Shown in pieces: positions 1-64,000 of a DNA stretch of 64,000 nucleotides. The position numbers and the translations under genes were made by a program. The stretch lies in contig JAUVXW010000005.1 of the NCBI GenBank assembly GCA_030603385.1, forward strand, positions 92,568 through 156,567, given 5' to 3'. Origin of the DNA: Promethearchaeota archaeon. Lineage in GTDB: Archaea; Asgardarchaeota; Lokiarchaeia; Sigyniarchaeales; SOKP01. Under the pieces are notes generated by a model that saw only the letters and a program-made list of their open reading frames with translations, had not been told where the DNA came from and ran no database searches. The first letter of the stretch is position 1. Every line of letters begins with the position of its first letter.

Positions 1-1
1 A

Positions 2-463
2 TATGCCATTGATATTTCTCTCAACGCATGTGAAATTATGAAAAAGATAGGTATTAAAAATGTTAGATGCTTGATAGTTTATGATTTAGATGAAAGAAAT
101 TTTAACACGATATTATTAATGGGAAGGGCTATTGGATTTGTTGAGGATTTATTAGGATTAAAGAAATTTTTGAACTTCTGTAAGAGTTTACTAACCCCAG
201 ATGGATATATCTTATTGGATTCATTAGATGTACGATCAACCACAGTTCCAGAACATTTAGTATATCAAGAGAGAAATCAAAAATTAGGACGTTATATCGG
301 AGTAATAGGGCTTCAAATGGAATATAAAGGTAAGTTAGGGGAAAAATTCAAACTCTTACATGTTGATCCTCAAACATTAAAAGAGTTTGCTAAAGAAACG
401 GGTTGGTCATGTGAAATTTTGAATAATGAAAATGGAAATTATTTAGCTAAAATCTTCAAATAA
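2..463 (+). CDS. Class I SAM-dependent methyltransferase, 3' part (cut by window start)
   Basis: The reading frame is open from base 2, before the first ATG at 38. The residues ahead of that ATG include YAIDIS, which resembles the acidic-loop motif of Rossmann-fold class I methyltransferases, so the gene starts outside the window. Later come a run like the strand-4 region (LLMGRAIGFVEDLLG) and the usual post-motif segment with LLTPDGYILLDS. The substrate cannot be told from this half. It converges on the dehydratase gene, whose stop lies 6 bases beyond its own. Confidence 0.6.
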   Translation, partial: YAIDISLNACEIMKKIGIKNVRCLIVYDLDERNFNTILLMGRAIGFVEDLLGLKKFLNFCKSLLTPDGYILLDSLDVRSTTVPEHLVYQERNQKLGRYIGVIGLQMEYKGKLGEKFKLLHVDPQTLKEFAKETGWSCEILNNENGNYLAKIFK

Positions 464-468
464 CTTCT

Positions 469-990
469 TTATTTCTTTAATTCTTCAATGATTTGTTTTT
501 CTAGACCTCCAGCTTTAAGAAGATTTAAAAGAATTGGGTGAACTTTTGTTCCTTTGAATTTTTTACCAGTAGTTAAGTTTGAGGCTTCCGCATTAGGAAT
601 ATTAATTTCAATTTCGTCTCCCGTCTTGAATTCCTTAGAAATATCATTAATTTCCAATAGAGGGAGAGCGAGAGCAAATGAGGATCGATAAAAAATCCTG
701 GCAAACGATTCCGCTATTATAGCAACAATTCCTTTTTGTTGAAGAATTGAGGGTGCTGTTTCTCGACTTGAGCCACAACCAAAATTTCTACCTGCTACAA
801 TGATATCACCATCTTGCACTTTATATGCAAAATCCTTGTTGATCGTTTCACAAGTATGTTTTGCCATTTCTTTTGGATCATTTATATATTGACTAGGTGA
901 AATGGCATCAGTATCAACATTATCAGGAAAAACCCAAACTTTTCCTTTTAAAACATCGCTATATTTTTTATCTTTTCGTGAAATTTTCAA
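469..990 (-). CDS. leuD: 3-isopropylmalate/homoaconitate dehydratase small subunit (LeuD-like)
   Basis: A 173-residue small (swivelling) subunit of the aconitase superfamily. Visible motifs are VFPDNVDTDAISPSQYI near the N-terminus and the substrate-binding loop GRNFGCGSSRETAP, followed by IVAIIAESFARIFYRSSF. The length fits the archaeal LeuD/HacB type. It follows the large subunit gene by 7 bases on the same strand, so the two should form one heterodimeric enzyme. Family members isomerise 3-isopropylmalate (leucine), citramalate-derived methylmalate (isoleucine) or homocitrate; the sequence alone does not choose among them. Confidence 0.85.
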   Translation of the reverse strand: MKISRKDKKYSDVLKGKVWVFPDNVDTDAISPSQYINDPKEMAKHTCETINKDFAYKVQDGDIIVAGRNFGCGSSRETAPSILQQKGIVAIIAESFARIFYRSSFALALPLLEINDISKEFKTGDEIEINIPNAEASNLTTGKKFKGTKVHPILLNLLKAGGLEKQIIEELKK

Positions 991-997
991 TCACCTT

Positions 998-2266
998 TTA
1001 AAAATCTCTTGGATCTGTTATCTCTCCTTTTAATGCAGAAGCAGCTACGGTTGCTGGCGATCCTAAATAAACTTTTGAATTAATACTTCCCATTCGACCC
1101 TGAAAATTTCTATTTGAGCTAGATATACATGTTTCACCCGGAGCAAGAATTCCTCCTTGACCTCCAAAACAAGCACCACAACTAGGATTTGTAATAATTG
1201 CTCCTGCATTTATTAAAATTTTAAAAATGCCCGATTTTGATGCTTCTAACCAAATCCTTTTTGAAGCGGGTGTTACAATCAATCGAACATCTCTATGAAT
1301 TTCTTCTCCCTCTAATATCTTTGCAGCTATTTCCAAGTCTTCATACCTTCCATTTGTACAAGATCCTAGAAATGCTTGGTTAATTTTTGTACCTTCTACA
1401 TCAGAAACAGTTTTTACATTATCTATTGTATGTGGGCAAGAAACTTGAGGCTCTAAATCGTTAACTTCCATTTCATAAATCTTTTCATATATCGCATCAT
1501 AACCAGGTTTTACTAACTTGAAGGGTTCTTTAGTTCTCTCTTTAATCCAATGAACCACTTTCTGATCAGGAACTCCAAATGCAAATTTTGCTCCTAATTC
1601 TAAGGCAAAATTAGACATTGTCATTCTTGAGGCAATACTTAATTTTTCCATAGTTTTTCCAGTAAATTCTATTGACTTATAACTAGCAACTTCAGCCGTA
1701 TAATCTCCAGCAATTTTGATGATAATATCTTTACTCATCACATTATGAGGAAGATTGCCAGAGATATTGAATTTTATAGTATGGGGTATCTTAAACCATA
1801 ATTCTCCCTTCAAGTATGCATAAAAAAGATCAGTATTCCCAACACCACAACTTGCTGCATTGAAAGCCCCATATGTTGTTGTATGGCTATCTCCTCCTAC
1901 TATTAGCATACCTGGTCTGACATGACCTTTTTCAGGTAGAACTTGATGACAAATACCTTCTCTAATATCATAAAAATTAGCTATTCCTTGCTTCTTTACA
2001 AATTTTCGAATCAAATCATGAATAGCAGCCCATCTTTCGGTTGGAGCGGGATTATAGTGGTCAAATAATATTACAATTTTATTTGGATCAAATACCTTTC
2101 TTTTCTTCAAGGGTTTAATTTTGTTAAAATCTAAAGAAACCTTTGCTGTACCAAAATGGCTCATAATCAGATCGATTTTTGCATTTATAATGTCCCCCGG
2201 TTTGATGTTATTTTCTGAAAGATTATGTGCTAATAAAATTTTTTCTGCAATTGTTTTTCCAATCAT
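998..2266 (-). CDS. leuC: 3-isopropylmalate/homoaconitate dehydratase large subunit (LeuC-like)
   Basis: A 422-residue catalytic subunit with the aconitase-family Fe-S signature: one cysteine in FLGSCTNG and two in NPSCGACFGG, the three ligands of the [4Fe-4S] cluster. GGDSHTTTYGAF and the FDHYNPAPTERWA region are also typical. The length matches the archaeal LeuC/HacA group rather than full-length aconitase (about 750-900 residues). It sits directly upstream of the small subunit and downstream of the methyltransferase genes; whether it shares their transcript is not clear, as 87 bases separate it from the MttB-like gene. Confidence 0.87.
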   Translation of the reverse strand: MIGKTIAEKILLAHNLSENNIKPGDIINAKIDLIMSHFGTAKVSLDFNKIKPLKKRKVFDPNKIVILFDHYNPAPTERWAAIHDLIRKFVKKQGIANFYDIREGICHQVLPEKGHVRPGMLIVGGDSHTTTYGAFNAASCGVGNTDLFYAYLKGELWFKIPHTIKFNISGNLPHNVMSKDIIIKIAGDYTAEVASYKSIEFTGKTMEKLSIASRMTMSNFALELGAKFAFGVPDQKVVHWIKERTKEPFKLVKPGYDAIYEKIYEMEVNDLEPQVSCPHTIDNVKTVSDVEGTKINQAFLGSCTNGRYEDLEIAAKILEGEEIHRDVRLIVTPASKRIWLEASKSGIFKILINAGAIITNPSCGACFGGQGGILAPGETCISSSNRNFQGRMGSINSKVYLGSPATVAASALKGEITDPRDF

Positions 2267-2353
2267 TTAATAACATCTAATAAGAATTGTATAAAATTAA
2301 TTATTCCACAAAATAAATAAAATGCAATTTTTCATATATTTCTCCAAAATGAT

Positions 2354-3781
2354 TTATTTTACATACGTTGAAGCGATTTTATCTAACTCGTTCTGAAGTG
2401 ATACTTCAATAGGTTTTACAGGAGGCTTATCAAGTAATTTAGTAGCTTCCTCTTTTGCCCTTTTTCTCGCTGATTTGGATCCCTGTTTTCTCCATGAATC
2501 CCGAGTCATTCTGTCTATTATTGGGCTTGGAAGAAACAGTTCTTTTCTAAAATATTTCAAAGTAGATGGGTGAGAAAGTAATTCTTCTTTATCTTCATAA
2601 TCTTTTAAAATTTCTGAAGCAAATGGTGTCCCATAATCCTCAATTCCCTTAATAAACCTTTGTACCATACCCACTATTTCATTATCAATTATTAATTTTT
2701 CTATACTTTGAGTAGATTCGAAGTCAAGCATTCCTGGACCTGAAATCATATTAATCCCTGCGAGACCCCCAAGCAAAGCACCCATTCCTGCTTCAAAGCC
2801 AGCCTGACAATCAGGAATTTTAGAGTCACTGAGCGACATATAAGCGTGTGTTGGTAATTTTAAGAATTTGCCCATTTCAACATCTCCAAGATTAATCATC
2901 ATTGTTTCAATAGCACCCATTGGAGTTGTCCCATATTTCATATCAAATACAGCAGGAGAACCACCCCAAATTAATGGAGCTCCTTCCTTTGCTAATTGAA
3001 CAATTACTACTCCTGCAAGGCATTCAGCACAATGTTGAGTAATAGAGCCAATCAGAGTAATTGGAGCACTCGCTCCCGCTAATGGCATTGACACAAATTC
3101 AGAAGGTATCATGCTTTTTGCAGCATCAATTAGTGATTGTGTAGTTAGATCAGACCATTTTAACGGTGGACTGGGACAAGCATCAAATATAGCTAATGGT
3201 TTTCGAGCTAAATCATCTTCCGAGGTTCTACATGCTAATAAGATCTCTTTCATAATAGAAAAACTTTCTTTTCTAAATGTCCCGGTCACTATTGGTTTAT
3301 AACAATTGGATAATGCTAAATATAAACGATGCCAATCTTGAGCATTATTCGGAACATCTTGATAGATCAATGCTGTGCTTTGAGCATCAATATATTTTAA
3401 TTGTTCAACAACCTTAGAAAATCGAATAAAATCTTTAGATTGTCCATCTCTTATTTTTCCGGTATTTTCGTCAAGTATGAAAATAGCAGCTGAACCAGGA
3501 TCAAAATGAACTTGATCATCTCTTAAGGTAATATGCTCCTCTCCATCTCTATCGAATAGGGTAATTTGATGAGGAACCGAATCTAAGCATTTGTCTATCA
3601 AATCTGGGGGAAGTAAATAACGCGCACCCCCATGATTTAAACCTTTTTGTTCAAACATTTCGATTGCTTGCTGATTTTCAATGAAAACTCCTTGAGTTCC
3701 TAAAATTGATTTGGCTTCATCTAATATTAATTTCTTGTGTTCATCATCTAATACGTTAATTTTTGGTCTTAATATTGGCAT
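2354..3781 (-). CDS. MttB-family corrinoid methyltransferase, non-pyrrolysine type
   Basis: A 475-residue member of the trimethylamine methyltransferase (MttB/COG5598) superfamily. It has the TIM-barrel family pattern including SLSDSKIPDCQAGFEAGMGA and GLAGINMISGPGMLD. True methanogen MttB reads through an in-frame UAG as pyrrolysine; here the frame is uninterrupted, placing it with the non-Pyl members that demethylate compounds such as glycine betaine or related quaternary amines. The gene follows a corrinoid protein and a homocysteine methyltransferase on the same strand, with gaps of 17 and 24 bases, so it probably charges that corrinoid protein. Its methyl donor is unknown. Confidence 0.82.
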   Translation of the reverse strand: MPILRPKINVLDDEHKKLILDEAKSILGTQGVFIENQQAIEMFEQKGLNHGGARYLLPPDLIDKCLDSVPHQITLFDRDGEEHITLRDDQVHFDPGSAAIFILDENTGKIRDGQSKDFIRFSKVVEQLKYIDAQSTALIYQDVPNNAQDWHRLYLALSNCYKPIVTGTFRKESFSIMKEILLACRTSEDDLARKPLAIFDACPSPPLKWSDLTTQSLIDAAKSMIPSEFVSMPLAGASAPITLIGSITQHCAECLAGVVIVQLAKEGAPLIWGGSPAVFDMKYGTTPMGAIETMMINLGDVEMGKFLKLPTHAYMSLSDSKIPDCQAGFEAGMGALLGGLAGINMISGPGMLDFESTQSIEKLIIDNEIVGMVQRFIKGIEDYGTPFASEILKDYEDKEELLSHPSTLKYFRKELFLPSPIIDRMTRDSWRKQGSKSARKRAKEEATKLLDKPPVKPIEVSLQNELDKIASTYVK

Positions 3782-3805
3782 ATAATTACCTTTTTATTTG
3801 TATTT

Positions 3806-4696
3806 TTAAATTAGATCAATAATTTTTCGAATTTCGCTAATAGTCTCAGGTGTCGTACCACAACAACCACCTACTATTTTTATACCTAAATTTATCATTT
3901 CTTGAATATCTCGAACAAATTCTTCAATGGGTTGATCATAATATGTCTTAGTACCTTCTATCCTCGGTTGTCCAGCATTAGGTTTTACGGAGATTGGTAT
4001 ATCCGTCATATTGACAGCTTGTTTTACTAAATCTAGCATTTCACTCGAACCAAGTGTACAGTTCGCTCCAATTACGTCTACATTTTCATTTTCTAACGTA
4101 TTAATACATTTTTCTAAAGAGTCTCCCATTATTGTGAAGAATCCTCTCTTTGTTTTTTTATATGTTATTGAGGCAATGATAGGTTTATTTGAGACCTCCT
4201 TTACTGCCCGAACAGCACTTAGCATTTCTTCTAAATCTGAAACGGTTTCAATGTGAAACAGATCAACTCCTTTTTCTAATAATTTTGTCTGAGTAGCAAA
4301 ACTAGAATACCATTCTTCACTTGAAGCATTTCCTACTGGTGGACGAAATTCACCAGTTGGACCAATATCACCAACGACTAAACGTCCTGGAGGACATGCT
4401 TTTTGAATGTTACCTAACGCTTTTTCTACAATTTCATTAATTCTTTCCTCAAGGTTGTGAATTCTTAAATTTAAGGGTGTTGAGCCAAAAGTATTTGATT
4501 GGCACATATCTGAACCTGCATCATAATAAGATTTGTGAATTTCTACAATCGTATCTGGTTTTTCTATATTTAACATATCTGGAACCTTCCCTGGTTCTAA
4601 TCCCCTTTTAATAAGTTCACTTCCAAAACCCCCATCAAAGAGCACAATCTTCGAATCATCTTTTAACCAATCGTGAAATAACATATGTCTCTTCAC
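3806..4696 (-). CDS. Homocysteine S-methyltransferase domain protein
   Basis: A 296-residue protein matching the zinc-dependent homocysteine-binding domain shared by MetH, BHMT and MmuM. The N-terminus carries FDGGFGSELIKRG, the middle has GANCTLG with the first zinc cysteine, and the C-terminus has GGCCGTTPETI with the paired zinc cysteines. It lacks B12 and folate domains, which fits its position directly downstream of a separate corrinoid protein gene. The probable reaction is methyl transfer from methyl-corrinoid to homocysteine, giving methionine. Transfer to another thiol is possible. Confidence 0.85.
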   Translation of the reverse strand: MKRHMLFHDWLKDDSKIVLFDGGFGSELIKRGLEPGKVPDMLNIEKPDTIVEIHKSYYDAGSDMCQSNTFGSTPLNLRIHNLEERINEIVEKALGNIQKACPPGRLVVGDIGPTGEFRPPVGNASSEEWYSSFATQTKLLEKGVDLFHIETVSDLEEMLSAVRAVKEVSNKPIIASITYKKTKRGFFTIMGDSLEKCINTLENENVDVIGANCTLGSSEMLDLVKQAVNMTDIPISVKPNAGQPRIEGTKTYYDQPIEEFVRDIQEMINLGIKIVGGCCGTTPETISEIRKIIDLI

Positions 4697-4713
4697 TTCT
4701 CTATATTATATTT

Positions 4714-5370
4714 TTATTTATTAAGTAAAGATTTAACTAATTTTACAGCATCTATAGCATTTTCTGCGAATCCATCAGCGTTACATTCCTTAACCCATGA
4801 ACTTGTTACTGGAGCACCTCCTAAAATAACCTTGAACCTATTAAGTAAATTTCGTTCCTTTAAAATTTCAATGATCTTTTTCTGGCCAAACATAGTAGTT
4901 GTTAAAAGTGCAGAAACTCCAATAACATCTACTTCTTTTTCGATTGCGAAATCAACGATTTTTTCAGCAGGAATATCAGCACCTAAATCAAAGACTGTAA
5001 AACCATAAGCTCTTAGCATTGTACCAACAATAGTTTTTCCGATAGAATGAATATCTCCCTCTATTGTAGCAATTACGACCTTTCCACGTGAAATTCCCTC
5101 AGAACCTTCCTGTAGATGAGGAATAAGCAAATCTAAACAATTTTGCATAATTTGTGCCCCTCTCATTAATTCCGGGAGGAAATACTCACCTTCTTCCCAT
5201 AATTCTCCGACTTTTCGAATACCTGCCGCATAACCTTTTTCAACGACATCCATTAAATTCATCTTATCATTTATTGCTTTGTTTGCTAATTCTATTGCTG
5301 TTTCTTCATCTAAGTTAACAATAGAATCTACCATATCTTTATAACTCTTTTCATGAGACAATAGCATCAC
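4714..5370 (-). CDS. Methylamine-type corrinoid protein (MtbC/MttC-like)
   Basis: A 218-residue protein with the two-domain layout of methyltransferase corrinoid proteins: an N-terminal helical cap (about residues 1-90, with LWEEGEYFLPELM) and a C-terminal Rossmann-like cobalamin domain. The lower-ligand motif is GDIHSIGKTIVGTML, where the histidine coordinates cobalt; SALLTTTM and GGAPV follow. It is first in the minus-strand run and should carry the methyl group between the MttB-like enzyme and the homocysteine methyltransferase. The 142-base gap to divergent hisS probably holds both promoters. Confidence 0.88.
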   Translation of the reverse strand: MMLLSHEKSYKDMVDSIVNLDEETAIELANKAINDKMNLMDVVEKGYAAGIRKVGELWEEGEYFLPELMRGAQIMQNCLDLLIPHLQEGSEGISRGKVVIATIEGDIHSIGKTIVGTMLRAYGFTVFDLGADIPAEKIVDFAIEKEVDVIGVSALLTTTMFGQKKIIEILKERNLLNRFKVILGGAPVTSSWVKECNADGFAENAIDAVKLVKSLLNK

Positions 5371-5512
5371 TCTAAAAATGTAGTTAAATCATAAAAATTA
5401 TTATTTAATTTCATCAAGGAAATAAGAAAAACCTTATTGTTAAATAGAAAAAAATATTTGTTAACCTTCCTTTTAGATTTTAATAATAGATATTAAGAAT
5501 ACAAGTGATTTA

Positions 5513-6865
5513 ATGTCAAAGAAATTTTCAAAAGAACCACTTAGAGGAATGAAAGATTATTATCCTTCAGATTTGAGGGAATATAACTGGATTATTGATA
5601 CATTAAGAGATGTGGCAGAGAGATACGGCTATGAAGAATATGAAACACCACAAATAGAACCCATTGAAATTTTTGCTGCAAAATCTTCTCAAGAATTAGT
5701 TAATGAACAATCCTTTATTGTAGAAAAGAAAAAAGGCGAGAGACTTATTTTAATCCCAGAACTTACTCCTTCTTTAGCTCGAATGGTGGCAAAAAAAAGT
5801 CAAGAACTTAAAAAGCCTATTAGATGGTTTTGTATTCCAACATGTTTCAGATATGAAAGACCTCAAAGAGGGCGCCTTAGAGGATTTAAACAACCTAATT
5901 TCGACATTTTAGGTGAAGAGAGTCTTTATGCTGATCTTGAAATATTTAATATAATTATAGACATCTTCTCTGAATTTGGAGCATCCCCAGCGCAATTTCA
6001 GATTTACTATAACAGTCGACGTTTCATCGATTCAGTTCTTACCATTATACTTAAAATAAGTGAAGAGAAATTACCTTTAGCTTACAAAGTACTTGATAAA
6101 TCTGATAAAATGGAAGAAGATGAATTTGATAAGTTCTTATTTGACACGTTTCAGAATGATGTAAATAGACAAGGTATATTGAAACTGAAAGATGCGAAGA
6201 GTATAGATGAGGTGTTGAAGCGATTTGATTCAATTCCTGATGAATTTTTTGATTCTGAGGGATATCTTGAGTTTATTAAATTTGAAAAGCTACTAATGGA
6301 GGCGGGCATATCTGATTACTGTACTTTTTCTTCAAGTACAGTAAGAGGTCTTGATTATTATACAGGAATTATTTACGAAGTGTTTGATACTGGAAAAGAG
6401 AATATAAGAAGTATATTTGGAGGGGGAAGATATGATGACCTTCTATCATTATTCTCAGATGAGAAAATTACAGGTACTGGATTTGGTATGGGGGTCTATA
6501 TGCTTTCTTTATTTCTAAGATCATATAATTTAATCCCTGAGGATATCGCAGAGAAAGACTATTCAGATACAATTTATATAGCATCTGTAAATGAAGATGT
6601 ATCCATATATGCAATTGAACTTGCCCGTATCATACGAGAAGACGATTTTCCATGTATTATAGATTATAGATTTAAAAATCTAAAAAATCAATTAAAAAAG
6701 GCAAATGAATTAGGAGTCTTGGTCACCTTAATTGTTGGACCAGATGAAATGGAAAAGAATCGAGTAACTATAAAAAATATGGTCTCAGAAGAACAGAAAT
6801 CAGTTTATTTCGAAGATGTTATTGATGAGATCTACTCTATTCTTGATGAACTGGAGGAGTCTTAA
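5513..6865 (+). CDS. hisS: Histidyl-tRNA synthetase
   Basis: A 450-residue class II aminoacyl-tRNA synthetase. It starts with LRGMKDYYPSD, typical of HisRS. Motif 2 contains CFRYERPQRGRLRGFKQ, the histidine-specific loops appear as RGLDYYTGIIYEVFD and GGGRYDDLLSLF, and a C-terminal anticodon-binding domain covers roughly the last 100 residues. The length is normal. The ATG at 5513 gives the expected N-terminus. It is transcribed alone, divergently from the corrinoid operon. Confidence 0.93.
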   Translation: MSKKFSKEPLRGMKDYYPSDLREYNWIIDTLRDVAERYGYEEYETPQIEPIEIFAAKSSQELVNEQSFIVEKKKGERLILIPELTPSLARMVAKKSQELKKPIRWFCIPTCFRYERPQRGRLRGFKQPNFDILGEESLYADLEIFNIIIDIFSEFGASPAQFQIYYNSRRFIDSVLTIILKISEEKLPLAYKVLDKSDKMEEDEFDKFLFDTFQNDVNRQGILKLKDAKSIDEVLKRFDSIPDEFFDSEGYLEFIKFEKLLMEAGISDYCTFSSSTVRGLDYYTGIIYEVFDTGKENIRSIFGGGRYDDLLSLFSDEKITGTGFGMGVYMLSLFLRSYNLIPEDIAEKDYSDTIYIASVNEDVSIYAIELARIIREDDFPCIIDYRFKNLKNQLKKANELGVLVTLIVGPDEMEKNRVTIKNMVSEEQKSVYFEDVIDEIYSILDELEES

Positions 6866-7282
6866 TTCAATCGATAACATTTTAATTTTGATTTTAAGAT
6901 AATATAATAAGGATAAGCTACTTATGTAACTTTCAATAATAAAGAGACTTAAAGCCTTAATTTTTTAAAATCTATTGCTAATTTTAAATCTTCACTTTCA
7001 GAAATAAATGAGAAAAGTGGGTTCAGTTAGGTAAAGAAAATGAATTAGGAAGGTTAGAAAAGTATAGAATTGGTATAGAATTAAAATCTATTTAATTTAA
7101 ACATGCAAGTTATTTTCTGATTATTTATCTTGATTTCTATTATCTGATTACTAATTAAAACTATAGATTGATTTCATTTATTTTTAAAGATAAACTCTCA
7201 TACTATATATATTTTCCATTTAAATTTGATCATAATTGTGCTATTCTCAAAAACGTTTTAGATTTCTTTCTATAATTAGTTC
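6866..7282. other. Intergenic stretch without recognised gene
   Basis: About 415 bases of AT-rich sequence between convergent hisS and the first arsR. I see no open frame with coding character, no tRNA and no clear repeat. Confidence 0.5.
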
Positions 7283-7648
7283 TCAAATTAGGTATTTTTT
7301 CTCTATATTTTTATATATTTCATAATGGGTGAATTTTCCTTTCTTAACACCAAAAATTAATCCTGCTTGTTCTAATATTTTTATATGATGAGAAATTGCG
7401 GGTTGAGATAAATTTAAAATTGCTGTCAACTCGCATACACACATTTCTTTTTTTCCTATTAAGTTATAAATTAAAAATCTAACTTTATTTCCCAGTGCTT
7501 TAAAATAATTAACTTTTTCATTAAAATTTCTTTTAGATAATATTTCATCTTTATTTCTTTCTAAATCTTCAATATATTCATAAATATCCCTATCTACTCC
7601 AAAGCATTTAATTAAACTTTCTATTTCTTTTTTGTTCTTTAGATCCAT
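7283..7648 (-). CDS. ArsR-family transcriptional regulator
   Basis: A 121-residue winged-helix protein. The ArsR pattern is clear: CVCELTAILNLSQPAISHHI forms the recognition helices, with the CVC cysteine pair in the position where arsenic- or metal-sensing ArsR proteins bind ligand, followed by the wing around GKFTHYEI. It lies 165 bases downstream of a second ArsR gene, both upstream of and divergent from an ACR3 arsenite exporter, so control by arsenite or a thiophilic metal is likely. Confidence 0.85.
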   Translation of the reverse strand: MDLKNKKEIESLIKCFGVDRDIYEYIEDLERNKDEILSKRNFNEKVNYFKALGNKVRFLIYNLIGKKEMCVCELTAILNLSQPAISHHIKILEQAGLIFGVKKGKFTHYEIYKNIEKKYLI

Positions 7649-7813
7649 ATTTAAATATCAAAATTGTTTTTTAAATGGTTAAAAGATATAGATTACATAA
7701 AAATTTTCTATTTCTATGTGCAATCTATTATTTTATTTTACCAAATCTCTTCATAAATCTATGATAATAATTTTTTTTATTTTTTTAATATTGTATTTTT
7801 CAGATATTATTTG

Positions 7814-8257
7814 TCATACAAAATTAAATAATTCAAAGAATTTTTCAAAATTCTGTACATATTTCTGAAATTGTTCTTTAATTAATTCATAATGAGTAAA
7901 ATAACCTCTTTTTATACCTCTTATTATTTTCATGCGTTCAAGTATTTTTAAATGATGAGAAATTGAGGATTGTGCTTTATCTAGAATTGCTTCCAATTCA
8001 CATACACAATAATCTTTATCATTTAACAACTGCACAATTTTAAAGCGGGTTTCATTTCCTAAAACATTGGAGAATCTCGTAAGATCTATTATACTTTTAT
8101 TTTTATTTAATTTAATACCAATTTCTCTTAAGGTTTTAAAATAAGGTTCTATATCTTGATCTTGAAGATCAAAACATAGTTTCAGACTATTAATTATTTC
8201 AGCTTTTCTTTCGCTTTTAATTTGTATCACTTTCAAAATTTTACATATCGTATTCAA
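7814..8257 (-). CDS. ArsR-family transcriptional regulator
   Basis: A 147-residue paralogue of the neighbouring ArsR protein with an extra N-terminal helical part. YCVCELEAILDKAQSSISHH is the sensing and recognition segment, again with CVC. The wing shares the GYFTHYEL pattern with its neighbour. Its start faces the ACR3 gene across a 126-base divergent intergenic region, so it is the best candidate to regulate acr3 and itself. Confidence 0.87.
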   Translation of the reverse strand: MNTICKILKVIQIKSERKAEIINSLKLCFDLQDQDIEPYFKTLREIGIKLNKNKSIIDLTRFSNVLGNETRFKIVQLLNDKDYCVCELEAILDKAQSSISHHLKILERMKIIRGIKRGYFTHYELIKEQFQKYVQNFEKFFELFNFV

Positions 8258-8383
8258 TATTTATAATGAACAAATCTATAAAAATATATTTAAATTGAAT
8301 TTAGTCAAAATAAATCGAATTATTTAAATTTAGATAATCATTTTCAAGTTATAATACATAATTAAAACAAAAAAAAATAAAAA

Positions 8384-9445
8384 ATGAGTCAAAAAGAGAA
8401 AAAATTAGGTGTCTTCGAGAAGTTTCTTCCCATATGGATTGCCTTATGTATAGTGTTTGGAATTTTTCTTTCTCAGGTTGTCCCAGGTATAAGTGAGGTT
8501 ATTGATGCTTTACAAATTGGTGGGATCTCAATACCTATTGGTATATGTTTATTTCTAATGATGTATCCTGCAATGTTGAATCTTCAAGCATCAGAATTGA
8601 AAAAATTGGGGAAAACCCCCAAACCGATTATACTAACTCTTTTTTCAAATTGGATTATTGCACCATTTGTTGGATTAGCGATGGCGCGAATATTTTTACA
8701 AGGAAATGAGCAATTAATAGTAGCAATTATACTTCTTTCAAGTTCACCTTGTACAGCTATGGTTTTAGTTTGGGGATGGCTCGCAAAGGGAAATCAAGAA
8801 CAAAATGTGATTAATACTAGTCTAAATACGGTTACCATTATTTTCTTATACGTTCCAATGGTAACATTATTGACTGGGATTCAAAATATTCCCATTAATT
8901 GGGTTCTTCTACTAATATCTCTATTTTATTTCATTGGTCTTCCCTTAATATTAGGAATAATTACGAAAAAAATAATTATTGCAAGAAAAGGAGAAAGTTG
9001 GTTTTATGACACTTATGTCCCTCTAGTTGGAAAAATTTCTATAGTTGCTTTATTAACAACGTTAGTGGTATTATTTTCTCTAAATGGAAAAGCGTTAATA
9101 AATAATCCTAATCTATTATTACTTGTTTCCGTCCCACTCTTAGTGGGCTTTGTAATCGTATTGGGCTATAATATTCTAATAACTAAGATTTTTAAATTGA
9201 AATATCGGCAAGCAATAATTACAGTTATTATTGGGTCGTCCAGCCATTTCGAGATTGCAATTGCAACTGCTATAGCCTTATATGGGATTGGTTCAATAGC
9301 AGCTTTAGGAACTACAATGGGATTATTTTGGGAAGTTCCAGTAATGTTATCAATGGTGTATTTAGGAAGATACTTGGGTAAAATTGGTTTCTGGAAAGAT
9401 TATAAAGAAGCAAATGAAGTCTATGGAAAACGTAATAAAGAATAA
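8384..9445 (+). CDS. acr3: ACR3-type arsenite efflux permease
   Basis: A 353-residue membrane protein with about ten hydrophobic segments. The ACR3 family cysteine motif appears as SSPCTAMVLVWGWLAKGN, and the C-terminal half has SSSHFEIAIATAIALYGIGS, also characteristic. ACR3 exports arsenite (and in some members antimonite) using the proton gradient. Its position divergent from arsR genes supports this role. No arsenate reductase is recognised beside it. Confidence 0.9.
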   Translation: MSQKEKKLGVFEKFLPIWIALCIVFGIFLSQVVPGISEVIDALQIGGISIPIGICLFLMMYPAMLNLQASELKKLGKTPKPIILTLFSNWIIAPFVGLAMARIFLQGNEQLIVAIILLSSSPCTAMVLVWGWLAKGNQEQNVINTSLNTVTIIFLYVPMVTLLTGIQNIPINWVLLLISLFYFIGLPLILGIITKKIIIARKGESWFYDTYVPLVGKISIVALLTTLVVLFSLNGKALINNPNLLLLVSVPLLVGFVIVLGYNILITKIFKLKYRQAIITVIIGSSSHFEIAIATAIALYGIGSIAALGTTMGLFWEVPVMLSMVYLGRYLGKIGFWKDYKEANEVYGKRNKE

Positions 9446-9613
9446 TTCAATAGGAATTTAATATAAATTAAAATTTTTTTATTTATTAAAATCAACAGGG
9501 GGTGAGTAGAGTTAAAAAACTTAAAATTTAAAATATCTATTCCGATAAAAGGTCTACAAAGTGGAAAGTTATATGATATCAAGGCAAAGGATGATGCAAA
9601 TTTTATTGAAGCT

Positions 9614-9868
9614 TTGGCATTAGTAGATAAAAAAGAGATGGAAAGTTTGAATAAACAAATATTTCCTCTCTATGAGGGATATATCCATAATTATCTTCAA
9701 CTATTTGTAAATATAGAAGATGAGGTTATTTATGATGATGTCGGCTTATCTCCATATGCTCCTGACGAGGAAGGTCTTTATCGAAAATTCAACCCAATAA
9801 GGGAAAATATCCATTTCAATTTATATCCTGACACGATTATTGATTTACAACAAGATGTTGGATGTTGA
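9614..9868 (+). CDS. Small protein of unknown function, possible beta-grasp fold; true start probably further upstream
   Basis: From a TTG at 9614 it gives 84 residues, but the same frame stays open back to 9506 and the extra residues (for example KFKISIPIKGL and SGKLYDIKAKD) look like normal protein. A strong ribosome-binding sequence, GGGGGTGAG, ends at about 9506, yet no ATG, GTG or TTG in frame follows it, so initiation is unclear. The C-terminus (NLYPDTIIDLQQDVGC) faintly recalls MoaD/ThiS-like proteins, but there is no GG tail. It follows acr3 on the same strand. Confidence 0.45.
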   Translation: MALVDKKEMESLNKQIFPLYEGYIHNYLQLFVNIEDEVIYDDVGLSPYAPDEEGLYRKFNPIRENIHFNLYPDTIIDLQQDVGC

Positions 9869-9877
9869 TGAGAAAAA

Positions 9878-9976
9878 GTGAAAAGTAGATTAGACTTTGG
9901 TAAATTTAAAACAATAATTCGCACAAAATATGGTAAAAATAATGAATATTTTGCACATTATTTCAAAAGTAAATAA
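9878..9976 (+). CDS. Very short basic ORF after the preceding gene
   Basis: A GTG at 9878 opens 32 codons of lysine-rich sequence ending in HYFKSK. It is in the same frame as the preceding small gene, separated from it by two adjacent TGA codons (9866-9871) and two more codons. It may be a tiny separate gene, a readthrough extension, or chance; nothing identifies a family. Confidence 0.2.
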   Translation: MKSRLDFGKFKTIIRTKYGKNNEYFAHYFKSK

Positions 9977-10109
9977 ATAAAAAAGGAATAATTAAAAAAA
10001 TTGAATGAAATCTTTTAAAAAATGCTAGTGAAAGATGAACAATAGGATTGCGTCCTATATATTCCTAATTATTTTACAATTTTTAAAATCCATAAATTAT
10101 TATAATTAG

Positions 10110-11150
10110 ATGAAAGAAATTCAAAATAAATCTTTAATCTATATAATAGAGAATAGTAATGATGAAAATAAGAGGTATAAGTCATTAAAAGCATTACAAA
10201 ATGATTTTAATTGTACAAATAGAGGTTTTACATTTTTAGAAAACCTTTTAATCTCAGATTTAAATCCAAAAATTCGTAAAAAAGCTGCAGAGGTTCTGGC
10301 AGAATATCATTTTCCAAAAGCACTACACCCGATTAAATGGGTATTACAAATTGATAATTCTCTAAACTGTGTAATAAAATATATAGAATTAATAAAAAAT
10401 TATAATAAAACATTTCTTAATCTTTTTTTAATCAATGAAATCGAGCATTATGTAAGTAAGTATAAAAATTTTCAATCAAAACTAGCAAAATGTAAATTTT
10501 ATAAAAATGATCTTAATGATTTGATTGAAATTTACTTGAATTATAAAGTTTTAAATAATTTAATAATAGTTTTTTCAAATCTAAATAACGAGAATAAAAA
10601 TGTTATAATACAGGAAGGAAAAATAAAAAAGTTAGTGCTTACAAATTATAAAATAAAGAACATTAAAGATATTGAGGGATTAGATATGCTAAAACATTTA
10701 GAGAATTTAAACCTAAGCTTTAATGATATCTCTGAAATTAATGGGCTAAATGGTTTATTAAAATTGCGGAATTTAAACCTTTCTCATAATAAGATAACTA
10801 AAATTGAAAATCTTGAAAATCTTACTGAGTTAAGTTCACTAAATTTAGGATTCAATAAAATTGAGAAAATAACAGGTTTAACAAATAAAAAAAAATTAAA
10901 AAATCTAAACCTCTTGCACAATAAGATTATAGAATTCAATGGTTTAATCCCGCTTCAATCATTAGAAACTATTAATTTATCAAAAAATTTAATTTCTGAG
11001 ATAAATGATTTAGATAATTTTATAAATTTGAAATATCTTGATTTAACCCTAAATAACATACCAGATATAAGTAAATATGATAAATATAAGAAAAAAATCA
11101 GCCTTATAATCTATGGAAATCCCTTTAATACCTATGATCCTGGTCTATAA
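10110..11150 (+). CDS. Leucine-rich repeat protein, SDS22-like repeats, with helical N-terminal domain
   Basis: A 346-residue protein. Residues about 1-175 are helical and contain the block FLENLLISDL, shared with two further LRR proteins in this window at about 35.3 and 39.0 kb. From about residue 185 there are several 22-residue repeats such as LENLNLSFNDISEINGL and LRNLNLSHNKITKIENL, the spacing of SDS22/LRR-type protein-interaction domains. No signal peptide or membrane helix is visible, so it is probably cytosolic. Its partner is unknown. Confidence 0.8.
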   Translation: MKEIQNKSLIYIIENSNDENKRYKSLKALQNDFNCTNRGFTFLENLLISDLNPKIRKKAAEVLAEYHFPKALHPIKWVLQIDNSLNCVIKYIELIKNYNKTFLNLFLINEIEHYVSKYKNFQSKLAKCKFYKNDLNDLIEIYLNYKVLNNLIIVFSNLNNENKNVIIQEGKIKKLVLTNYKIKNIKDIEGLDMLKHLENLNLSFNDISEINGLNGLLKLRNLNLSHNKITKIENLENLTELSSLNLGFNKIEKITGLTNKKKLKNLNLLHNKIIEFNGLIPLQSLETINLSKNLISEINDLDNFINLKYLDLTLNNIPDISKYDKYKKKISLIIYGNPFNTYDPGL

Positions 11151-11273
11151 AAAATTTTTTTATTAAAATCTATAATTCCTCGTATTTAATAATATAAATA
11201 ATTTTAAAAACAAGGTTTAAATTTAGAATTAATATATTTTATTTATTTATAATCAAATAAAATCTATTTTAAA

Positions 11274-11612
11274 ATGAATTCATTCAAAAAACGAGACTAC
11301 TATGAGGTACTGGGTATAGGTCGAAATGCCACTAAAATCCAGATCAAATTAGCATATCGACGACTGGCAAAAAAGTATCATCCTGATAAGAATAAAAAAG
11401 ATCTAAAAGCAAAAGAAAAATTTATTGAGATTCATGAAGCATATGAAATTTTAAATGATCCAGAACGAAGAGCACATTATGATCATTTAGGTTTCAGCAA
11501 GATATTTTTTGATAAAGAATCTAAATCAACTCATTCAAATACAGATTTTAAAGATTATGATTTTGGGAGCAATTTTGTAAATTATATTTCTAAATATTTT
11601 AAAGGAAAATAA
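11274..11612 (+). CDS. J-domain (DnaJ-like) protein
   Basis: A 112-residue protein that is almost only a J domain: [18 protein letters not shown], then the HPD motif in [11 protein letters not shown], then [18 protein letters not shown]. The G/F region, zinc-finger and C-terminal substrate-binding domains of full DnaJ are absent. It should stimulate an Hsp70 ATPase, but no dnaK or grpE is nearby, so it is probably a specialised J protein. The last 40 residues are polar and not recognised. Confidence 0.87.
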
Positions 11613-11690
11613 ATTTCTTATAGCAGTTTTTAGTTTTTGATTAATTATGTTATAATCCTTTTTTTTAAGAAAAAGTTTTAAAATTATATA

Positions 11691-12167
11691 TTAATTTTCA
11701 TCGAATTTATCAATGTCAAGACCTTGTTTCTTTAATACTTGAAGTACAGACTCAATTACCTTTCTTATATCCTCCTCTTTAATTTCGCTTAATTTAGGGA
11801 GATTTTTAAAAGTATTGAGATCATTTAAATTCATACGTTGCTTAGGGATGATATCTTGGACTGAAATAATCAAATCTGGTACAATACTAAGATGTTTATA
11901 TATTGTACTTGCACAGGCTGTATTACATCCGATAATAATAAGAATAAAGGAATGTTTGAGATGATTTTTAGTAATTTCAACTAATTGTTGTTTTTCTAAT
12001 AATACATTTTTAAGAAAAATAGTGGAGCATGTCATTGAGCTAATAGAAGCTATTTTACTTTTCTCTGCCAATCGTATTGCGACCTGTCGTGCTAATTCAC
12101 CATGATATTCTGAACCTGAACATGTTATTAAGACAATGTTTTCTACCTGGATTTCCTTTTTACTCAA
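11691..12167 (-). CDS. DGC-domain-like putative zinc-binding protein
   Basis: A 158-residue protein with CSGSEYHGELARQVAIRLAE near the N-terminus, a cysteine in SSMTCSTIFLKN and IIGCNTACAS in the centre, matching the spacing of the putative zinc-binding DGC family, although the DGC triad itself reads GCN here. It is third in a minus-strand run after an ArsR gene and a thioredoxin-like gene, with a 1-base gap to the latter. Three further relatives lie at 13.6-15.4 kb on the other strand. A metal or thiol function is inferred only. Confidence 0.6.
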   Translation of the reverse strand: MSKKEIQVENIVLITCSGSEYHGELARQVAIRLAEKSKIASISSMTCSTIFLKNVLLEKQQLVEITKNHLKHSFILIIIGCNTACASTIYKHLSIVPDLIISVQDIIPKQRMNLNDLNTFKNLPKLSEIKEEDIRKVIESVLQVLKKQGLDIDKFDEN

Positions 12168-12168
12168 A

Positions 12169-12462
12169 TTAAATCAAACCTTTTGCCTTCAATATTTCTG
12201 GTAGCTTTTTCTTCAGAGCAAATGAAGTCGTAACGATTTCATTTCCATCAATAACTATACTATTACCATGCAAATTCAATCTTCTTGCTTCTTCAGAATC
12301 TAAATTTTTTGTATCGAATGATATATACTTATTATAGGGTGTAATTACCTGAAAAACGAGATTCATAAATCTTTCCCATTGGCAAGCGCATACATTTAAA
12401 GGTACATAAATTTCTACTTTAAGTTTATTTTCCTTTTGAACTTCACTTTCTTGTTGACTCAT
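12169..12462 (-). CDS. Small thioredoxin-fold-like protein with CxC motif
   Basis: A 97-residue protein whose core, VEIYVPLNVCACQWERFM followed later by LNLHGNSIVIDGNEIV, resembles small redox proteins of the MTH895/glutaredoxin-like type that sit with ArsR and permease genes. The active-site region has C-A-C rather than C-x-x-C. It lies between ArsR and DGC-like genes in a tight run (gaps of 15 and 1 bases) and probably takes part in the same thiol or metal response. Confidence 0.55.
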   Translation of the reverse strand: MSQQESEVQKENKLKVEIYVPLNVCACQWERFMNLVFQVITPYNKYISFDTKNLDSEEARRLNLHGNSIVIDGNEIVTTSFALKKKLPEILKAKGLI

Positions 12463-12477
12463 TTTAACACCTTCATT

Positions 12478-12798
12478 TTATATTTTTTGCTGGAGTTCTA
12501 CAATTTTTTTAAATTTTTCATTTCTTTTAATTAAATTATCTACTATTGCCAATAACTTGAAAATTTGGGTATCTTTTACTTTAAACAATTTTTTATTTCC
12601 TTCCCTTCTACTTTCAAGGATATCCGCTTCAGTAAGAGTTTTTAAATGTCTAGATAATGTAGATTGAGTTTTATCAAACACTTTTTCAATGTCGCAAACA
12701 CAAATCTCATTTCCATGCCTTAGAAACTCTAAAAGTTTTAATCTAGTTTCATCGGAGAGAGCTCTTAATAAATCCAATCTTAAATTTTCAAGTTTCAT
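12478..12798 (-). CDS. ArsR-family transcriptional regulator
   Basis: A 106-residue winged-helix regulator: LRALSDETRLKLLEFL, then ICVCDIEKVFDKTQSTLSRH as sensing and recognition region with the CVC cysteines, then the wing REGNKKLFKV. It is first in a minus-strand run with the thioredoxin-like and DGC-like genes and faces the HdrA-N-like/ferredoxin/DGC run across 134 bases, so it may control both directions. Confidence 0.88.
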   Translation of the reverse strand: MKLENLRLDLLRALSDETRLKLLEFLRHGNEICVCDIEKVFDKTQSTLSRHLKTLTEADILESRREGNKKLFKVKDTQIFKLLAIVDNLIKRNEKFKKIVELQQKI

Positions 12799-12932
12799 AT
12801 TTTTTTATGCATTTATGCGTATTAATACATATACTTATAAACGAATTTTCTATTTAAATCTTGTGTTAATAGTAATTAAACTAAATTAAAATTGAGATAA
12901 TAAGTTCAAGATTAATAGATGGTGCTAATAAA

Positions 12933-13319
12933 TTGAACAATACAAAAAAAGAAATTGGATTCATTATGTGTGTTTGTACTGGAAAATGCCCTGGATTTGC
13001 TAAAATGGATATATGGGATTTTATTAATCGTATAAGAATTGAACTTCCTGTAGAATATGGATTTATTCATCCTCAATTGTGTGAAGAAGATGGCGATAGA
13101 TTTTTAGATGATTATTTAAGTTCTGGTCGAAAATATATGGTGGCAGGATGTGCTCCAAACATGCAATATAAGTTATTTAGAGACGCTTTTAAGAAAGCAG
13201 GATTAGATATAAAAACAGATTTAATTCCCTTGGATATTCGCGAAATGACTACAGATGAAGCTGTTAATTTAGTTGAAAAGAGCCTGGAGAAATTAGAGGA
13301 GGATATTAAAAATGAGTAA
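12933..13319 (+). CDS. HdrA N-terminal-domain-like cysteine protein
   Basis: A 128-residue protein starting at TTG 12933, preceded by GGTG; an ATG at 12966 is an alternative start. The sequence CVCTGKCPGF, a cysteine in HPQLCEEDGDRFL and VAGCAPNMQYKLFRDAF follow the pattern of the free N-terminal domain of heterodisulfide reductase subunit A, which binds an iron-sulfur cluster, but the FAD domain is missing. It overlaps the following ferredoxin gene by 8 bases. Together they look like an electron-transfer unit serving the DGC-type proteins downstream. Confidence 0.6.
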   Translation: MNNTKKEIGFIMCVCTGKCPGFAKMDIWDFINRIRIELPVEYGFIHPQLCEEDGDRFLDDYLSSGRKYMVAGCAPNMQYKLFRDAFKKAGLDIKTDLIPLDIREMTTDEAVNLVEKSLEKLEEDIKNE

Positions 13320-13614
13320 GAGTTATGATGCTGAAAAAGAAACGTTTATGGGAGTTCCAAGAAAAAAGATTCCCTGGTGGCCTATAATAGATTATGATAA
13401 ATGCAACTTTTGCATGGAATGTGATAAATTTTGCCCACATAATGTATATGCAAAGAATAATGATGAAAAACAACAGCTAATAGTTAAAAATCCATACAAT
13501 TGTGTAGTATTTTGTCGTGCGTGCGCTAAGACTTGCGCTCCTGATGCTTTATCATTCCCAGATAAGCGGGAAACGACTAATCTAATAAAGAAGCTTAGAA
13601 GTGAAAATAAGTAG
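13312..13614 (+). CDS. Ferredoxin-like protein with two [4Fe-4S] motifs
   Basis: A 100-residue protein with CNFCMECDKFCP and CVVFCRACAKTCAPDA, two sets of cluster ligands, the second with non-standard spacing. A PWWPIIDYDKC lead-in precedes the first cluster. The start lies inside the end of the preceding HdrA-N-like gene, so the two are probably co-translated and interact. It probably passes electrons to or from the neighbouring cysteine proteins. Confidence 0.75.
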   Translation: MSKSYDAEKETFMGVPRKKIPWWPIIDYDKCNFCMECDKFCPHNVYAKNNDEKQQLIVKNPYNCVVFCRACAKTCAPDALSFPDKRETTNLIKKLRSENK

Positions 13615-13626
13615 ATGTGATGCATA

Positions 13627-14511
13627 ATGGATAAACAGTTATGTGTTTTACCTTGCAACGGTCTAGATAAATCACTAGGGGTAATTGCGAGAGCAGTAGC
13701 ACTTAATCTAATTGAAAAAAAACTTGATTTTAATTTAATTTGTCCAGTTTTGCTGAATACGGGCGATGAGAAATATGAATCTAATTTAAGAGAATCTAGA
13801 ACTATTGTAATCGATGGTTGTATGACTAGATGTGCTACAAAACTAATCGAAGAACGAAATCAAAAAATTTACAAACGAATATTTATCCCCGATATGTCAA
13901 AAAAATTAAAAATAAAACCTGGGACGAGTTTAAAATTGAGTGAAAATGCCAAGAAATTAGCTGAAATGATTGCTAAGGGGTTTTTAGAAGAACTAAAAGT
14001 AAGCGAAAAAGAAGATATAGTTATCGTAGCTAAGACAGAAAGGATGGATTTTTTTGATATTACTGTGGACAAATTCTATTTTCAAGTTCCTAAAGAGGGA
14101 TATTTCTTCAATGAAAACGATTGTTGGATCAAACCAGATAGTAATAGAGCTCTAATTGGTATTACAGATTATCTGCAGAATCAGTCAAGTGATATAATGT
14201 TTGTAGAATTACCCGAAATTGGTCAAGAAATTGAACAATTCGATGATGTTGGTTCTTTTGAATCTGTTAAAACAGTATTGCAATTAATATCTCCTGGTTC
14301 AGGAAAAATTGTTGCTGTCAATAAAGCGTTAGAAGAACATCCTGAATGGATGAATCAGGATTGTTATCAGCAAGGATGGTTTGCAGAATTAGAGTTAAAA
14401 GATTTTGAGGAGGATAAAGAATTACTTATGGATGGTCCAGAATATTTTGAATATATGAAAGAAAAAATATTAAACGAAAAGGAATTATTAGATAAAGAAA
14501 AAGAGGATTAA
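13627..14511 (+). CDS. DGC-domain putative zinc-binding protein, long form
   Basis: A 294-residue protein. The first half (about 1-145) is a DGC domain: VLPCNGLDKSLGVIARAVA, a cysteine in FNLICPVLL and VIDGCMTRCATKL with the Asp-Gly-Cys triad and a second cysteine. The second half (about 150-294) is acidic and unrecognised, with DVGSFESVKTVLQLISPGSG resembling no family I know. It is followed at 1 base by a second DGC protein, itself directly abutting a third. Confidence 0.68.
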   Translation: MDKQLCVLPCNGLDKSLGVIARAVALNLIEKKLDFNLICPVLLNTGDEKYESNLRESRTIVIDGCMTRCATKLIEERNQKIYKRIFIPDMSKKLKIKPGTSLKLSENAKKLAEMIAKGFLEELKVSEKEDIVIVAKTERMDFFDITVDKFYFQVPKEGYFFNENDCWIKPDSNRALIGITDYLQNQSSDIMFVELPEIGQEIEQFDDVGSFESVKTVLQLISPGSGKIVAVNKALEEHPEWMNQDCYQQGWFAELELKDFEEDKELLMDGPEYFEYMKEKILNEKELLDKEKED

Positions 14512-14512
14512 G

Positions 14513-14935
14513 ATGAATGAAAAGAAAGTTTATATTGTTCCGTGTAGCGGAATTGGAAAAGTTTTTGGAAGCATTGGTAGAAAAACAGCATATATAGTCG
14601 TTAACGAATTAGCGAAGGATAAGACCACTTTAGAATGCTTACCTTTAATAGTAAATGGTAAAAAGGAAGTCATTGAGGCAATAAAGGAAAATAAAGTAAT
14701 CGCCTTAGATGGCTGCCCCTTAAAATGTTCTTATAATGATTTAATGGAAGCTGTTGGAAAAGTAGATGCTCAGTTTTTGACTACTGATATTGTAAAGGAA
14801 AATAAAGATTTAAAACCAGAACCTTCAATTATTCCAGTTGGAGAAAATACTAAGCAATTGTCGATAAAATTAGCAGAAAAGGTGGCTGCTGAAGTTGATA
14901 AATTATTAGAAGAAAACATGGAGAGGGACGATTAA
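14513..14935 (+). CDS. DGC-domain putative zinc-binding protein
   Basis: A 140-residue protein with VPCSGIGKVFGSIGRKTA at the N-terminus and ALDGCPLKCSYNDLMEAVG in the middle. The DGC triad and following cysteine match the putative zinc-binding DGC family. It is the second of three tandem copies on the plus strand, which differ enough to be old duplicates. Confidence 0.7.
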   Translation: MNEKKVYIVPCSGIGKVFGSIGRKTAYIVVNELAKDKTTLECLPLIVNGKKEVIEAIKENKVIALDGCPLKCSYNDLMEAVGKVDAQFLTTDIVKENKDLKPEPSIIPVGENTKQLSIKLAEKVAAEVDKLLEENMERDD

Positions 14936-15355
14936 ATGAAAAAAAAGGTTGGAATTATTGCTTGTAGTGGTGAAAAATTAGTTGGAGGCACTTTAAGTCG
15001 CGCAGCTGCGAGAATAGTTGTTGAAAAATTACGACCAAATAATACGATTATTTTATGTCAACCCTTATTTATGGCAGGTGGGTTAGAAAGGCATGGTGGG
15101 CAACAGGAGAGGGACTTTGCAAAAAATCATCCAACGATAACAATAGAAGGATGTGAAGAGGAATGTGCTAAAATTGCTGTTGATAAGTATAGTGGTAAGC
15201 CTGCAGCAACCATATATATTCAAGAGATTGCGGAAACATATCCTGAACTAAAGCCAAAATCCCGTGAAGATTTAGGAGAGGATGGTATGAAACTTGCTGA
15301 AATAATTGCTGAAGAAATAGCGAAAAAAGTGGATGAATTATTTCAAAGTAAATAA
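14936..15355 (+). CDS. DGC-domain-like putative zinc-binding protein
   Basis: A 139-residue third tandem copy: IIACSGEKLVGGTLSRAAA, a cysteine in TIILCQPLFMAGG and TIEGCEEECAKIAVDKYSG, with Glu-Gly-Cys instead of Asp-Gly-Cys. It starts at the base after the preceding stop codon. Role unknown; the copies probably share a metal or sulfur substrate. Confidence 0.65.
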   Translation: MKKKVGIIACSGEKLVGGTLSRAAARIVVEKLRPNNTIILCQPLFMAGGLERHGGQQERDFAKNHPTITIEGCEEECAKIAVDKYSGKPAATIYIQEIAETYPELKPKSREDLGEDGMKLAEIIAEEIAKKVDELFQSK

Positions 15356-15395
15356 TAATGAATTGATAAAAATTAAAATTTTTTAGAGTATTTAA

Positions 15396-16121
15396 ATGGA
15401 AAGGGATAAAAGTAAAATTAAGATTGGAATTGTATCTGATGGAAAATATGGTGAAAGAGCTTTTGAAAACACTAAAAAGCATTTTGATGTAGAATGGATA
15501 TTAGTCCCAGATATCCCTCCAACAGTTATGTTAGATGATGACCTTTACTTTGATATCCCGGAGTGCGAGCTTTATTTATCATATGTTCGGCATCCAGATA
15601 TCATTTTGGAACTAGCTGGACTCCAAAAACCATTAATCTTAGGCATAACACCTGGTCTTGGTTTATTAAAGCAAGCTAGAAATATTAATCCTAAAGTAGT
15701 TGGTCCTCGAACCATGTGTTCTTTAGAACCGTATACAGGAATTCCAGAGATTGATACTTTCGCAAAATATTTTGGAAAACCTCTTTTTGAATTAAATTTA
15801 GACAAGGAGACGAAAATTTTAAATGTAACGGTTTTAAGATCATCCCCATGCGGCTCCTCAGCTGTGGGAGCAAATTTCATGTTAAATAAAAAGTTAAGTA
15901 AAAAAATTTTTCAGGATTATGCTTTAATAGTATGTCATGAATGTAGAGCTCCTCGTTTTGGTCATACTTGCGATAAAGAAGTATCAGGAATCATTCACAT
16001 TCTTTCCTTTATAAATTGTATTGATCCTGAAAAAAGATCCATGTTCAATAATGAGTTGCAAGAATTTATTAAAAATTTGAATCAAGAATACAAAAATAAA
16101 ACTGAAATGAAAATATTGTGA
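15396..16121 (+). CDS. DUF166 family protein
   Basis: A 241-residue protein of the archaeal DUF166 type. It begins IKIGIVSDGKYGERAFEN, has PLILGITPGLGLLKQA in the centre and the cysteine motifs SSPCGSSAVGAN and CHECRAPRFGHTCDKE. The family is common in methanogens and has been discussed as thymidylate-synthase-like, but its reaction is not settled. It closes the plus-strand thiol cluster, 40 bases after the last DGC gene. Confidence 0.7.
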   Translation: MERDKSKIKIGIVSDGKYGERAFENTKKHFDVEWILVPDIPPTVMLDDDLYFDIPECELYLSYVRHPDIILELAGLQKPLILGITPGLGLLKQARNINPKVVGPRTMCSLEPYTGIPEIDTFAKYFGKPLFELNLDKETKILNVTVLRSSPCGSSAVGANFMLNKKLSKKIFQDYALIVCHECRAPRFGHTCDKEVSGIIHILSFINCIDPEKRSMFNNELQEFIKNLNQEYKNKTEMKIL

Positions 16122-16316
16122 AATAAAGTGAGAGAAGGATTACAGATTTTATATGATTATTTATTAATCAATTATCCAAAATAAAAAGTCGAGAAACTTA
16201 TTCAGGGCATTTCGAATCCTACTCGATACAGTTGGATCGTGGAGGAAATAAAAGACTGTCTAAAAAAATTGAAAACACACACAAATCTAAATTTACCTTC
16301 TAATTTTCTGTTATTT

Positions 16317-17120
16317 TTATTTGAATTTTTTTTTCATCCTCATCATTTTAGGAACACCACCTGATTCTGAGAATCTCTTCGGCATCGTTATCCTATGTAA
16401 TAAATAGTTTAAAGTGAATAATACTAAAATCCAGACAATTAAGATAACTAGACTTAGTTCGATTGGAATTAGATTGCTTTTATCAATATTATTTCTTAAA
16501 AGTTCAGTTAAAAATATAAGTGGTGATAAAAAATAGATGAAAGTTACGATAAGAGGGACTTTACTAAGAGGAATGAAAATTCCACTAATAAACAAAATAG
16601 GGAATTTTACTAAATTCACAGTGACCATTACATCGGACGTCATATCAGTGGGATTTGCTGATATTAAAAGCCCTAAGAGAGAGCCAAGTATTGCCATTAA
16701 TGAAATTCTAATGAAGATCAGTATCATCGGCAGAGTAGAAGTTATCAATATGGGGAAGAGAATTAGAAAAATTGTCGTAATAATTGAGGTAACTATGACG
16801 GAATATAATGTGGATGCGATAAGGATGCAGAAAAGTATTTCATTTAAAGAAAGTGGAGCACTTAGTAGTCGTTCCAAGGATTTTTCACGTGTTTCTATGG
16901 GTAGTATTACAAGACTAACTGCTGTTGAGGTAAAAAACGATGTCATTGCGATGATACCAATATATATTTGATTTAGAACCAGATCTCTTCCAAGAATCCA
17001 AGATAGCACCATAAAAAAGGGAAACATTAATCCAAAGATTAAGACAGGTCCCTTTTTCACCTAGAGTGTTAGATTCTTTTTTGATAACATCCAAATGTTT
17101 CTTATACTGTTATATTTCAT
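16317..17120 (-). pseudogene. ABC-2 type transporter permease interrupted by an in-frame TAG
   Basis: A GTG at 17060 gives a 247-residue product with about six membrane segments of the ABC-2 type (for example ILPIETREKSLERLLSAPLS, the typical cytoplasmic loop). The frame really starts at the ATG ending at 17120: 19 good N-terminal codons (NSIRNIWMLSKKNLTL) are followed by TAG at 17061-17063 and then directly by the rest. The upstream ATPase gene survives only as a stump, so loss of function is the simplest reading. Restart at the GTG or suppression of the amber codon cannot be excluded. Confidence 0.65.
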
Positions 17121-17188
17121 ATTGCATCCCTCTTATTAGATTTTGAATCTTTTTCTATTAAATGAATAAATACATCTTCTAAGGCGGT
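17117..17188 (-). pseudogene. Remnant of ABC transporter ATP-binding protein C-terminus
   Basis: On the minus strand the frame TALEDVFIHLIEKDSKSNK matches the usual C-terminal end of ABC-2 partner ATPases. Its TGA overlaps the permease ATG as ATGA, the normal operon arrangement. No Walker A, signature or Walker B motif is found upstream; stops interrupt the frame before 17188. The ATPase gene has therefore been lost apart from its tail. Confidence 0.55.
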
Positions 17189-17359
17189 TTCCTTATTTTA
17201 CGTTGTACGTTAAAATATTTGGATGCTGAACAACCTAATCAATAACCAGCTTTATATTTTTAGCCTTTCTTACAAAAAGCCATATTGTAGATTTATCGAC
17301 TAAAGATTAGAAGTCATATTATAAATAATAATAAAAAAAAAGTAAATTTAGCTTATTTT

Positions 17360-17656
17360 TTATATGTTGATAATACTATCATTTGCTAAAACGATATCAA
17401 TGAGTTCTCCATAATCCTTCAATTCTACATTATCGAAGACAACTTTATTTAATCCACGAATATTGACATCATCTTTACATGCAATTACTTTTATCCCTTG
17501 ATTTAGCGCGTCTGATGTTTCTTTCACGGTTTTATTAGCTAAATAAACTGCATTTTGTAGTAAACATATGGTTTTATCATCTTCTTTATTCTCTAAAACA
17601 AGCTCCAATCCTGTTTTATCTTGACTAGTTATAAAATAAACTATTTTTTTCCCCAT
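17360..17656 (-). CDS. dsrH: DsrH/TusB-like sulfur relay protein
   Basis: A 98-residue protein with a DsrH/TusB pattern: a short N-terminal strand IVYFITSQD, ICLLQNAVYLAN where family members have LLQDGVY, and IKVIACKDDVNIRGL. It is last of a five-gene minus-strand operon after tusA, yedE, dsrE and dsrF. In the DsrEFH/TusBCD complex this subunit assembles with the other two to carry persulfide sulfur. Confidence 0.72.
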   Translation of the reverse strand: MGKKIVYFITSQDKTGLELVLENKEDDKTICLLQNAVYLANKTVKETSDALNQGIKVIACKDDVNIRGLNKVVFDNVELKDYGELIDIVLANDSIINI

Positions 17657-17668
17657 TTTTTTTCCCTC

Positions 17669-18013
17669 TTAAAATGTAATTGCTAAATCACAATCTGCGA
17701 GTATTTTTAGAACCTCATCGTGTTCTTTTACACTCACATCTTCAATCAAATCGTCTGTAGAGAGAGCTCGGTCATCAAGAGATTTTTTATCGATAATTAT
17801 ATCTAAGTCAATACTTTTTAGAAAATCCATATGTGGTTGATACATAGTTTTATCAACGTCTTTTATAAAAGCAAATACCGCATCATTAATTACTAACGTT
17901 ATTGGCTCAAAATCACCACTAACAGCGACAGACATTCTTAACCCTTCAACAGGATATAAAGTTCCATGAGGTGGTTGCTTTAAAATTATAATTACATTTT
18001 TTTCTTCCGACAT
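17669..18013 (-). CDS. dsrF: DsrF/TusC-like sulfur relay protein
   Basis: A 114-residue DsrE/F-superfamily protein. The segment PPHGTLYPVEGLRMSVAVSG followed by VINDAVFAFIKDVD fits TusC/DsrF. It sits between the E- and H-type genes with gaps of 14 and 12 bases, the standard order for a DsrEFH sulfur carrier complex. No catalytic cysteine is needed in this subunit; the one cysteine visible is near the C-terminus (ADCDLAITF). Confidence 0.72.
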   Translation of the reverse strand: MSEEKNVIIILKQPPHGTLYPVEGLRMSVAVSGDFEPITLVINDAVFAFIKDVDKTMYQPHMDFLKSIDLDIIIDKKSLDDRALSTDDLIEDVSVKEHDEVLKILADCDLAITF

Positions 18014-18027
18014 TTATTTTTCACCTT

Positions 18028-18399
18028 TTAAGAAACCACAATTAATTTATCAGTAAGCTCAATTATCTTAGCTAAGTCAGGGGTTCCCGCTCGTTTAATA
18101 TCCGCATCACCACATTCTTTTCTATCTAAGCAATTCTTCATGGTACCTCTTACAAGTAAGCATAAATTACACAACCTTACTACGGCGCCTTTATCGAGGA
18201 TTTCTCTAAAGCCCTCTTCGATATTATAAATGCCTTCTATTTTTTTCTGATTACGCAAAACTGCATTCACCGCATCCATATAGCAAAAAATCCGAACATC
18301 ATGACCTTTATCTAAAGCAGCATTAGCTAGTTTACACACAGTTTCAGCTGCTTGAGTTTGATATGGCCCAGAAAAAAATAAGATACCTAATTTTGCCAT
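18028..18399 (-). CDS. dsrE: DsrE/TusD-like sulfur relay protein
   Basis: A 123-residue protein with LGILFFSGPYQTQAAETVCK at the N-terminus and, later, VVRLCNLCLLVRGTMKNCL and KECGDADIKRAGTPDL. Several cysteines lie in the region where TusD/DsrE carries its persulfide cysteine. It follows yedE by 18 bases in the tusA-yedE-dsrEFH operon and is the likely sulfur acceptor subunit. Confidence 0.75.
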   Translation of the reverse strand: MAKLGILFFSGPYQTQAAETVCKLANAALDKGHDVRIFCYMDAVNAVLRNQKKIEGIYNIEEGFREILDKGAVVRLCNLCLLVRGTMKNCLDRKECGDADIKRAGTPDLAKIIELTDKLIVVS

Positions 18400-18417
18400 C
18401 TGATTTCATCTCTTATA

Positions 18418-19476
18418 TTATTTCCGCATAAAAAGTAAATAAGCCATCAACCAACAACCTAGGATAATGAATGCACCAGATAATAGGCTTCCGAGAGAAA
18501 GCTGTGGAAAACCGCTTAAAATGTTACCTATATTGCATCCCATAGCTATGATTGCTCCAATTCCCATCGCTAATCCACCAATAAATTGAATCAAGATAGT
18601 TTTTGCCTGTTTAGGGGTTCTCAACTTGAATTCTTTTGCAATAATCGCACTAATAAAAGCACCAATAACAATCCCTATTACTAACCATGTTTCCCAACCT
18701 AATGCTGAATTAACACCTGTATTCCAGAATTTATTCCAGCCGACCCAACCACCTGTAATCCCTAAAGGATAATTTCGACCAGCTGCCGCTGAAGTCACAT
18801 AAGCAAACAATGCTATTATTCCTATTGCAACTGCAGTTACAGCCCAATGCCATCCTTGTTTGAAAGTTTTTTGCCCAAAATTGGAAAAATCAAGCATGGG
18901 TTTATTTTCTCTTTTTTTTGCTCGTAATTCACGCCATATCCAAAAATAAGCAATTAAAGCAATTCCTGCTATACCAATGATTAACATAAATATTGGTGTG
19001 AGATCTCCAAAAAGTGTAAGTGCAGTGTTATCTGAGTAGGTAATTTTTGTACTATCTTGTAATTCTTTAGCTATGGGGTTAAGTGCTCCAACTTTCGTAA
19101 AATAAGCACCACCTGCAAACCCTAATAAAGCAACTAGTGAACCCATCATACCTTCTCCTACTCGATATGTAGTTCCACTTGCGCATCCAGCGGCTAAGAC
19201 CATTCCGACTCCGAAAATTAACCCTCCGATAATGTTAGCACCCCATGCAAAATGCTTAGGATTTAAGGTAATTATGTCCGCAAATGACATTATTGCAAAA
19301 CCTAACATTGACACAAGTATTGCTAGTGCTACTGATTTTGCTAATTTGTACTCTTTTAATAATATAATATCTCTAAAAGCAGAATTCATGCAAAACCTTC
19401 CTCGCTGTAATACAAATCCAAAAATAATTCCTAAAATTAATCCAGGAATTAACGCATACTCTATATCTATTGCCAT
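18418..19476 (-). CDS. yedE: YeeE/YedE family sulfur-compound (possibly selenium) transporter
   Basis: A 352-residue membrane protein with about nine to ten hydrophobic segments and the two-fold YeeE/YedE pattern: GFVLQRGRFCMNSAFRDI and LAAGCASGTTYRVGEG in one half, and IAMGCNIGNILSGFPQLSLG in the other. The cysteines in these motifs are those that conduct thiosulfate or related compounds in studied members. The neighbouring tusA and dsrEFH genes support import of reduced sulfur. YedE next to a TusA-like gene is also a known selenium-metabolism arrangement, relevant because this genome encodes selenoproteins at 25.8-28.3 kb. Confidence 0.85.
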   Translation of the reverse strand: MAIDIEYALIPGLILGIIFGFVLQRGRFCMNSAFRDIILLKEYKLAKSVALAILVSMLGFAIMSFADIITLNPKHFAWGANIIGGLIFGVGMVLAAGCASGTTYRVGEGMMGSLVALLGFAGGAYFTKVGALNPIAKELQDSTKITYSDNTALTLFGDLTPIFMLIIGIAGIALIAYFWIWRELRAKKRENKPMLDFSNFGQKTFKQGWHWAVTAVAIGIIALFAYVTSAAAGRNYPLGITGGWVGWNKFWNTGVNSALGWETWLVIGIVIGAFISAIIAKEFKLRTPKQAKTILIQFIGGLAMGIGAIIAMGCNIGNILSGFPQLSLGSLLSGAFIILGCWLMAYLLFMRK

Positions 19477-19489
19477 TTTTTCTTTTCAC

Positions 19490-19723
19490 CTATTTTATTT
19501 TAACTAATATTTTCCATTCAGAAGCTCCAACTTTGTCAGTTGAAAGAACTTCATTTCCCATTGATTTCATTGTTTCAGGAATTCTTTCTGCTGAAAGAGG
19601 ATAATCTATCAAGATTTCTAGAACTTCTCCTGAATTCATTTTTTTAGCTTTCCTCTTACTTTTGACATCAGGGTAGGGACAAACCTCCCCTCTACAATCT
19701 AATGTTTCTGTAACATCAACCAT
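19490..19723 (-). CDS. tusA: TusA/SirA-like sulfur carrier protein
   Basis: A 77-residue protein with the TusA signature ETLDCRGEVCPYPDVKSKRK. The CPYP cysteine receives and passes persulfide sulfur. It is first gene of the minus-strand operon, 13 bases before yedE, and is preceded by an intergenic region with three copies of TTACA-N3-TGTAA. Confidence 0.87.
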   Translation of the reverse strand: MVDVTETLDCRGEVCPYPDVKSKRKAKKMNSGEVLEILIDYPLSAERIPETMKSMGNEVLSTDKVGASEWKILVKIK

Positions 19724-19761
19724 TTTTTTTCACTTTTTTATACTTTTTTATCAATTTTTAG

Positions 19762-19774
19762 TTACAATTTGTAA
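19762..19774. promoter_or_regulatory. Palindromic operator TTACA-N3-TGTAA, site 1
   Basis: The bases TTACAATTTGTAA lie 39 bases upstream of the tusA start, where a bound regulator would cover the promoter. The same palindrome recurs at 19910, 19970 and 21610. The probable binder is the Lrp-type regulator encoded next door; this is inference. Confidence 0.6.
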
Positions 19775-19909
19775 ATTGATAAAATAAACAATATTAAGAA
19801 ATTTATAAAGATTTCTTAATATTGAGTATGGTGGTAAAAGTAGCGTATATATCTAGTAATATATCTTTTTTAAATCTTTACATTTCTTAATGTATTCGTA
19901 TAAATTCAC

Positions 19910-19922
19910 TTACAAAATGTAA
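19910..19922. promoter_or_regulatory. Palindromic operator TTACA-N3-TGTAA, site 2
   Basis: TTACAAAATGTAA, with the same arms and a different 3-base centre. It lies 90 bases before the start of the Lrp-type regulator gene, between sites 1 and 3. The conserved arms and variable centre are what protein binding would preserve. Confidence 0.6.
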
Positions 19923-19969
19923 CATCATAATCAAAATTTTGAATATAAGGGATCCATTAATAAATTATA

Positions 19970-19982
19970 TTACAATTTGTAA
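19970..19982. promoter_or_regulatory. Palindromic operator TTACA-N3-TGTAA, site 3
   Basis: TTACAATTTGTAA, identical to site 1, 30 bases before the start codon of the Lrp-type regulator, which suggests autoregulation. Confidence 0.6.
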
Positions 19983-20011
19983 CTTAAATAAAAAGAAATT
20001 CTTATGGAAAA

Positions 20012-20620
20012 ATGGATGAAATTAAGCAATTTAAAAAAATTTTAAAGCTAGATAAAATGAACATTGAAATTTTCAAGTCTTTAACTGAAGATGGAAAGAT
20101 AAATTATTCAAGAATCGGAAAAAAATTTGGTGTATCTCATGTTGCTATAAAAAACCGGTATGAAAACCTAATAAAAAAAAATATTATTAAACCAAGCCTG
20201 TTAGTTAATTTTTCAAAGTTAGATTTCAAATTAGCAATTTTATTATTAGAATTAGAAACTGAGAGTCATGACAAAATAAAAGATACCTATTCTAAATGTC
20301 CCAGAGTTTTATTCTCTTTTAATTTAATAGGTGAATATAATCATCTTTTAGTATTTTTTGCTGAAAATTTAGGAACTATAGAAACAATTTTTAATTCCTG
20401 TATGCTATATAATTTGAAGGGTGTGAGAAAGTCGAATATCCTAATATTTGGAAGTTTAAAAGAGGATCTCTTTTTACCTTTAAATTTATCTCAACTTGCC
20501 CAACAAAATGAAAATACTCCATGTGGAACTTGTTGCAAGTTTTGTAAATCTTTTATTCAAGGTCAATGCATTGGTTGTCCAGCATCAAAATATTACAAGG
20601 GACCATTAAAAATAATCTAA
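20012..20620 (+). CDS. Lrp/AsnC-type regulator with C-terminal cysteine cluster
   Basis: A 202-residue regulator. Residues about 10-60 form the helix-turn-helix (INYSRIGKKFGVSHVAIKNR), and residues about 65-150 fit an Lrp/RAM-type ligand domain. The C-terminus carries CGTCCKFCKSFIQGQCIGCP, seven cysteines in one short stretch, a probable metal or redox sensor. It is divergent from the tusA-yedE-dsrEFH operon, with three shared palindromes between them, and likely controls that operon and itself in response to a thiol, sulfur or metal signal. Confidence 0.75.
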   Translation: MDEIKQFKKILKLDKMNIEIFKSLTEDGKINYSRIGKKFGVSHVAIKNRYENLIKKNIIKPSLLVNFSKLDFKLAILLLELETESHDKIKDTYSKCPRVLFSFNLIGEYNHLLVFFAENLGTIETIFNSCMLYNLKGVRKSNILIFGSLKEDLFLPLNLSQLAQQNENTPCGTCCKFCKSFIQGQCIGCPASKYYKGPLKII

Positions 20621-20716
20621 TTCAGATAAAAAATTGTTTATTTAAACAAAAAAATTAAACCTTTAGGATTAAAACCTATATATTTTTTGTTAGGTAAAGC
20701 TGTTTTTACTTTTTTG

Positions 20717-21436
20717 TTAAACGTTTTTATTTTTTAATCTTTTTTTCTTTACTGCTCGAATCTTATACAATTCAACATATAAATGACGACCCATTATCTT
20801 CCTATATTTACATTTCACTACTCCTTTTTGTATTAAATCATCAGGTATGCTTTCTTTTGTAATTATTCCCTTATTATCATCTTTTTTATGAACATATTCA
20901 TAAATCCATAAAGGAATCTTTTTTGCAGTTCCATACCCTAATTTATCATATACTAAATCGATAAATTCCTTTCTATCTGTACCTTGAATTTCACACGAGG
21001 CATTGACAAGTTTATTAATCGCTAATTGCCCTGGTTGAAATTTATTATATATTTTTTTTACTTCAACATTGTAATTTTTGACAGATGGAGAGTTATTGCA
21101 TTGTTCAACAATAGCATCCCTCAGTATATTAGTAAATTTTTTGCTTAATTTTAATACTCTATAAACTTTTACGACTCGAGAATTACTATCCACTAACACT
21201 AATTTCAGCTTTTTTGGATAATTTTTCTGTAAATTTATTTGATTCTTATTGTGTTCTATTTCTTGATAGAGACAATTTGAATATGTAACATCACTCCAAT
21301 CCAAATTTCCGATTTTAAATACAAGAAAAATTACATGTGGTCTTACAATAAGTTTAAGTATTATTTTCCCTGATTTATATGCTTTAATTTCTTGTTTTGT
21401 TGGATATTTCATACCAACAATTAGATTACTATTCAT
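20717..21436 (-). CDS. Protein of unknown function
   Basis: A 239-residue basic protein that I do not recognise. The N-terminal half has beta-rich runs (GKIILKLIVRPHVIFLVFKI) and a centre with lysine-rich helices. The C-terminal third (about 150-239) looks like a small helical or winged domain ending in RKIMGRHLYVELYKIRA and a very basic tail. No signal peptide or membrane helix is present. Its start faces the HesB-like gene across an intergenic region that contains a TTACA-N3-TGTAA site. Confidence 0.5.
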   Translation of the reverse strand: MNSNLIVGMKYPTKQEIKAYKSGKIILKLIVRPHVIFLVFKIGNLDWSDVTYSNCLYQEIEHNKNQINLQKNYPKKLKLVLVDSNSRVVKVYRVLKLSKKFTNILRDAIVEQCNNSPSVKNYNVEVKKIYNKFQPGQLAINKLVNASCEIQGTDRKEFIDLVYDKLGYGTAKKIPLWIYEYVHKKDDNKGIITKESIPDDLIQKGVVKCKYRKIMGRHLYVELYKIRAVKKKRLKNKNV

Positions 21437-21609
21437 GTAATCTAATTCTATAAAATTTTTATACCAAGGAAGGTTCCTATGAATTTCTTCAATTGAATTA
21501 TCCTCTATTATCCATCACTTTCTAGGCTCTATATTAAATGAGTAATATTCATTTAAATAATGGCAAATCTGATGCTTTTTAGCTTAGAATATTATACTCA
21601 TTTATAATG

Positions 21610-21622
21610 TTACAAAATGTAA
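21610..21622. promoter_or_regulatory. Palindromic operator TTACA-N3-TGTAA, site 4
   Basis: TTACAAAATGTAA, identical to site 2, located between the divergent genes starting at 21436 (minus) and 21721 (plus). It links the HesB-like/TlpA/CcdA module to the regulator at 20012. Confidence 0.55.
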
Positions 21623-21720
21623 CTTAAATGCTTAATATTCTTACAAATTAATAAAATATAAATTTAGATTTAAATTAAATATTTTTATATAATACTAATT
21701 ACAAATATGGTTTTGTAGTT

Positions 21721-22050
21721 ATGAATGTGTCCTTTTCAAATAAAGCAAAGGAATATACTAAAAAAAAAAGAATTATCAATCTTTTAGTAAAAATTTCATT
21801 TTTTACACAAGGTTGCATTCATATTTATGAACCCAAATTGGAACCAATTCCAAATGATAAATTAGGAAATTTTCAGAAAAATAAAAGACTTGTAGTTAAT
21901 GGAATTAATATATATTTCTCAGATCAGTATATAGAGACATATAACACCCAAAAAGAGCTCTATATAGATTTACAGAAATTCCCAAAACAAAAACTTATAT
22001 TGAAAAATCTCGAGCCAATTATAATTCAGACATGCAAATTGGATAAATAA
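21721..22050 (+). CDS. HesB/IscA-like small protein (CC/Se-motif family resemblance)
   Basis: A 109-residue protein. FSNKAKEYTKKK followed by FFTQGCIHIYEPKLEPI and VVNGINIYFSDQYIE gives the strand order of small HesB-like proteins; the single GC motif is at the position of the CC or C-Sec pair in the so-called CC/Se family. The match is by pattern and not strong. It is the first gene of a plus-strand run with a TlpA-like redoxin and CcdA, 26 bases before the redoxin. Confidence 0.45.
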   Translation: MNVSFSNKAKEYTKKKRIINLLVKISFFTQGCIHIYEPKLEPIPNDKLGNFQKNKRLVVNGINIYFSDQYIETYNTQKELYIDLQKFPKQKLILKNLEPIIIQTCKLDK

Positions 22051-22075
22051 ATAAGAACAATTAAAAACCCATAAA

Positions 22076-22747
22076 ATGTCAACAGAAGATAATAACTTGA
22101 ATCAAAATACTGAAAATCATAGAAGAGTGCACTATAGGCTCGTCCGTTATAAAAAAGTACCAAAAAGTTATAAAAAATTTATAAATTTATCTATCGTGAT
22201 TTTCCCTGTTAGTATAATACTTGTTTTTTTAATTTCAGGAGGAGTTTTTGAAAATATGTTTAATGAGGGGGAGCCTAATACCACCACGATCCCTGATAAC
22301 CCTACTGAACCTCCCACGGAACCTTATCAGTCCGATATAACTTTAACAACAATTTATGGTCAAACAATTCGATTAGCAAATCATCAAGGCAAAGTAGTAA
22401 TTATATTCTTTTTTGGCACTCACTGCCCTGGATGTCCAGAACAATCTAGTATTTTAGCAGATATAGATAATATTTTCACTAGTAATCAATTATATATAGT
22501 TCCAATTTGTCTTGATACGACTGCTGATACATCTAATAGTGAATTAGATGATTGGTTAGAAGGATATAATCCTAATTGGCCAATTATACGGGATAATGTT
22601 CAATATACCTATGCAAGTTATTTTAATATAGCATACAAGCCAACTGTGAAAATATTAGATAAAAACGGAAATATTGAAGCTACCATGGTGGGTCCAGCAC
22701 AGGGTAGTTTCAATAATATTAAAACAGAAGTGGATGCCTTATTATAA
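22076..22747 (+). CDS. Membrane-anchored TlpA/ResA-like thiol-disulfide oxidoreductase
   Basis: A 223-residue protein. Residues about 38-60 form one membrane helix (LSIVIFPVSIILVFLISGG), then comes a Pro/Thr-rich linker, and from about residue 85 a thioredoxin fold with GTHCPGCPEQ as the C-x-x-C active site and YKPTVKILDKNG holding the cis-proline. The catalytic domain should face the outside. It lies 24 bases upstream of ccdA, which would supply electrons across the membrane. Confidence 0.83.
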   Translation: MSTEDNNLNQNTENHRRVHYRLVRYKKVPKSYKKFINLSIVIFPVSIILVFLISGGVFENMFNEGEPNTTTIPDNPTEPPTEPYQSDITLTTIYGQTIRLANHQGKVVIIFFFGTHCPGCPEQSSILADIDNIFTSNQLYIVPICLDTTADTSNSELDDWLEGYNPNWPIIRDNVQYTYASYFNIAYKPTVKILDKNGNIEATMVGPAQGSFNNIKTEVDALL

Positions 22748-22771
22748 AAATATAACTCTTAAATTTTAAAA

Positions 22772-23494
22772 ATGATTGATCCTGGATTATTTTTCATCTC
22801 AATTGGTGGGGGAATATTGTCATTTTTAGCACCTTGTAATATTGGTACACTACCAACATTTATAGCATATATTCAAGGCCAAACAAATACAAGTAAAAAG
22901 GCAATATTCATGAGTTTGGCATTTTCGATTGGTTTTATTGCAGTATTTACTATTATTGCATCTCTATTTATTGTTATTTCGGGTTTTATACAATATATTT
23001 TTTGGATAAAAATGATATCTGGTATCGTTATAATGTTAATGGCATTTTATCTTTTCTTCAGCAAATTTAGTAAAAAAGATCTTCAAAATTACAAACCAAC
23101 ACAAATTGAGGAGAAAAATTTAAAGAATATTTATGGTATTAAACATGAAAAAAAAGAACATCAAGGAATTTTAGGTGCAATAATTCTTGGATTTTCTATG
23201 GGTTCACCTTGGATCGCCTGCATTACACCAATATACTTATCCATCGTTACCATTGCTATGAATCAAGAAACATTTATTTTAGGATTTTTATTATTTTCTT
23301 TTTACGCGTTAGGATTAATGATACCTTATATTCTTATAGGAGCCGCATTAGGAATAATTAACCAGCGCGTAATTGTTAAATTCATTAAAATCAGTTCATG
23401 GCTACAAATAATATTTGCGCTTATATTAATTTGGATAGGAGCTGAATTTTTTCTATCAGCATTTGGTATTGGGGGGTTGTTACCTTTTATTTGA
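22772..23494 (+). CDS. ccdA: CcdA-like transmembrane electron-transfer protein
   Basis: A 240-residue protein with about six membrane helices. The paired cysteine motifs of CcdA/DsbD are present: LSFLAPCNIGTLPTFIAYI in the first helix and GSPWIACITPIYLSI in the fourth. It shuttles electrons from cytosolic thioredoxin to outer-face thiol proteins, here most likely the redoxin encoded just upstream. Confidence 0.85.
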   Translation: MIDPGLFFISIGGGILSFLAPCNIGTLPTFIAYIQGQTNTSKKAIFMSLAFSIGFIAVFTIIASLFIVISGFIQYIFWIKMISGIVIMLMAFYLFFSKFSKKDLQNYKPTQIEEKNLKNIYGIKHEKKEHQGILGAIILGFSMGSPWIACITPIYLSIVTIAMNQETFILGFLLFSFYALGLMIPYILIGAALGIINQRVIVKFIKISSWLQIIFALILIWIGAEFFLSAFGIGGLLPFI

Positions 23495-23502
23495 GTTTTT
23501 AA

Positions 23503-24072
23503 GGTGTTCTTTTAAATATTAATGTTAACATAATTATTGCTTTTGTTTCTGGATTAACTATCGGTGCTATTCCATGTATTTTATTAATGGTTAGTGCTTT
23601 TAGTAGATTACTCGTTTAAATAGAAGAAAAATTAAAATTTATAGAAATCACTATGGGGTTAATCTCTGGTCTAATCTTTGCTGATACTCGAATCTCCACA
23701 TTTTTTTTATTTTTCAGTCCTCTTTTAGATGAATTTTACTAATATAGGTATTTTTTTTCGTGTATTTTAATTTTTATAGGGATCTGGCAAATATTTGAGT
23801 ATAAAAAAGAAAGAAGTACGATATTTGGAACTCCTAAAGGTAAAGAGCGTAATAAAAAACTTTATTAAAAAAATTCTGCATTATATGCTTTTCTAGTAGG
23901 AATCTTATATATTATTATCAAATTACCTTGTTTTGGAGGAGTTTATTTAGTGCCAATATATCAAATTAATACCAACGCCTCACTTTATGTATTTATCATT
24001 ATTTTTTTAGTAGGTGTGTTTATTCCGATAATAACCATTCTTATTCTTCTTAAATTTATAGAACGTAATTAA
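23503..24072 (+). pseudogene. Second CcdA-like gene with three in-frame TAA codons
   Basis: Right after ccdA, one reading frame runs about 190 codons and encodes a CcdA-like membrane protein (SGLTIGAIPCILLMV with the PC motif, and later KLPCFGGVYLVPIYQ with the second). It is interrupted only by TAA at 23617-23619, 23740-23742 and 23866-23868, and no frameshift occurs. No usual start codon is found at the 5' end. The codons around the stops (for example RLLV-stop-IEEK) suggest point changes from CAA or AAA. Probably a young pseudogene; readthrough would be needed for a product. Confidence 0.65.
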
Positions 24073-24259
24073 GAATCTTAAATGGAAGAATAATAATTTT
24101 AGTTGCTTTTTATTTATTAATACTTGATGATTTAATTAATATATTCTTAATTTAAAAAATGAAGATCTATGTACAAGTTAAATAAACTTAAAAAGGATAT
24201 CTGGTATGGAATTTCCAAAAAAGAAATACATTTAAAATACACAGATAATATGAAGAATT

Positions 24260-25180
24260 ATGTATTTTATTGAACACCTAATTCAATTAATCAAAGAAAA
24301 AAGAAGCGTAATCTCCATGGGATTAGATCCTAGAATGGATAAGGAAGGTGAAATCCCCCAATATCTTATTAATGAAATAGATAATCCCGATAAAATAATT
24401 TTAGAATTTAATAAAACCTTAATTGATAATACTTATGAATTAATCCCTGTTATTAAACCTCAGATTGCCTTTTACGAAAAATATGAAGCTCTAAGTGCTT
24501 TAAAAGAAACAATTAAATATGCTCACAATAAAGACCTATTAGTAATACTTGATGCAAAACGAAATGACATCGGTTCTACTTCAAAGGCTTACGCCTATTC
24601 GATGTTTAAAATTTATGGTGCAGATGCATGTACAATAAATGCATATATAGGTATTGATGGAGTTCAACCTTTTCTTAATTATAAAGAAAAAGGAATATTT
24701 GTTCTTGTAAAGACATCAAACCCAAGTAGCTCTGATTTTCAAGATTTATTCAGTACTAAGATAATAGGTATATCTAATGATATTTCTGAATATAGATGTA
24801 GTGAGCAAATTCTAAAAAGAAACTATATCTTAATGACTCAATTGGTTCAAGATTGGGCATCTGGTCTAGCTAAATTTTCAGATTTTACTAATCTGGGGGC
24901 CGTTGTTGGTGCAACATACCCTATAGAATTGAAAAAGATTAGAGAAATTATAAAAAATTCATTTATATTAATTCCTGGTTATGGTACCCAAGGAGCTCAA
25001 GCAAAAGACATTAAATACGGATTCTATGAAAATGGATTAGGAGGGATAGTTAATTCTTCACGAGGAATAATTTACGCTTATAATAAGAAAGAAAAATATA
25101 CTCAACATGATTTTGGTAAGGCAGCTAAAGATGAGATTATTGAAATAAATAAGATAATCAACAGAGAAATCGGTATATAA
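24260..25180 (+). CDS. pyrF: Orotidine 5'-phosphate decarboxylase, type 2
   Basis: A 306-residue TIM-barrel enzyme of the longer (type 2) OMP decarboxylase group. SMGLDPRMD opens the barrel, and LVILDAKRNDIGST carries the catalytic Asp-Lys-Asp array. LVKTSNPSSSDFQDL and ILIPGYGTQGAQAKDI are the phosphate-binding loops. It makes UMP in pyrimidine synthesis. The ATG at 24260 gives the normal N-terminus. Confidence 0.9.
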   Translation: MYFIEHLIQLIKEKRSVISMGLDPRMDKEGEIPQYLINEIDNPDKIILEFNKTLIDNTYELIPVIKPQIAFYEKYEALSALKETIKYAHNKDLLVILDAKRNDIGSTSKAYAYSMFKIYGADACTINAYIGIDGVQPFLNYKEKGIFVLVKTSNPSSSDFQDLFSTKIIGISNDISEYRCSEQILKRNYILMTQLVQDWASGLAKFSDFTNLGAVVGATYPIELKKIREIIKNSFILIPGYGTQGAQAKDIKYGFYENGLGGIVNSSRGIIYAYNKKEKYTQHDFGKAAKDEIIEINKIINREIGI

Positions 25181-25195
25181 TGGAATATAGGGATT

Positions 25196-25636
25196 TTACA
25201 TAACATTCCCAATATTGCTAAATATTAAAACATTGGCTCCAATAATTGGACCCAAAATTAATAATGTTAATATGAATGAACGTGCTAACCCTGGTTTATG
25301 AATAATATTTATAAGATTTAGAACTAAAAAAGTGGAAAAAATAACGGATAATCCTATTAACCCTCCATCAGTTTCATAATAACAATCATCCCCCATACAT
25401 TCCATCTCAAATAAAAACATATCGAGAAGCATGGGAGTGCTTACGAATAAGGTTACCCCATATAGGATAAGGTAACTTATAGCAACCCATTTAAAATTGG
25501 TTTTCGATTCAGCTTTAGTAATAGCTAAACCAATCTTTAGAATAATAATACCGCCAAATATCATAATAGCAGCGATAATGAAAGGTCCAAATTTCTCCAT
25601 TTCCGTTAAATTATCTTGAAAAAACATAAATATCAA
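25196..25636 (-). CDS. Small membrane protein of unknown function
   Basis: A 146-residue protein with four hydrophobic segments (IIAAIMIFGGIIILKIGLAI is the first) and an acidic, cysteine-containing loop between segments two and three (MECMGDDCYYETDGG). I do not recognise the family. It converges on pyrF, with 15 bases between their ends. Confidence 0.6.
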   Translation of the reverse strand: MIFMFFQDNLTEMEKFGPFIIAAIMIFGGIIILKIGLAITKAESKTNFKWVAISYLILYGVTLFVSTPMLLDMFLFEMECMGDDCYYETDGGLIGLSVIFSTFLVLNLINIIHKPGLARSFILTLLILGPIIGANVLIFSNIGNVM

Positions 25637-25831
25637 TTATTGATTAAATGTATTTGTAGATTTTAACAACTAAATTTATTTTTAAAATGATTTTTAACTC
25701 ATAATATTATAAAAGATATAAGAAACATTTTTGATTTAAATTTATTTAATTAAAATAGAATATTTACATTTTCAATAAATATATTATATTATAATGGAGG
25801 CAATTACAAAAATAGAAAGGTAAGATATGCA

Positions 25832-27814
25832 ATGGTAGAGACAAAAAGTGATACTATTCAAAAAGACGATGACATTCCAAGGATTGCTGTGTTTATATGC
25901 CAATGAGGTTTAAATATAGCAGAAATAATTGACACAAAAAAATTAGGAGAATTCACAAAAACTCTTCCGAATGTAGTTGAGGCTATAGACTATATAAGTT
26001 TGTGAACTGAGCCTGGAGCAGAGTTTATAAAGGAAAAAATGATTGAAACCAACGCAAATAGACTAGTGGTTGTTTCATGTACTCCAAAAACCCACGAACC
26101 CGTCTTTAAAAGCGTATTGGAATCAATGAATATAGATCCATCTTATTTGGAATTTGCTAACATACGTGAGCATTCTAGCTTTGTGCATAGGCAAGATAAA
26201 ATAGGTGCCCAGAAAGTTGCTGAAGACGCTACTCGATCTGCTGTCGCAAGAGCTGCAGTCTTAGAGAAGATCTTAATTAAAGAAGTTGATATAACAAAAA
26301 AAGCTCTTATAATTGGTGGAGGAGTTGCGGGATTATCTGCGGGAATCGATTTAGCTGAAGAAGGATTCGAAGTATATTTAGTAGAGAAAAAACCTACAAT
26401 AGGTGGCAAAATGGCACAATTAGATCGTACTTTTCCTACAGATGATTGTAGTATATGAATATTAGGTCCTGTTATGCTTCAAGCTGCGAGGACTCCAGGG
26501 CTGAATCTATATACATATAGTGAAGTAGAGGATGTACAAGGATTTGTCGGGAATTTTACTGTAAAAGTTCGTAAGAGAGCACGATATGTAAATAATGACT
26601 GTAATGGTTGTGGAGCATGTTGGGAGGTATGTCCTGCTTATGGATACAATGAATTTAATGAAGGATTAGATTCAAGAAAAGCTATATATTCGGCATTTGC
26701 ACAAGCAGTTCCTTCACTAGCTCAAATTGATATGGATAGGTGTATAAAATGTGAGCTTTGTAAGGCTGCGTGTGAAGTAGATGCGATTGATTTTGATCAA
26801 AAAGATGAAATAATAGAAATAAACGTAGGATCGATTGCTGTTGCTACTGGTTGGGACGAATTTGAGCCACCAACTGGATATTTAGGTTATAATAAATATC
26901 CAAATGTAATTACACAATTAAAACTTGAGAGAATACTTGCACCAAATGGCCCCACTCTTGGACACCTTGTACGGCCATCAGATGGGAAAGAACCAAAAAA
27001 AATTCTATTTATTCAATGCGTAGGATCTAGAGATTTAAATATGAATACCTACTGTAGCTCTGGTGTTTGTTGTATGATCTCAATAAAGAATAGCAAATTG
27101 ATTAAACAACATTCCCCTGATGCTAATATTACTGTAGCTTATATGGATATGAGAGCAGCAGGCAAAGATTACGAAGAATATTTTACACTTTCACGAAAAG
27201 AAGGTATAAAATACATTAGAACGAATGTTAGCAGGATAAAAGAAGATCCAAAAACCCATAATCTTAAAATTGTCATGCAAAATACATTAAGCTCAGGGGG
27301 GTTAAAGGAACTAGAATTTGACATGGTTGTACTCTCAGCAGCAATGGTGCCCGCAAAAGGAGTAGAAAGTATTCAAAAACTATTAAAACTTGAGATGAGC
27401 CAAGATGGTTTTTTTAAAGAATTCCATGCGAGATTAAATCCTATTGACACAAAAATACCGGGTATAGTCCTTTCAGGGGCGAGTCAAGGTCCAAAATCGA
27501 TTGTTGAGTCTATTGCCCATGGACGAGCAGCAGCATCTTCATTAGCTCGACTTATGGGTAAAGATAAATATCGAATACTTTTAATCCGAGCGGCTGTAGA
27601 AGACAAGGATAAATGCGCAAAATGCGGGTTATGTGAATTAAATTGTCCGTATAATGCCATAACTATAAACGATGATGGTGCTGAAGTAAATGAGATACTA
27701 TGCAGAGGTTGTGGGACTTGTTTGGCTAATTGCCCTTCAGAAGCAATTACCTTGAGATACTATAGAGAACCTCATTATGAAAAACAAATCGACGCAATTT
27801 TGGAGGAGATTTAG
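25832..27814 (+). CDS. hdrA: Selenoprotein HdrA (heterodisulfide reductase subunit A) with three in-frame UGA codons
   Basis: From ATG 25832 the frame encodes 660 residues if UGA at 25904, 26003 and 26456 is read as selenocysteine. All three replace cysteines conserved in HdrA: FICQ-Sec-G for CHCG, SL-Sec-TEPG for CSDPG, and DDCSI-Sec-ILG for the CxxC before ILxP. FAD is bound by LIIGGGVAGLSAG and GGKMAQLDRTFP. Four cysteine sets follow (CNGCGACWEVCP, CIKCELCKAACE, CAKCGLCELNCP, CRGCGTCLANCP). HdrA bifurcates or relays electrons with MvhD, encoded 13 bases later. No hdrB or hdrC is nearby. Confidence 0.87.
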
Positions 27815-27827
27815 AGGGGTGGATGAA

Positions 27828-28301
27828 ATGGCTAGTGAGTCAAATAATGATATTAAAATTTTAGCTTTTCTCTGTTGGAAATGAGGTTATGGAGCAGGAG
27901 ATATGGCTGGAACAATTCGTGCTCAATATCCTGCAACATTAAGACCTGTCAGAATAAATTGTACGGGAAGAGTAACACCCTCTCTGATGATGAGAGCGAT
28001 AGGGAAGGGAGCTGATGGTGTAGTCGTGGGTGCTTGATATCCTGGAGAATGTGATTATGAAACAGGTAATTTAGTTGCTGAGAGAAACGTACAATATGTA
28101 AAAGAAATTTTAAAAACAACAGGTATCTCTCCAGAGAGAGTACAAATGTTTCATTGCAGTGCTGCTGAAGGACAAAAATTTCAAATTGAAGCTACAAGAA
28201 TTTCAGAAGTAATTAAAAATTTAGGCAATAATCCCATTAAGGATTCAAAAAAATCTAACATTAAATCTAATGATCCAGTAGTTAAGAAAAAGAAAAATTA
28301 A
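27828..28301 (+). CDS. mvhD: Selenoprotein MvhD/VhuD-like hydrogenase-Hdr linker subunit with two in-frame UGA codons
   Basis: ATG 27828 gives 157 residues with selenocysteine at codons 19 (UGA 27882) and 70 (UGA 28035). Both are at cysteine positions of the MvhD iron-sulfur domain: LCWK-Sec-GYGAGDMAGT for the usual WCSYAGADLAG, and VVVGA-Sec-YPGECDYETG for GCHPGDC. INCTGRV and KGADGV are also typical. MvhD passes electrons to HdrA through a [2Fe-2S] cluster. The C-terminus adds a lysine-rich tail of about 20 residues. A shared transcript with hdrA is likely. Confidence 0.87.
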
Positions 28302-28330
28302 ACCGATTGAATGAATCTTATGAGAAAATA

Positions 28331-28373
28331 TTAGTCATATGATGACAGACCATATTGTAATGGTTTCGGCTAA
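28331..28373 (+). promoter_or_regulatory. Candidate SECIS hairpin in the mvhD 3' region
   Basis: Thirty bases after the mvhD stop, TTAGTC (28331-28336) pairs with GGCTAA (28368-28373), and AGACCAT (28347-28353) pairs with ATGGTTT (28360-28366) around a 6-base loop. The asymmetric internal loop on the 5' side contains ATGATGA. Archaeal SECIS elements usually lie in the 3' untranslated region, so position and shape fit. I could not match a strict archaeal consensus, and one element would have to serve both genes. Confidence 0.4.
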
Positions 28374-28591
28374 TAATAATTTTTAATAAAGTTAATATCA
28401 ATTAATTTGTACTCATTTTTTCATAATTATAATCTTATTAAAATTTCCTTTAAGAAATTTCATTTAAGAGTTAAGTAAAAAGAAATTCAATAATAATTTT
28501 TATTTAAAACATTAACCAATCCAAAAAATACTCATTCATAAAGAAAAAAAAAAAATTGTTTTTAATTTAATAATAAAAAATCGTTAATTAT

Positions 28592-29032
28592 CTATTCTTT
28601 GCCAATAAATTTATCAACAGCAAATGCTCCAATGCCAATAATCCCAGCGATAATAATGAAGATGCCTCCGATGGGTATTGCATCCTCTGTTGCTTCCAAA
28701 ACAAGGGCTAAGATTGGAAAGATTAACATAGCAATTCCAGATAGTATATAGATTAACCAATCCCACTTCCATTCCATACCTTTCCATGTACTAATACCTA
28801 TTAAAAATAGGGCTGCAATTGACATACATGTTAAACCAAATGTCCATAATTTTAATCCATCTCCAGCCCAAGCATCTACAGGATCACCCGCATATTGTAC
28901 GTAGCCATTAAGCCATCCGTAAACATCAATACCAAATGACTCGACATAACCCCATGGGACTAGTATTCCAATAAGAGCTAAAATTGCGGCTATTAAGGCA
29001 TAAAGCCAAGCGTCTTTCTTAAAATCTACCAT
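28592..29032 (-). CDS. Small membrane protein of unknown function
   Basis: A 146-residue protein with four hydrophobic segments; the first loop carries aromatic and acidic residues (YAGDPVDAWAGDGLKLW). It has no known family motif that I can see. It is convergent with the HdrA/MvhD transcript and 290 bases away from mvhD. Confidence 0.6.
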   Translation of the reverse strand: MVDFKKDAWLYALIAAILALIGILVPWGYVESFGIDVYGWLNGYVQYAGDPVDAWAGDGLKLWTFGLTCMSIAALFLIGISTWKGMEWKWDWLIYILSGIAMLIFPILALVLEATEDAIPIGGIFIIIAGIIGIGAFAVDKFIGKE

Positions 29033-29606
29033 TTTTTTTTCACACTCTTTATTTAAATTATAATTGATTTTCGTAAATTATTTTGTTAATTTCTTCTTTC
29101 TTCTCAAAATATTTAAATTTTATCTAAAAAACTCCTTTATTAATTTTTCAAAATAAAATATAATAAAAGAAATCTATTCAATAAAATAATTGAATCCTTG
29201 ATCTTAGCATAAATTGGTAATGATTTTAAATTGGTTTATCCAAACTTATGAATTTCTATAAAAAGATATACGAAATTTGAATATTTTCCACTTTTTTATG
29301 AGCATATTAAGGTTTTAATAAGGAGCTAATAATAACAAAATGTAATATTAATAAAAGCAGATTATAATAAATCATATCGTTACTCTAATAACAAAATGAG
29401 AATTAATTACTCAAATATTTTCTAATTTTAAATAAAAATTTATCATAAATCACCATCTTGTTCAGAACTTTTTAGGATTTGAATCCTATTCATAATCTAA
29501 TTAAAAGTAACTAGATGTTTTTATACTTGTTCTCCCCTTATTTTAATCAAATTTCAATTTAATTGAAATTGGTATATAATCTCTAAAAAAAATAAAGTGG
29601 TTATTT
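29033..29606. other. Long AT-rich intergenic region
   Basis: About 570 bases between two divergent membrane-protein genes. It contains partial matches to the TTACA-N3-TGTAA arms (near 29333, AACAAAATGTAAT) that are too weak to call. No gene, tRNA or repeat is visible; promoters for both flanking genes must lie here. Confidence 0.4.
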
Positions 29607-30350
29607 ATGGGAGAAACTGATAAATTAGTTCGGTTTGATGAAGAAACCTCACCATCTAAATTCATTGCACTCATCGGAGTTCTATTTATGATTTTCGAAG
29701 CTATTGCTTTTTTTTATTCCTCAGACCCTGAATCAATTTTCATACTATATGGTATTTTTGAAATATTATTCGCTGCGGTGATCTTTTTATCACTAAGTCT
29801 TATTGGTTTGTGGAAAATAAAAATACCATACTTTTGGTGGCTTTTACTTGTTTTCGGTTTACTATTAGTAATCTTTGACGTTTTTGCTGCGGATAAGGGT
29901 TTTGTATTCCGTTTTTTATTCATATTTGATTTTAACTATTTTCCTGCAATCCTAATTCTATTCGCAGGTCTATATGAATTGCTTCAACAGAAAAAGGAAT
30001 GGAAAGCTTCAATGATTCTAACTCTTGTTGGTGCTGGTTTTGCTATATACGACTGTATTTTAGTATTCAGTTATTATGGAGACCCCAACTGGGGCGATAA
30101 AGATGGACAATTCTTTACATTTGCATTTTTTGGATTAATAGCCGTAATAATTTTATTACTAACAATTCAAGATTGGGTTGATATTAAAATACCTTTTACA
30201 TGGTGGGGACTTTTTGCGGTTGGATTTATCATATTAGCTATGGTATCCCCGCTTGCGAATGTATATGGACAAAGTGAAGATTTTGCTGCAGCTGGTTTTG
30301 GTGGTGTAATTCTTTTAATCGCGTTTATATTGCATTCAAAGGATTATTAA
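29607..30350 (+). CDS. Polytopic membrane protein of unknown function
   Basis: A 247-residue protein with about eight hydrophobic segments in what looks like an internal duplication: the pair SLIGLWKIKIPYFWWLLLV and DWVDIKIPFTWWGLFAV are alike and about 120 residues apart. A short charged N-terminus (MGETDKLVRFDEE) precedes the first helix. Family not recognised. Confidence 0.6.
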   Translation: MGETDKLVRFDEETSPSKFIALIGVLFMIFEAIAFFYSSDPESIFILYGIFEILFAAVIFLSLSLIGLWKIKIPYFWWLLLVFGLLLVIFDVFAADKGFVFRFLFIFDFNYFPAILILFAGLYELLQQKKEWKASMILTLVGAGFAIYDCILVFSYYGDPNWGDKDGQFFTFAFFGLIAVIILLLTIQDWVDIKIPFTWWGLFAVGFIILAMVSPLANVYGQSEDFAAAGFGGVILLIAFILHSKDY

Positions 30351-30456
30351 ATTTATAACTAAATTTTTTTTTTTTTAAATCGTCTAATTCTTTGCTTAAT
30401 TTTTAATTTTAAAATTAATTAATAGAAATAATATCATTTATCTTAGTGAGATTAAA

Positions 30457-31755
30457 ATGGTCAAAGACATCGAAAAACAATTCAAAAAAGCTGAGAAACT
30501 CTATAAAGCTATGCAGTATAAAAGAGCAGCAAAACTATATGATTCTGTAGGGGATTCTTATTTAACTCTAGGCAATTTTGAACTTGCTAGAGATTGTTAT
30601 TTTGATGCTGCGAAATGTTGTATGAACGAGGATAAATATTTAATTGGAATAGATTTCTTAAGAAAAGCGGGAAATGCATCACTAATTCATAATCAGGTTT
30701 TAGAGGCCAATCAATTCTTTAGAGAAGCCGTAAAATACATCCCTAATTTAAGAAGTACTTCGGATCGAAATCATTACTTCATTTTATTCTCATGCTTATC
30801 ATACCTATGTTTTTTCGTTAAAGGAGAACAAGAGGAAGGTCTAAAATTAGTTAAAAAAATAAAAAATTATGTCGATGATACTTATTTTAAAGAAAATCCA
30901 TTAATTCGTCTTATTACAAATTTAACTATGGTAAGAAAAGAGAAAAATGAAAAATATGTTGAAAGAATCAAAAAAGATTTTACTAATTTAAAGTTTCGTG
31001 AAGCTGAAACCCATCTTGTAAAACAGGCATTAGTAATAGCAAAAACTTATACCTCATTAATTATCAATTTAAATTTCGATAAAGAAGTTTACACTACAAA
31101 TGAACCAATTAATTTATCATTGAATATCGATACAGAACCTTTATTAGAAATTTCAAAACAAGATTTTTATAATTATGATTTGAAAGAATTAAAAATATCT
31201 AAAATTGGGATTACACTTTCTGATAATCTAACTTCTCCGAAAAACCCCGAACTTCCAATTTTGATAGAAGTAGGTCAAAAACGGCGGATTAACCTTTTGA
31301 TAAAACCTCATTTTCAAATGGAAAATCCTTTTGTTGGGCCGATTTTGATAACAGCTGAATTGAATGAGAATTTAATTTTTATGTATGAAATCTCTCAACT
31401 TTTAAAGCCAAATTTAATATCTCCTCCCCCTTCACTAGAAATTTCCATAAAAAATTTAAGACCTCCCCTTATCGATCAAACTTTTCCACTTGAAATCCTA
31501 ATTGAGAATAAAAGTCAGGGGGATGCGCTTAATCTTAATATAGACGTTGAATTTCCCGAACAAATCAAAGTAATGAGAGGTACGTTAAAGAAACAGATAT
31601 ACTCACTAAGATCAAACGAAAATATCAAATGGGAAATAAACCTTAAACCCACTGAAGCAGGAGATTATATAATTAAAGTTATCAGCAAGTTTAATGATCC
31701 TGATCAGAATCTTATTGAAGATACTAAAGAATTCCCATTATCTATAAAATTGTAG
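30457..31755 (+). CDS. Alpha-solenoid (SNAP/TPR-like) plus beta-sandwich protein
   Basis: A 432-residue soluble protein. Residues about 1-200 are helical repeats resembling TPR/alpha-SNAP hairpins (AEKLYKAMQYKRAAKLYDSV, then GNFELARDCYFDAAKCC). Residues about 205-432 look like two Ig-like beta-sandwich domains (YTTNEPINLSLNID, then PPLIDQTFPLEILIENKS). No signal peptide is visible, so the sandwich domains seem cytosolic. The layout recalls eukaryotic trafficking adaptors, but this is by architecture only. Confidence 0.6.
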   Translation: MVKDIEKQFKKAEKLYKAMQYKRAAKLYDSVGDSYLTLGNFELARDCYFDAAKCCMNEDKYLIGIDFLRKAGNASLIHNQVLEANQFFREAVKYIPNLRSTSDRNHYFILFSCLSYLCFFVKGEQEEGLKLVKKIKNYVDDTYFKENPLIRLITNLTMVRKEKNEKYVERIKKDFTNLKFREAETHLVKQALVIAKTYTSLIINLNFDKEVYTTNEPINLSLNIDTEPLLEISKQDFYNYDLKELKISKIGITLSDNLTSPKNPELPILIEVGQKRRINLLIKPHFQMENPFVGPILITAELNENLIFMYEISQLLKPNLISPPPSLEISIKNLRPPLIDQTFPLEILIENKSQGDALNLNIDVEFPEQIKVMRGTLKKQIYSLRSNENIKWEINLKPTEAGDYIIKVISKFNDPDQNLIEDTKEFPLSIKL

Positions 31756-31816
31756 ATAAATTACATTAATCAATTTCTTTATTTAAGGTAAGAAGCATAA
31801 GAAAAATTTAAAAAGA

Positions 31817-32968
31817 TTATATTAATATTGGTTCTTTATGATTGTATGTTACTTTTTCACACTTGTCTTTCCCGATTATTATATCATCCTCTAATCTTAT
31901 CCCCCATTCCCCTTTCCAATATAAACCCGGCTCACTTGTGTATACCATATTTTCTACAAGCTTTAATTCATCAGATACTTTCCAACTAACTCTAGGGCCG
32001 ATATCATGCGCTTCAAAACCGAGTGAATGTCCAAAACCATGAAAGAATAATTTTTCATGGTCATAACCTTTTTCTGCTAAAAATTCACGACATTTTATAG
32101 CAGGAAGATTAGCTGGAGTATTATCAACAAAATATTTATTTGCAATTTCTTTCGATTCATAAAGAGCAATATAAGCTTTAAGAAAATCATCAGACGGCTT
32201 TTTACCAACCCAAAGAGTCCATGTTATATCAGAACACATTTGGTCGATTTGTAATCCTGTATCTATTAATAACACCCCTTCCTCAATTTTTTTCTCAGAA
32301 GTATTATGGTGAGGATCGGCTGAATGAGCCCCAGAACCTACGATTGCAGGAAATGATGGTCGACCTAATTTCATGTATCTACACTCTATTTCTGCTTTTA
32401 CATCATTCTCACTCATTCCTCTTTTAATTAAATCTGGGAGTGTTTCCAATATTTCAAGAGTTGCTTTACAGACATTCCGTAGATCCTTTAACTCCTCTTG
32501 ACTTTTTACACTTCTCAATCCATATATGATTGGTGCTGCTGAGAAAAATTCTGTTTGTGGGGCTAGTTCTTTGACAGAAAAATAATCACCTGCCCTGATA
32601 TAATCCGCAAAAGGAGTCCCTTTTTCATTAAAAATATTTTCTCCAAAATTCAGTGCGATTCGAGGTTTGTTAATGATAGATTTTAATTTAGGTACTAATT
32701 CTTTTAATGAATTATATGATTCTACCTTTGATTTAATATTCATGCTTTCTAATGAGCGTTTGATCATTGGTGCTTCCATTTCAACAGCAAGAACTTTATG
32801 TTCACCATTTGCTGCTACATAAATGTAATGTCGAGCATGAGACCCTACTCCTAATAAAAAACGAGAATTTACATCGCTGTCCTCATTACAGATTATTAAC
32901 CAACCATCTCCATTTAATTCACGTAATATTTCTTGTGCTCTTTCAAATTTATTCATATTACCAAACAC
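31817..32968 (-). CDS. pepQ: M24-family Xaa-Pro dipeptidase/aminopeptidase
   Basis: A 383-residue protein with an N-terminal creatinase-like domain (about 1-150) and a C-terminal pita-bread domain. All five metal ligands are visible: LLIDTG and SDITWT (two Asp), GFGHSLG (His), SEPGLY (Glu) and IRLEDDI (Glu). It cleaves peptides with proline in second position. The length is normal for archaeal PepQ-type enzymes. Confidence 0.88.
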   Translation of the reverse strand: MFGNMNKFERAQEILRELNGDGWLIICNEDSDVNSRFLLGVGSHARHYIYVAANGEHKVLAVEMEAPMIKRSLESMNIKSKVESYNSLKELVPKLKSIINKPRIALNFGENIFNEKGTPFADYIRAGDYFSVKELAPQTEFFSAAPIIYGLRSVKSQEELKDLRNVCKATLEILETLPDLIKRGMSENDVKAEIECRYMKLGRPSFPAIVGSGAHSADPHHNTSEKKIEEGVLLIDTGLQIDQMCSDITWTLWVGKKPSDDFLKAYIALYESKEIANKYFVDNTPANLPAIKCREFLAEKGYDHEKLFFHGFGHSLGFEAHDIGPRVSWKVSDELKLVENMVYTSEPGLYWKGEWGIRLEDDIIIGKDKCEKVTYNHKEPILI

Positions 32969-33058
32969 TAAAATTTATTTTCTTAATTTTATCTAAATAT
33001 TATCATACTTATTTTAATTTTGATTTTTCGTCCCTATTTAATCTATTTCTGGTACAAT

Positions 33059-33163
33059 CTAATTATTAGGGCAATTTGTAAAGTATTTTAAACATTTATT
33101 GCAATGTTCATATCTCACACAAAGATTAGAATTGATACTAATTGGAAATGACGTATCATTCAA
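33059..33163 (-). CDS. Possible very small cysteine-rich protein
   Basis: A TTG-started minus-strand ORF of 34 residues ending in CVRYEHCNKCLKYFTNCPNN, four cysteines in a C-x5-C-x2-C-x6-C pattern that could bind a metal. It lies alone between pepQ and another small zinc-ribbon-like gene on the same strand. No strong ribosome-binding site is seen, so it may not be translated. Confidence 0.25.
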   Translation of the reverse strand: MNDTSFPISINSNLCVRYEHCNKCLKYFTNCPNN

Positions 33164-33278
33164 CTGCTAATTGTCTTAAAGAATCTATTTAAATTATATT
33201 AACAAATTACTTTCTTGTAAGCTGCATTGCCGTCTGCTTTTTACCTATATTGTTTAGAATTCAAATTAATAATATAGG

Positions 33279-33470
33279 TTAATTTTTTAACTTCGCGAAG
33301 CAATCTTCACAAAAAAAAATCCTTCGGATTTTAGTAGCATCCCAAACCATATGACCTGACTTATGCTTCGTTTCACAACCCCAACACAGCTTAAATACTT
33401 TAGTATCAACAAAATATTCGTTTGTCGCATTAAAAGTATCGTCTTTTATTATTTCTTTATAACTTTTCAA
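33279..33470 (-). CDS. Small zinc-ribbon-like protein
   Basis: A 63-residue protein with two cysteine pairs, KLCWGCETKH and RRIFFCEDCFAKL, arranged like a treble-clef or zinc-ribbon knuckle. The family is not recognised. It stands alone, with AT-rich sequence on both sides. Confidence 0.5.
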   Translation of the reverse strand: MKSYKEIIKDDTFNATNEYFVDTKVFKLCWGCETKHKSGHMVWDATKIRRIFFCEDCFAKLKN

Positions 33471-33676
33471 TTTGTATACATCTCAATTTTATAATGATTT
33501 TGAATAGTTATTCATTATTTATAAGCTATATAATAAGTATCTACATACCAATTTAAGTATTTTGAATATTTATTCAAAACAAAATCTCAAGCAATTCCAA
33601 AAGAAATTAAAACCCTACGCTTATTATTAGACAAATTCTTTTAATAAGTACATAATAATATAAAAGTTATTTAAAA

Positions 33677-35245
33677 ATGAAATTATCAGTTAAAGAAATC
33701 AATTTTGAAACAGGAAATACTAAAAATATTGTTTTAAACATTAAAGATGCACAAGAATTAGGACAAAAAGCAGGAGAGCGTATATTTATCAAAAATCTGC
33801 ATTCTAAAACTATAGAAGATAAATTTTGGACAGCTATTATACAAATAGATTATTCAAGCACAATAGTAAAATCCGGTGAAATTGGGATCTTCTTAGATAT
33901 ATTACGAGAAAAAAAGAGTTTGAAAAATAGCATTATGGTATCTGTGAAACCAGCTGATCCACCTGAATCTTTCAAATTTATTCAAAAGAAAATTAAAGGA
34001 AATAAGTTGAAAAGTGAGGAAATTAATGCTATTATCTCTGATGCAGTTTCAGGGTCATTATCTCGAATTGATCTAGCAGCGTTTATCACAGGAGTCTCTA
34101 TTATCGGAATGGATAAAGAAGAGATGACAGCATTAACCTTAGCAGAAACTAAGAGTGGGGAGATATTTTATTTCGGGATGGATGTCTATGATAAGCACAG
34201 TACAGAAATTTACATTTAGTAAGTTTTGCTGATTGGTGGCGTCCCAGGGAATAAGGTTTCTCTTATTATTGTTCCAATTGTAGCAGCAGCGGGCCTAACT
34301 ATTCCAAAATCTTCAACCAGAGCAATAACATCACCTTCAGGGACGGCAGATTCAATGGAAGTATTAGCACCAGTTGCATTTAACCCAAATGAACTAAATG
34401 AAATCGTGTCTAAAGAAAATGCATGCATAATTTGGGGTGGAGCGCTTGAAACCGCGCCAGCAGATAATATTTTAATCGAGATTGAACGACCTTTACATAT
34501 GGATCCAGTAGGCCTTATGATTCCTTCAATACTCACTAAAAAACTTTCATTAGGTGTTAAAAAACTTGTTCTTGATATCCCTGTTGGAGAAGGCACTAAA
34601 TTTCCAACTCCCGCTAATGGAAAACAATTTGCTTATTTATTTAAAGAAATTGCCGCTAATGTAGGAATTGAAGCAGAATGTGCATTAACATTAGCTCATC
34701 AACCAATTGGCCATGCTGTAGGACCAGCGATAGAAGCAAGGGAAGCTTTAAATTTACTAATGGATTATTCTGCTGGACCGAATTCTTTGGTAGAAAAATC
34801 TACTGATTTAGCCGGAATTATTCTTGAAATGAGTGGAAAAGCTCAGAAAGGTATGGGTCAAAGTCTAGCGAAAGATATTCTGCGTTCTGGTAAAGCTTAT
34901 GAGAAAATGAAAAGAATTATTGATGCTCAAGGTGGTAATCCTGATATAAAATCTGATGAAATTGAGCTTGGACCATATATGAAAGAATTTTTTGCCGCAA
35001 AAGAAGGATATATAGTCGAAGTAAATAACTCAATAATAAATCAAATAGCAAAAACAGCTGGATGTCCTAGCTCGAAGAGTTCTGGTGTGGAAATAATAAA
35101 AAAACAAGGAGCAAAGGTAAAAGAGGGAGATATTGTTTTCAGGATTTATTCTCATAGCCAATCCAAACTAAGAAAAGCAGAAAAAATCTACAATTCTACT
35201 GGTGGCCCAATTCGTCTTGGAGGAATGATCATCGAACGTATTTAA
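33677..35245 (+). CDS. deoA: AMP phosphorylase (archaeal DeoA type), interrupted by a 30-base in-frame insert
   Basis: The two halves, 33677-34219 and 34226-35245, lie in the same frame and together give a complete AMP phosphorylase. The first half ends VYDKHS plus five extra residues; the second opens with IGGVPGNKVSLIIVPIVAAA. In family members HS-IGGVPGNK is continuous and forms the phosphate-binding site. Here ten codons including TAG and TAA (34217-34222) separate them. Other motifs are intact: SRAITSPSGTADSMEV, IWGGALETAPADN and QPIGHAVGPAIEAREAL. The enzyme releases ribose 1,5-bisphosphate from nucleoside monophosphates. Translation needs removal of the insert, or the gene is dead. Confidence 0.78.
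34202..34231 (+). other. 30-base insert with hairpin, possible mRNA intron
   Basis: The segment starts ACAGAAATTTAC and ends GTAAGTTTTGCTG. CAG (34203-34205) pairs with CTG (34229-34231), AAA with TTT, and TTAC (34210-34213) with GTAA (34219-34222) around a 5-base loop; single bases bulge on the 3' side. Removing exactly these 30 bases (or the window shifted by one) restores the conserved HSIGGVPGNK. Flanking CAC (34196-34198) and GTG (34236-34238) can extend the helix across an internal loop at the junctions, loosely like a splicing-endonuclease substrate. Confidence 0.5.
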
Positions 35246-35305
35246 ATTTTTACAGACATTTCAGCAAAAGTTTATTTTAAAATTTAATTTTTCTAAAATA
35301 ATTGT

Positions 35306-36796
35306 ATGCCCCTAACCCCAAAAGCAATTTATAAGGATTTAGTAAATAAGGATCTAGATAAACCATTTGCGATAGAACTGTTGCTAACTCTTATAGATAA
35401 TGCAGAAAATGTTGAAACACGTATAGAAAGCATTAAAATATTGAATAATATTCAAGTTGAAGATGATAAGACCTTTAAATTCTTAGAACATCTATTGATT
35501 TCCGATCTAAATGAAGAAGTAAGAAATCAAACAATTTTAGTCATAAAGAATCATTATTTAGATAGGGCTCTTGATCCTATGATATGGGCTCTTGAACATG
35601 AACGAACGCTAAAATGTTTGATTTCAATTATATTAACTATAGGTGAGATTGATACTGATGAAGCCAAATCTGTTTTAATTAAAAAATTAAAGAAACTCAA
35701 TAAAAAGGAAGGCTACTATATTTTAAAACATCAATTCGCAAAAGATACCATAGGAAAAATTCCAAATACGGAACTTGCAGAAATTATAATAAATTACTAT
35801 ACTATTTCATTTTTAAAAAAAACCTTTGGTCATTTTAAATTTAAAAATAACGAATTCGGGCGGATCACTGAATTAGATTTATCCAATGTTGAAAGATATA
35901 ATTCTGGTTTAAATAAATTAGAAAATTTTCTTGAATCAATCTTATCCCTAAAAGATCTTGAAAAATGTGATTTACGATTTAATCACCTAACAAAAGTTCC
36001 CGAGATTTTAAATAAATCAATTGAATATCTAGATTTAAGTTATAATAAATTAGTAAATCTACCTGATCTTCACAATTTCACAATACTTAAAAGTTTGAAT
36101 TTAAAATCAAATAGATTGAGAAATCTTCCAGACCCCATAGGTTCACTTTTATCACTTGAGTATTTGAATCTAAGAAATAATATGCTAAAAACTCTCCCTG
36201 AATCAATAAGTTTTCTGTCTTCACTGAAAGTTTTAGATTTACATGGAAATAAATTAAACTCTATAACTGCAAATCTAAATAAATCAATAAGAGAATTAGA
36301 GTTAGGTTGGAATAATTTTGAGATAATTCCAAATGGTATAAAACTTCTATTATCATTGGAAAGGTTAGGATTAGGTGGTAATAAAATAATTAATTTACCA
36401 GATTGGATTGGAAGGTACAATTCACTTAAACAATTAGATCTATATGATAATCAACTAATTAAAGTTCCAGAATCACTAGGATCACTTGAATCTTTAGAAA
36501 GATTGAACTTAAGAAATAATCAATTAAATGAACTTCCTTCTTCATTATCCAATTTAAAATCACTTAAAAATTTAAACCTAAGTTGGAATAATTTTAAAAT
36601 TCTCCCAGAATGGATTGGATCACTGCCTCTATTAGAAGAATTAAATCTGTGGGGTAATCTACTTGAGATTGTTCCTGAAACAATTGCTTCACTTTCCTCA
36701 TTAAAAATATTGGATTTGAATTTCAATAAAATTGAGGAAATACCACCATTTTTAAAAGAATTAGAACAAGAAAAAGGGCTTATTATAAAAATTTAA
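35306..36796 (+). CDS. Leucine-rich repeat protein with HEAT-like N-terminal domain
   Basis: A 496-residue protein. Residues about 1-180 are helical with LEHLLISDLNEEV and RALDPMIWALEHE, shared with the LRR proteins at 10.1 and 39.0 kb. From about residue 185 to the end there are about twelve LRRs of 22-23 residues, for example LPDPIGSLLSLEYLNLRNN. No export signal is seen, so it is a probable cytosolic interaction scaffold. It is 26 bases upstream of a ferredoxin gene. Confidence 0.82.
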   Translation: MPLTPKAIYKDLVNKDLDKPFAIELLLTLIDNAENVETRIESIKILNNIQVEDDKTFKFLEHLLISDLNEEVRNQTILVIKNHYLDRALDPMIWALEHERTLKCLISIILTIGEIDTDEAKSVLIKKLKKLNKKEGYYILKHQFAKDTIGKIPNTELAEIIINYYTISFLKKTFGHFKFKNNEFGRITELDLSNVERYNSGLNKLENFLESILSLKDLEKCDLRFNHLTKVPEILNKSIEYLDLSYNKLVNLPDLHNFTILKSLNLKSNRLRNLPDPIGSLLSLEYLNLRNNMLKTLPESISFLSSLKVLDLHGNKLNSITANLNKSIRELELGWNNFEIIPNGIKLLLSLERLGLGGNKIINLPDWIGRYNSLKQLDLYDNQLIKVPESLGSLESLERLNLRNNQLNELPSSLSNLKSLKNLNLSWNNFKILPEWIGSLPLLEELNLWGNLLEIVPETIASLSSLKILDLNFNKIEEIPPFLKELEQEKGLIIKI

Positions 36797-36822
36797 TCAA
36801 AATTGTTAAGGATTGAAATATA

Positions 36823-37071
36823 TTGACTAAAGAAAGCATCATTGAAATAAAAATTAATGAAGAAAATTGCACTGGCTGCATTATATGCAAATTGTGGTGT
36901 TCTTACATTTATCATAACATTTTTAATCCCTCAAAAGCAAATTTAGAAATTGAAGAAAGGTATGGATTAACTCCTAAAATAGTTTTTCTAGAGACCTGTC
37001 ATCATTGCGGACAATGTGTCCAACATTGTCTTTATGGGGCATTAGAATTAAAGGAGATTATTGAACAATGA
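36823..37071 (+). CDS. Ferredoxin-like iron-sulfur protein
   Basis: An 82-residue protein from TTG 36823. CTGCIICKLWCSYIYHNIF and CHHCGQCVQHCLYGAL are two [4Fe-4S] ligand sets; the first has CS where ferredoxins usually have CP. It overlaps the AOR-family gene by 4 bases (ATGA) and is most likely its electron-transfer subunit. Confidence 0.8.
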   Translation: MTKESIIEIKINEENCTGCIICKLWCSYIYHNIFNPSKANLEIEERYGLTPKIVFLETCHHCGQCVQHCLYGALELKEIIEQ

Positions 37072-38975
37072 AATGGAATGGATACACTGGAAATATTCTA
37101 CATGTGAATTTAGCAGATAATAAGACTAAAATTACTAACCAAAAAATTAATGATGTTAAAAAGTTCATAGGCGGGTTTGGAGTAAACATTAAACTCGCAG
37201 CAGAATTAATTAAGCCTAATATCCCTCCATTTAGTTCTAAAAACTATATCATAATAGGAGCAGGACCATTAGTTGGTACAATTACCCCGGGTTCCTCTCG
37301 AACTGTAGGAATAAGTAAATTTCCAGCAACAGGAGCAATTGGATATTCATGTGGGAGCATGAGCTTTGGATTCCAGTTGAAAAATGCTGGGTTTGACCAT
37401 ATTATTATCTCAGGTAAAGCAGAAAAGCCATCTTATATATTGATTCAAAATGATCATGTTGATCTCCAAAATGCGCAAAAAATTTGGGGCATGGACATTA
37501 TTGATTCTACAAACTTTTTACAAAAAAAGTATAAAGATTGTAGTGTAATCGCTATGGGACAGGCTGGAGAAAACCTTGTATATAATTCTTTAGCACTAAT
37601 AGATAAAACATCAACATTTGGACGAGGAGGCCTTGGAGCAGTTATGGGATCTAAAAATCTTAAAGCAATTGTGGCACGAGGAACGCAAGGTGTTTCAATA
37701 GCGCATCCTAAGGAATTCAATAATTTATACTCAAAACTTTTTGAACGTATTCGAACATATCCCCAGAGAAAATCTTGGATTGATTTAGGAATGCTAAGAA
37801 GTTTACCCGTTGGGATGCTTTTAAAAGTTAAGGGTCAAAAAGAAAAAGCTCACCAATGTAGTGAATCTGAATATTTAAAAAAGTTGAAAAAACGTCGAAT
37901 AGCTTGCCCCTCTTGCCCTATGGCAGATAAAGATATTCTTGAACTTAAAGATGGATGCTATTCCGGATTAATAAATTATACTTCTTCAGTTATAAACCCT
38001 CTCCTAATGTTTACACTTGAAGGATTAAAAAATATTAATGAAAATATTAAATTTTTTGACCTTATTAATCGGTATGGACTGGATGCATTAAATATTACAG
38101 GCTTATTTGAATTTTTAGATAGAATGTATAAAACAAAGATTTTAACAGAACAAAATACTGGGATAGATTGGAAAAATGAAATTAATAGTATGATTAAGCT
38201 AATTGAAATGATTGTTTTTCGGAAGGGGTTTGGAAACATTCTAGCAGATGGCTGGGAAAAATTGGGTGAAAACTATGAAAATATTATAGATAGAATGATT
38301 ATAGTAAAAGGTCTAGATATAGTATTTGAACCTCGACTTATGAGGTTAGGAACGATGGAATTTGAACAAGTTGTAAATCCTAAAGGTGCACATGTTGCTT
38401 CTGGAGGGTCACCTACATATGCAGGTGCTGGAGTATCAACTGAAAAATTTAAAAACCATTTTGATCGAATGGGAATTCCAAAAGAAGCGATTAATAGAAT
38501 ATTTTCACCCTCAATAAAAGAAATGGTAATAAATGTTGGTAGAATAACAAAGTATTCAGAAGATTGGTATACCATTTTAAGTTCTTTAGGTATCTGTGCA
38601 AGGGCTCAAATAAACCGTTTCTGGAGTCTTGAATCAGCTACCAATTTTTATAATGCAATTACTGGAATTGGCCTGAATTCCGAAGAAATAAGGAAAGCTG
38701 CTGAACGTTCATGGAATTTACTTAAAATTTTAAATATGAGAGAAGGTTTCTCTCGAAATGATGATAAATTTCCTAAAGAATGGTTTAAACCTTTAAAATA
38801 TGGGAAAAATTATTTCCCATTCAAGGATTTCTTTGGAGAAATAACAATTAACGAAGAAATTGCTAACCAATTGCTTGATGATTATTATGAAGAGCGTGGG
38901 TGGAATAGAATTGACGGAAATCCAACTGAAGAAAAGATAAAAGAACTAGATTTGGAAGTCTATATAAATAATTGA
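37068..38975 (+). CDS. Aldehyde ferredoxin oxidoreductase family tungsten enzyme
   Basis: A 635-residue AOR-family protein. The N-terminus (KWNGYTGNILHVNLADNKT) and the tungstopterin-binding regions (GPLVGTITPGSSRTVGISKF, GRGGLGAVMGSKNLKAIVA) are typical. The cluster motif reads CPSCPMADKD: two cysteines are present, but the third ligand of the usual C-x2-C-x3-C is Asp. A later cysteine is present in SSLGICARAQ. The paired ferredoxin gene suggests a two-subunit enzyme. Substrate unknown; aldehydes or, as in BamB-like members, aromatic acyl-CoA are possible. Confidence 0.83.
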   Translation: MKWNGYTGNILHVNLADNKTKITNQKINDVKKFIGGFGVNIKLAAELIKPNIPPFSSKNYIIIGAGPLVGTITPGSSRTVGISKFPATGAIGYSCGSMSFGFQLKNAGFDHIIISGKAEKPSYILIQNDHVDLQNAQKIWGMDIIDSTNFLQKKYKDCSVIAMGQAGENLVYNSLALIDKTSTFGRGGLGAVMGSKNLKAIVARGTQGVSIAHPKEFNNLYSKLFERIRTYPQRKSWIDLGMLRSLPVGMLLKVKGQKEKAHQCSESEYLKKLKKRRIACPSCPMADKDILELKDGCYSGLINYTSSVINPLLMFTLEGLKNINENIKFFDLINRYGLDALNITGLFEFLDRMYKTKILTEQNTGIDWKNEINSMIKLIEMIVFRKGFGNILADGWEKLGENYENIIDRMIIVKGLDIVFEPRLMRLGTMEFEQVVNPKGAHVASGGSPTYAGAGVSTEKFKNHFDRMGIPKEAINRIFSPSIKEMVINVGRITKYSEDWYTILSSLGICARAQINRFWSLESATNFYNAITGIGLNSEEIRKAAERSWNLLKILNMREGFSRNDDKFPKEWFKPLKYGKNYFPFKDFFGEITINEEIANQLLDDYYEERGWNRIDGNPTEEKIKELDLEVYINN

Positions 38976-39032
38976 AGCATTAACAAAATAAAACCAGTAA
39001 TTTAAAAAGCTAAAATCAATTTTTTTAAACTA

Positions 39033-40391
39033 ATGGAATTAACACCTGATAAAATCTATAAAGACTTCTTAAAAAATAATTTAGATAAACCCTCTGCTAC
39101 TAAATTATTATTTTCTTTAATTGAAAATAGTGAAAAAGAAAAAGTTAGGGCTGACTGTATTAAAGAGCTGGATCGTATTGAAGCTAAAGACGGTCAAACT
39201 TTTAAATTTTTAGAAAATTTACTTATTTCTGATTCTAGTGAATTAATTAGAAAATCTTCGGCGGTTACTTTAAGGAATAACTTTTTAGATAAAATTTTCG
39301 AACCAATGAAATGGGCTCTTATTCATGAGGAATCTCTTTCTTGTTTAAACACAATTTATTTAACTTTAATTAAGATTTTACATAATTTTGTTATTAATCC
39401 AGATCCTTTAGTAAAATCGACTTTATTAACAGAAGTTAAGAAGATTAGAAGGAAAGAGTTTAAATTGGGATTTGAAATTTTATGTGAAACTAAAGAAATA
39501 GATACTTTTACGAAAAAAGATCTAAGTGAAATACTCATCAACTATTTTACAATTATATTTTTAGAAAAATCTTACTGGAGATTAAAATTTAAGGTGGAAA
39601 ATTGCACAATTATTGAATTAGATTTTATATTTAAAGGCTTAACGAGTTTACCTGAGGCGATTAAACATCTGACTCATTTGAGAACATTAATTCTGAGATA
39701 TAATCAATTAACCCAACTCCCTGATTGGTTAGGATCTCTATTATCTCTTGAAGAATTAAATATTAATGTAAATAATTTGAATGAACTAACTAGTTCAATT
39801 GGAATGTTGAGTTCCCTTAGAGAATTGTTATTATGGAAGAATGAACTCACTTATCTTCCACATACAATTGGGAAATTATCATCTTTAGAAACCTTGAATT
39901 TAAGGCTAAATCAACTAAAAGTATTACCAGAAACTATAGGAAACCTATTTTCGTTGAAAGAATTAAACTTACATGATAATCAATTAATACATCTCCCAGA
40001 GTCATTTAAAGGACTTACCTCATTAGAAAAACTCAATTTAAGCTGGAATAACATTGGAATATTACCAGATTCTTTAGGATATCTTCCTTCACTTAAATTT
40101 TTAGATTTAGAAAGAAACGAGTTAGTTTATCTTCCAGAAAGCATTGGTTACCTTTCAACTTTAGAGTTTTTGAATTTAAGTGATAATAAACTAAGAAAGA
40201 TCCCAGAGACTATTGGAAATCTTACTTCCCTTCACTATTTAAATTTATCAAGAAATGAGTTAGATTCCATTCCTGAATCAATAGGATCACTAAATTCATT
40301 AAAGGAATTATATTTAGGAGAAAATAATATTAGAGTGATTCCTAAAAACCTAAAACGTTTAGAACACAGCGAATTGAAAATTCATTTTTAA
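39033..40391 (+). CDS. Leucine-rich repeat protein with HEAT-like N-terminal domain
   Basis: A 452-residue paralogue of the LRR protein at 35.3 kb. The N-terminal block (FLENLLISDSSELIRKSS, then KIFEPMKWALIHE) matches it, followed by about ten 23-residue LRRs such as LPESIGYLSTLEFLNLSDN. The N-termini of the two proteins even begin alike (TPKAIYKDLVNKDLDKP against TPDKIYKDFLKNNLDKP), so this is a clear duplication that flanks the ferredoxin/AOR pair. Confidence 0.82.
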   Translation: MELTPDKIYKDFLKNNLDKPSATKLLFSLIENSEKEKVRADCIKELDRIEAKDGQTFKFLENLLISDSSELIRKSSAVTLRNNFLDKIFEPMKWALIHEESLSCLNTIYLTLIKILHNFVINPDPLVKSTLLTEVKKIRRKEFKLGFEILCETKEIDTFTKKDLSEILINYFTIIFLEKSYWRLKFKVENCTIIELDFIFKGLTSLPEAIKHLTHLRTLILRYNQLTQLPDWLGSLLSLEELNINVNNLNELTSSIGMLSSLRELLLWKNELTYLPHTIGKLSSLETLNLRLNQLKVLPETIGNLFSLKELNLHDNQLIHLPESFKGLTSLEKLNLSWNNIGILPDSLGYLPSLKFLDLERNELVYLPESIGYLSTLEFLNLSDNKLRKIPETIGNLTSLHYLNLSRNELDSIPESIGSLNSLKELYLGENNIRVIPKNLKRLEHSELKIHF

Positions 40392-40407
40392 AAATGACTA
40401 CCTTTAC

Positions 40408-42171
40408 TTATTGGGTCTCGTACAATTCTCTAATTTCTTGTACTGTTGTGATGTCTTTTGGTCCTTTTTCAGGTCGCATACGTAAGTAAACAGGGAATCT
40501 CATAGAATAACCTAAAGTGACAAATCTTTCACTAATTGTAATCTCATCACCAGTTATCTCTATTACTACTTCTGGTTGAAGCCATATATCCGGTGTATCT
40601 TCACATATAACATTACTGGATCTTTTATCGACTATATATTTTTCCATATCATTAGTTAGAGATTCTGACAACTCATCAGTTAAACCTGAAAAAAAGCGAG
40701 TAAACGCAACAAATTTATCTGTTTCTGGGTCATAAACTGCACCTATATATGTCCCCAATACTCCTGTTCTTCGACCCTTTCCATAAAAGGCTCCTATTAA
40801 AACAACATCTACAGTATCTTTTAATTTCCCTCCTTCTAAACTTTTCAATTTAAGCCACTTATAGCCACGATTTCCTGCTTGATAAATCGAATCTTCTTTA
40901 ATTGATTTAGCCATTATTCCTTCATTTCCTTCTTCTCCGGCTTTATTGAAGAATTCGAGTAATTCATCGATGGAATTTATCAATTCAGAATTAACTAACC
41001 TTAGTTCATCTCTTTCTTCAACGATTTCTTCAAGTTTTTTCCTACGTTCCGGAAACGATTTATCTACATATGATTCATTGCCAAATTTTAAAAGATCAAA
41101 TACAAATAAACATACTGGAACTTCTTTTAAAATCTCTTCAACATCATATTTCCTTCTTCTTTGGCTTAATACTTGAAATGGAAGCATTTTTTCATAAACG
41201 TGATCCATCGCAACGACTTCTCCCTCAAAAATCACATTTTCTGCCATGATACTTTCTCTTACTGCCTGACAGACATCAGGATATTGTTGCGAAATATCAA
41301 GTAAACGTCGTGAAAATAACATAATGTTATCCCCTTTTTTATGAATTTGAAGCCTTTCTCCATCTAATTTATATTCTGCTATAAATGGGACTCCTAATCT
41401 ATTAATGAACTCAGTATAAATTTCTCGTGAAGCAAGCATACTTAGAATAGGTGTACCAAATTCTATATCTATCCTTCTTACTTTTTTTAAACCATGTTCT
41501 GCTAATACTTTTGAAATTTCACCTAAATCAGGATACAAGCTATAAGCTTTTTCAATAATTTCTTTGTTTTCTCTCATACCAGTGAAAGCAAGAGCTAAAC
41601 CCTCTATTATTGTTGTTGACTGAACGCCAACCCTTAATGTAGAAGTTATAATTCTCAAGAGATATTTAGTTTCTAAAGGTGAACTTCTTCTCATTAATCC
41701 CCTTAAAATTCCTAATTTTATATCATGTGAGCCTGCACCTTCAGTTAAAGCAATTTTTCTTAATTCAGAATATAATTCAGAAATCTCTAGAGATGATTTC
41801 GATGCCTCATCACTTTGATTATAATCAAATAATGATTTTTGCTTCTTTTTTTTTGATAGAATTAATTCTGCAGCGGCTCCTATATCCCCTTGCTTCACTA
41901 ATACTTCTTTAATTCTTTTACCTTCTATTCCGGAGTGTACAGATAATGCTTCAACGATCATCTTTTCAGCTATTCCCATTTTTGGGAATTGTTTTATGTT
42001 AGGGGTTAATTGGCCTTGTAAAAGATAAATAATTTTATCCAAGTCTTCGAAGTCTTTTCTTTCCTTGATATCTCTGAAAAAATTTGATAGTAGATCAATC
42101 ATTTCAAGTCTTTTTGCTGTTCCCTCAAGTTCAGAAAATAAATTAGCTAAGTATTTGAATTTCATAAACAA
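40408..42171 (-). CDS. lig: ATP-dependent DNA ligase
   Basis: A 587-residue archaeal/eukaryal-type DNA ligase. The adenylation motif is AEYKLDGERLQIHK, with the nucleophilic lysine in KLDG. GEVVAMD (motif III), GIMAKSI (motif IV) and WLKLKS (motif V) follow. An N-terminal DNA-binding domain covers about residues 1-230, and the OB domain ends in YSMRFPVYLRMRPEKGP. It joins nicks in replication and repair. It is convergent with the LRR gene, with 16 bases between the stops. Confidence 0.92.
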   Translation of the reverse strand: MFMKFKYLANLFSELEGTAKRLEMIDLLSNFFRDIKERKDFEDLDKIIYLLQGQLTPNIKQFPKMGIAEKMIVEALSVHSGIEGKRIKEVLVKQGDIGAAAELILSKKKKQKSLFDYNQSDEASKSSLEISELYSELRKIALTEGAGSHDIKLGILRGLMRRSSPLETKYLLRIITSTLRVGVQSTTIIEGLALAFTGMRENKEIIEKAYSLYPDLGEISKVLAEHGLKKVRRIDIEFGTPILSMLASREIYTEFINRLGVPFIAEYKLDGERLQIHKKGDNIMLFSRRLLDISQQYPDVCQAVRESIMAENVIFEGEVVAMDHVYEKMLPFQVLSQRRRKYDVEEILKEVPVCLFVFDLLKFGNESYVDKSFPERRKKLEEIVEERDELRLVNSELINSIDELLEFFNKAGEEGNEGIMAKSIKEDSIYQAGNRGYKWLKLKSLEGGKLKDTVDVVLIGAFYGKGRRTGVLGTYIGAVYDPETDKFVAFTRFFSGLTDELSESLTNDMEKYIVDKRSSNVICEDTPDIWLQPEVVIEITGDEITISERFVTLGYSMRFPVYLRMRPEKGPKDITTVQEIRELYETQ

Positions 42172-42261
42172 TCATAAAATTGAAGATTTTCTTGTAAAAT
42201 CTTATTAAATATAAAAAAGATAATAATAAAAATTATATTAGTTTTGAGTGTTTTGAGACTC

Positions 42262-43110
42262 TCAAATGAGTTTTGATAATTCAATAAATTTTTTTTGAAT
42301 TGCTGTCTTGATCTTGGGGTCAATCCGGTTGAAAGAATTTGCTGAAAAATTAATTTTGCTACCTTCCTTCAATTGAAAAGTACAGATTGGACCATCCATT
42401 TCTTCAACAGAATAATTCCCATCTTTCTTCTTTGAAATCCAGATGTCATCAAAATGTTCCAATATAGCACTAAATACAAATGCAATCTTTGCATTTGTAG
42501 CCAAGCTTGCTTTTGAAACTTGTATAGCAGGAATTGGTTTTGCAGCTGGTTTTATTGAAGGTAAAGGTTCTGCTTCATCATATTCAGAAGCAGTATTTGC
42601 TGATTTTACTGATGTAGGTGCTGGTTTTGAAACTGTAGGTGTTGGTGCTGGTTTTGAGACTGGTTTTGAGACTGCATGTGTTGTTACTGGCTTTGTCTTA
42701 ACTTTAGGTGCTACAACGGCTGGGCTAACAGCACTAGCTTGAAATGTAACAATAAAATTATCTAATTCAGTAAATTTTCTATCTAATAAAGCCAGTAGTT
42801 CTTCATTCATTTGAGTATCATCTGGAACTTTTCCTACTTTTCTCGCGTCTATTTCTTTTAATACTTTAATATCCCGCCCAATAATACTTCTACCTACAGT
42901 ATAACCGTGTCCTTTTAGAGACTCTGCTTGCCTTAGGGCTGTTCTTCGAGCAACTAATCCTTGCTGAACGCCATGCCATAAATAAAGTGATTCTGAACTT
43001 TCATCTAAAACTATTATTGAAGTATCTGGTAAAAAATAATCTTTACCCCATTTAATTGGAAAAATTTCCCCACCGGGTCTTGCGTTGAACATAAGAGCAA
43101 AATCTGTCAT
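42262..43110 (-). CDS. Protein with possible gelsolin-like N-terminal domain and Pro/Thr/Val-rich linker
   Basis: A 282-residue protein in three parts. Residues about 1-90 contain TSIIVLDESSESLYLWHG followed by RRTALRQAESLKGHGY, which resembles the core of a gelsolin repeat (a strand ending in an aromatic-W-x-G, then a long helix). Residues about 125-190 are a low-complexity repeat of TKPVTTHAVSKPVSKPAP type. The last 80 residues form a small domain ending DPKIKTAIQKKFIELSKLI. Actin regulation is only a suggestion; the fold match needs a structure search. Confidence 0.45.
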   Translation of the reverse strand: MTDFALMFNARPGGEIFPIKWGKDYFLPDTSIIVLDESSESLYLWHGVQQGLVARRTALRQAESLKGHGYTVGRSIIGRDIKVLKEIDARKVGKVPDDTQMNEELLALLDRKFTELDNFIVTFQASAVSPAVVAPKVKTKPVTTHAVSKPVSKPAPTPTVSKPAPTSVKSANTASEYDEAEPLPSIKPAAKPIPAIQVSKASLATNAKIAFVFSAILEHFDDIWISKKKDGNYSVEEMDGPICTFQLKEGSKINFSANSFNRIDPKIKTAIQKKFIELSKLI

Positions 43111-43324
43111 TGGTTAACATCTTTAGTTATTATTTATAATATTCACGAATCTTTTGCTATAAATAAAATAGTGTTAATTAATTTAAAAATTCAGTTTTCG
43201 AAAATAATTTTTAGATATAACTTCTAAAAAGATTTAACATCGATAATGACTGTTAACTTAAGATTAAAGATTACAATTGTTTGAATGATTAAATTCTTAA
43301 ATTTACAATGTTTATTGATTTTAA

Positions 43325-44305
43325 ATGAGTGAAAAAGTGTTAAAACTAACAATTCCTAAAGGGAGCCTACAAGAAGATATAGCTTCTTTCTTCGAAAGAG
43401 CTGGTTTAAAGTTAAAGTTAGTATCAAAAAGAGATTATCGACCATCAGTGGGAGATCCAGAAATTTATATTAAATTATTGAGACCACAAGAAATACCAAA
43501 TTATCTAATAGGAGAAAATGAATTTGATCTGGGGATTTCGGGAATTGACTGGGTTAAAGAAACAAAAGCAGATGTTGAGGTATTATTAGATCTAGAGATA
43601 GGAGCTGTTTCAATAGTTCTCTGTGCCCCAAATAATTGGGAAAATATATATAACCTAGATGATATTCTCCAAAAATTTTATAATGATAATAAAGTGTTAA
43701 GGATCTCGACTGAATATTTAACGTTATCGGTTAATTATTTAAAAGAAAATAAGACTTACAAAAAACTCTATGGTGATATCATTCCATTAGTGATCACCCC
43801 ATGGAGAATATGGGGAGAAAATGAAAAAGTCAAAATATTCCTATCATTTGGAGCTACAGAAGCTAAACCTCCTGAAGAAGTAGATGTGATAATTGATAAC
43901 ACCTCCACTGGCACAACAATCAAGGCTAATAATTTAAAAATCGTAGAGATTATTGATACATCAACAGCAGTCTTAATAGCCAATAAAAATGCGTTAAAAG
44001 ATGATTGGAAGCAAGAAAAAATAAAAGATATTCTTGTTTTGTTAAAAGGTGTTATAGAGGCAAGAAAGAAGCTTCACATATTTATGAATGTTAGAGAAGA
44101 AAATTTAAATAAAATTCTATTAGAACTTCCTGCCTTAAAGCGTCCAACAATTTCTAAATTAGCTGGAAGTGAAGGATGGTATGCCATAAATACGATAATT
44201 AAAAAAGATGAATTTTTAGGTTTAATTCCGATTTTAAGAAAATATGCTCAAGGATTAGTTGTTCACGAGCCTCGTCAAATTTTACCTCTTGAAGATGTAC
44301 GATAA
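43325..44305 (+). CDS. hisG: ATP phosphoribosyltransferase, long form
   Basis: A 326-residue protein with KLTIPKGSLQEDIASFFERA at the N-terminus, FDLGISGIDWV in the periplasmic-binding-like domain and the PRPP loop DVIIDNTSTGTTIKANNL. The length beyond about 225 residues adds a C-terminal regulatory domain, as in the HisG-long class inhibited by histidine. It catalyses the first step of histidine synthesis and is followed by hisD at 5 bases and hisC. Confidence 0.88.
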   Translation: MSEKVLKLTIPKGSLQEDIASFFERAGLKLKLVSKRDYRPSVGDPEIYIKLLRPQEIPNYLIGENEFDLGISGIDWVKETKADVEVLLDLEIGAVSIVLCAPNNWENIYNLDDILQKFYNDNKVLRISTEYLTLSVNYLKENKTYKKLYGDIIPLVITPWRIWGENEKVKIFLSFGATEAKPPEEVDVIIDNTSTGTTIKANNLKIVEIIDTSTAVLIANKNALKDDWKQEKIKDILVLLKGVIEARKKLHIFMNVREENLNKILLELPALKRPTISKLAGSEGWYAINTIIKKDEFLGLIPILRKYAQGLVVHEPRQILPLEDVR

Positions 44306-44310
44306 TCATT

Positions 44311-45624
44311 TTGATTAATATGAATACTTTAAAAGTTATCAATTCTGATCAAATAAACGAGGAAACTATATATAAATATATCCCTCGTACAGAGACTCAA
44401 TTAGAATTAATCAGAGATTCTGTAATTAAGATTATTCAAGAGGTAAAAGAAAAAGGGGATAAAGCTCTAATTGAATTCACCCATAAATTTGATAAAGTAA
44501 AATTAACTAAAAGAGAAATTCAAGTATCAAAAGATGAATTATCTCAAGCTTATGACCAAATTGAACCTACTTTACTTCATGCTATACATTATGCAAAAGA
44601 AAATCTTATTAAATTTAATAAAGCTCAAAAACGAGATGACTGGACTGTTGAAATATCAAAAGGAATTGTCGCTGGGCAAATCTATCGTCCACTCGAAACA
44701 ATTGGAATCTATGTTCCAGGTGGTAAAGCATTATATCCTAGTACGGTTCTGATGATCGCTGCTCCTGCTTATGTTGCAGGAATAAAAGAAATTATTATGT
44801 GTTCTCCACCACAAAAAAACAAAAAAATTGCTCCTGAGGTTTTAGTTGCTGCTAATGAATTTAAAATAGAAAAAATCTATAAAGTAGGTGGTGCACAAGC
44901 CATTGCTGCTATGGCTTATGGCACAGAAATTATTCCAAAAGTTCAAAAAGTAGTTGGCCCTGGTAATATATGGGTTAATGCAGCAAAACAAATTCTTTCA
45001 AATATTATCTCGATAGATGCACCCGCAGGACCTTCAGAGATTTTAATTATTGCTGATGAATCTGCAGATCCAAACTATGTAATAGTTGATTTTATTTCTC
45101 AAATTGAGCATGATCCTGATAATGTAGGAATTTTGGTTTCTGATTCAGAATATCTGATTAGTCAAATAGAAAATTCGATTGATAAATATGTTTCCCAATC
45201 AATGAGACGTGATATAATAGAGAAAGCATTGAGAAATAATTCAATACTAATTAAAGCTAAAGACATTGAAGATTGCATAAGAATTAGCAATTTAATTGCC
45301 CCAGAACACCTTGAAATTTTAGTTGAGAATCCAAATGGACTATTAAAAGAAATTACTAATGCTGGTGCCATATTTCTTGGACCTTATTCTCCTGTATCTT
45401 TAGGAGATTATTGTGCTGGAACAAACCATATCCTCCCAACAGGGGGAAGCGCTAAAAAATATTCTGGTTTAAATCTATATGATTTTTTAAAAACAATTGA
45501 TGTGTTAAAATGTGAAATAGAGGGTTTAGAAAAACTCAGTGAGGCAGCAATTAAATTAGCTGAATATGAAGGATTATTTGCTCATAAAAGATCAATCGAA
45601 GAAAGATTAAAAGATAAAGATTAA
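44311..45624 (+). CDS. hisD: Histidinol dehydrogenase
   Basis: A 437-residue zinc-dependent enzyme. GGAQAIAAMAYGTEIIPKV and the nucleotide-binding DAPAGPSEILIIADE are clear, and SQIEHDPDN carries zinc ligands; SLGDYCAGTNHILPTGG is also diagnostic. It oxidises histidinol to histidine. TTG 44311 or ATG 44320 may be the start; there is no strong ribosome site for either. Confidence 0.93.
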   Translation: MINMNTLKVINSDQINEETIYKYIPRTETQLELIRDSVIKIIQEVKEKGDKALIEFTHKFDKVKLTKREIQVSKDELSQAYDQIEPTLLHAIHYAKENLIKFNKAQKRDDWTVEISKGIVAGQIYRPLETIGIYVPGGKALYPSTVLMIAAPAYVAGIKEIIMCSPPQKNKKIAPEVLVAANEFKIEKIYKVGGAQAIAAMAYGTEIIPKVQKVVGPGNIWVNAAKQILSNIISIDAPAGPSEILIIADESADPNYVIVDFISQIEHDPDNVGILVSDSEYLISQIENSIDKYVSQSMRRDIIEKALRNNSILIKAKDIEDCIRISNLIAPEHLEILVENPNGLLKEITNAGAIFLGPYSPVSLGDYCAGTNHILPTGGSAKKYSGLNLYDFLKTIDVLKCEIEGLEKLSEAAIKLAEYEGLFAHKRSIEERLKDKD

Positions 45625-45709
45625 ATTTAATTAAGTAAATACATAAAATATTAATTTAATAAGAAAAACAATAGTATACATAGTTTTAAAATTACAAAAG
45701 GTTGATTAA

Positions 45710-46795
45710 ATGGAATTAAATGAATTGCTGAGAGAACACCTAAGAAAATATTCAGCATATGAACCTGGTGAACAACCGATGGAAGATGGCTGGCTTAAAT
45801 TAAATACTAATGAAAATCCCTTTCCACCAATTCCCGAAATATTAAATGATATAAAAAATGCTGTTAATGAAAAGATCAGACTTTACCCTGACCCTACTTC
45901 CTTTGAATTACGCAAAGAAATTCTAAATGTATTATTACGAGATAAAGATACATTGACAAATAGGAATTCAATATTTATTGGAAACGGTTCTGATGAAATA
46001 TTTGATGTAATTTTTAAAATGTTTATTGACCCCGGGGATGAAATCGTTATTTTCTATCCATCTTATGGATTATATAAAGTATTAGCCACACTTTATAACG
46101 CTAAAATTACAGAAATTCAATTAAATGATGATTTTTCTATACCAGATTCAGCATTTAACGCAAAAGGTAAACTTATGTTTATTAATTCACCAAATAATCC
46201 TAATGGAAAATCATATGGCAATGCAACAATTTTAAAATTGTGTGGAAGCTTCCCTGGCGTTGTAGTTGTTGATGAGGCTTATGGGGATTTTTCAACCCAA
46301 ACAAGCCTTCCCTTATTAAAAAAAGTAAAGAATTTGATTGTAAATCGATCATTTTCCAAAAGTTTTTCAATTGCCGCGTTGAGAATGGGTTTCGCGTTGG
46401 CTGATCCCGAGATTATAAAAGAAATGAATAGAGTTAAATTACCATATAATACAAACTATCTAGGACAAATTGCCGCTCTATCATGTATTAAGCATAGTAA
46501 TAAAATTTTTGAAAGAAACAAAAAAATCATAGAGGAAAGAAATAGGTTAACTGAGGAATTAAATAAATTTAATGGAATTAGCGTTTTACCTTCGGATTCT
46601 AATTTTATTTTTATAAAATTTGAAGACAAATCTAAAACCTTAAAATTTGTGTGGGATTTAAAAGAAATGAAAATACTTGTTAGACACTTTAGCAAACCTG
46701 GTCTCTACAACTATATTCGGCTAACAGTTGGTATGGAAGTAGATAATAATAAGTTTATTGACGCTTTTCAGAAGATTGCAGACAAATATTTATAG
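45710..46795 (+). CDS. hisC: Histidinol-phosphate aminotransferase
   Basis: A 361-residue class I/II PLP aminotransferase. LNTNENPFPP near the N-terminus, GNGSDEIFDVIF, NSPNNPNGKSYG and the PLP lysine in NRSFSKSFSIAALRMG are all present. It converts imidazole acetol phosphate to histidinol phosphate and sits 85 bases after hisD. The remaining his genes are not in the window. Confidence 0.92.
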   Translation: MELNELLREHLRKYSAYEPGEQPMEDGWLKLNTNENPFPPIPEILNDIKNAVNEKIRLYPDPTSFELRKEILNVLLRDKDTLTNRNSIFIGNGSDEIFDVIFKMFIDPGDEIVIFYPSYGLYKVLATLYNAKITEIQLNDDFSIPDSAFNAKGKLMFINSPNNPNGKSYGNATILKLCGSFPGVVVVDEAYGDFSTQTSLPLLKKVKNLIVNRSFSKSFSIAALRMGFALADPEIIKEMNRVKLPYNTNYLGQIAALSCIKHSNKIFERNKKIIEERNRLTEELNKFNGISVLPSDSNFIFIKFEDKSKTLKFVWDLKEMKILVRHFSKPGLYNYIRLTVGMEVDNNKFIDAFQKIADKYL

Positions 46796-46861
46796 TGAAT
46801 AAAAACTAAAATATTTAAAATTTTAATTTAATAATTTTATTAATACCAAAATTTAGGCGAG

Positions 46862-48052
46862 TTGGTAAAAATACCCCGTACTGTATTTCCTTTAGATAAA
46901 GCAATAACTAAGGTTGAATGTCAATTTTGTGGATACAAAATTTCAAAACCTTTTCCTAAGGATCAACTATGCCCTAAATGTGGTAGATTTTTAGCCATCT
47001 TACATGATATAACAGCCGAAGAGAAAGAGAAAGTTCAACCTAAACAGTTTGAGACTAAAACCACTACATTATCTTCAAAATTGCAAGGTAAAGTAAAAAT
47101 AAAAGAAAAATCTTTAAGTATCTCTTTAGAGAGTGAGAAAATCCAATTGAAGAAAGGTGAATATGTAAAATTACTTGGAATCACCTCGATTGATAGGACT
47201 CAGTTATATTGTAGTAATAAAAATTTAAGATACTTACTAGAATTAACGAATAATTTAGATTTTATAGCTACAGGTGTGTTAGGTGGAGTCCTTGATAAAA
47301 TGCTTCTAATTTCTGTAGAACAAAATACTGAAGAAAAATGCCAATTCTATGTTAAAAATGATATCATCTATATAATCTATGGTAAATTCCCGGATAAAAA
47401 AGGAAAATGGCTTCTTGAGCAAATGTCGAATAATTACTCTGAATTAGTAAGAGGTAAAGATGTTAATAGCTTAGATAAATTAGAATCATATCAAATTGAA
47501 AAAGAATTCAAACGACGCACAAAATTTATTCTTACTGAATATCTTAAATTACAAGAAGTATTTTCTGATCAAGAAATACCGTACGTTGAAGACACTATTC
47601 GAATTGACTATTTGGGTTTATCTTCTATGTCAATTGGAGTTATTTCATTATTAATAGGAGAGGATTTAAATGTTGAACTGCAAATAGAAGTGGATAGTCC
47701 AGAGGAGGAGAAAGAGATGAAAGAATCAATGTTAACAGCAAGAATCGAAGCTATTGCCGCAAACACTCAAGGAAATACTGGAGCATTCCCTCGCTGGATA
47801 TCTGTAAAACTCGGATTTCAAAAATATAGATTTTTAACATTTAAAAAATATCAAAATGATTACTTCCTTTCATTACTTTCTGAAGGGAACTTAAGAAAAA
47901 TTGATCAAGTTGAAGAAATATTTGAGCCTAAAATTAGTAAAGTAACCCAATCAACTTTTTCTGGGAATTTGAAACCCTTTAATGTATTGAAATTAAGTTT
48001 AGAAGAAGATTTAGCTAAAAGAAGAAAATTCCCACCATTTACGTTTGCTTAA
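46862..48052 (+). CDS. Zinc-ribbon protein of unknown function
   Basis: A 396-residue protein from TTG 46862, preceded by AGGCGAG. A zinc ribbon is formed by CQFCGY at residues 20-23 and CPKCGR at 37-40. Residues about 80-396 are alpha/beta with no motif I recognise; DYLGLSSMSIGVISLLIGED and ARIEAIAANTQGNTGAFPRW stand out as possible conserved blocks. No membrane segment is present. It follows the his genes on the same strand but has no evident link to them. Confidence 0.55.
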   Translation: MVKIPRTVFPLDKAITKVECQFCGYKISKPFPKDQLCPKCGRFLAILHDITAEEKEKVQPKQFETKTTTLSSKLQGKVKIKEKSLSISLESEKIQLKKGEYVKLLGITSIDRTQLYCSNKNLRYLLELTNNLDFIATGVLGGVLDKMLLISVEQNTEEKCQFYVKNDIIYIIYGKFPDKKGKWLLEQMSNNYSELVRGKDVNSLDKLESYQIEKEFKRRTKFILTEYLKLQEVFSDQEIPYVEDTIRIDYLGLSSMSIGVISLLIGEDLNVELQIEVDSPEEEKEMKESMLTARIEAIAANTQGNTGAFPRWISVKLGFQKYRFLTFKKYQNDYFLSLLSEGNLRKIDQVEEIFEPKISKVTQSTFSGNLKPFNVLKLSLEEDLAKRRKFPPFTFA

Positions 48053-48129
48053 GAATATATTAAAATTATACTGAGGAGATTTTCTCTTCAGCAATTTTAA
48101 TGATTTAGAAATAATAAAAAATATAATAA

Positions 48130-48267
48130 GTGTTTACAATTGCTCGATACCTAGAAATAAATTCTGTGATTTCACGCATTAATGATATAATTAATAATAT
48201 TAAACCTAATGATTTTCCTCCACTAACTCGAGTTCTTTTAAAAGATTCTTACACAAAATTAGAATAA
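48130..48267 (+). CDS. Short ORF of unknown status
   Basis: A GTG-started frame of 45 residues (for example FTIARYLEINSVISRIND) in the 228-base gap between two larger genes. It resembles an ordinary helical protein but has no identifiable family and no strong ribosome site; it may be the remnant of a larger gene. Confidence 0.2.
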   Translation: MFTIARYLEINSVISRINDIINNIKPNDFPPLTRVLLKDSYTKLE

Positions 48268-48280
48268 AAATAAAAAGAAT

Positions 48281-49612
48281 TTAATCTTCTATTAATGCGG
48301 TTTTACCACTACCCCATACTCCAAGTGCGATCCCTAATTCTTTGTGTTCTTTAGCAACTTGTTTTACATTTTTTCCTTGCATAACAGCATCAATTGCTTG
48401 TCTAAATGCTTTAGCGCCAGATGTTGGACCATCAGGATGACTATGAATACCACCACCACTACCAATTAAAATATCATTACCGGCTTCTTTCATACATTTT
48501 TCAACCATTCCAGGTGTAATTCCTCCACTGGGCATTGGTAATGTTGGTTTGATATGTTGAAATGGAAATCGAAGTGCTTTAAGATTCTGCTCATATCTCT
48601 CATCTAATATCTCGGCTTTTCCATAAGGTGCAGGAATTACAACTGTATCAGCACCACAAATTCGTGGTAATTTTGCAAAAGTTAGCATACTAGTCATTCC
48701 TGTCCATATCCCCCCAAAGTAAGTCCCTCCAAAATCCATATGCCCTAAAATAGGAACTTTTATTGATGGATCTTCGGCAATTTGTCTTAGAGCTTCAAAT
48801 CCAGTAGTTAAGTAATTTATCATTAAGGCATTGGCTCCTAATTCTATCATCTTATCGGCGTATTCGAACATTTCCGGGAATTTAGTGGTAATATTTATAG
48901 TGTATAATGTTTTTTCTCCTTTTTCTGAGTCTGCTCTATCAACAGCTTCCATAACTTTTACAATTCTTTCTTCTAATCTATTAAAAGAAGGGTTTGATAT
49001 TAATTCATCATCTTTTACCACATCACAACCACCAACGGCAGCTTTGTATACTAGATCTGCCGCAACATCTGCTGTATGCCCTGTACAAGGCTTTACCATA
49101 TTGTTTAAAAGAGGACGTTCTGGTACATTCATTAATTTTCGTAAACCATCGATCCCAAACTTAGGTCCTTTAAAATCCTCTAACCATGCTTTAGGGAAAG
49201 CCAGATCTACTAATTTTAATCCGTGTGTAATGCTAATATTTCCAATAACTGTTGTAAAAAGCATTGGTATTCCCATTCCTTTAATATTTATAATAGGAAA
49301 CCCGATTTGTACAAAATAAATTCGTTCCTTAATATCTTTAGGCACCACATATTCTATGTGAGGCAATTCATATACTCCAAGCACTCTTGCTACATGATGT
49401 TTTCTAACCTCTTCTGTCTCAGCAGGAACTCGAACCCATGTTCCTGTTGATTGTTCGATTGCCACGAATCTAGAGAGATAGTTAACATTTTGTCCCTTAG
49501 GGCGTTTTATAATATAACTTGCAATAATATATTTTTCTAAATCTATACCGTCTAAGCCAATGGCTTCTGGAGTATCTAAATATTTTTCACAGCTAGGAAA
49601 GTTTTTATCCAT
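48281..49612 (-). CDS. RuBisCO-like protein (form IV-like large subunit)
   Basis: A 443-residue member of the RuBisCO large-subunit superfamily. The carbamylation motif is intact (GGCDVVKDDELI, with Lys, Asp and Glu), as are the loop-6 Lys (PYGKAEILDE), the Ser in MPSGGITPGM and the GGG phosphate site (IGSGGGIHSHPDG). But the KPKLG motif is KPCTGHT, losing the second lysine, and the usual HxR and HSGT positions read GHMDFGG and VIPAPYG, so the RuBP-binding Arg and His are missing. Carboxylation is doubtful; an enolase- or isomerase-type reaction is more likely. Confidence 0.8.
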   Translation of the reverse strand: MDKNFPSCEKYLDTPEAIGLDGIDLEKYIIASYIIKRPKGQNVNYLSRFVAIEQSTGTWVRVPAETEEVRKHHVARVLGVYELPHIEYVVPKDIKERIYFVQIGFPIINIKGMGIPMLFTTVIGNISITHGLKLVDLAFPKAWLEDFKGPKFGIDGLRKLMNVPERPLLNNMVKPCTGHTADVAADLVYKAAVGGCDVVKDDELISNPSFNRLEERIVKVMEAVDRADSEKGEKTLYTINITTKFPEMFEYADKMIELGANALMINYLTTGFEALRQIAEDPSIKVPILGHMDFGGTYFGGIWTGMTSMLTFAKLPRICGADTVVIPAPYGKAEILDERYEQNLKALRFPFQHIKPTLPMPSGGITPGMVEKCMKEAGNDILIGSGGGIHSHPDGPTSGAKAFRQAIDAVMQGKNVKQVAKEHKELGIALGVWGSGKTALIED

Positions 49613-49726
49613 TTTAATTTCACATAATTAGTTTATTGATTGTTCTAATTGAGATTAATACTAATCAACTCAAAAATATTTTGATATTAAGAAAAAAATA
49701 AAAAATAAGAAAATTTTAAAATTTAA

Positions 49727-50842
49727 TTAATCTTTCACTTTAGCTTCTGCTTTTTGCGCTGCTTTTAAATTTGTATACGTGTTTTCAAGTACAGTCAAGT
49801 ATTCAATTAAAACTTGATCAGCTTTTGATTTTTGTTCATATACTGTTTTAATAACATTCATTAGATATTTTGGGAACATTAAATCTAGATGAAAATCAGA
49901 TAGAAGCGCATAATATTCATTGCCTCGTTCATCTTGGAAGACTTGTATCAATTGAGTATCCCAAAGCATCTTTAATACATCATCGAGGTCTTCTACCCCT
50001 TTCTTTCTAAGTTTCTCCAGGTCATTCTTAGTAACAACGGCAGTTCTTAATAATCTTATTGTTTCATAAACTTGTGGATTGGTAAGAACATCTAATATTC
50101 TGAGATTATCTCCTTCTGAGGGTTGATAATTTTGAAAATATCTTCGAACATCAGTTTTATAATTTTCAACAAGTTGAGAAGGTAAACCTCGATCTGCTGG
50201 GTCTCTTAAAATAATCGCTGGTGGCACGCGCATAAGGACAATATCTTTTATCAAGAAAATTAGTTCAGAAGGCATACCTTTTACTGATGCTTCTTTGACT
50301 ATCTCACGTTTAATGAGTTCCATTAAAACACCTTCGACATCAACAAATCCTTGTTTATATCTGTCTTTTAGCCAAATCATCAGTTCTGATTTAGAGACTA
50401 CACCTTCATCCCTTAAACGCTTAATTATCATACGTTTTATTTCATCTTGATATGTAAGCGCAAGTCGTTGCTCAGTACTTAAAGTGGGATACACTGATAA
50501 TCGTCGGAATAGCGTAGGGATCATTTGGAGAAATGCATCATCTTCCAAATTTGTTAGTATAATTCTAGAAATATCTATTAATCCTTCTTCGTATGCATCT
50601 GGATCATCATCAAGATTCAAGAGTAGAAGAACATAGAAGTTTTTCTCTGGTCCAGTGTAGTATGATGCAATATTTAATGAACCAATCATTAAACTAATCA
50701 TCCCTGATTCTCCGCTATATTCATGGGTGCTATAAACTTGCATTAGTGTTTTCTCAGTTAATACAATTTCTTCTGGGTATTTAGATAATATTTCAGTACC
50801 TGCCCTGTCATCCCATCTCATTATAACTAATCCAATTGGCAT
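49727..50842 (-). CDS. Longin-like plus winged-helix cytosolic protein, copy A
   Basis: A 371-residue protein. Residues about 1-105 (MPIGLVIMRWDDRAGTEIL to the DISRIIL helix) fit a longin/roadblock-type alpha-beta domain. Residues about 120-310 contain helix-turn-helix-like units (EGVVSKSELMIWLKDRYKQG, then TKNDLEKLRKKGVEDLDD). The order longin then winged helices recalls the Nprl2/Nprl3 family, by architecture only. The ATG directly abuts the TAA of the surface-protein gene, and AAAGGAGGTGT just upstream is a strong ribosome site, so the two are translationally coupled. A close paralogue lies at 56.4 kb. Confidence 0.65.
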   Translation of the reverse strand: MPIGLVIMRWDDRAGTEILSKYPEEIVLTEKTLMQVYSTHEYSGESGMISLMIGSLNIASYYTGPEKNFYVLLLLNLDDDPDAYEEGLIDISRIILTNLEDDAFLQMIPTLFRRLSVYPTLSTEQRLALTYQDEIKRMIIKRLRDEGVVSKSELMIWLKDRYKQGFVDVEGVLMELIKREIVKEASVKGMPSELIFLIKDIVLMRVPPAIILRDPADRGLPSQLVENYKTDVRRYFQNYQPSEGDNLRILDVLTNPQVYETIRLLRTAVVTKNDLEKLRKKGVEDLDDVLKMLWDTQLIQVFQDERGNEYYALLSDFHLDLMFPKYLMNVIKTVYEQKSKADQVLIEYLTVLENTYTNLKAAQKAEAKVKD

Positions 50843-53800
50843 TTATTCTACACCTCCTTTAAGATCTTTAAATTCCCCTGTCGTTTCGGGTAAAGTTTTC
50901 TTTTTCTTACCCTCTAAACCTAATACTTTCTGCAAGGATAACCCAAGCATTTCCCATCTGTCTCCTAATCTTTTTACCATGTATTCTTCCTTTGAAGGAT
51001 ACAGTAGTGAATCTGAGATAGACTTTTTACCTTTGATGTCTTTCTTCATTTTCTTCGCTTTTTTAACGAATGTAGGTATTCTAGCTTGTTGTACTGTCCG
51101 ATAAATAGCTAAACTTGCAGTCACAGCGACAATAGCACCGATAATCATTAAGAGGTAGAAGGTTGGGAATCCGAATGTTTCATGCATGTTAACAACAATT
51201 GTTATTGGCTTTGTTAAAGTAGAGAAATATTGCATTTCAATAGTAAGTGTTGCAGTAAATGTTGCAGGAATAAAGAACGCATCAGCGATTTTAGGAAAAT
51301 CTACTAAGGTATATGTTCCATCTCCATTATCTTCAAAATCATAAGTAGTTTCTTTAAAGGTGATAGATACATTTGCTCCGATAACTGGTACTGAACTATT
51401 TAGATCCGATAGTATCAATGTAAATCGTAATGACTCTCCTGATTCTACTTCAGTTTTTTTTGAAATGGTTCCTTTAAATTCATCTGGCCATTCAATATGA
51501 AAATTTCTTTTTTGAATGGTTAAAGAAATTATAGCAATTCGATGTTCATAATTTAGCTTATCTAAAGTCACTATTATTGAATATTCCCCATCAAGACGAG
51601 TCCTTGTATCAAGATCTAAGACAAATTTATTACCTACTGTTTCAACTAATTCTCCAGTTTCCGTCGTGCCTGGAATGGGCTCTCCATTTTCAAGTTTTTG
51701 TAAAAGATAACTTTGCTCATCTAAATTAGAAATTGGATTTGTACTAAATACGTCTGTATATTCAAATGTAAAAATAATTTCTTCAAAAATAAGAATATCT
51801 TCAGAAATATACAGTAACCCAGAAGATTCATTTATCTTTGTTGGTCTTGAGATAATATTAACATATATGAAACTTTCAATTTTCGAATAGTTTTCATAGC
51901 TTGCAGTTATATCAAATCTATATTTCCCAACATTTGTAGCGAGGGAAGTATCTATACCAAAGGTATAATATTCCGCTATCGGACCAGGTTCTAGCGAACC
52001 TGAACCATAATCCCACTCGTAAGTGAATGTGTCAGGTGCTAAAGCTGTGTTTGTTATATTGTCAAAAAATCTTGCTGATATATTGACGAAGTACCCATAA
52101 TAATCTGAAATTTCATAATCGAGTCCTATATTTTTAGGTAATTCATTAGGCATTGAAGTGTAATTGTGTAATGTTAGACCTGTAGGTTTAGCGTATAAAG
52201 TAAATCCAAAATATACTACCTCAGGATCATTCCAAAATGCTTTATACCCAGAAACCAATACGTAATAGAATTCAGAAACATCTCCGGCAGAAAGAAAATT
52301 TGAGTTTATTGTTATGGTAAAGTTACCTGTCGGCCCTGATGCATGAGTCATTGGCTGCTCAAAAATTGTTTGTCCAAATTTCGTATATACTGTCCAGGTT
52401 GCTGATGTTACAGAGGCATTTCGGTACCAATCACCGTACCAGTTTTCTCCCCCATCATCTGAAGTTTCATAAAAAACCCAGAAAGACATATTTTCACCCC
52501 AATTTACGGTAGAATCCCCATCATATGATGTAAAATTAGCTATTCTATCCGTAAAGTTCAAGTCTAATTGAAATACAAGAGAAGATGCCTGATCTAATGA
52601 ATAGTTATACCATGTAGTATAACCTGGAGGTTTGGGTTTATCTGAAGTGTTGACTATAAAGGTTTGTTGTAAACTAACAATCCATAACGTAAAGTTATAA
52701 GTCTGTCCGGTTTTATACCAAAATCCAAATTCTTTAGTCAGATCTCCATATGCGTATCCCGTAGTATCTGTTTCCAAATCAACTATACCCGTTCCCATTG
52801 TATCTTCAACTTTTATAGTAACTCCTGTTACAGTTTCCATACCTGTGCTGTCTATTACTAGTATATCTAATTTAGACATAGCTACTGTTATATTTTCCTG
52901 ATAGATCCCTTGACCTAGACGATTAATAACACTTTCATTTAAAGGAGTAGGATTTTGTACTATGTAGTCTTCATTATCATAGAATAATGTATAATTATAA
53001 CTTGATTGGTTTATCCAACGAAAAGTTGCTGCCCCATTGGAATCTAAGATAAGTTTTTCTAGTACTTCGCTGCTCCCAGCACTAACATTTATGTACCCAT
53101 AATTGAATGGATCTCCATCCAAATCATCAACTTCAAAATCTATTGTCCATAAGTCAGCAATTACAGTAGTGTCCACAAATAAGCCTTTAAATTCTAATTC
53201 ACCGCCAACTGCACTACTATCATATACAACATTTTCATATAAACCAGAAATTAATGTATAATTGACAGTTATATTATATTTACCAAATATAACTCTACTA
53301 AAAACAGCTTCCCCATTTGAATCAGTTAGAATAGAGGTGATACCACTCATATTTAATATTTGAGTACCGTTCCATAACGCTACTTCTGCGCCAGGAACTA
53401 GTCTATCATCAACATCTTTAACAGTGATTGTTACTGTAGCAGCGCGCTCAACTTCACCAAGTAAATCTATGTCTAATGGATAAGAATTTGCTAACCACTC
53501 TATTTCGTTATCTGAAAGTGCATAATCAAAATACCTAACATCATCTAAAGCCCCCTCAAAATAATGATTATTTCTTGCACCATTCCAAGTAGTTGCTTCA
53601 GAACCATCTCCTATAAAACCAAATCTAGTCTGACCGACATCTCCAACTGGTATTAAATTCCAAGTGTTCACTTGTGCATCCAATGAACCATCCACATAAA
53701 CTTTTTTATCAAACTCCAATGAATAATCGAACGTTACTACGCAATGATGCCAAGCAGCAGGAATATCTTCATCAATATTTGTACTCCCAGTAAAATCATT

Positions 53801-54718
53801 AGTACCCCCATTATATGAAGTATCGAATTCAACATGACCATCAGTTGCTCGATATCCTGGAGTTCCAGCAGCGAAGGTAAAATACTCAGATCTATCAAAG
53901 TCAAGTATGGACCATCCCCCCAGATTTAATCCTATTTTCACCCAAGCTGAAGCTGTGAATTGATAAATAGGTCCTGTTAGAGTAGTAGCTTGATAAGCAG
54001 CATCAGGAGAATTAAATGACATATTTAATGCAATAAATTCATTTCCACCATCAAAATTAAGTGCATAATCTCCTTGAACTCCCTGAATATAATTGTTATC
54101 ATCCATATTTACAAAAGTTCCGTGATATTTATCGCCTATCGAATCATATGCCATAGTTCCAGAACCTTCTTCGAATTCCCATCTAGCAATGCCATCTGGG
54201 CAGTTATCCATGTAATAACTTGTAGCAGGGCCCACAGTACTGTTTCCATAATAGAGAAATGTGTCATATTCTATAGATCCTGCGGTAGAGTTTGACTCAA
54301 ACCAGACAGTTGCCAGATCTGTGCTTGAAAAATCTTTTTTTATGTAATAATTTCTTAAAATTCCATTTTCCACAATTCTAATGTCATCTAAATCATCTTG
54401 CAAATGCCCAGAATCATATAAGTTTTTCCAATTAAATTGAATTTTAATTATATTATCAGTTAGATTATAATCTCCCGGATTCGTAATGTTAATGCATTGT
54501 CTCCATTGATAAGATACATTCCACCAAGAATCTTCACCAATCCCATTACTTAAAACTGGTAGTATAAATCCTCCTTTGTCAGTATCCATTTCATCATTAA
54601 TATTATTCACTGAATTACTAGGAATTAATGGAATAACAAGCAAAACTGAACTTACCGTTAGGATCAACAAGAAACATATTGATATCCTTTGTTTAAACTT
54701 ATTATGTCTCGTTATCAT
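50843..54718 (-). CDS. Giant surface protein with DUF2341/LamG/Ig-like domains and one C-terminal membrane helix, copy A
   Basis: A 1291-residue exported protein. A signal peptide (about 12-35, ISICFLLILTVSSVLLVIP) is followed by a DUF2341-like domain (about 60-160, WWNVSYQWRQCINITNPGDY), a LamG/concanavalin-like domain (about 170-405, ASAWVKIGLNLGGWSILDFD), then CNA-B-like and Ig-like beta domains (for example ITVKDVDDRLVPGAEVALWN). About residue 1185 a single membrane helix (FYLLMIIGAIVAVTASLAIY) leads to a basic cytosolic tail of about 85 residues shared with copy B. Many N-x-S/T sites suggest glycosylation. It is coupled to the longin-like gene downstream. Confidence 0.75.
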   Translation of the reverse strand: MITRHNKFKQRISICFLLILTVSSVLLVIPLIPSNSVNNINDEMDTDKGGFILPVLSNGIGEDSWWNVSYQWRQCINITNPGDYNLTDNIIKIQFNWKNLYDSGHLQDDLDDIRIVENGILRNYYIKKDFSSTDLATVWFESNSTAGSIEYDTFLYYGNSTVGPATSYYMDNCPDGIARWEFEEGSGTMAYDSIGDKYHGTFVNMDDNNYIQGVQGDYALNFDGGNEFIALNMSFNSPDAAYQATTLTGPIYQFTASAWVKIGLNLGGWSILDFDRSEYFTFAAGTPGYRATDGHVEFDTSYNGGTNDFTGSTNIDEDIPAAWHHCVVTFDYSLEFDKKVYVDGSLDAQVNTWNLIPVGDVGQTRFGFIGDGSEATTWNGARNNHYFEGALDDVRYFDYALSDNEIEWLANSYPLDIDLLGEVERAATVTITVKDVDDRLVPGAEVALWNGTQILNMSGITSILTDSNGEAVFSRVIFGKYNITVNYTLISGLYENVVYDSSAVGGELEFKGLFVDTTVIADLWTIDFEVDDLDGDPFNYGYINVSAGSSEVLEKLILDSNGAATFRWINQSSYNYTLFYDNEDYIVQNPTPLNESVINRLGQGIYQENITVAMSKLDILVIDSTGMETVTGVTIKVEDTMGTGIVDLETDTTGYAYGDLTKEFGFWYKTGQTYNFTLWIVSLQQTFIVNTSDKPKPPGYTTWYNYSLDQASSLVFQLDLNFTDRIANFTSYDGDSTVNWGENMSFWVFYETSDDGGENWYGDWYRNASVTSATWTVYTKFGQTIFEQPMTHASGPTGNFTITINSNFLSAGDVSEFYYVLVSGYKAFWNDPEVVYFGFTLYAKPTGLTLHNYTSMPNELPKNIGLDYEISDYYGYFVNISARFFDNITNTALAPDTFTYEWDYGSGSLEPGPIAEYYTFGIDTSLATNVGKYRFDITASYENYSKIESFIYVNIISRPTKINESSGLLYISEDILIFEEIIFTFEYTDVFSTNPISNLDEQSYLLQKLENGEPIPGTTETGELVETVGNKFVLDLDTRTRLDGEYSIIVTLDKLNYEHRIAIISLTIQKRNFHIEWPDEFKGTISKKTEVESGESLRFTLILSDLNSSVPVIGANVSITFKETTYDFEDNGDGTYTLVDFPKIADAFFIPATFTATLTIEMQYFSTLTKPITIVVNMHETFGFPTFYLLMIIGAIVAVTASLAIYRTVQQARIPTFVKKAKKMKKDIKGKKSISDSLLYPSKEEYMVKRLGDRWEMLGLSLQKVLGLEGKKKKTLPETTGEFKDLKGGVE

Positions 54719-55313
54719 TTTTATTTCATTCGTTTTTAATTTAAATTTAGTTATATTATTGATTTTTTAAATAAAGGTTTTCAATAATAATACTAATTTT
54801 TGTATTTAATTTTTTATCTTTGTGTCAATAATTGATTTTGCATATCAATCTTAGAATTGTTATTTTCTCTTTAGCATTTTTATGCATTAGTGGACAAAAT
54901 ATTCTATAATTACTATTAAATTTTATATAACAATATTAAGATTTTTGCTGCAAAAACGTTTAATTTCGCTTTAATCATCAAAAATTTGGATAAAAAACCT
55001 CAGATTCTTCTATTTTTAAAAAATTCCTGAATGTAAAATTAATCGTTTTAAATGAAATAAACCAACTCTGTTATTAAGTATGAAGAATCTAAGTTTTGAT
55101 ATAACTATCAAAAAGAATTTATAATGTATTTTTACTTTGAATAGTTTAACTACTTCTACCCCTATATCACACGTTTTCTAATTCCTAAAGATTTAAATAT
55201 TTTAATTTAGATTGAAGATTCAAGAAATAATTTCAAAATTTTATGTTTTCTAAATAAATGGAAAATTAGCTTTTCTTTAGACTCATGATTTCATAATATA
55301 GAGGTACTAAAAC
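54719..55313. other. Long AT-rich divergent intergenic region
   Basis: About 595 bases between the surface-protein gene (minus) and the GTPase gene (plus). No ORF, tRNA or clear repeat is seen. It should contain the promoters of both, and its length is unusual for this gene-dense window. Confidence 0.4.
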
Positions 55314-56348
55314 ATGTTAAGACAAGTCTACATTTTGAAAGACGATACAATATTGTACAACAAGAATTTCGGAAAATCAATGTCAATAGAAGATTTTCAA
55401 AAACTTTGTCAAGAGATTGTTGAAGAAGCTGAAAAAGGAACAAACTTAGACAGCTACGACTTTTTCAAATATAAAATCGTATATTCACGAGTGAAAGATG
55501 AAGGATTGATGTTCATATTCATTACTGATATAAACGATGAAATAAGGAGGTCTAAGGATGAGTTGGAAAAATTAAAAAAAGAATTTTTAGAAACGTTTGG
55601 AGATAGCTTAGAGAATTTGGATCCCGCACTTATGGAGATATTAGACCCTATAATAGATACAACACATAGAAATCTTAAAACAAAAATATCTTTAGTGGGA
55701 TTTTCAGGGGTAGGGAAAACAACAACAACTAAATTAATCTGTGCTGATGAAATTCCTTCAGTTCATATTCCTACTATCACTGGGAAAATCTCAACTGTTA
55801 AAATAGGAAAACTCTATTTCCATCTATGGGATTTTGCGGGACAAGAACAATTTAGTTATTTATGGAATGATTTTATTCTTGGTAGTGATGCTGTACTTAT
55901 ACTAACAGATTCCACATTAGAAAATGTAGAAAAAAGTAGATTTTTTATTGAGTTAGTGAAAGAACATGCTCCTTATGCTCATACCGCTATAATTGGGAAT
56001 AAACAAGATTTACCTGAGGCCTTAAGCATTGAAAAAATTCAAGAGATTTTAGGTTTAAAAACTTATTCAATGGTTGCAATAGATTCAGAAAACCGCGTTA
56101 AAATGATACAGATTGTTGCAGATATTTTAGAAATTAGTACTGATGCATCACCATTGTTAAAACCCTTATTTGAAAGAGATCAGCTAATTAATAAGGCAAG
56201 AACTTGTTTGGAAAATGGTGATATAGCCCAAACTGCGGATATTTTCGAAAAAATATCAGATTTATGTCTTGAATTAGGAGATGATTTCCTTTACAAGGAG
56301 TTTTATGAGAAAGCAAAAAAATTGAAGGGTTATTTAACAAATCTATAG
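55314..56348 (+). CDS. Longin-like domain fused to Arf/Ras-like small GTPase
   Basis: A 344-residue protein. Residues about 1-85 (LRQVYILKDDTILYNKNF, then DEGLMFIFITDIND) fit a longin-like domain. Residues about 115-285 form a small GTPase: G1 LVGFSGVGKTTTTK, G3 WDFAGQEQFSYLW and G4 IGNKQD; the SAK-like G5 is weak (MVAIDSEN). A C-terminal helical part (about 290-344) resembles a TPR hairpin. The WDFAGQE form is Arf-like. It lies between two surface/longin gene pairs on the opposite strand and may switch their signalling or trafficking. Confidence 0.82.
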   Translation: MLRQVYILKDDTILYNKNFGKSMSIEDFQKLCQEIVEEAEKGTNLDSYDFFKYKIVYSRVKDEGLMFIFITDINDEIRRSKDELEKLKKEFLETFGDSLENLDPALMEILDPIIDTTHRNLKTKISLVGFSGVGKTTTTKLICADEIPSVHIPTITGKISTVKIGKLYFHLWDFAGQEQFSYLWNDFILGSDAVLILTDSTLENVEKSRFFIELVKEHAPYAHTAIIGNKQDLPEALSIEKIQEILGLKTYSMVAIDSENRVKMIQIVADILEISTDASPLLKPLFERDQLINKARTCLENGDIAQTADIFEKISDLCLELGDDFLYKEFYEKAKKLKGYLTNL

Positions 56349-56431
56349 TATAAAATTCTTTTATACGACTAGAATCTCTCCATAAATTAAGACTAATAAA
56401 AAAAAATAATAAATAAATATTAAAAATAGAT

Positions 56432-57541
56432 TTAATCTTCTTTTTCTTCTACTTGAATTTTAGTTGGTCGGTAGGTATCATCAAGTACATTTAGATATTC
56501 AATTAGAACTCCATTTGATTTTGATTTTACTCCATATTGATAAATTATTGTTTTTAACATGTATTTAGGGTATATCAAAGAATTATGAAAGTCTGTAAGT
56601 AACGCGTAATATTCGTTTCCTTTAGCATCCTGAAAAACATGTATCATCTGATTATCCCATAATTTCTTTAATCCGCTATCGATGTCGTCAACTCCTTTTT
56701 TTCTAAGTTTCTCCAAGACATTTTTTGTGACTATTGAGATTCTAAGTAATTTCAAAATTTCATAAACTTGAGGATCCGCTATTACATCCTCTAGAATTTT
56801 AAGATTGTCGTCATCTGATGGGCGATATTTTTGGAAGAATTTCCTAACTGTTACATTGTATTCCTCTGCAAATTTTTCAGGCAGTCCTCGTTCAGAAGGA
56901 TTTTTAAGTAAGTTAATTGGCGGCCTTCGAATCATAAATAAATCATTTATAAGAAAGATTAATTCTGATGGCATACCTTTAACGGATGCTTCTTTTATTA
57001 TTTCTTTTTTAATTAATTCCATAAGAATAGCATCCACATCGAAAAAACCCTCTCTATATTGGTCTTTTAACCAGATTTTCAATTCTGATTTTGTTATTAC
57101 GCCTTCTTCTCTTAACCTGTTTATAATTAACCTATTCACATTATCAAGGTATGTAATAGCTAAACTTTGCTCTTCATTTAAATGAGGATATGTTGATAAC
57201 CTTTGGAATAAGAATGGGATCATTTCTAAATACACTTTATCTTCATAGTTTTGGAAAATCACGCGTGAAATATCAGATAATCCCCCTTCATATGTATCAG
57301 CATCTTCATCCAAATTCAAGAGCAGAATAATATATAGAGGTTTTTCTCTTCCAGTGTAATATGAAGCAATATTTAATGGCCCTACTAGTAAACTAATCAT
57401 TCCCGGTTCCCCTGTATATTCATGTGCTGCATATATTTGCATTAATGTTTCCTCACTTATCACAAGTTCATCAGGATATTTTGCAAGAATCTCTGTGCTT
57501 ACTTTAATATCCCATCTCATTATTACTAATCCAATTGGCAT
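56432..57541 (-). CDS. Longin-like plus winged-helix cytosolic protein, copy B
   Basis: A 369-residue paralogue of the protein at 49.7 kb, alike along its whole length (MPIGLVIMRWDIKVSTEIL, then KEASVKGMPSELIFLI in both). Its ATG overlaps the stop of the surface-protein gene by one base (TAATG), with AAGGAGGTGA just upstream. Conservation of the coupling in both copies argues that the two products work together, perhaps through the cytosolic tail of the surface protein. Confidence 0.65.
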   Translation of the reverse strand: MPIGLVIMRWDIKVSTEILAKYPDELVISEETLMQIYAAHEYTGEPGMISLLVGPLNIASYYTGREKPLYIILLLNLDEDADTYEGGLSDISRVIFQNYEDKVYLEMIPFLFQRLSTYPHLNEEQSLAITYLDNVNRLIINRLREEGVITKSELKIWLKDQYREGFFDVDAILMELIKKEIIKEASVKGMPSELIFLINDLFMIRRPPINLLKNPSERGLPEKFAEEYNVTVRKFFQKYRPSDDDNLKILEDVIADPQVYEILKLLRISIVTKNVLEKLRKKGVDDIDSGLKKLWDNQMIHVFQDAKGNEYYALLTDFHNSLIYPKYMLKTIIYQYGVKSKSNGVLIEYLNVLDDTYRPTKIQVEEKED

Positions 57542-60500
57542 TAGACCCTTTCACCTCCTTCTTTACTAATCTTGTCTTTTATTGGTGATTTCTTGGTTTT
57601 TAAATCTTGTATTCCTAATGCTTCATCGATTGAAAGACCGAGTTCCTTCCAGTCATTTCCAAATAGTTTTGCTGTCATTTCTTCTTTTGTCGGAATTGAA
57701 AGTGTCTCTGAGATTTTCTTCTTTGATTTTATGTAGCCTTTGATTTTCCTGATTTTCTTAACATGTTTAGGAATTCTTGCTTGTTGTATGACTCTATATC
57801 CAACAAGACTTCCTACTACACCAATTACTGATGCAGTAATCAGAATGAAGTAGAATGCTGGCATTCCGGGAAATATTTCCTCCATCTCCACTGTAATAGT
57901 AATTGTAATTTCCTGCTTAGTGAAGTTAGCAGCTTCAATGTAAATTTTACCTACATATGTTCTTGCGGTAATAAATGTGTCAATATGACGTGTTTCTAAT
58001 GTTAAAATATATGTACCATTTACATTTAGATCCGGATTAAAATCATGATCAATACCTCTGAAATTGAGTTTAACTATTGCGTTTACTAATTCCACATCTC
58101 TAGTTTCATCCCATAAACTGATCTCAAAATCAATATCAGTTCCTTGTTCTATCTTGATTTGGTTGTTGCTTCCAAGTTGAGGAGTGTCAATTGTAGGAAC
58201 AAACGTTCTCAAGTTTATCACTAAATTAATAAAGGCGTTTTTTTGAACATAGTTCTCTTTTTTTAGTGTAACATACAAGAAATAGTAACCAACTGGTTTT
58301 AGTTCCGTTCTAAAATCTAGAGTATAAGTGTTATCTAAATTTTGATTTAATATTCCAGAACCGAAACTACCAGCAACTTTCGTTCCATTTTCATATAATT
58401 CCTCCCAAACAAAGGTAGCTATATTTAAATCACCAATAGTGTCATTCTTGATAAAATCTCGATAGTCAAAATCAAAATATTCTGGAACTTGAACATATAT
58501 AGGTGAGCTAATATAGACTAAATCTGCTATTTCGTTATTTAGTGTTGTTCTTCTTTCCAAAATATTAAGATAAACCAGAAAATCGGATTGCGTTTTGTAA
58601 TTTTCGAGAGACGCTTTAATACTAATTATCTTTAAACCAGAGCTCTGTGCATCGGCGGTATTAATTGTGAATGTATAATAATCACTATTTTGAGAATCAG
58701 AAAAGAAATTAACTGGATTAAGACCGATCCATTCATAACTTAGAAGTGCACTAGGTATGGGAGTTCCGGACTCATCAATTGAATATCTAACAGTGATATT
58801 TATAATATCATCATAATAGGCAGAATATGTTTTTGCTGGTAATTCCGCATATGAATCATAATCATGTGCGCTAATTGTAGTTGGTATAGCTTTTATTTTT
58901 ATCAGAAAGTTATGAGTACTTGGTTCGGGGTATCCTGGATATAGCCCTTCAATAGCAACCGTGTAGAATTTCGCGTCTCCTCCGGCTGAAAAACTACTTG
59001 AATCAACAGTTTTAGTAAAATTTCCATCCCCCGTGCCTGGTCCTAATTCTTCTGAATATTGAATTATATCTTCTCCTGCTTCCCTAATATATAACATACA
59101 ACTTGCGCTAGGATCTGTTATAGGATTCCAAGTATCCCCATTATCTTCAGTTATATAAAAACTTATTGAAAAGCTCATATCTTGACCCCATTGAATCTCT
59201 GCTGTACCAGAAGCGTTAAAGAATGAAGTAACATAACTGGTAATATTAGGTGTGAATATTTTAAAAATGAGATTAAATTCAATTGAAGATCCTCCATATA
59301 GTGTATAATTGTACCACTTAACACCATCACTGTCTGTAGGATGCCATTGATAAGGAGTTATATCAGTTACATTGAAATCTACATTAGTAACGTTGAGAGA
59401 ATTTATTGAAATATTGTATGATCGATCTTTTAGAAACCAAAATGGTAAATCGGTAATTGTTGTATAAGCATATCCGTCTCTATCTAAACGTGAAGTTAGG
59501 TTAACGATTGGTTGCTGGGTTTTGTTATCTAACACCTTTATTAAAGCAGGATAGGGAACTTTTACACCACTTTCATCTTTTATTACTCGTATATTTAATC
59601 TAGCTAAATGAGTTCGGTTGAATATGTACCAAGTTTCAGTTGTTTTTATATCAATGAGACCATCACATCGAGTAAAATTGATTCCATTAATTTTGAGTAA
59701 AAAACCATAAATTTCGTATTGTTCACTCTCCAACTTAGCATTTTCTATACTAGGAATGTCTAATTCGATGATATCACTATCTTCACCAGGACTATAACCG
59801 TCTTCAAAATAAATTAGATTTTCATTACCAATACCAGTTGAATTATCTTTATCAACATAATATACAGATATATTCGTAAGCTGATTAACCATGTTAGTCA
59901 AAGAAATATTGATTTTAATTATTTTCTTATTTCCAAATTCGGTTCTTGAGCCATTGGTATAAAATAGTTCACTGACTGAATAACTATTTGCTCCTTGCGG
60001 TAAAGTGTTAGTATTATTTACCCATATTGTATGATCCCTGAACTTTTCTCCATCTCTTGCATAAAGACTTCTACTAATATAAGATTCGTTCAATAGAAAT
60101 CGATCACCTACATAATCCTTATTTTCATAATAAATTCTGAAGTAATAATCAGAGGTATTCAACCAACGAAAAGTTGCCTTTCCATTTTGATCCAATATCA
60201 ACGTGTCTAATAAGTCACCACCAAAACTTTCATTAATTTCAATATATCCTAAATTCAAAGGTATTCCATCCCAATCCACAACTTCGAAATCGATAGTCCA
60301 AAGATTTGAAGTTAATGTAATAGTATAACTTGTTCCATTTAATTCCACCATTTGGTGTCCTACTACCGCTTCTCTACTCCCTAATGTATAATTTGCAGTT
60401 ATATTATATTCTCCATTAAGTAATTGAGAAAAACTTATTGATCCATTAAATATTGAAGTGAATCCTGAAGCTACAACAGTGCTTGAAGTTTCATCAATTA

Positions 60501-61953
60501 TAATAATATGAGCATTAGGGACAATATTACCATCAACATCTCTTGCATTAATGGTAATATCCGATTTTCTTGCTTGAATTTCATTGATTGAAGTTGATAA
60601 TGTATAATTAAATTTAAGATCGTCCACTTGGAAAAATGCTGATTTCTCTTTTTTCAATGTATTTGACTCATCACCCCATACTCCAAGTTCAAAAAAGATT
60701 TCTTTCCCTTCATAAGTAGATATATCAAAATTAAGATAACCAGTTAAATCTCCGTCAATACCGCCTCCTGCTTCATCCGAGTAAGTATCTACTACCCCTC
60801 CATGCCCAGGATAATCTATTAATTCTGTCTCAACATCCCATTTTTTTGCTGGATTATTATAATAGCAATATCCATCATAAGCTTCAAGATAATTATCATA
60901 ATCAATCTGAATTATATCATTATCATCATGATTATCAGGATCTATATCATAAACAGTATCTGAGCCATTTAGAAGCCTAATAAAATACCCATCCTTATTT
61001 ATTGGTCCCATATTTTTCGGTCTTTCGAATCTATGTGTTCGAATATTACGATATACTATTAATGAAATATCACCCCCTTCTACAATTGGAACTTTGAATG
61101 GATACGAAAATAGCGTACCGGCATAATCACTAACAAGAGAATCTGGTAAAGTGTGATCTTCAGCACCAAATTTATAAGAATATGTACCCCTAGCGACCCT
61201 ATGACCCCCATCCAAATTGTCTTCTAATTTATTAACAAAATATTGATAACTGGTTGCTGAACTATTATTAGGACTAGGGTTAGGATTGTCATTGTACATT
61301 ATGGTGTCAACGGGATTGTGGGAGAAATACCACCCAAATGGTTCAAATTTATCACTTGAATCAATGTCTAACTCAAAATCACCATTTTTTACCCATCCAA
61401 AACTTTCAGTTGGTTGATCAGATTCGGCATTTGTAGCCGTTGGATTCCCAAAATATAAATAAGTATCAGTTTCGGTGGTGCTAGCAGACATATTCGTATC
61501 AAAAAATACTGTAGCATAATTTGTGGTAGGATAGTCTTTTACGATATAATAATTACGCAAAATTCCGCTTCCCCCTGCCATCTCGACAATTCTAATGTCA
61601 TCCAAATCAGATTGCATTTTACCTTCAGAAACCAAATCTGCATAATTAAAAGACACATTTACAGCATAATTTTTGATATTATACGGATATGGATTAGTAA
61701 CATTAATTAACATTCTATATTCATATGAAGAATCCCACCATGGAGCTTTTCCAAATATACTTAAAACAGGATTATTGAATGCTTCACCATTATTAAAATC
61801 ATCAATTATACTGTTTTTATCGTTTAAATTCTCTCCATCAGCCTTAAAATTAGAAAGAATCGCTGAATTAATTGCCGAAAAGCTTGTCAGCATTACTACT
61901 GAAAATATAATTAAAACTTTTAACCGAAAATTAAGCCTTTTTTTAGAAATCAT
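57541..61953 (-). CDS. Giant surface protein with DUF2341 and Ig-like domains and one C-terminal membrane helix, copy B
   Basis: A 1470-residue exported protein. A signal peptide (about 8-32, FRLKVLIIFSVVMLTSFSAI) precedes a DUF2341-like domain (WWDSSYEYRMLINVTNPYPY), a carbohydrate-binding-like beta domain instead of the LamG of copy A, CNA-B-like units (ITINARDVDGNIVPNAHIII) and Ig-like domains. The membrane helix (about 1365-1388, FYFILITASVIGVVGSLVGY) and the tail motif RIPKHVKKIRKIKGYIKSKK match copy A (RIPTFVKKAKKMKKDIKGKK). The outer part has diverged while the tail is kept, as expected if a cytosolic partner reads the tail. Confidence 0.75.
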   Translation of the reverse strand: MISKKRLNFRLKVLIIFSVVMLTSFSAINSAILSNFKADGENLNDKNSIIDDFNNGEAFNNPVLSIFGKAPWWDSSYEYRMLINVTNPYPYNIKNYAVNVSFNYADLVSEGKMQSDLDDIRIVEMAGGSGILRNYYIVKDYPTTNYATVFFDTNMSASTTETDTYLYFGNPTATNAESDQPTESFGWVKNGDFELDIDSSDKFEPFGWYFSHNPVDTIMYNDNPNPSPNNSSATSYQYFVNKLEDNLDGGHRVARGTYSYKFGAEDHTLPDSLVSDYAGTLFSYPFKVPIVEGGDISLIVYRNIRTHRFERPKNMGPINKDGYFIRLLNGSDTVYDIDPDNHDDNDIIQIDYDNYLEAYDGYCYYNNPAKKWDVETELIDYPGHGGVVDTYSDEAGGGIDGDLTGYLNFDISTYEGKEIFFELGVWGDESNTLKKEKSAFFQVDDLKFNYTLSTSINEIQARKSDITINARDVDGNIVPNAHIIIIDETSSTVVASGFTSIFNGSISFSQLLNGEYNITANYTLGSREAVVGHQMVELNGTSYTITLTSNLWTIDFEVVDWDGIPLNLGYIEINESFGGDLLDTLILDQNGKATFRWLNTSDYYFRIYYENKDYVGDRFLLNESYISRSLYARDGEKFRDHTIWVNNTNTLPQGANSYSVSELFYTNGSRTEFGNKKIIKINISLTNMVNQLTNISVYYVDKDNSTGIGNENLIYFEDGYSPGEDSDIIELDIPSIENAKLESEQYEIYGFLLKINGINFTRCDGLIDIKTTETWYIFNRTHLARLNIRVIKDESGVKVPYPALIKVLDNKTQQPIVNLTSRLDRDGYAYTTITDLPFWFLKDRSYNISINSLNVTNVDFNVTDITPYQWHPTDSDGVKWYNYTLYGGSSIEFNLIFKIFTPNITSYVTSFFNASGTAEIQWGQDMSFSISFYITEDNGDTWNPITDPSASCMLYIREAGEDIIQYSEELGPGTGDGNFTKTVDSSSFSAGGDAKFYTVAIEGLYPGYPEPSTHNFLIKIKAIPTTISAHDYDSYAELPAKTYSAYYDDIINITVRYSIDESGTPIPSALLSYEWIGLNPVNFFSDSQNSDYYTFTINTADAQSSGLKIISIKASLENYKTQSDFLVYLNILERRTTLNNEIADLVYISSPIYVQVPEYFDFDYRDFIKNDTIGDLNIATFVWEELYENGTKVAGSFGSGILNQNLDNTYTLDFRTELKPVGYYFLYVTLKKENYVQKNAFINLVINLRTFVPTIDTPQLGSNNQIKIEQGTDIDFEISLWDETRDVELVNAIVKLNFRGIDHDFNPDLNVNGTYILTLETRHIDTFITARTYVGKIYIEAANFTKQEITITITVEMEEIFPGMPAFYFILITASVIGVVGSLVGYRVIQQARIPKHVKKIRKIKGYIKSKKKISETLSIPTKEEMTAKLFGNDWKELGLSIDEALGIQDLKTKKSPIKDKISKEGGERV

Positions 61954-62094
61954 AAAATCATCTATGTGAATTTTAAATTTATAATTTAAATTTTTAAAGA
62001 TATTATAAGAGAAGTTAAATAAAATATTATGCTTAATGATAAACCCTCATGAAATAATTGAATGATAATCCATCCGTTTTTCACGTAATTAAAT

Positions 62095-62736
62095 CTAAAA
62101 ATTACGATTCTTATTTAACAAAAGAAAGATTTTTCGCTTCTTTTGCCTATTCGGGTTATCTATGATGAAATTTCCCGAAAAATCTGTGTGTTTCACAATT
62201 ATTTTGCCAGTGTTGTCCATAATTTCTTTATTTTTGGGGTAAAATTGTATAACTACTCGTCCATTAGGCTTTAAAATCTTATAAAAGGATATTGAGAGAT
62301 TTTTTAGCATTGAATACATCATTTTATCTTTCAAATCTCGAAAAATCCATTGTAATGCAGAAATAGAAATAATAGCATCAAATGTATTTGGTTTAAAAGG
62401 TGGAAAACACATATCTGCCGTAATCGGATTTAATTCTTTTATTTCATAATAATACAAAAATTCTGGAATAATATCAAGTGCCACTATCCTATATCCTATT
62501 TCTTTTAAATATGTTGCGGCAAATCCAGGCCCACTACCAGCGTCTAAGATTAGGGCGTCCTTTTTTTTTATATCTAAAAGTTCTAAAGCTCTTATTGTTA
62601 TTTTTTCTTGAATTTTCATCATATTTTTGGAGGTTGCATACTGATTTAAGATGTCTCCTCTAAAATAATCTGAAACCTTTCCATATTCTTCTTCTGGTCT
62701 CTTCTTCTTTACATTAAAATTATATTCGGTGTTCAA
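62095..62736 (-). CDS. Bud23-like (WBSCR22-type) rRNA methyltransferase
   Basis: A 213-residue class I methyltransferase. The N-terminus RPEEEYGKVSDYFRG and YATSKNMMKIQEKITIRALE, the SAM motif LILDAGSGPGFAATYL, ISISALQWIFRDLKDK, VVIQFYPKN and the C-terminal NPNRQKKRKIFLLL follow the order in eukaryotic Bud23, which makes m7G in the small-subunit rRNA. It lies next to ribosomal protein eS25 and a tRNA gene. The longer C-terminal extension of Bud23 is absent. Confidence 0.75.
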   Translation of the reverse strand: MNTEYNFNVKKKRPEEEYGKVSDYFRGDILNQYATSKNMMKIQEKITIRALELLDIKKKDALILDAGSGPGFAATYLKEIGYRIVALDIIPEFLYYYEIKELNPITADMCFPPFKPNTFDAIISISALQWIFRDLKDKMMYSMLKNLSISFYKILKPNGRVVIQFYPKNKEIMDNTGKIIVKHTDFSGNFIIDNPNRQKKRKIFLLLNKNRNF

Positions 62737-62890
62737 ATTAATTATTGTTTAATCAGTTAGTTTCATTATTAAATTAGATAGAACCTATTAAGTTTTAAAT
62801 AATAAACCAAAAATTTTATTTAATTCTAAATATTTATAATTTCAATCTATTTTAATTTTTGATTCTATGTTTTAGTAAACTTGACCTATT

Positions 62891-63193
62891 ATGTCTGAAA
62901 AAGAAGAAAAACTTGTAGTGAGGAAGGCAACCATAAGTCTTAGGAGAAAATACGGAAGAACTAAGCAAATTACTATTGTTGAACGAGATGCTTTTGTCCC
63001 AAAAAAACTTGAGAAAGAAATTAAGGAATCAATTCTAAAGAAAAAATCAATTTTAGCAACTGACATTGCATTAAAATTCGATATAAGAGTTTCAACAGCA
63101 AAATTATTGTTAAAGATATATGAAGAAGAAGGATTAATCAAACTTCTAGATCCTACTTTAAAACTTAAAATTTATATTCCCACTTCTCAATAA
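62891..63193 (+). CDS. rps25e: Ribosomal protein eS25
   Basis: A 100-residue basic protein: a lysine/arginine-rich N-terminus and a winged-helix core ILATDIALKFDIRVSTAKLL followed by YEEEGLIKLLDP, the pattern of eS25 in the small ribosomal subunit, found in archaea and eukaryotes only. It is divergent from the Bud23-like gene. A generic winged-helix DNA-binding protein is the alternative but is less likely given the composition and length. Confidence 0.72.
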   Translation: MSEKEEKLVVRKATISLRRKYGRTKQITIVERDAFVPKKLEKEIKESILKKKSILATDIALKFDIRVSTAKLLLKIYEEEGLIKLLDPTLKLKIYIPTSQ

Positions 63194-63331
63194 ACTTTTA
63201 ATTATAATTTCAAATATAATCTACTTATTTACTCTCCCTTGTTTGAAAGAGTAAGAAATTTAAGTTTGAGATGTTTTAAATTTCATAAGGATTTGTATAC
63301 GTCATCACATTTTAAATGAACTTAACATAAA

Positions 63332-63436
63332 GCAGATGTAGCCTAGCTGGTAAGACGCCAGCTTCGAGTATATTTCTCATCATTCGAGAAAGCTGGTGCG
63401 CGGAAGCGTTCGGGGGTTCGAGTCCCTCCATCTGCG
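63332..63436 (+). tRNA. tRNA-Ser (anticodon CGA), with intron
   Basis: The acceptor stem GCAGATG pairs perfectly with CATCTGC, and the T-arm is GGGGG-TTCGAGT-CCCTC. A long variable arm (GCGCGGAAGCG region) and discriminator G indicate serine. The anticodon stem CCAGC (63358-63362) pairs with GCTGG (63392-63396); after T-T the anticodon CGA is at 63365-63367. The loop is too long by 22 bases, so an intron lies after position 37. CCA is not encoded. The D-stem has one mismatch. Confidence 0.88.
63369..63390 (+). other. tRNA-Ser intron, 22 bases
   Basis: Placing the intron after G37 (63368) restores a seven-base anticodon loop, the commonest archaeal position. TTCTC (63374-63378) can pair with GAGAA (63386-63390) inside it. 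Because TTCGAG occurs both at 63363 and 63383, the exact borders could shift. Confidence 0.65.
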
Positions 63437-63516
63437 TTATTTAAAACCAGAAAATGGTAATTTTTAGCCTAAATTGATAAAAGAATATGCTGAAAGATTG
63501 AAAATAGAATAAAATT

Positions 63517-64000
63517 TTATTGAATAATCTGTAATATCAGGTTTTCCATTTGAGGTTTAGCAGCTTCAATCTTATCTAAAAGCGTTACTGTACTTTCTAA
63601 GTCCTTTTCATCTTCTTCTATGATAAACAACAGATAAAAATCTAGATTTCCAAATTTAAGCACTTCAATAATACCTGAAAATCTTTCTCCATTGTCAAAC
63701 TTATCAGAAAATTCATATAGCATCCGATTTTCTGCAATAATACGTTTTTGCAGGTTTAAATAAATTTCATATATCTTTAATTTCTGAGTTAATTGTAAAT
63801 GTGGACGATAAAACTCTCCTAATGTTATTCCTTTAGAATCAAATAGAGATATTAAAATTGCATTATAATTCTTACTGATTTCTGTAAATAAATTAGATAC
63901 CATTTCCATTTTTTCAAATAACATTGATAAGCCACTAGAAAAAGCATCCATTACCGATTTAATATCGAAGATCGTTGTTTCAAAGAAAAATATATCAAAG
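63517..64000 (-). CDS. Roadblock/longin-like protein, cut by window end
   Basis: An ATG ending at 63951 gives 144 residues, but the frame stays open to the window edge, so the gene probably starts outside. The pattern NAILISLFDSKGITLGEFY, then GNLDFYLLFIIEEDE and a final long helix fits a roadblock or longin-type domain. Such proteins bind small GTPases; one is encoded at 55.3 kb. Tentative. Confidence 0.45.
   Translation of the reverse strand, partial: FDIFFFETTIFDIKSVMDAFSSGLSMLFEKMEMVSNLFTEISKNYNAILISLFDSKGITLGEFYRPHLQLTQKLKIYEIYLNLQKRIIAENRMLYEFSDKFDNGERFSGIIEVLKFGNLDFYLLFIIEEDEKDLESTVTLLDKIEAAKPQMENLILQIIQ

What the first reader, a model, noticed from the sequence alone, without database searches (positions are those of the whole stretch)
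49727..61953. Duplicated surface-protein/longin-winged-helix gene pair around a longin-GTPase gene: candidate surface-to-cytosol system
Seen: two minus-strand pairs (50843-54718 with 49727-50842, and 57541-61953 with 56432-57541), each a 1300-1470 residue signal-peptide protein with one C-terminal membrane helix, translationally coupled to a cytosolic longin plus winged-helix protein. The stop-start junctions abut or overlap, with GGAGGTG ribosome sites in both. The ectodomains differ (LamG in copy A, another beta domain in copy B), but the cytosolic tails and longin proteins are conserved. A longin-like/Arf-like GTPase gene sits between the pairs. Known: longin and roadblock domains bind or regulate small GTPases. 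Inference: the tails recruit the longin protein, which acts with the GTPase, giving an Asgard receptor or membrane-organising module.
Basis: partly seen in the sequence, partly recalled or inferred. Interest (0 to 1): 0.78.

Follow-up and report, generated by a model that had tools for sequence, protein, structure and literature searches.

The report
Archaeal surface receptors wired to GTPases
In many Asgard archaea, the closest known relatives of complex cells, genes for large, predicted single-span surface proteins sit directly beside, or are fused in one reading frame to, genes for a protein predicted to carry the same kind of domain found in regulators of membrane-traffic GTPases in our cells, and about a third of the compared copies have such a GTPase gene nearby, so these are likely to be sensors that would pass outside signals to a eukaryote-like switch.

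Summary
Two minus-strand pairs (surface protein plus longin–winged-helix protein, "LW") flank a longin–Arf-like GTPase gene. The pair is not local: LW has relatives in 136 of 195 Asgard genomes searched. Of 155 distinct LW genes in fetched loci, 91 directly follow a surface gene with the same cytosolic tail, 17 (19 after recheck) are fused with the tail in one frame, 3 precede such a gene, and the rest have none. Fused rows form one clade (SH-aLRT 99). Of 84 strong tail hits, 82 are with an LW; 2 end at or near contig ends. AlphaFold models give a longin fold plus winged helices. Longin–Arf GTPase genes lie within 8 kb of 41 of 118 LW genes (about 1.3 pairs expected) and within 1 kb in 10 of 14 families sampled, once as a three-gene surface–LW–GTPase run. 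The GTPase's N-terminal domain matches AP-2 sigma (E 1.4e-5). Best reading: surface sensor, tail, longin regulator, Arf-like GTPase; physical contacts and GTPase regulation are inferred. Longin–GTPase fusions and an "NPRL2-like longin" label are in print; the surface coupling was not seen in the papers listed.

The parts
50843..54718 (-). Surface protein A, 1291 aa: predicted signal peptide, LamG-type head, Ig-like repeats, one C-terminal membrane helix, cytosolic tail
   Evidence: 30 N-glycosylation sequons outside, 0 in the tail
53501..53971 (-). LamG / concanavalin A-like domain of copy A (residues 250-406)
   Evidence: PF13385 E 7.7e-13
51104..51160 (-). C-terminal membrane helix of surface protein A (residues 1187-1205)
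   Evidence: hydropathy
50846..51103 (-). Conserved cytosolic tail of surface protein A, ending near GG from the in-frame Shine-Dalgarno
50851..50857 (-). GGAGGTG ribosome site of LWA, inside the tail's codons; stop 50843-50845 abuts the ATG at 50842 in the same frame
49727..50842 (-). LWA: longin (about residues 1-115) plus two predicted winged helices (about 123-206 and 243-322)
55314..56348 (+). Longin-Arf-like GTPase, 344 aa
55314..55661 (+). N-terminal longin domain of the GTPase; family profile matches AP-2 sigma
   Evidence: E 1.4e-5 over profile positions 1-99
55668..56069 (+). Arf-like G domain (residues 119-252): GFSGVGKT, WDFAGQ, GNKQD
   Evidence: PF00025 E 1.6e-19, 70.5 bits (cut-off 22.3)
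57541..61953 (-). Surface protein B, 1470 aa: predicted signal peptide, DUF2341-like region and other beta domains, no LamG match, one C-terminal membrane helix, cytosolic tail
   Evidence: 35 sequons outside, 0 in the tail
57802..57858 (-). C-terminal membrane helix of surface protein B (residues 1366-1384)
   Evidence: hydropathy
57544..57801 (-). Conserved cytosolic tail of surface protein B
57552..57558 (-). GGAGGTG ribosome site of LWB inside the tail's codons; TAATG overlap of one base
56432..57541 (-). LWB: longin plus winged helices, 369 aa, 61% identical to LWA

Best explanation
These are likely receptor modules in which a surface protein with a variable, predicted extracellular head and one predicted membrane helix carries a conserved cytosolic tail that would hold a longin-winged-helix protein (LW) at the inner face of the membrane, where LW is predicted to act on a neighbouring longin-Arf-like GTPase. 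Shown by sequence: the tail protein and LW are encoded as abutting genes with the ribosome site of LW inside the tail's codons, or as one continuous chain; strong tails are found with LW; LW genes lie near longin-Arf GTPase genes far more often than chance, in several changed gene orders in different Asgard families. Predicted: the longin fold, the two winged helices, the topology. Inferred: contact with an outside ligand changes the tail-LW platform; LW pairs its longin domain with the longin domain of the GTPase and so recruits or regulates it (exchange factor, GAP or effector); the GTPase then organises membrane or cytoskeleton locally. The two window pairs would be paralogous inputs, with different heads, to the one GTPase between them.
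Against: No contact between tail and LW, or LW and GTPase, was measured; the prediction tool returned no inter-domain error, so the tail-LW interface is untested. 77 of 118 LW genes have no longin-GTPase within 8 kb; families f2 (0 of 13 LW), f8 (0 of 7), f9 (0 of 3) and f22 (0 of 1) have none with its N-terminal longin within 1 kb, and the single f4 case (L222) groups with f17 in the tree, so its contig may be misbinned. Of 30 weaker tail hits, 24 are not within 300 nt of a listed LW (LW lists were truncated) and 9 of 11 fetched examples stand alone. The tail match in the three-gene run L206 is weak (19 bits). Three LW genes of one clade follow a methyltransferase gene instead of a surface gene. 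LW and GTPase longins show no clear profile relation (hhalign probability 7.9). LW-tail distance correlation 0.87 is confounded by common descent, and the chance model treats paralogous LW genes around one GTPase as separate.
Confidence: 0.62

Rival explanations
1. Membrane-held transcription regulator: the surface protein holds a winged-helix protein that is released or altered by an outside signal and binds DNA, and the longin part only serves dimerisation or tethering.
Against: In the fused form the winged helices cannot leave the membrane without cleavage. LWA and LWB are acidic overall (pI about 5); wing 2 is acidic in both copies and wing 1 basic only in copy A. Linkage is with a GTPase gene. 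Tandem winged helices also serve as protein-protein modules, as in ESCRT-II (first Foldseek hit of the winged-helix part, but only E 0.01).
Confidence: 0.13
2. Structural surface-anchor system: the tail and LW anchor adhesins or cell-surface spikes to the membrane skeleton, with no regulated signalling; the GTPase is linked only because it sorts or inserts them.
For: Heads are adhesion-like (LamG, pentaxin-like, GH43_C2-like, FG-GAP propeller). Lokiarchaea show complex surface proteins in tomograms (PMC9834061, passages seen). 77 of 118 LW genes have no longin-GTPase within 8 kb.
Against: LW carries a fold that in eukaryotes recurs in GTPase-regulator complexes; LW-GTPase neighbours without a detected tail gene beside LW occur in f5, f7, f10, f12, f15, f17, f18 and one f4 locus.
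Confidence: 0.17
3. Chance linkage: LW and the GTPase are unrelated neighbours kept together by vertical descent.
For: Within the window's genus the arrangement is inherited as a block.
Against: 41 LW genes within 8 kb against 1.34 pairs expected; order and orientation differ between families yet adjacency persists (GTPase after LW in f10, f11, f12, f17, f18 and the f4 locus; before LW in f15 and f5; mostly opposite strand in f1, both states in f7).
Confidence: 0.06

Closest known systems
Asgard 'NPRL2-like longin domain' proteins (label in PMC9834061, figure legend passage seen)
   Same: A longin class said to be enriched in 'Ca. L. ossiferum'; LW's longin matches chains of GATOR1 complexes in structure searches
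   Different: The passage gives a label only; whether LW is that group was not checkable here, and pairing or fusion with surface proteins is not mentioned in the passages seen
NPRL2/NPRL3 of GATOR1 (SEA complex Npr2/Npr3)
   Same: N-terminal longin followed by a winged-helix region, acting on a small GTPase at a membrane (recalled); Foldseek rows from GATOR1 and SEA entries at E 1.9e-4 to 4.4e-3 over 321-474 columns (that the matched chains are NPRL2/NPRL3 is recalled, the call names only the complexes)
   Different: The aligned core is essentially the longin domain (116-122 residues in GATOR1/SEA rows); the rows shown for the winged-helix part alone do not hold them; no receptor in cis (recalled)
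Asgard longin-GTPase and roadblock-GTPase fusions (PMC10933270, passages seen)
   Same: The window GTPase has this architecture: longin then Arf-like G domain
   Different: [quoted passage not shown] here one longin-GTPase family is repeatedly near LW
Clathrin adaptor small chains (AP sigma) and Arf
   Same: GTPase N-terminal domain profile matches AP-2 sigma (E 1.4e-5), fused to an Arf-like G domain
   Different: Longin and GTPase are one chain; partner adaptor chains were not looked for
MglA/MglB polarity switch of Myxococcus (PMC9481161, search listing only)
   Same: Small GTPase with a roadblock-superfamily regulator in a prokaryote
   Different: No surface receptor in cis or as coupled gene (recalled)
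Animal plexins (recalled)
   Same: One membrane helix, large beta-rich ectodomain, cytosolic small-GTPase regulator in the same chain, like the fused form
   Different: Unrelated domains; GTPase-directed activity of LW untested

Membership tests
Longin-domain proteins (LW) | Longin fold at the N-terminus | tested here: met
   [not shown]
Longin-domain proteins (LW) | Match to a longin sequence model in Pfam | tested here: inconclusive
   18 members scanned; no longin family among the 25 of 30 families shown at E 1 or better
NPRL2/NPRL3 (GATOR1) | Longin followed by winged-helix region in this order (recalled) | tested here: met
   (architecture only)
NPRL2/NPRL3 (GATOR1) | Structural match beyond the longin domain | tested here: inconclusive
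   Foldseek spans 321-474 columns (E 1.9e-4 to 4.4e-3, rmsd 17-25 A) but VIA aligns 116-122 residues, and the rows shown for the winged-helix part alone do not hold them
NPRL2/NPRL3 (GATOR1) | Sequence match to NPR2/NPR3 models or chains | tested here: inconclusive
   Not among the 25 of 30 Pfam families shown for 18 members; not among the 5 PDB profile hits to E 10
NPRL2/NPRL3 (GATOR1) | GAP activity on a Rag-type GTPase, complex with a DEPDC5-type subunit (recalled) | not testable with these tools
   needs biochemistry
Arf-family GTPase (window 55314-56348) | Arf-type G domain with intact nucleotide motifs | tested here: met
   PF00025 70.5 bits against a cut-off of 22.3; GFSGVGKT, WDFAGQ, GNKQD in the window protein
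Arf-family GTPase (window 55314-56348) | Short N-terminal amphipathic, Gly2-myristoylated helix (recalled) | tested here: not met
   protein begins MLRQVYIL, leading into a 116-residue longin domain
AP small chain (sigma) for the GTPase N-terminus | Sequence-profile homology across the domain | tested here: met
   four AP-2 sigma sequences at E 1.4e-5 to 2.7e-5, positions 1-99 or 1-102 of 116; Clat_adaptor_s in 5 of 24 members, best 0.0065, below Pfam significance
AP small chain (sigma) for the GTPase N-terminus | Member of a heterotetrameric adaptor | not tested
   no search for partner chains was made
Single-pass surface receptor (type I) | Signal peptide, glycosylated ectodomain, one membrane helix, cytosolic tail | tested here: met
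   by prediction only: hydropathy and sequon distribution

The most novel reading that the evidence does not exclude
A primordial cargo-receptor and Arf-adaptor machine: Asgard surface receptors carry a tail read by a longin platform and coupled to an Arf-like GTPase whose own N-terminus is a sigma-adaptin homologue, so that outside contact drives Arf-controlled membrane remodelling. This would be a living relative of the ancestor of eukaryotic Arf-adaptor cargo selection and of longin GTPase regulators such as NPRL2/3, and the first transmembrane receptor-to-Arf system in a prokaryote.
Probability: 0.22. Interest if true: 0.95.

Novelty: new variant of a known kind. Interest (0 to 1): 0.82.

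Why it matters
How the many eukaryote-like GTPases and longin proteins of Asgard archaea are used, and what controls them, is open; a 2024 study says that GTPase genes of MK-D1 generally do not share operons with their possible regulators, which makes pairing them difficult (PMC10933270, passages). Here genome context does pair them: a specific longin regulator, a specific longin–Arf GTPase and a specific receptor tail. That turns a vague question into testable pairs, ties the cell surface to the internal membrane-traffic toolkit, and gives a concrete candidate for how receptor-controlled Arf-type switches began.

Tried and rejected
1. Sequence-only identification of LW failed: for LWA no Pfam match better than 0.09 and no PDB sequence match better than 0.7; a profile of 18 members gives 5 PDB hits to E 10, the best two winged-helix regulators.

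2. Is LW an NPRL2/3 homologue? Considered and not adopted: similarity rests on the longin domain; GATOR1 rows are absent from those shown for the winged-helix part.

3. Common origin of the two longin domains (LW and GTPase) by profile comparison: probability 7.9, E 0.0044, not supported.

4. DNA-binding reading: kept as a rival only (charges).

5. A tail–LW interface from the fused model: the tool gives no inter-domain error and no coordinates, so no claim is made. A LW–GTPase complex could not be modelled (single chains only). Four LW frames of 574-672 aa were read for a GTPase (L063, L071, L072, L073); their extensions are charged and helical by eye, with no GTPase.

6. Orphan tails: 11 of the weak relatives and 3 strong ones were fetched. 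Of the 11 weak ones 9 have neither LW nor a strong longin-GTPase hit in the fetched stretch (L256 has a weak GTPase-profile hit, 24 bits); L258 has an LW-like gene (97 bits) and L263 a longin-GTPase about 2.1 kb away. So the tail family is wider than the LW pairing.

7. Rows dropped before counts: one search used 118 LW rows listed (those with E up to 2.6e-40; weaker listed and unlisted rows left out) and the 116 GTPase rows (E 1e-40 or better, at most 36 candidates scored per genome). One search dropped exact duplicates and LW scores under 200 bits; its rule put L166 and L168 under 'none', corrected. One search counts fetched loci only, several f1 loci having been fetched because one search had shown a GTPase nearby, so its f1 numbers are biased; one search does not depend on which loci were fetched.
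Full report
WHAT IS THERE. Pair A: surface protein 50843-54718(-), 1291 aa, and LWA 49727-50842(-), 371 aa. Pair B: surface protein 57541-61953(-), 1470 aa, and LWB 56432-57541(-), 369 aa. Between them lies the GTPase gene 55314-56348(+), head-to-head with pair A and tail-to-tail with pair B. Junction A is GGAGGTG TAGAA TAA ATG, in the same frame across the stop; junction B is GGAGGTG ... TAATG with one shared base. The glycines near the end of each tail are the ribosome site of LW read in frame, so the end of the receptor and the start of LW are built into each other. Each surface protein has a signal-like helix, a long ectodomain and one late membrane helix by hydropathy; sequons are about 2.5 per 100 residues outside and absent from the tails. 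Copy A has a LamG domain (E 7.7e-13); both have DUF2341 and carboxypeptidase-regulatory matches below Pfam's cut-offs.

WHERE IT COMES FROM. The 70 closest loci in named genomes are Lokiarchaeota/Lokiarchaeia assemblies by their titles. LW has relatives in 58 of 58 genomes sampled from genus to phylum (E 1e-3 or better) and in 136 of 195 genomes, 41 of 57 genera, in a phylum-wide sample (E 1e-10 or better). In a search with distant members, those of the 120 listed proteins (of 388 found) that bear an organism name are Asgard, including Jordarchaeales and Freyarchaeum, or a marine sediment metagenome.

THE PAIR IS A UNIT. In fetched loci, 155 distinct LW genes were classified: 91 follow a tail-bearing surface gene, 17 are fused with it, 3 precede one (-68, -8 and +2 nt), 44 have none. 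Of the 44, two do carry the tail in frame (L166 whole, in a short frame; L168 partly, cut by the contig), and 8, L168 among them, lie within 300 nt of the upstream end of the fetched stretch. Of the 91, 44 overlap by one base and 19 abut; 81 lie between -1 and +4 nt; 84 have a ribosome-site-like sequence just upstream. The uncut fused proteins run signal helix, ectodomain, membrane helix, tail, longin, winged helices in one chain of 2,087 to 2,669 residues, among them one on the record titled chromosome CP070831.1 and one of 2,090 residues in the window's own genome (contig C53). In one genome (G030) four such genes of about 2,650 codons follow each other. In a tree of 150 LW domains (quick method) the 16 fused rows form one clade with L166 and L168 (SH-aLRT 99), among the paired LW: the fusion arose from the pair, probably once. 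Conversely, of 84 strong tail hits (E 1e-10 or better) in 195 genomes, 76 are within 300 nt of an LW, 3 at 330-435 nt, 2 belong to surface genes directly following LW, 1 is followed by an LW start cut by the contig end (L260), and 2 are undecided at contig ends (L261, with 164 nt left and no LW start at the junction; L262, running to the end). Of 30 weaker tail hits, 6 are within 300 nt of a listed LW and 24 are not; 9 of 11 fetched examples have no LW or strong longin-GTPase hit nearby. Heads vary while the tail is constant: LamG, pentaxin-like, GH43_C2-like and FG-GAP propeller matches.

THE GTPASE. It has an Arf-type G domain (70.5 bits against a cut-off of 22.3) with intact motifs, and a 116-residue N-terminal domain. 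A profile of 24 such domains matches AP-2 sigma, the small chain of the clathrin adaptor, at E 1.4e-5 over positions 1-99, so it is a longin domain of the adaptin type. Longin–GTPase fusions in Asgard archaea are known (PMC10933270, passages), and clathrin-adaptor small-chain domains have been detected in Asgard archaea (PMC10307638, passages).

LINKAGE OF LW AND GTPASE. Comparing 118 LW places with 116 longin-GTPase places, 41 LW genes (and 29 GTPases) in 22 genomes lie within 8 kb of a partner, against 1.34 pairs expected for random placement; 77 LW genes do not. Paralogues around one GTPase are not independent. In fetched loci, a GTPase with its N-terminal longin lies within 1 kb of an LW in 10 of 14 families: f1, f4, f5, f7, f10, f11, f12, f15, f17, f18 (nine if the f4 contig, whose LW groups with f17, is misbinned), but not f2 (0 of 13 LW), f8 (0 of 7), f9 (0 of 3), f22 (0 of 1). 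Sixteen of the 44 LW genes classed without a tail partner have it on the same strand within 300 nt. Orientation and order differ between families. In L206 (family f11) surface gene, LW and GTPase follow each other on one strand with -4 and +6 nt between them, though its tail match is weak (19 bits). Loci of fused receptors also carry related GTPases (G000 C53, G001, G004, G006, G009, G030). So LW–GTPase is the wider association, and the strong tail is confined to the window's own class in the sample (families f1, f2, f7). The direction of this history is an inference from distribution.

HOW IT PROBABLY WORKS. Inference, in steps: the head meets a ligand, a neighbouring cell or glycan; the tail holds LW at the inner membrane; LW's longin pairs with another longin, most simply that of the GTPase, making the kind of platform that longin and roadblock domains make for small GTPases (PMC10933270, passages); the GTPase, which lacks Arf's own N-terminal membrane anchor (it starts MLRQVYIL; the anchor is recalled knowledge), is thereby recruited or switched. 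Different heads with paralogous tails would give several inputs. Rivals, with weights, are a membrane-held transcription regulator and a purely structural anchor.

WHAT IS KNOWN AND WHAT IS NEW. The label 'NPRL2-like longin domain' for a family enriched in an Asgard archaeon is in print (PMC9834061, figure legend passage; the only paper found for that phrase with Asgard); LW may be that group. One paper holds both Asgard and GATOR1 (listing only) and it concerns Myxococcus. Searches for Asgard with longin, winged helix, GTPase, Arf, adaptin, NPRL2, transmembrane and extracellular domain listed 18 of 19, 20 of 25, 20 of 231, 15 of 58 and 12 of 75 papers; none of the titles and abstract openings shown describes the surface–longin pairing. 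Three papers were looked into by passages only. Subscription papers and bioRxiv preprints are largely not held. I therefore call it a new variant of a known kind: longin-type GTPase control, but built onto a surface receptor in cis or in a coupled gene.

Noticed in passing
window 63517-63951(-) and beyond the window end: The 144-aa ORF at the window edge looks like the C-terminal part of a second GTPase gene cut by the contig end: relatives of about 310 aa beginning with a GLD.AGKTS motif (L085, L127; a shorter frame in L108) sit beside the S25-like and methyltransferase genes upstream of LW.
   Followed up: partly
window 62095-63193: A methyltransferase gene (62095-62736) and a small S25-like winged-helix gene (62891-63193, PF03297 E 4e-6, just below cut-off) seem, by eye, to keep their place beside surface or LW genes in other Lokiarchaeia (L260, L262, L127).
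   Followed up: partly
L127:4282-5385, L108:4352-5455, L085:4520-5632: One clade of LW genes follows the methyltransferase directly: the surface partner seems lost while LW stays intact.
   Followed up: partly
L046 and L047 (G030 C9, about 438.7-471.7 kb): Four consecutive fused receptor-LW genes of about 2,650 codons each, with a GTPase gene beyond the first.
   Followed up: partly
L039:11999-13954 (own genome, contig C53); L050:13613-15550: Divergent to the fused receptor is a protein of about 650 aa with two GTPase domains: a longin-Arf-like one with altered motif (DFTGE or DFNGQ) and, after a roadblock-like stretch judged by eye, a Rab-like one (DIGGQ).
   Followed up: no
L059:4245-4625, L060:6730-7119, L061:4799-5188, L041:8313-8693: Stand-alone LW-type longin proteins of 126-129 aa; those in G054 lie downstream of the longin-GTPase on the same strand.
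   Followed up: no
L063, L071, L072, L073: LW proteins of 574-672 aa with C-terminal charged, helical (by eye) extensions and no detected tail gene beside them.
   Followed up: no
L076:9187-16272: A paired surface protein of 2361 aa has FG-GAP (propeller) repeats, E 1.9e-13.
   Followed up: no
window 48281-49612(-): 443-aa ORF that looks like a RuBisCO-like large subunit by eye; no search was made.
   Followed up: no
L250-L257: Other Asgard families, and some Lokiarchaeia, have large surface proteins with a weakly related tail but no LW in the fetched stretch.
   Followed up: partly
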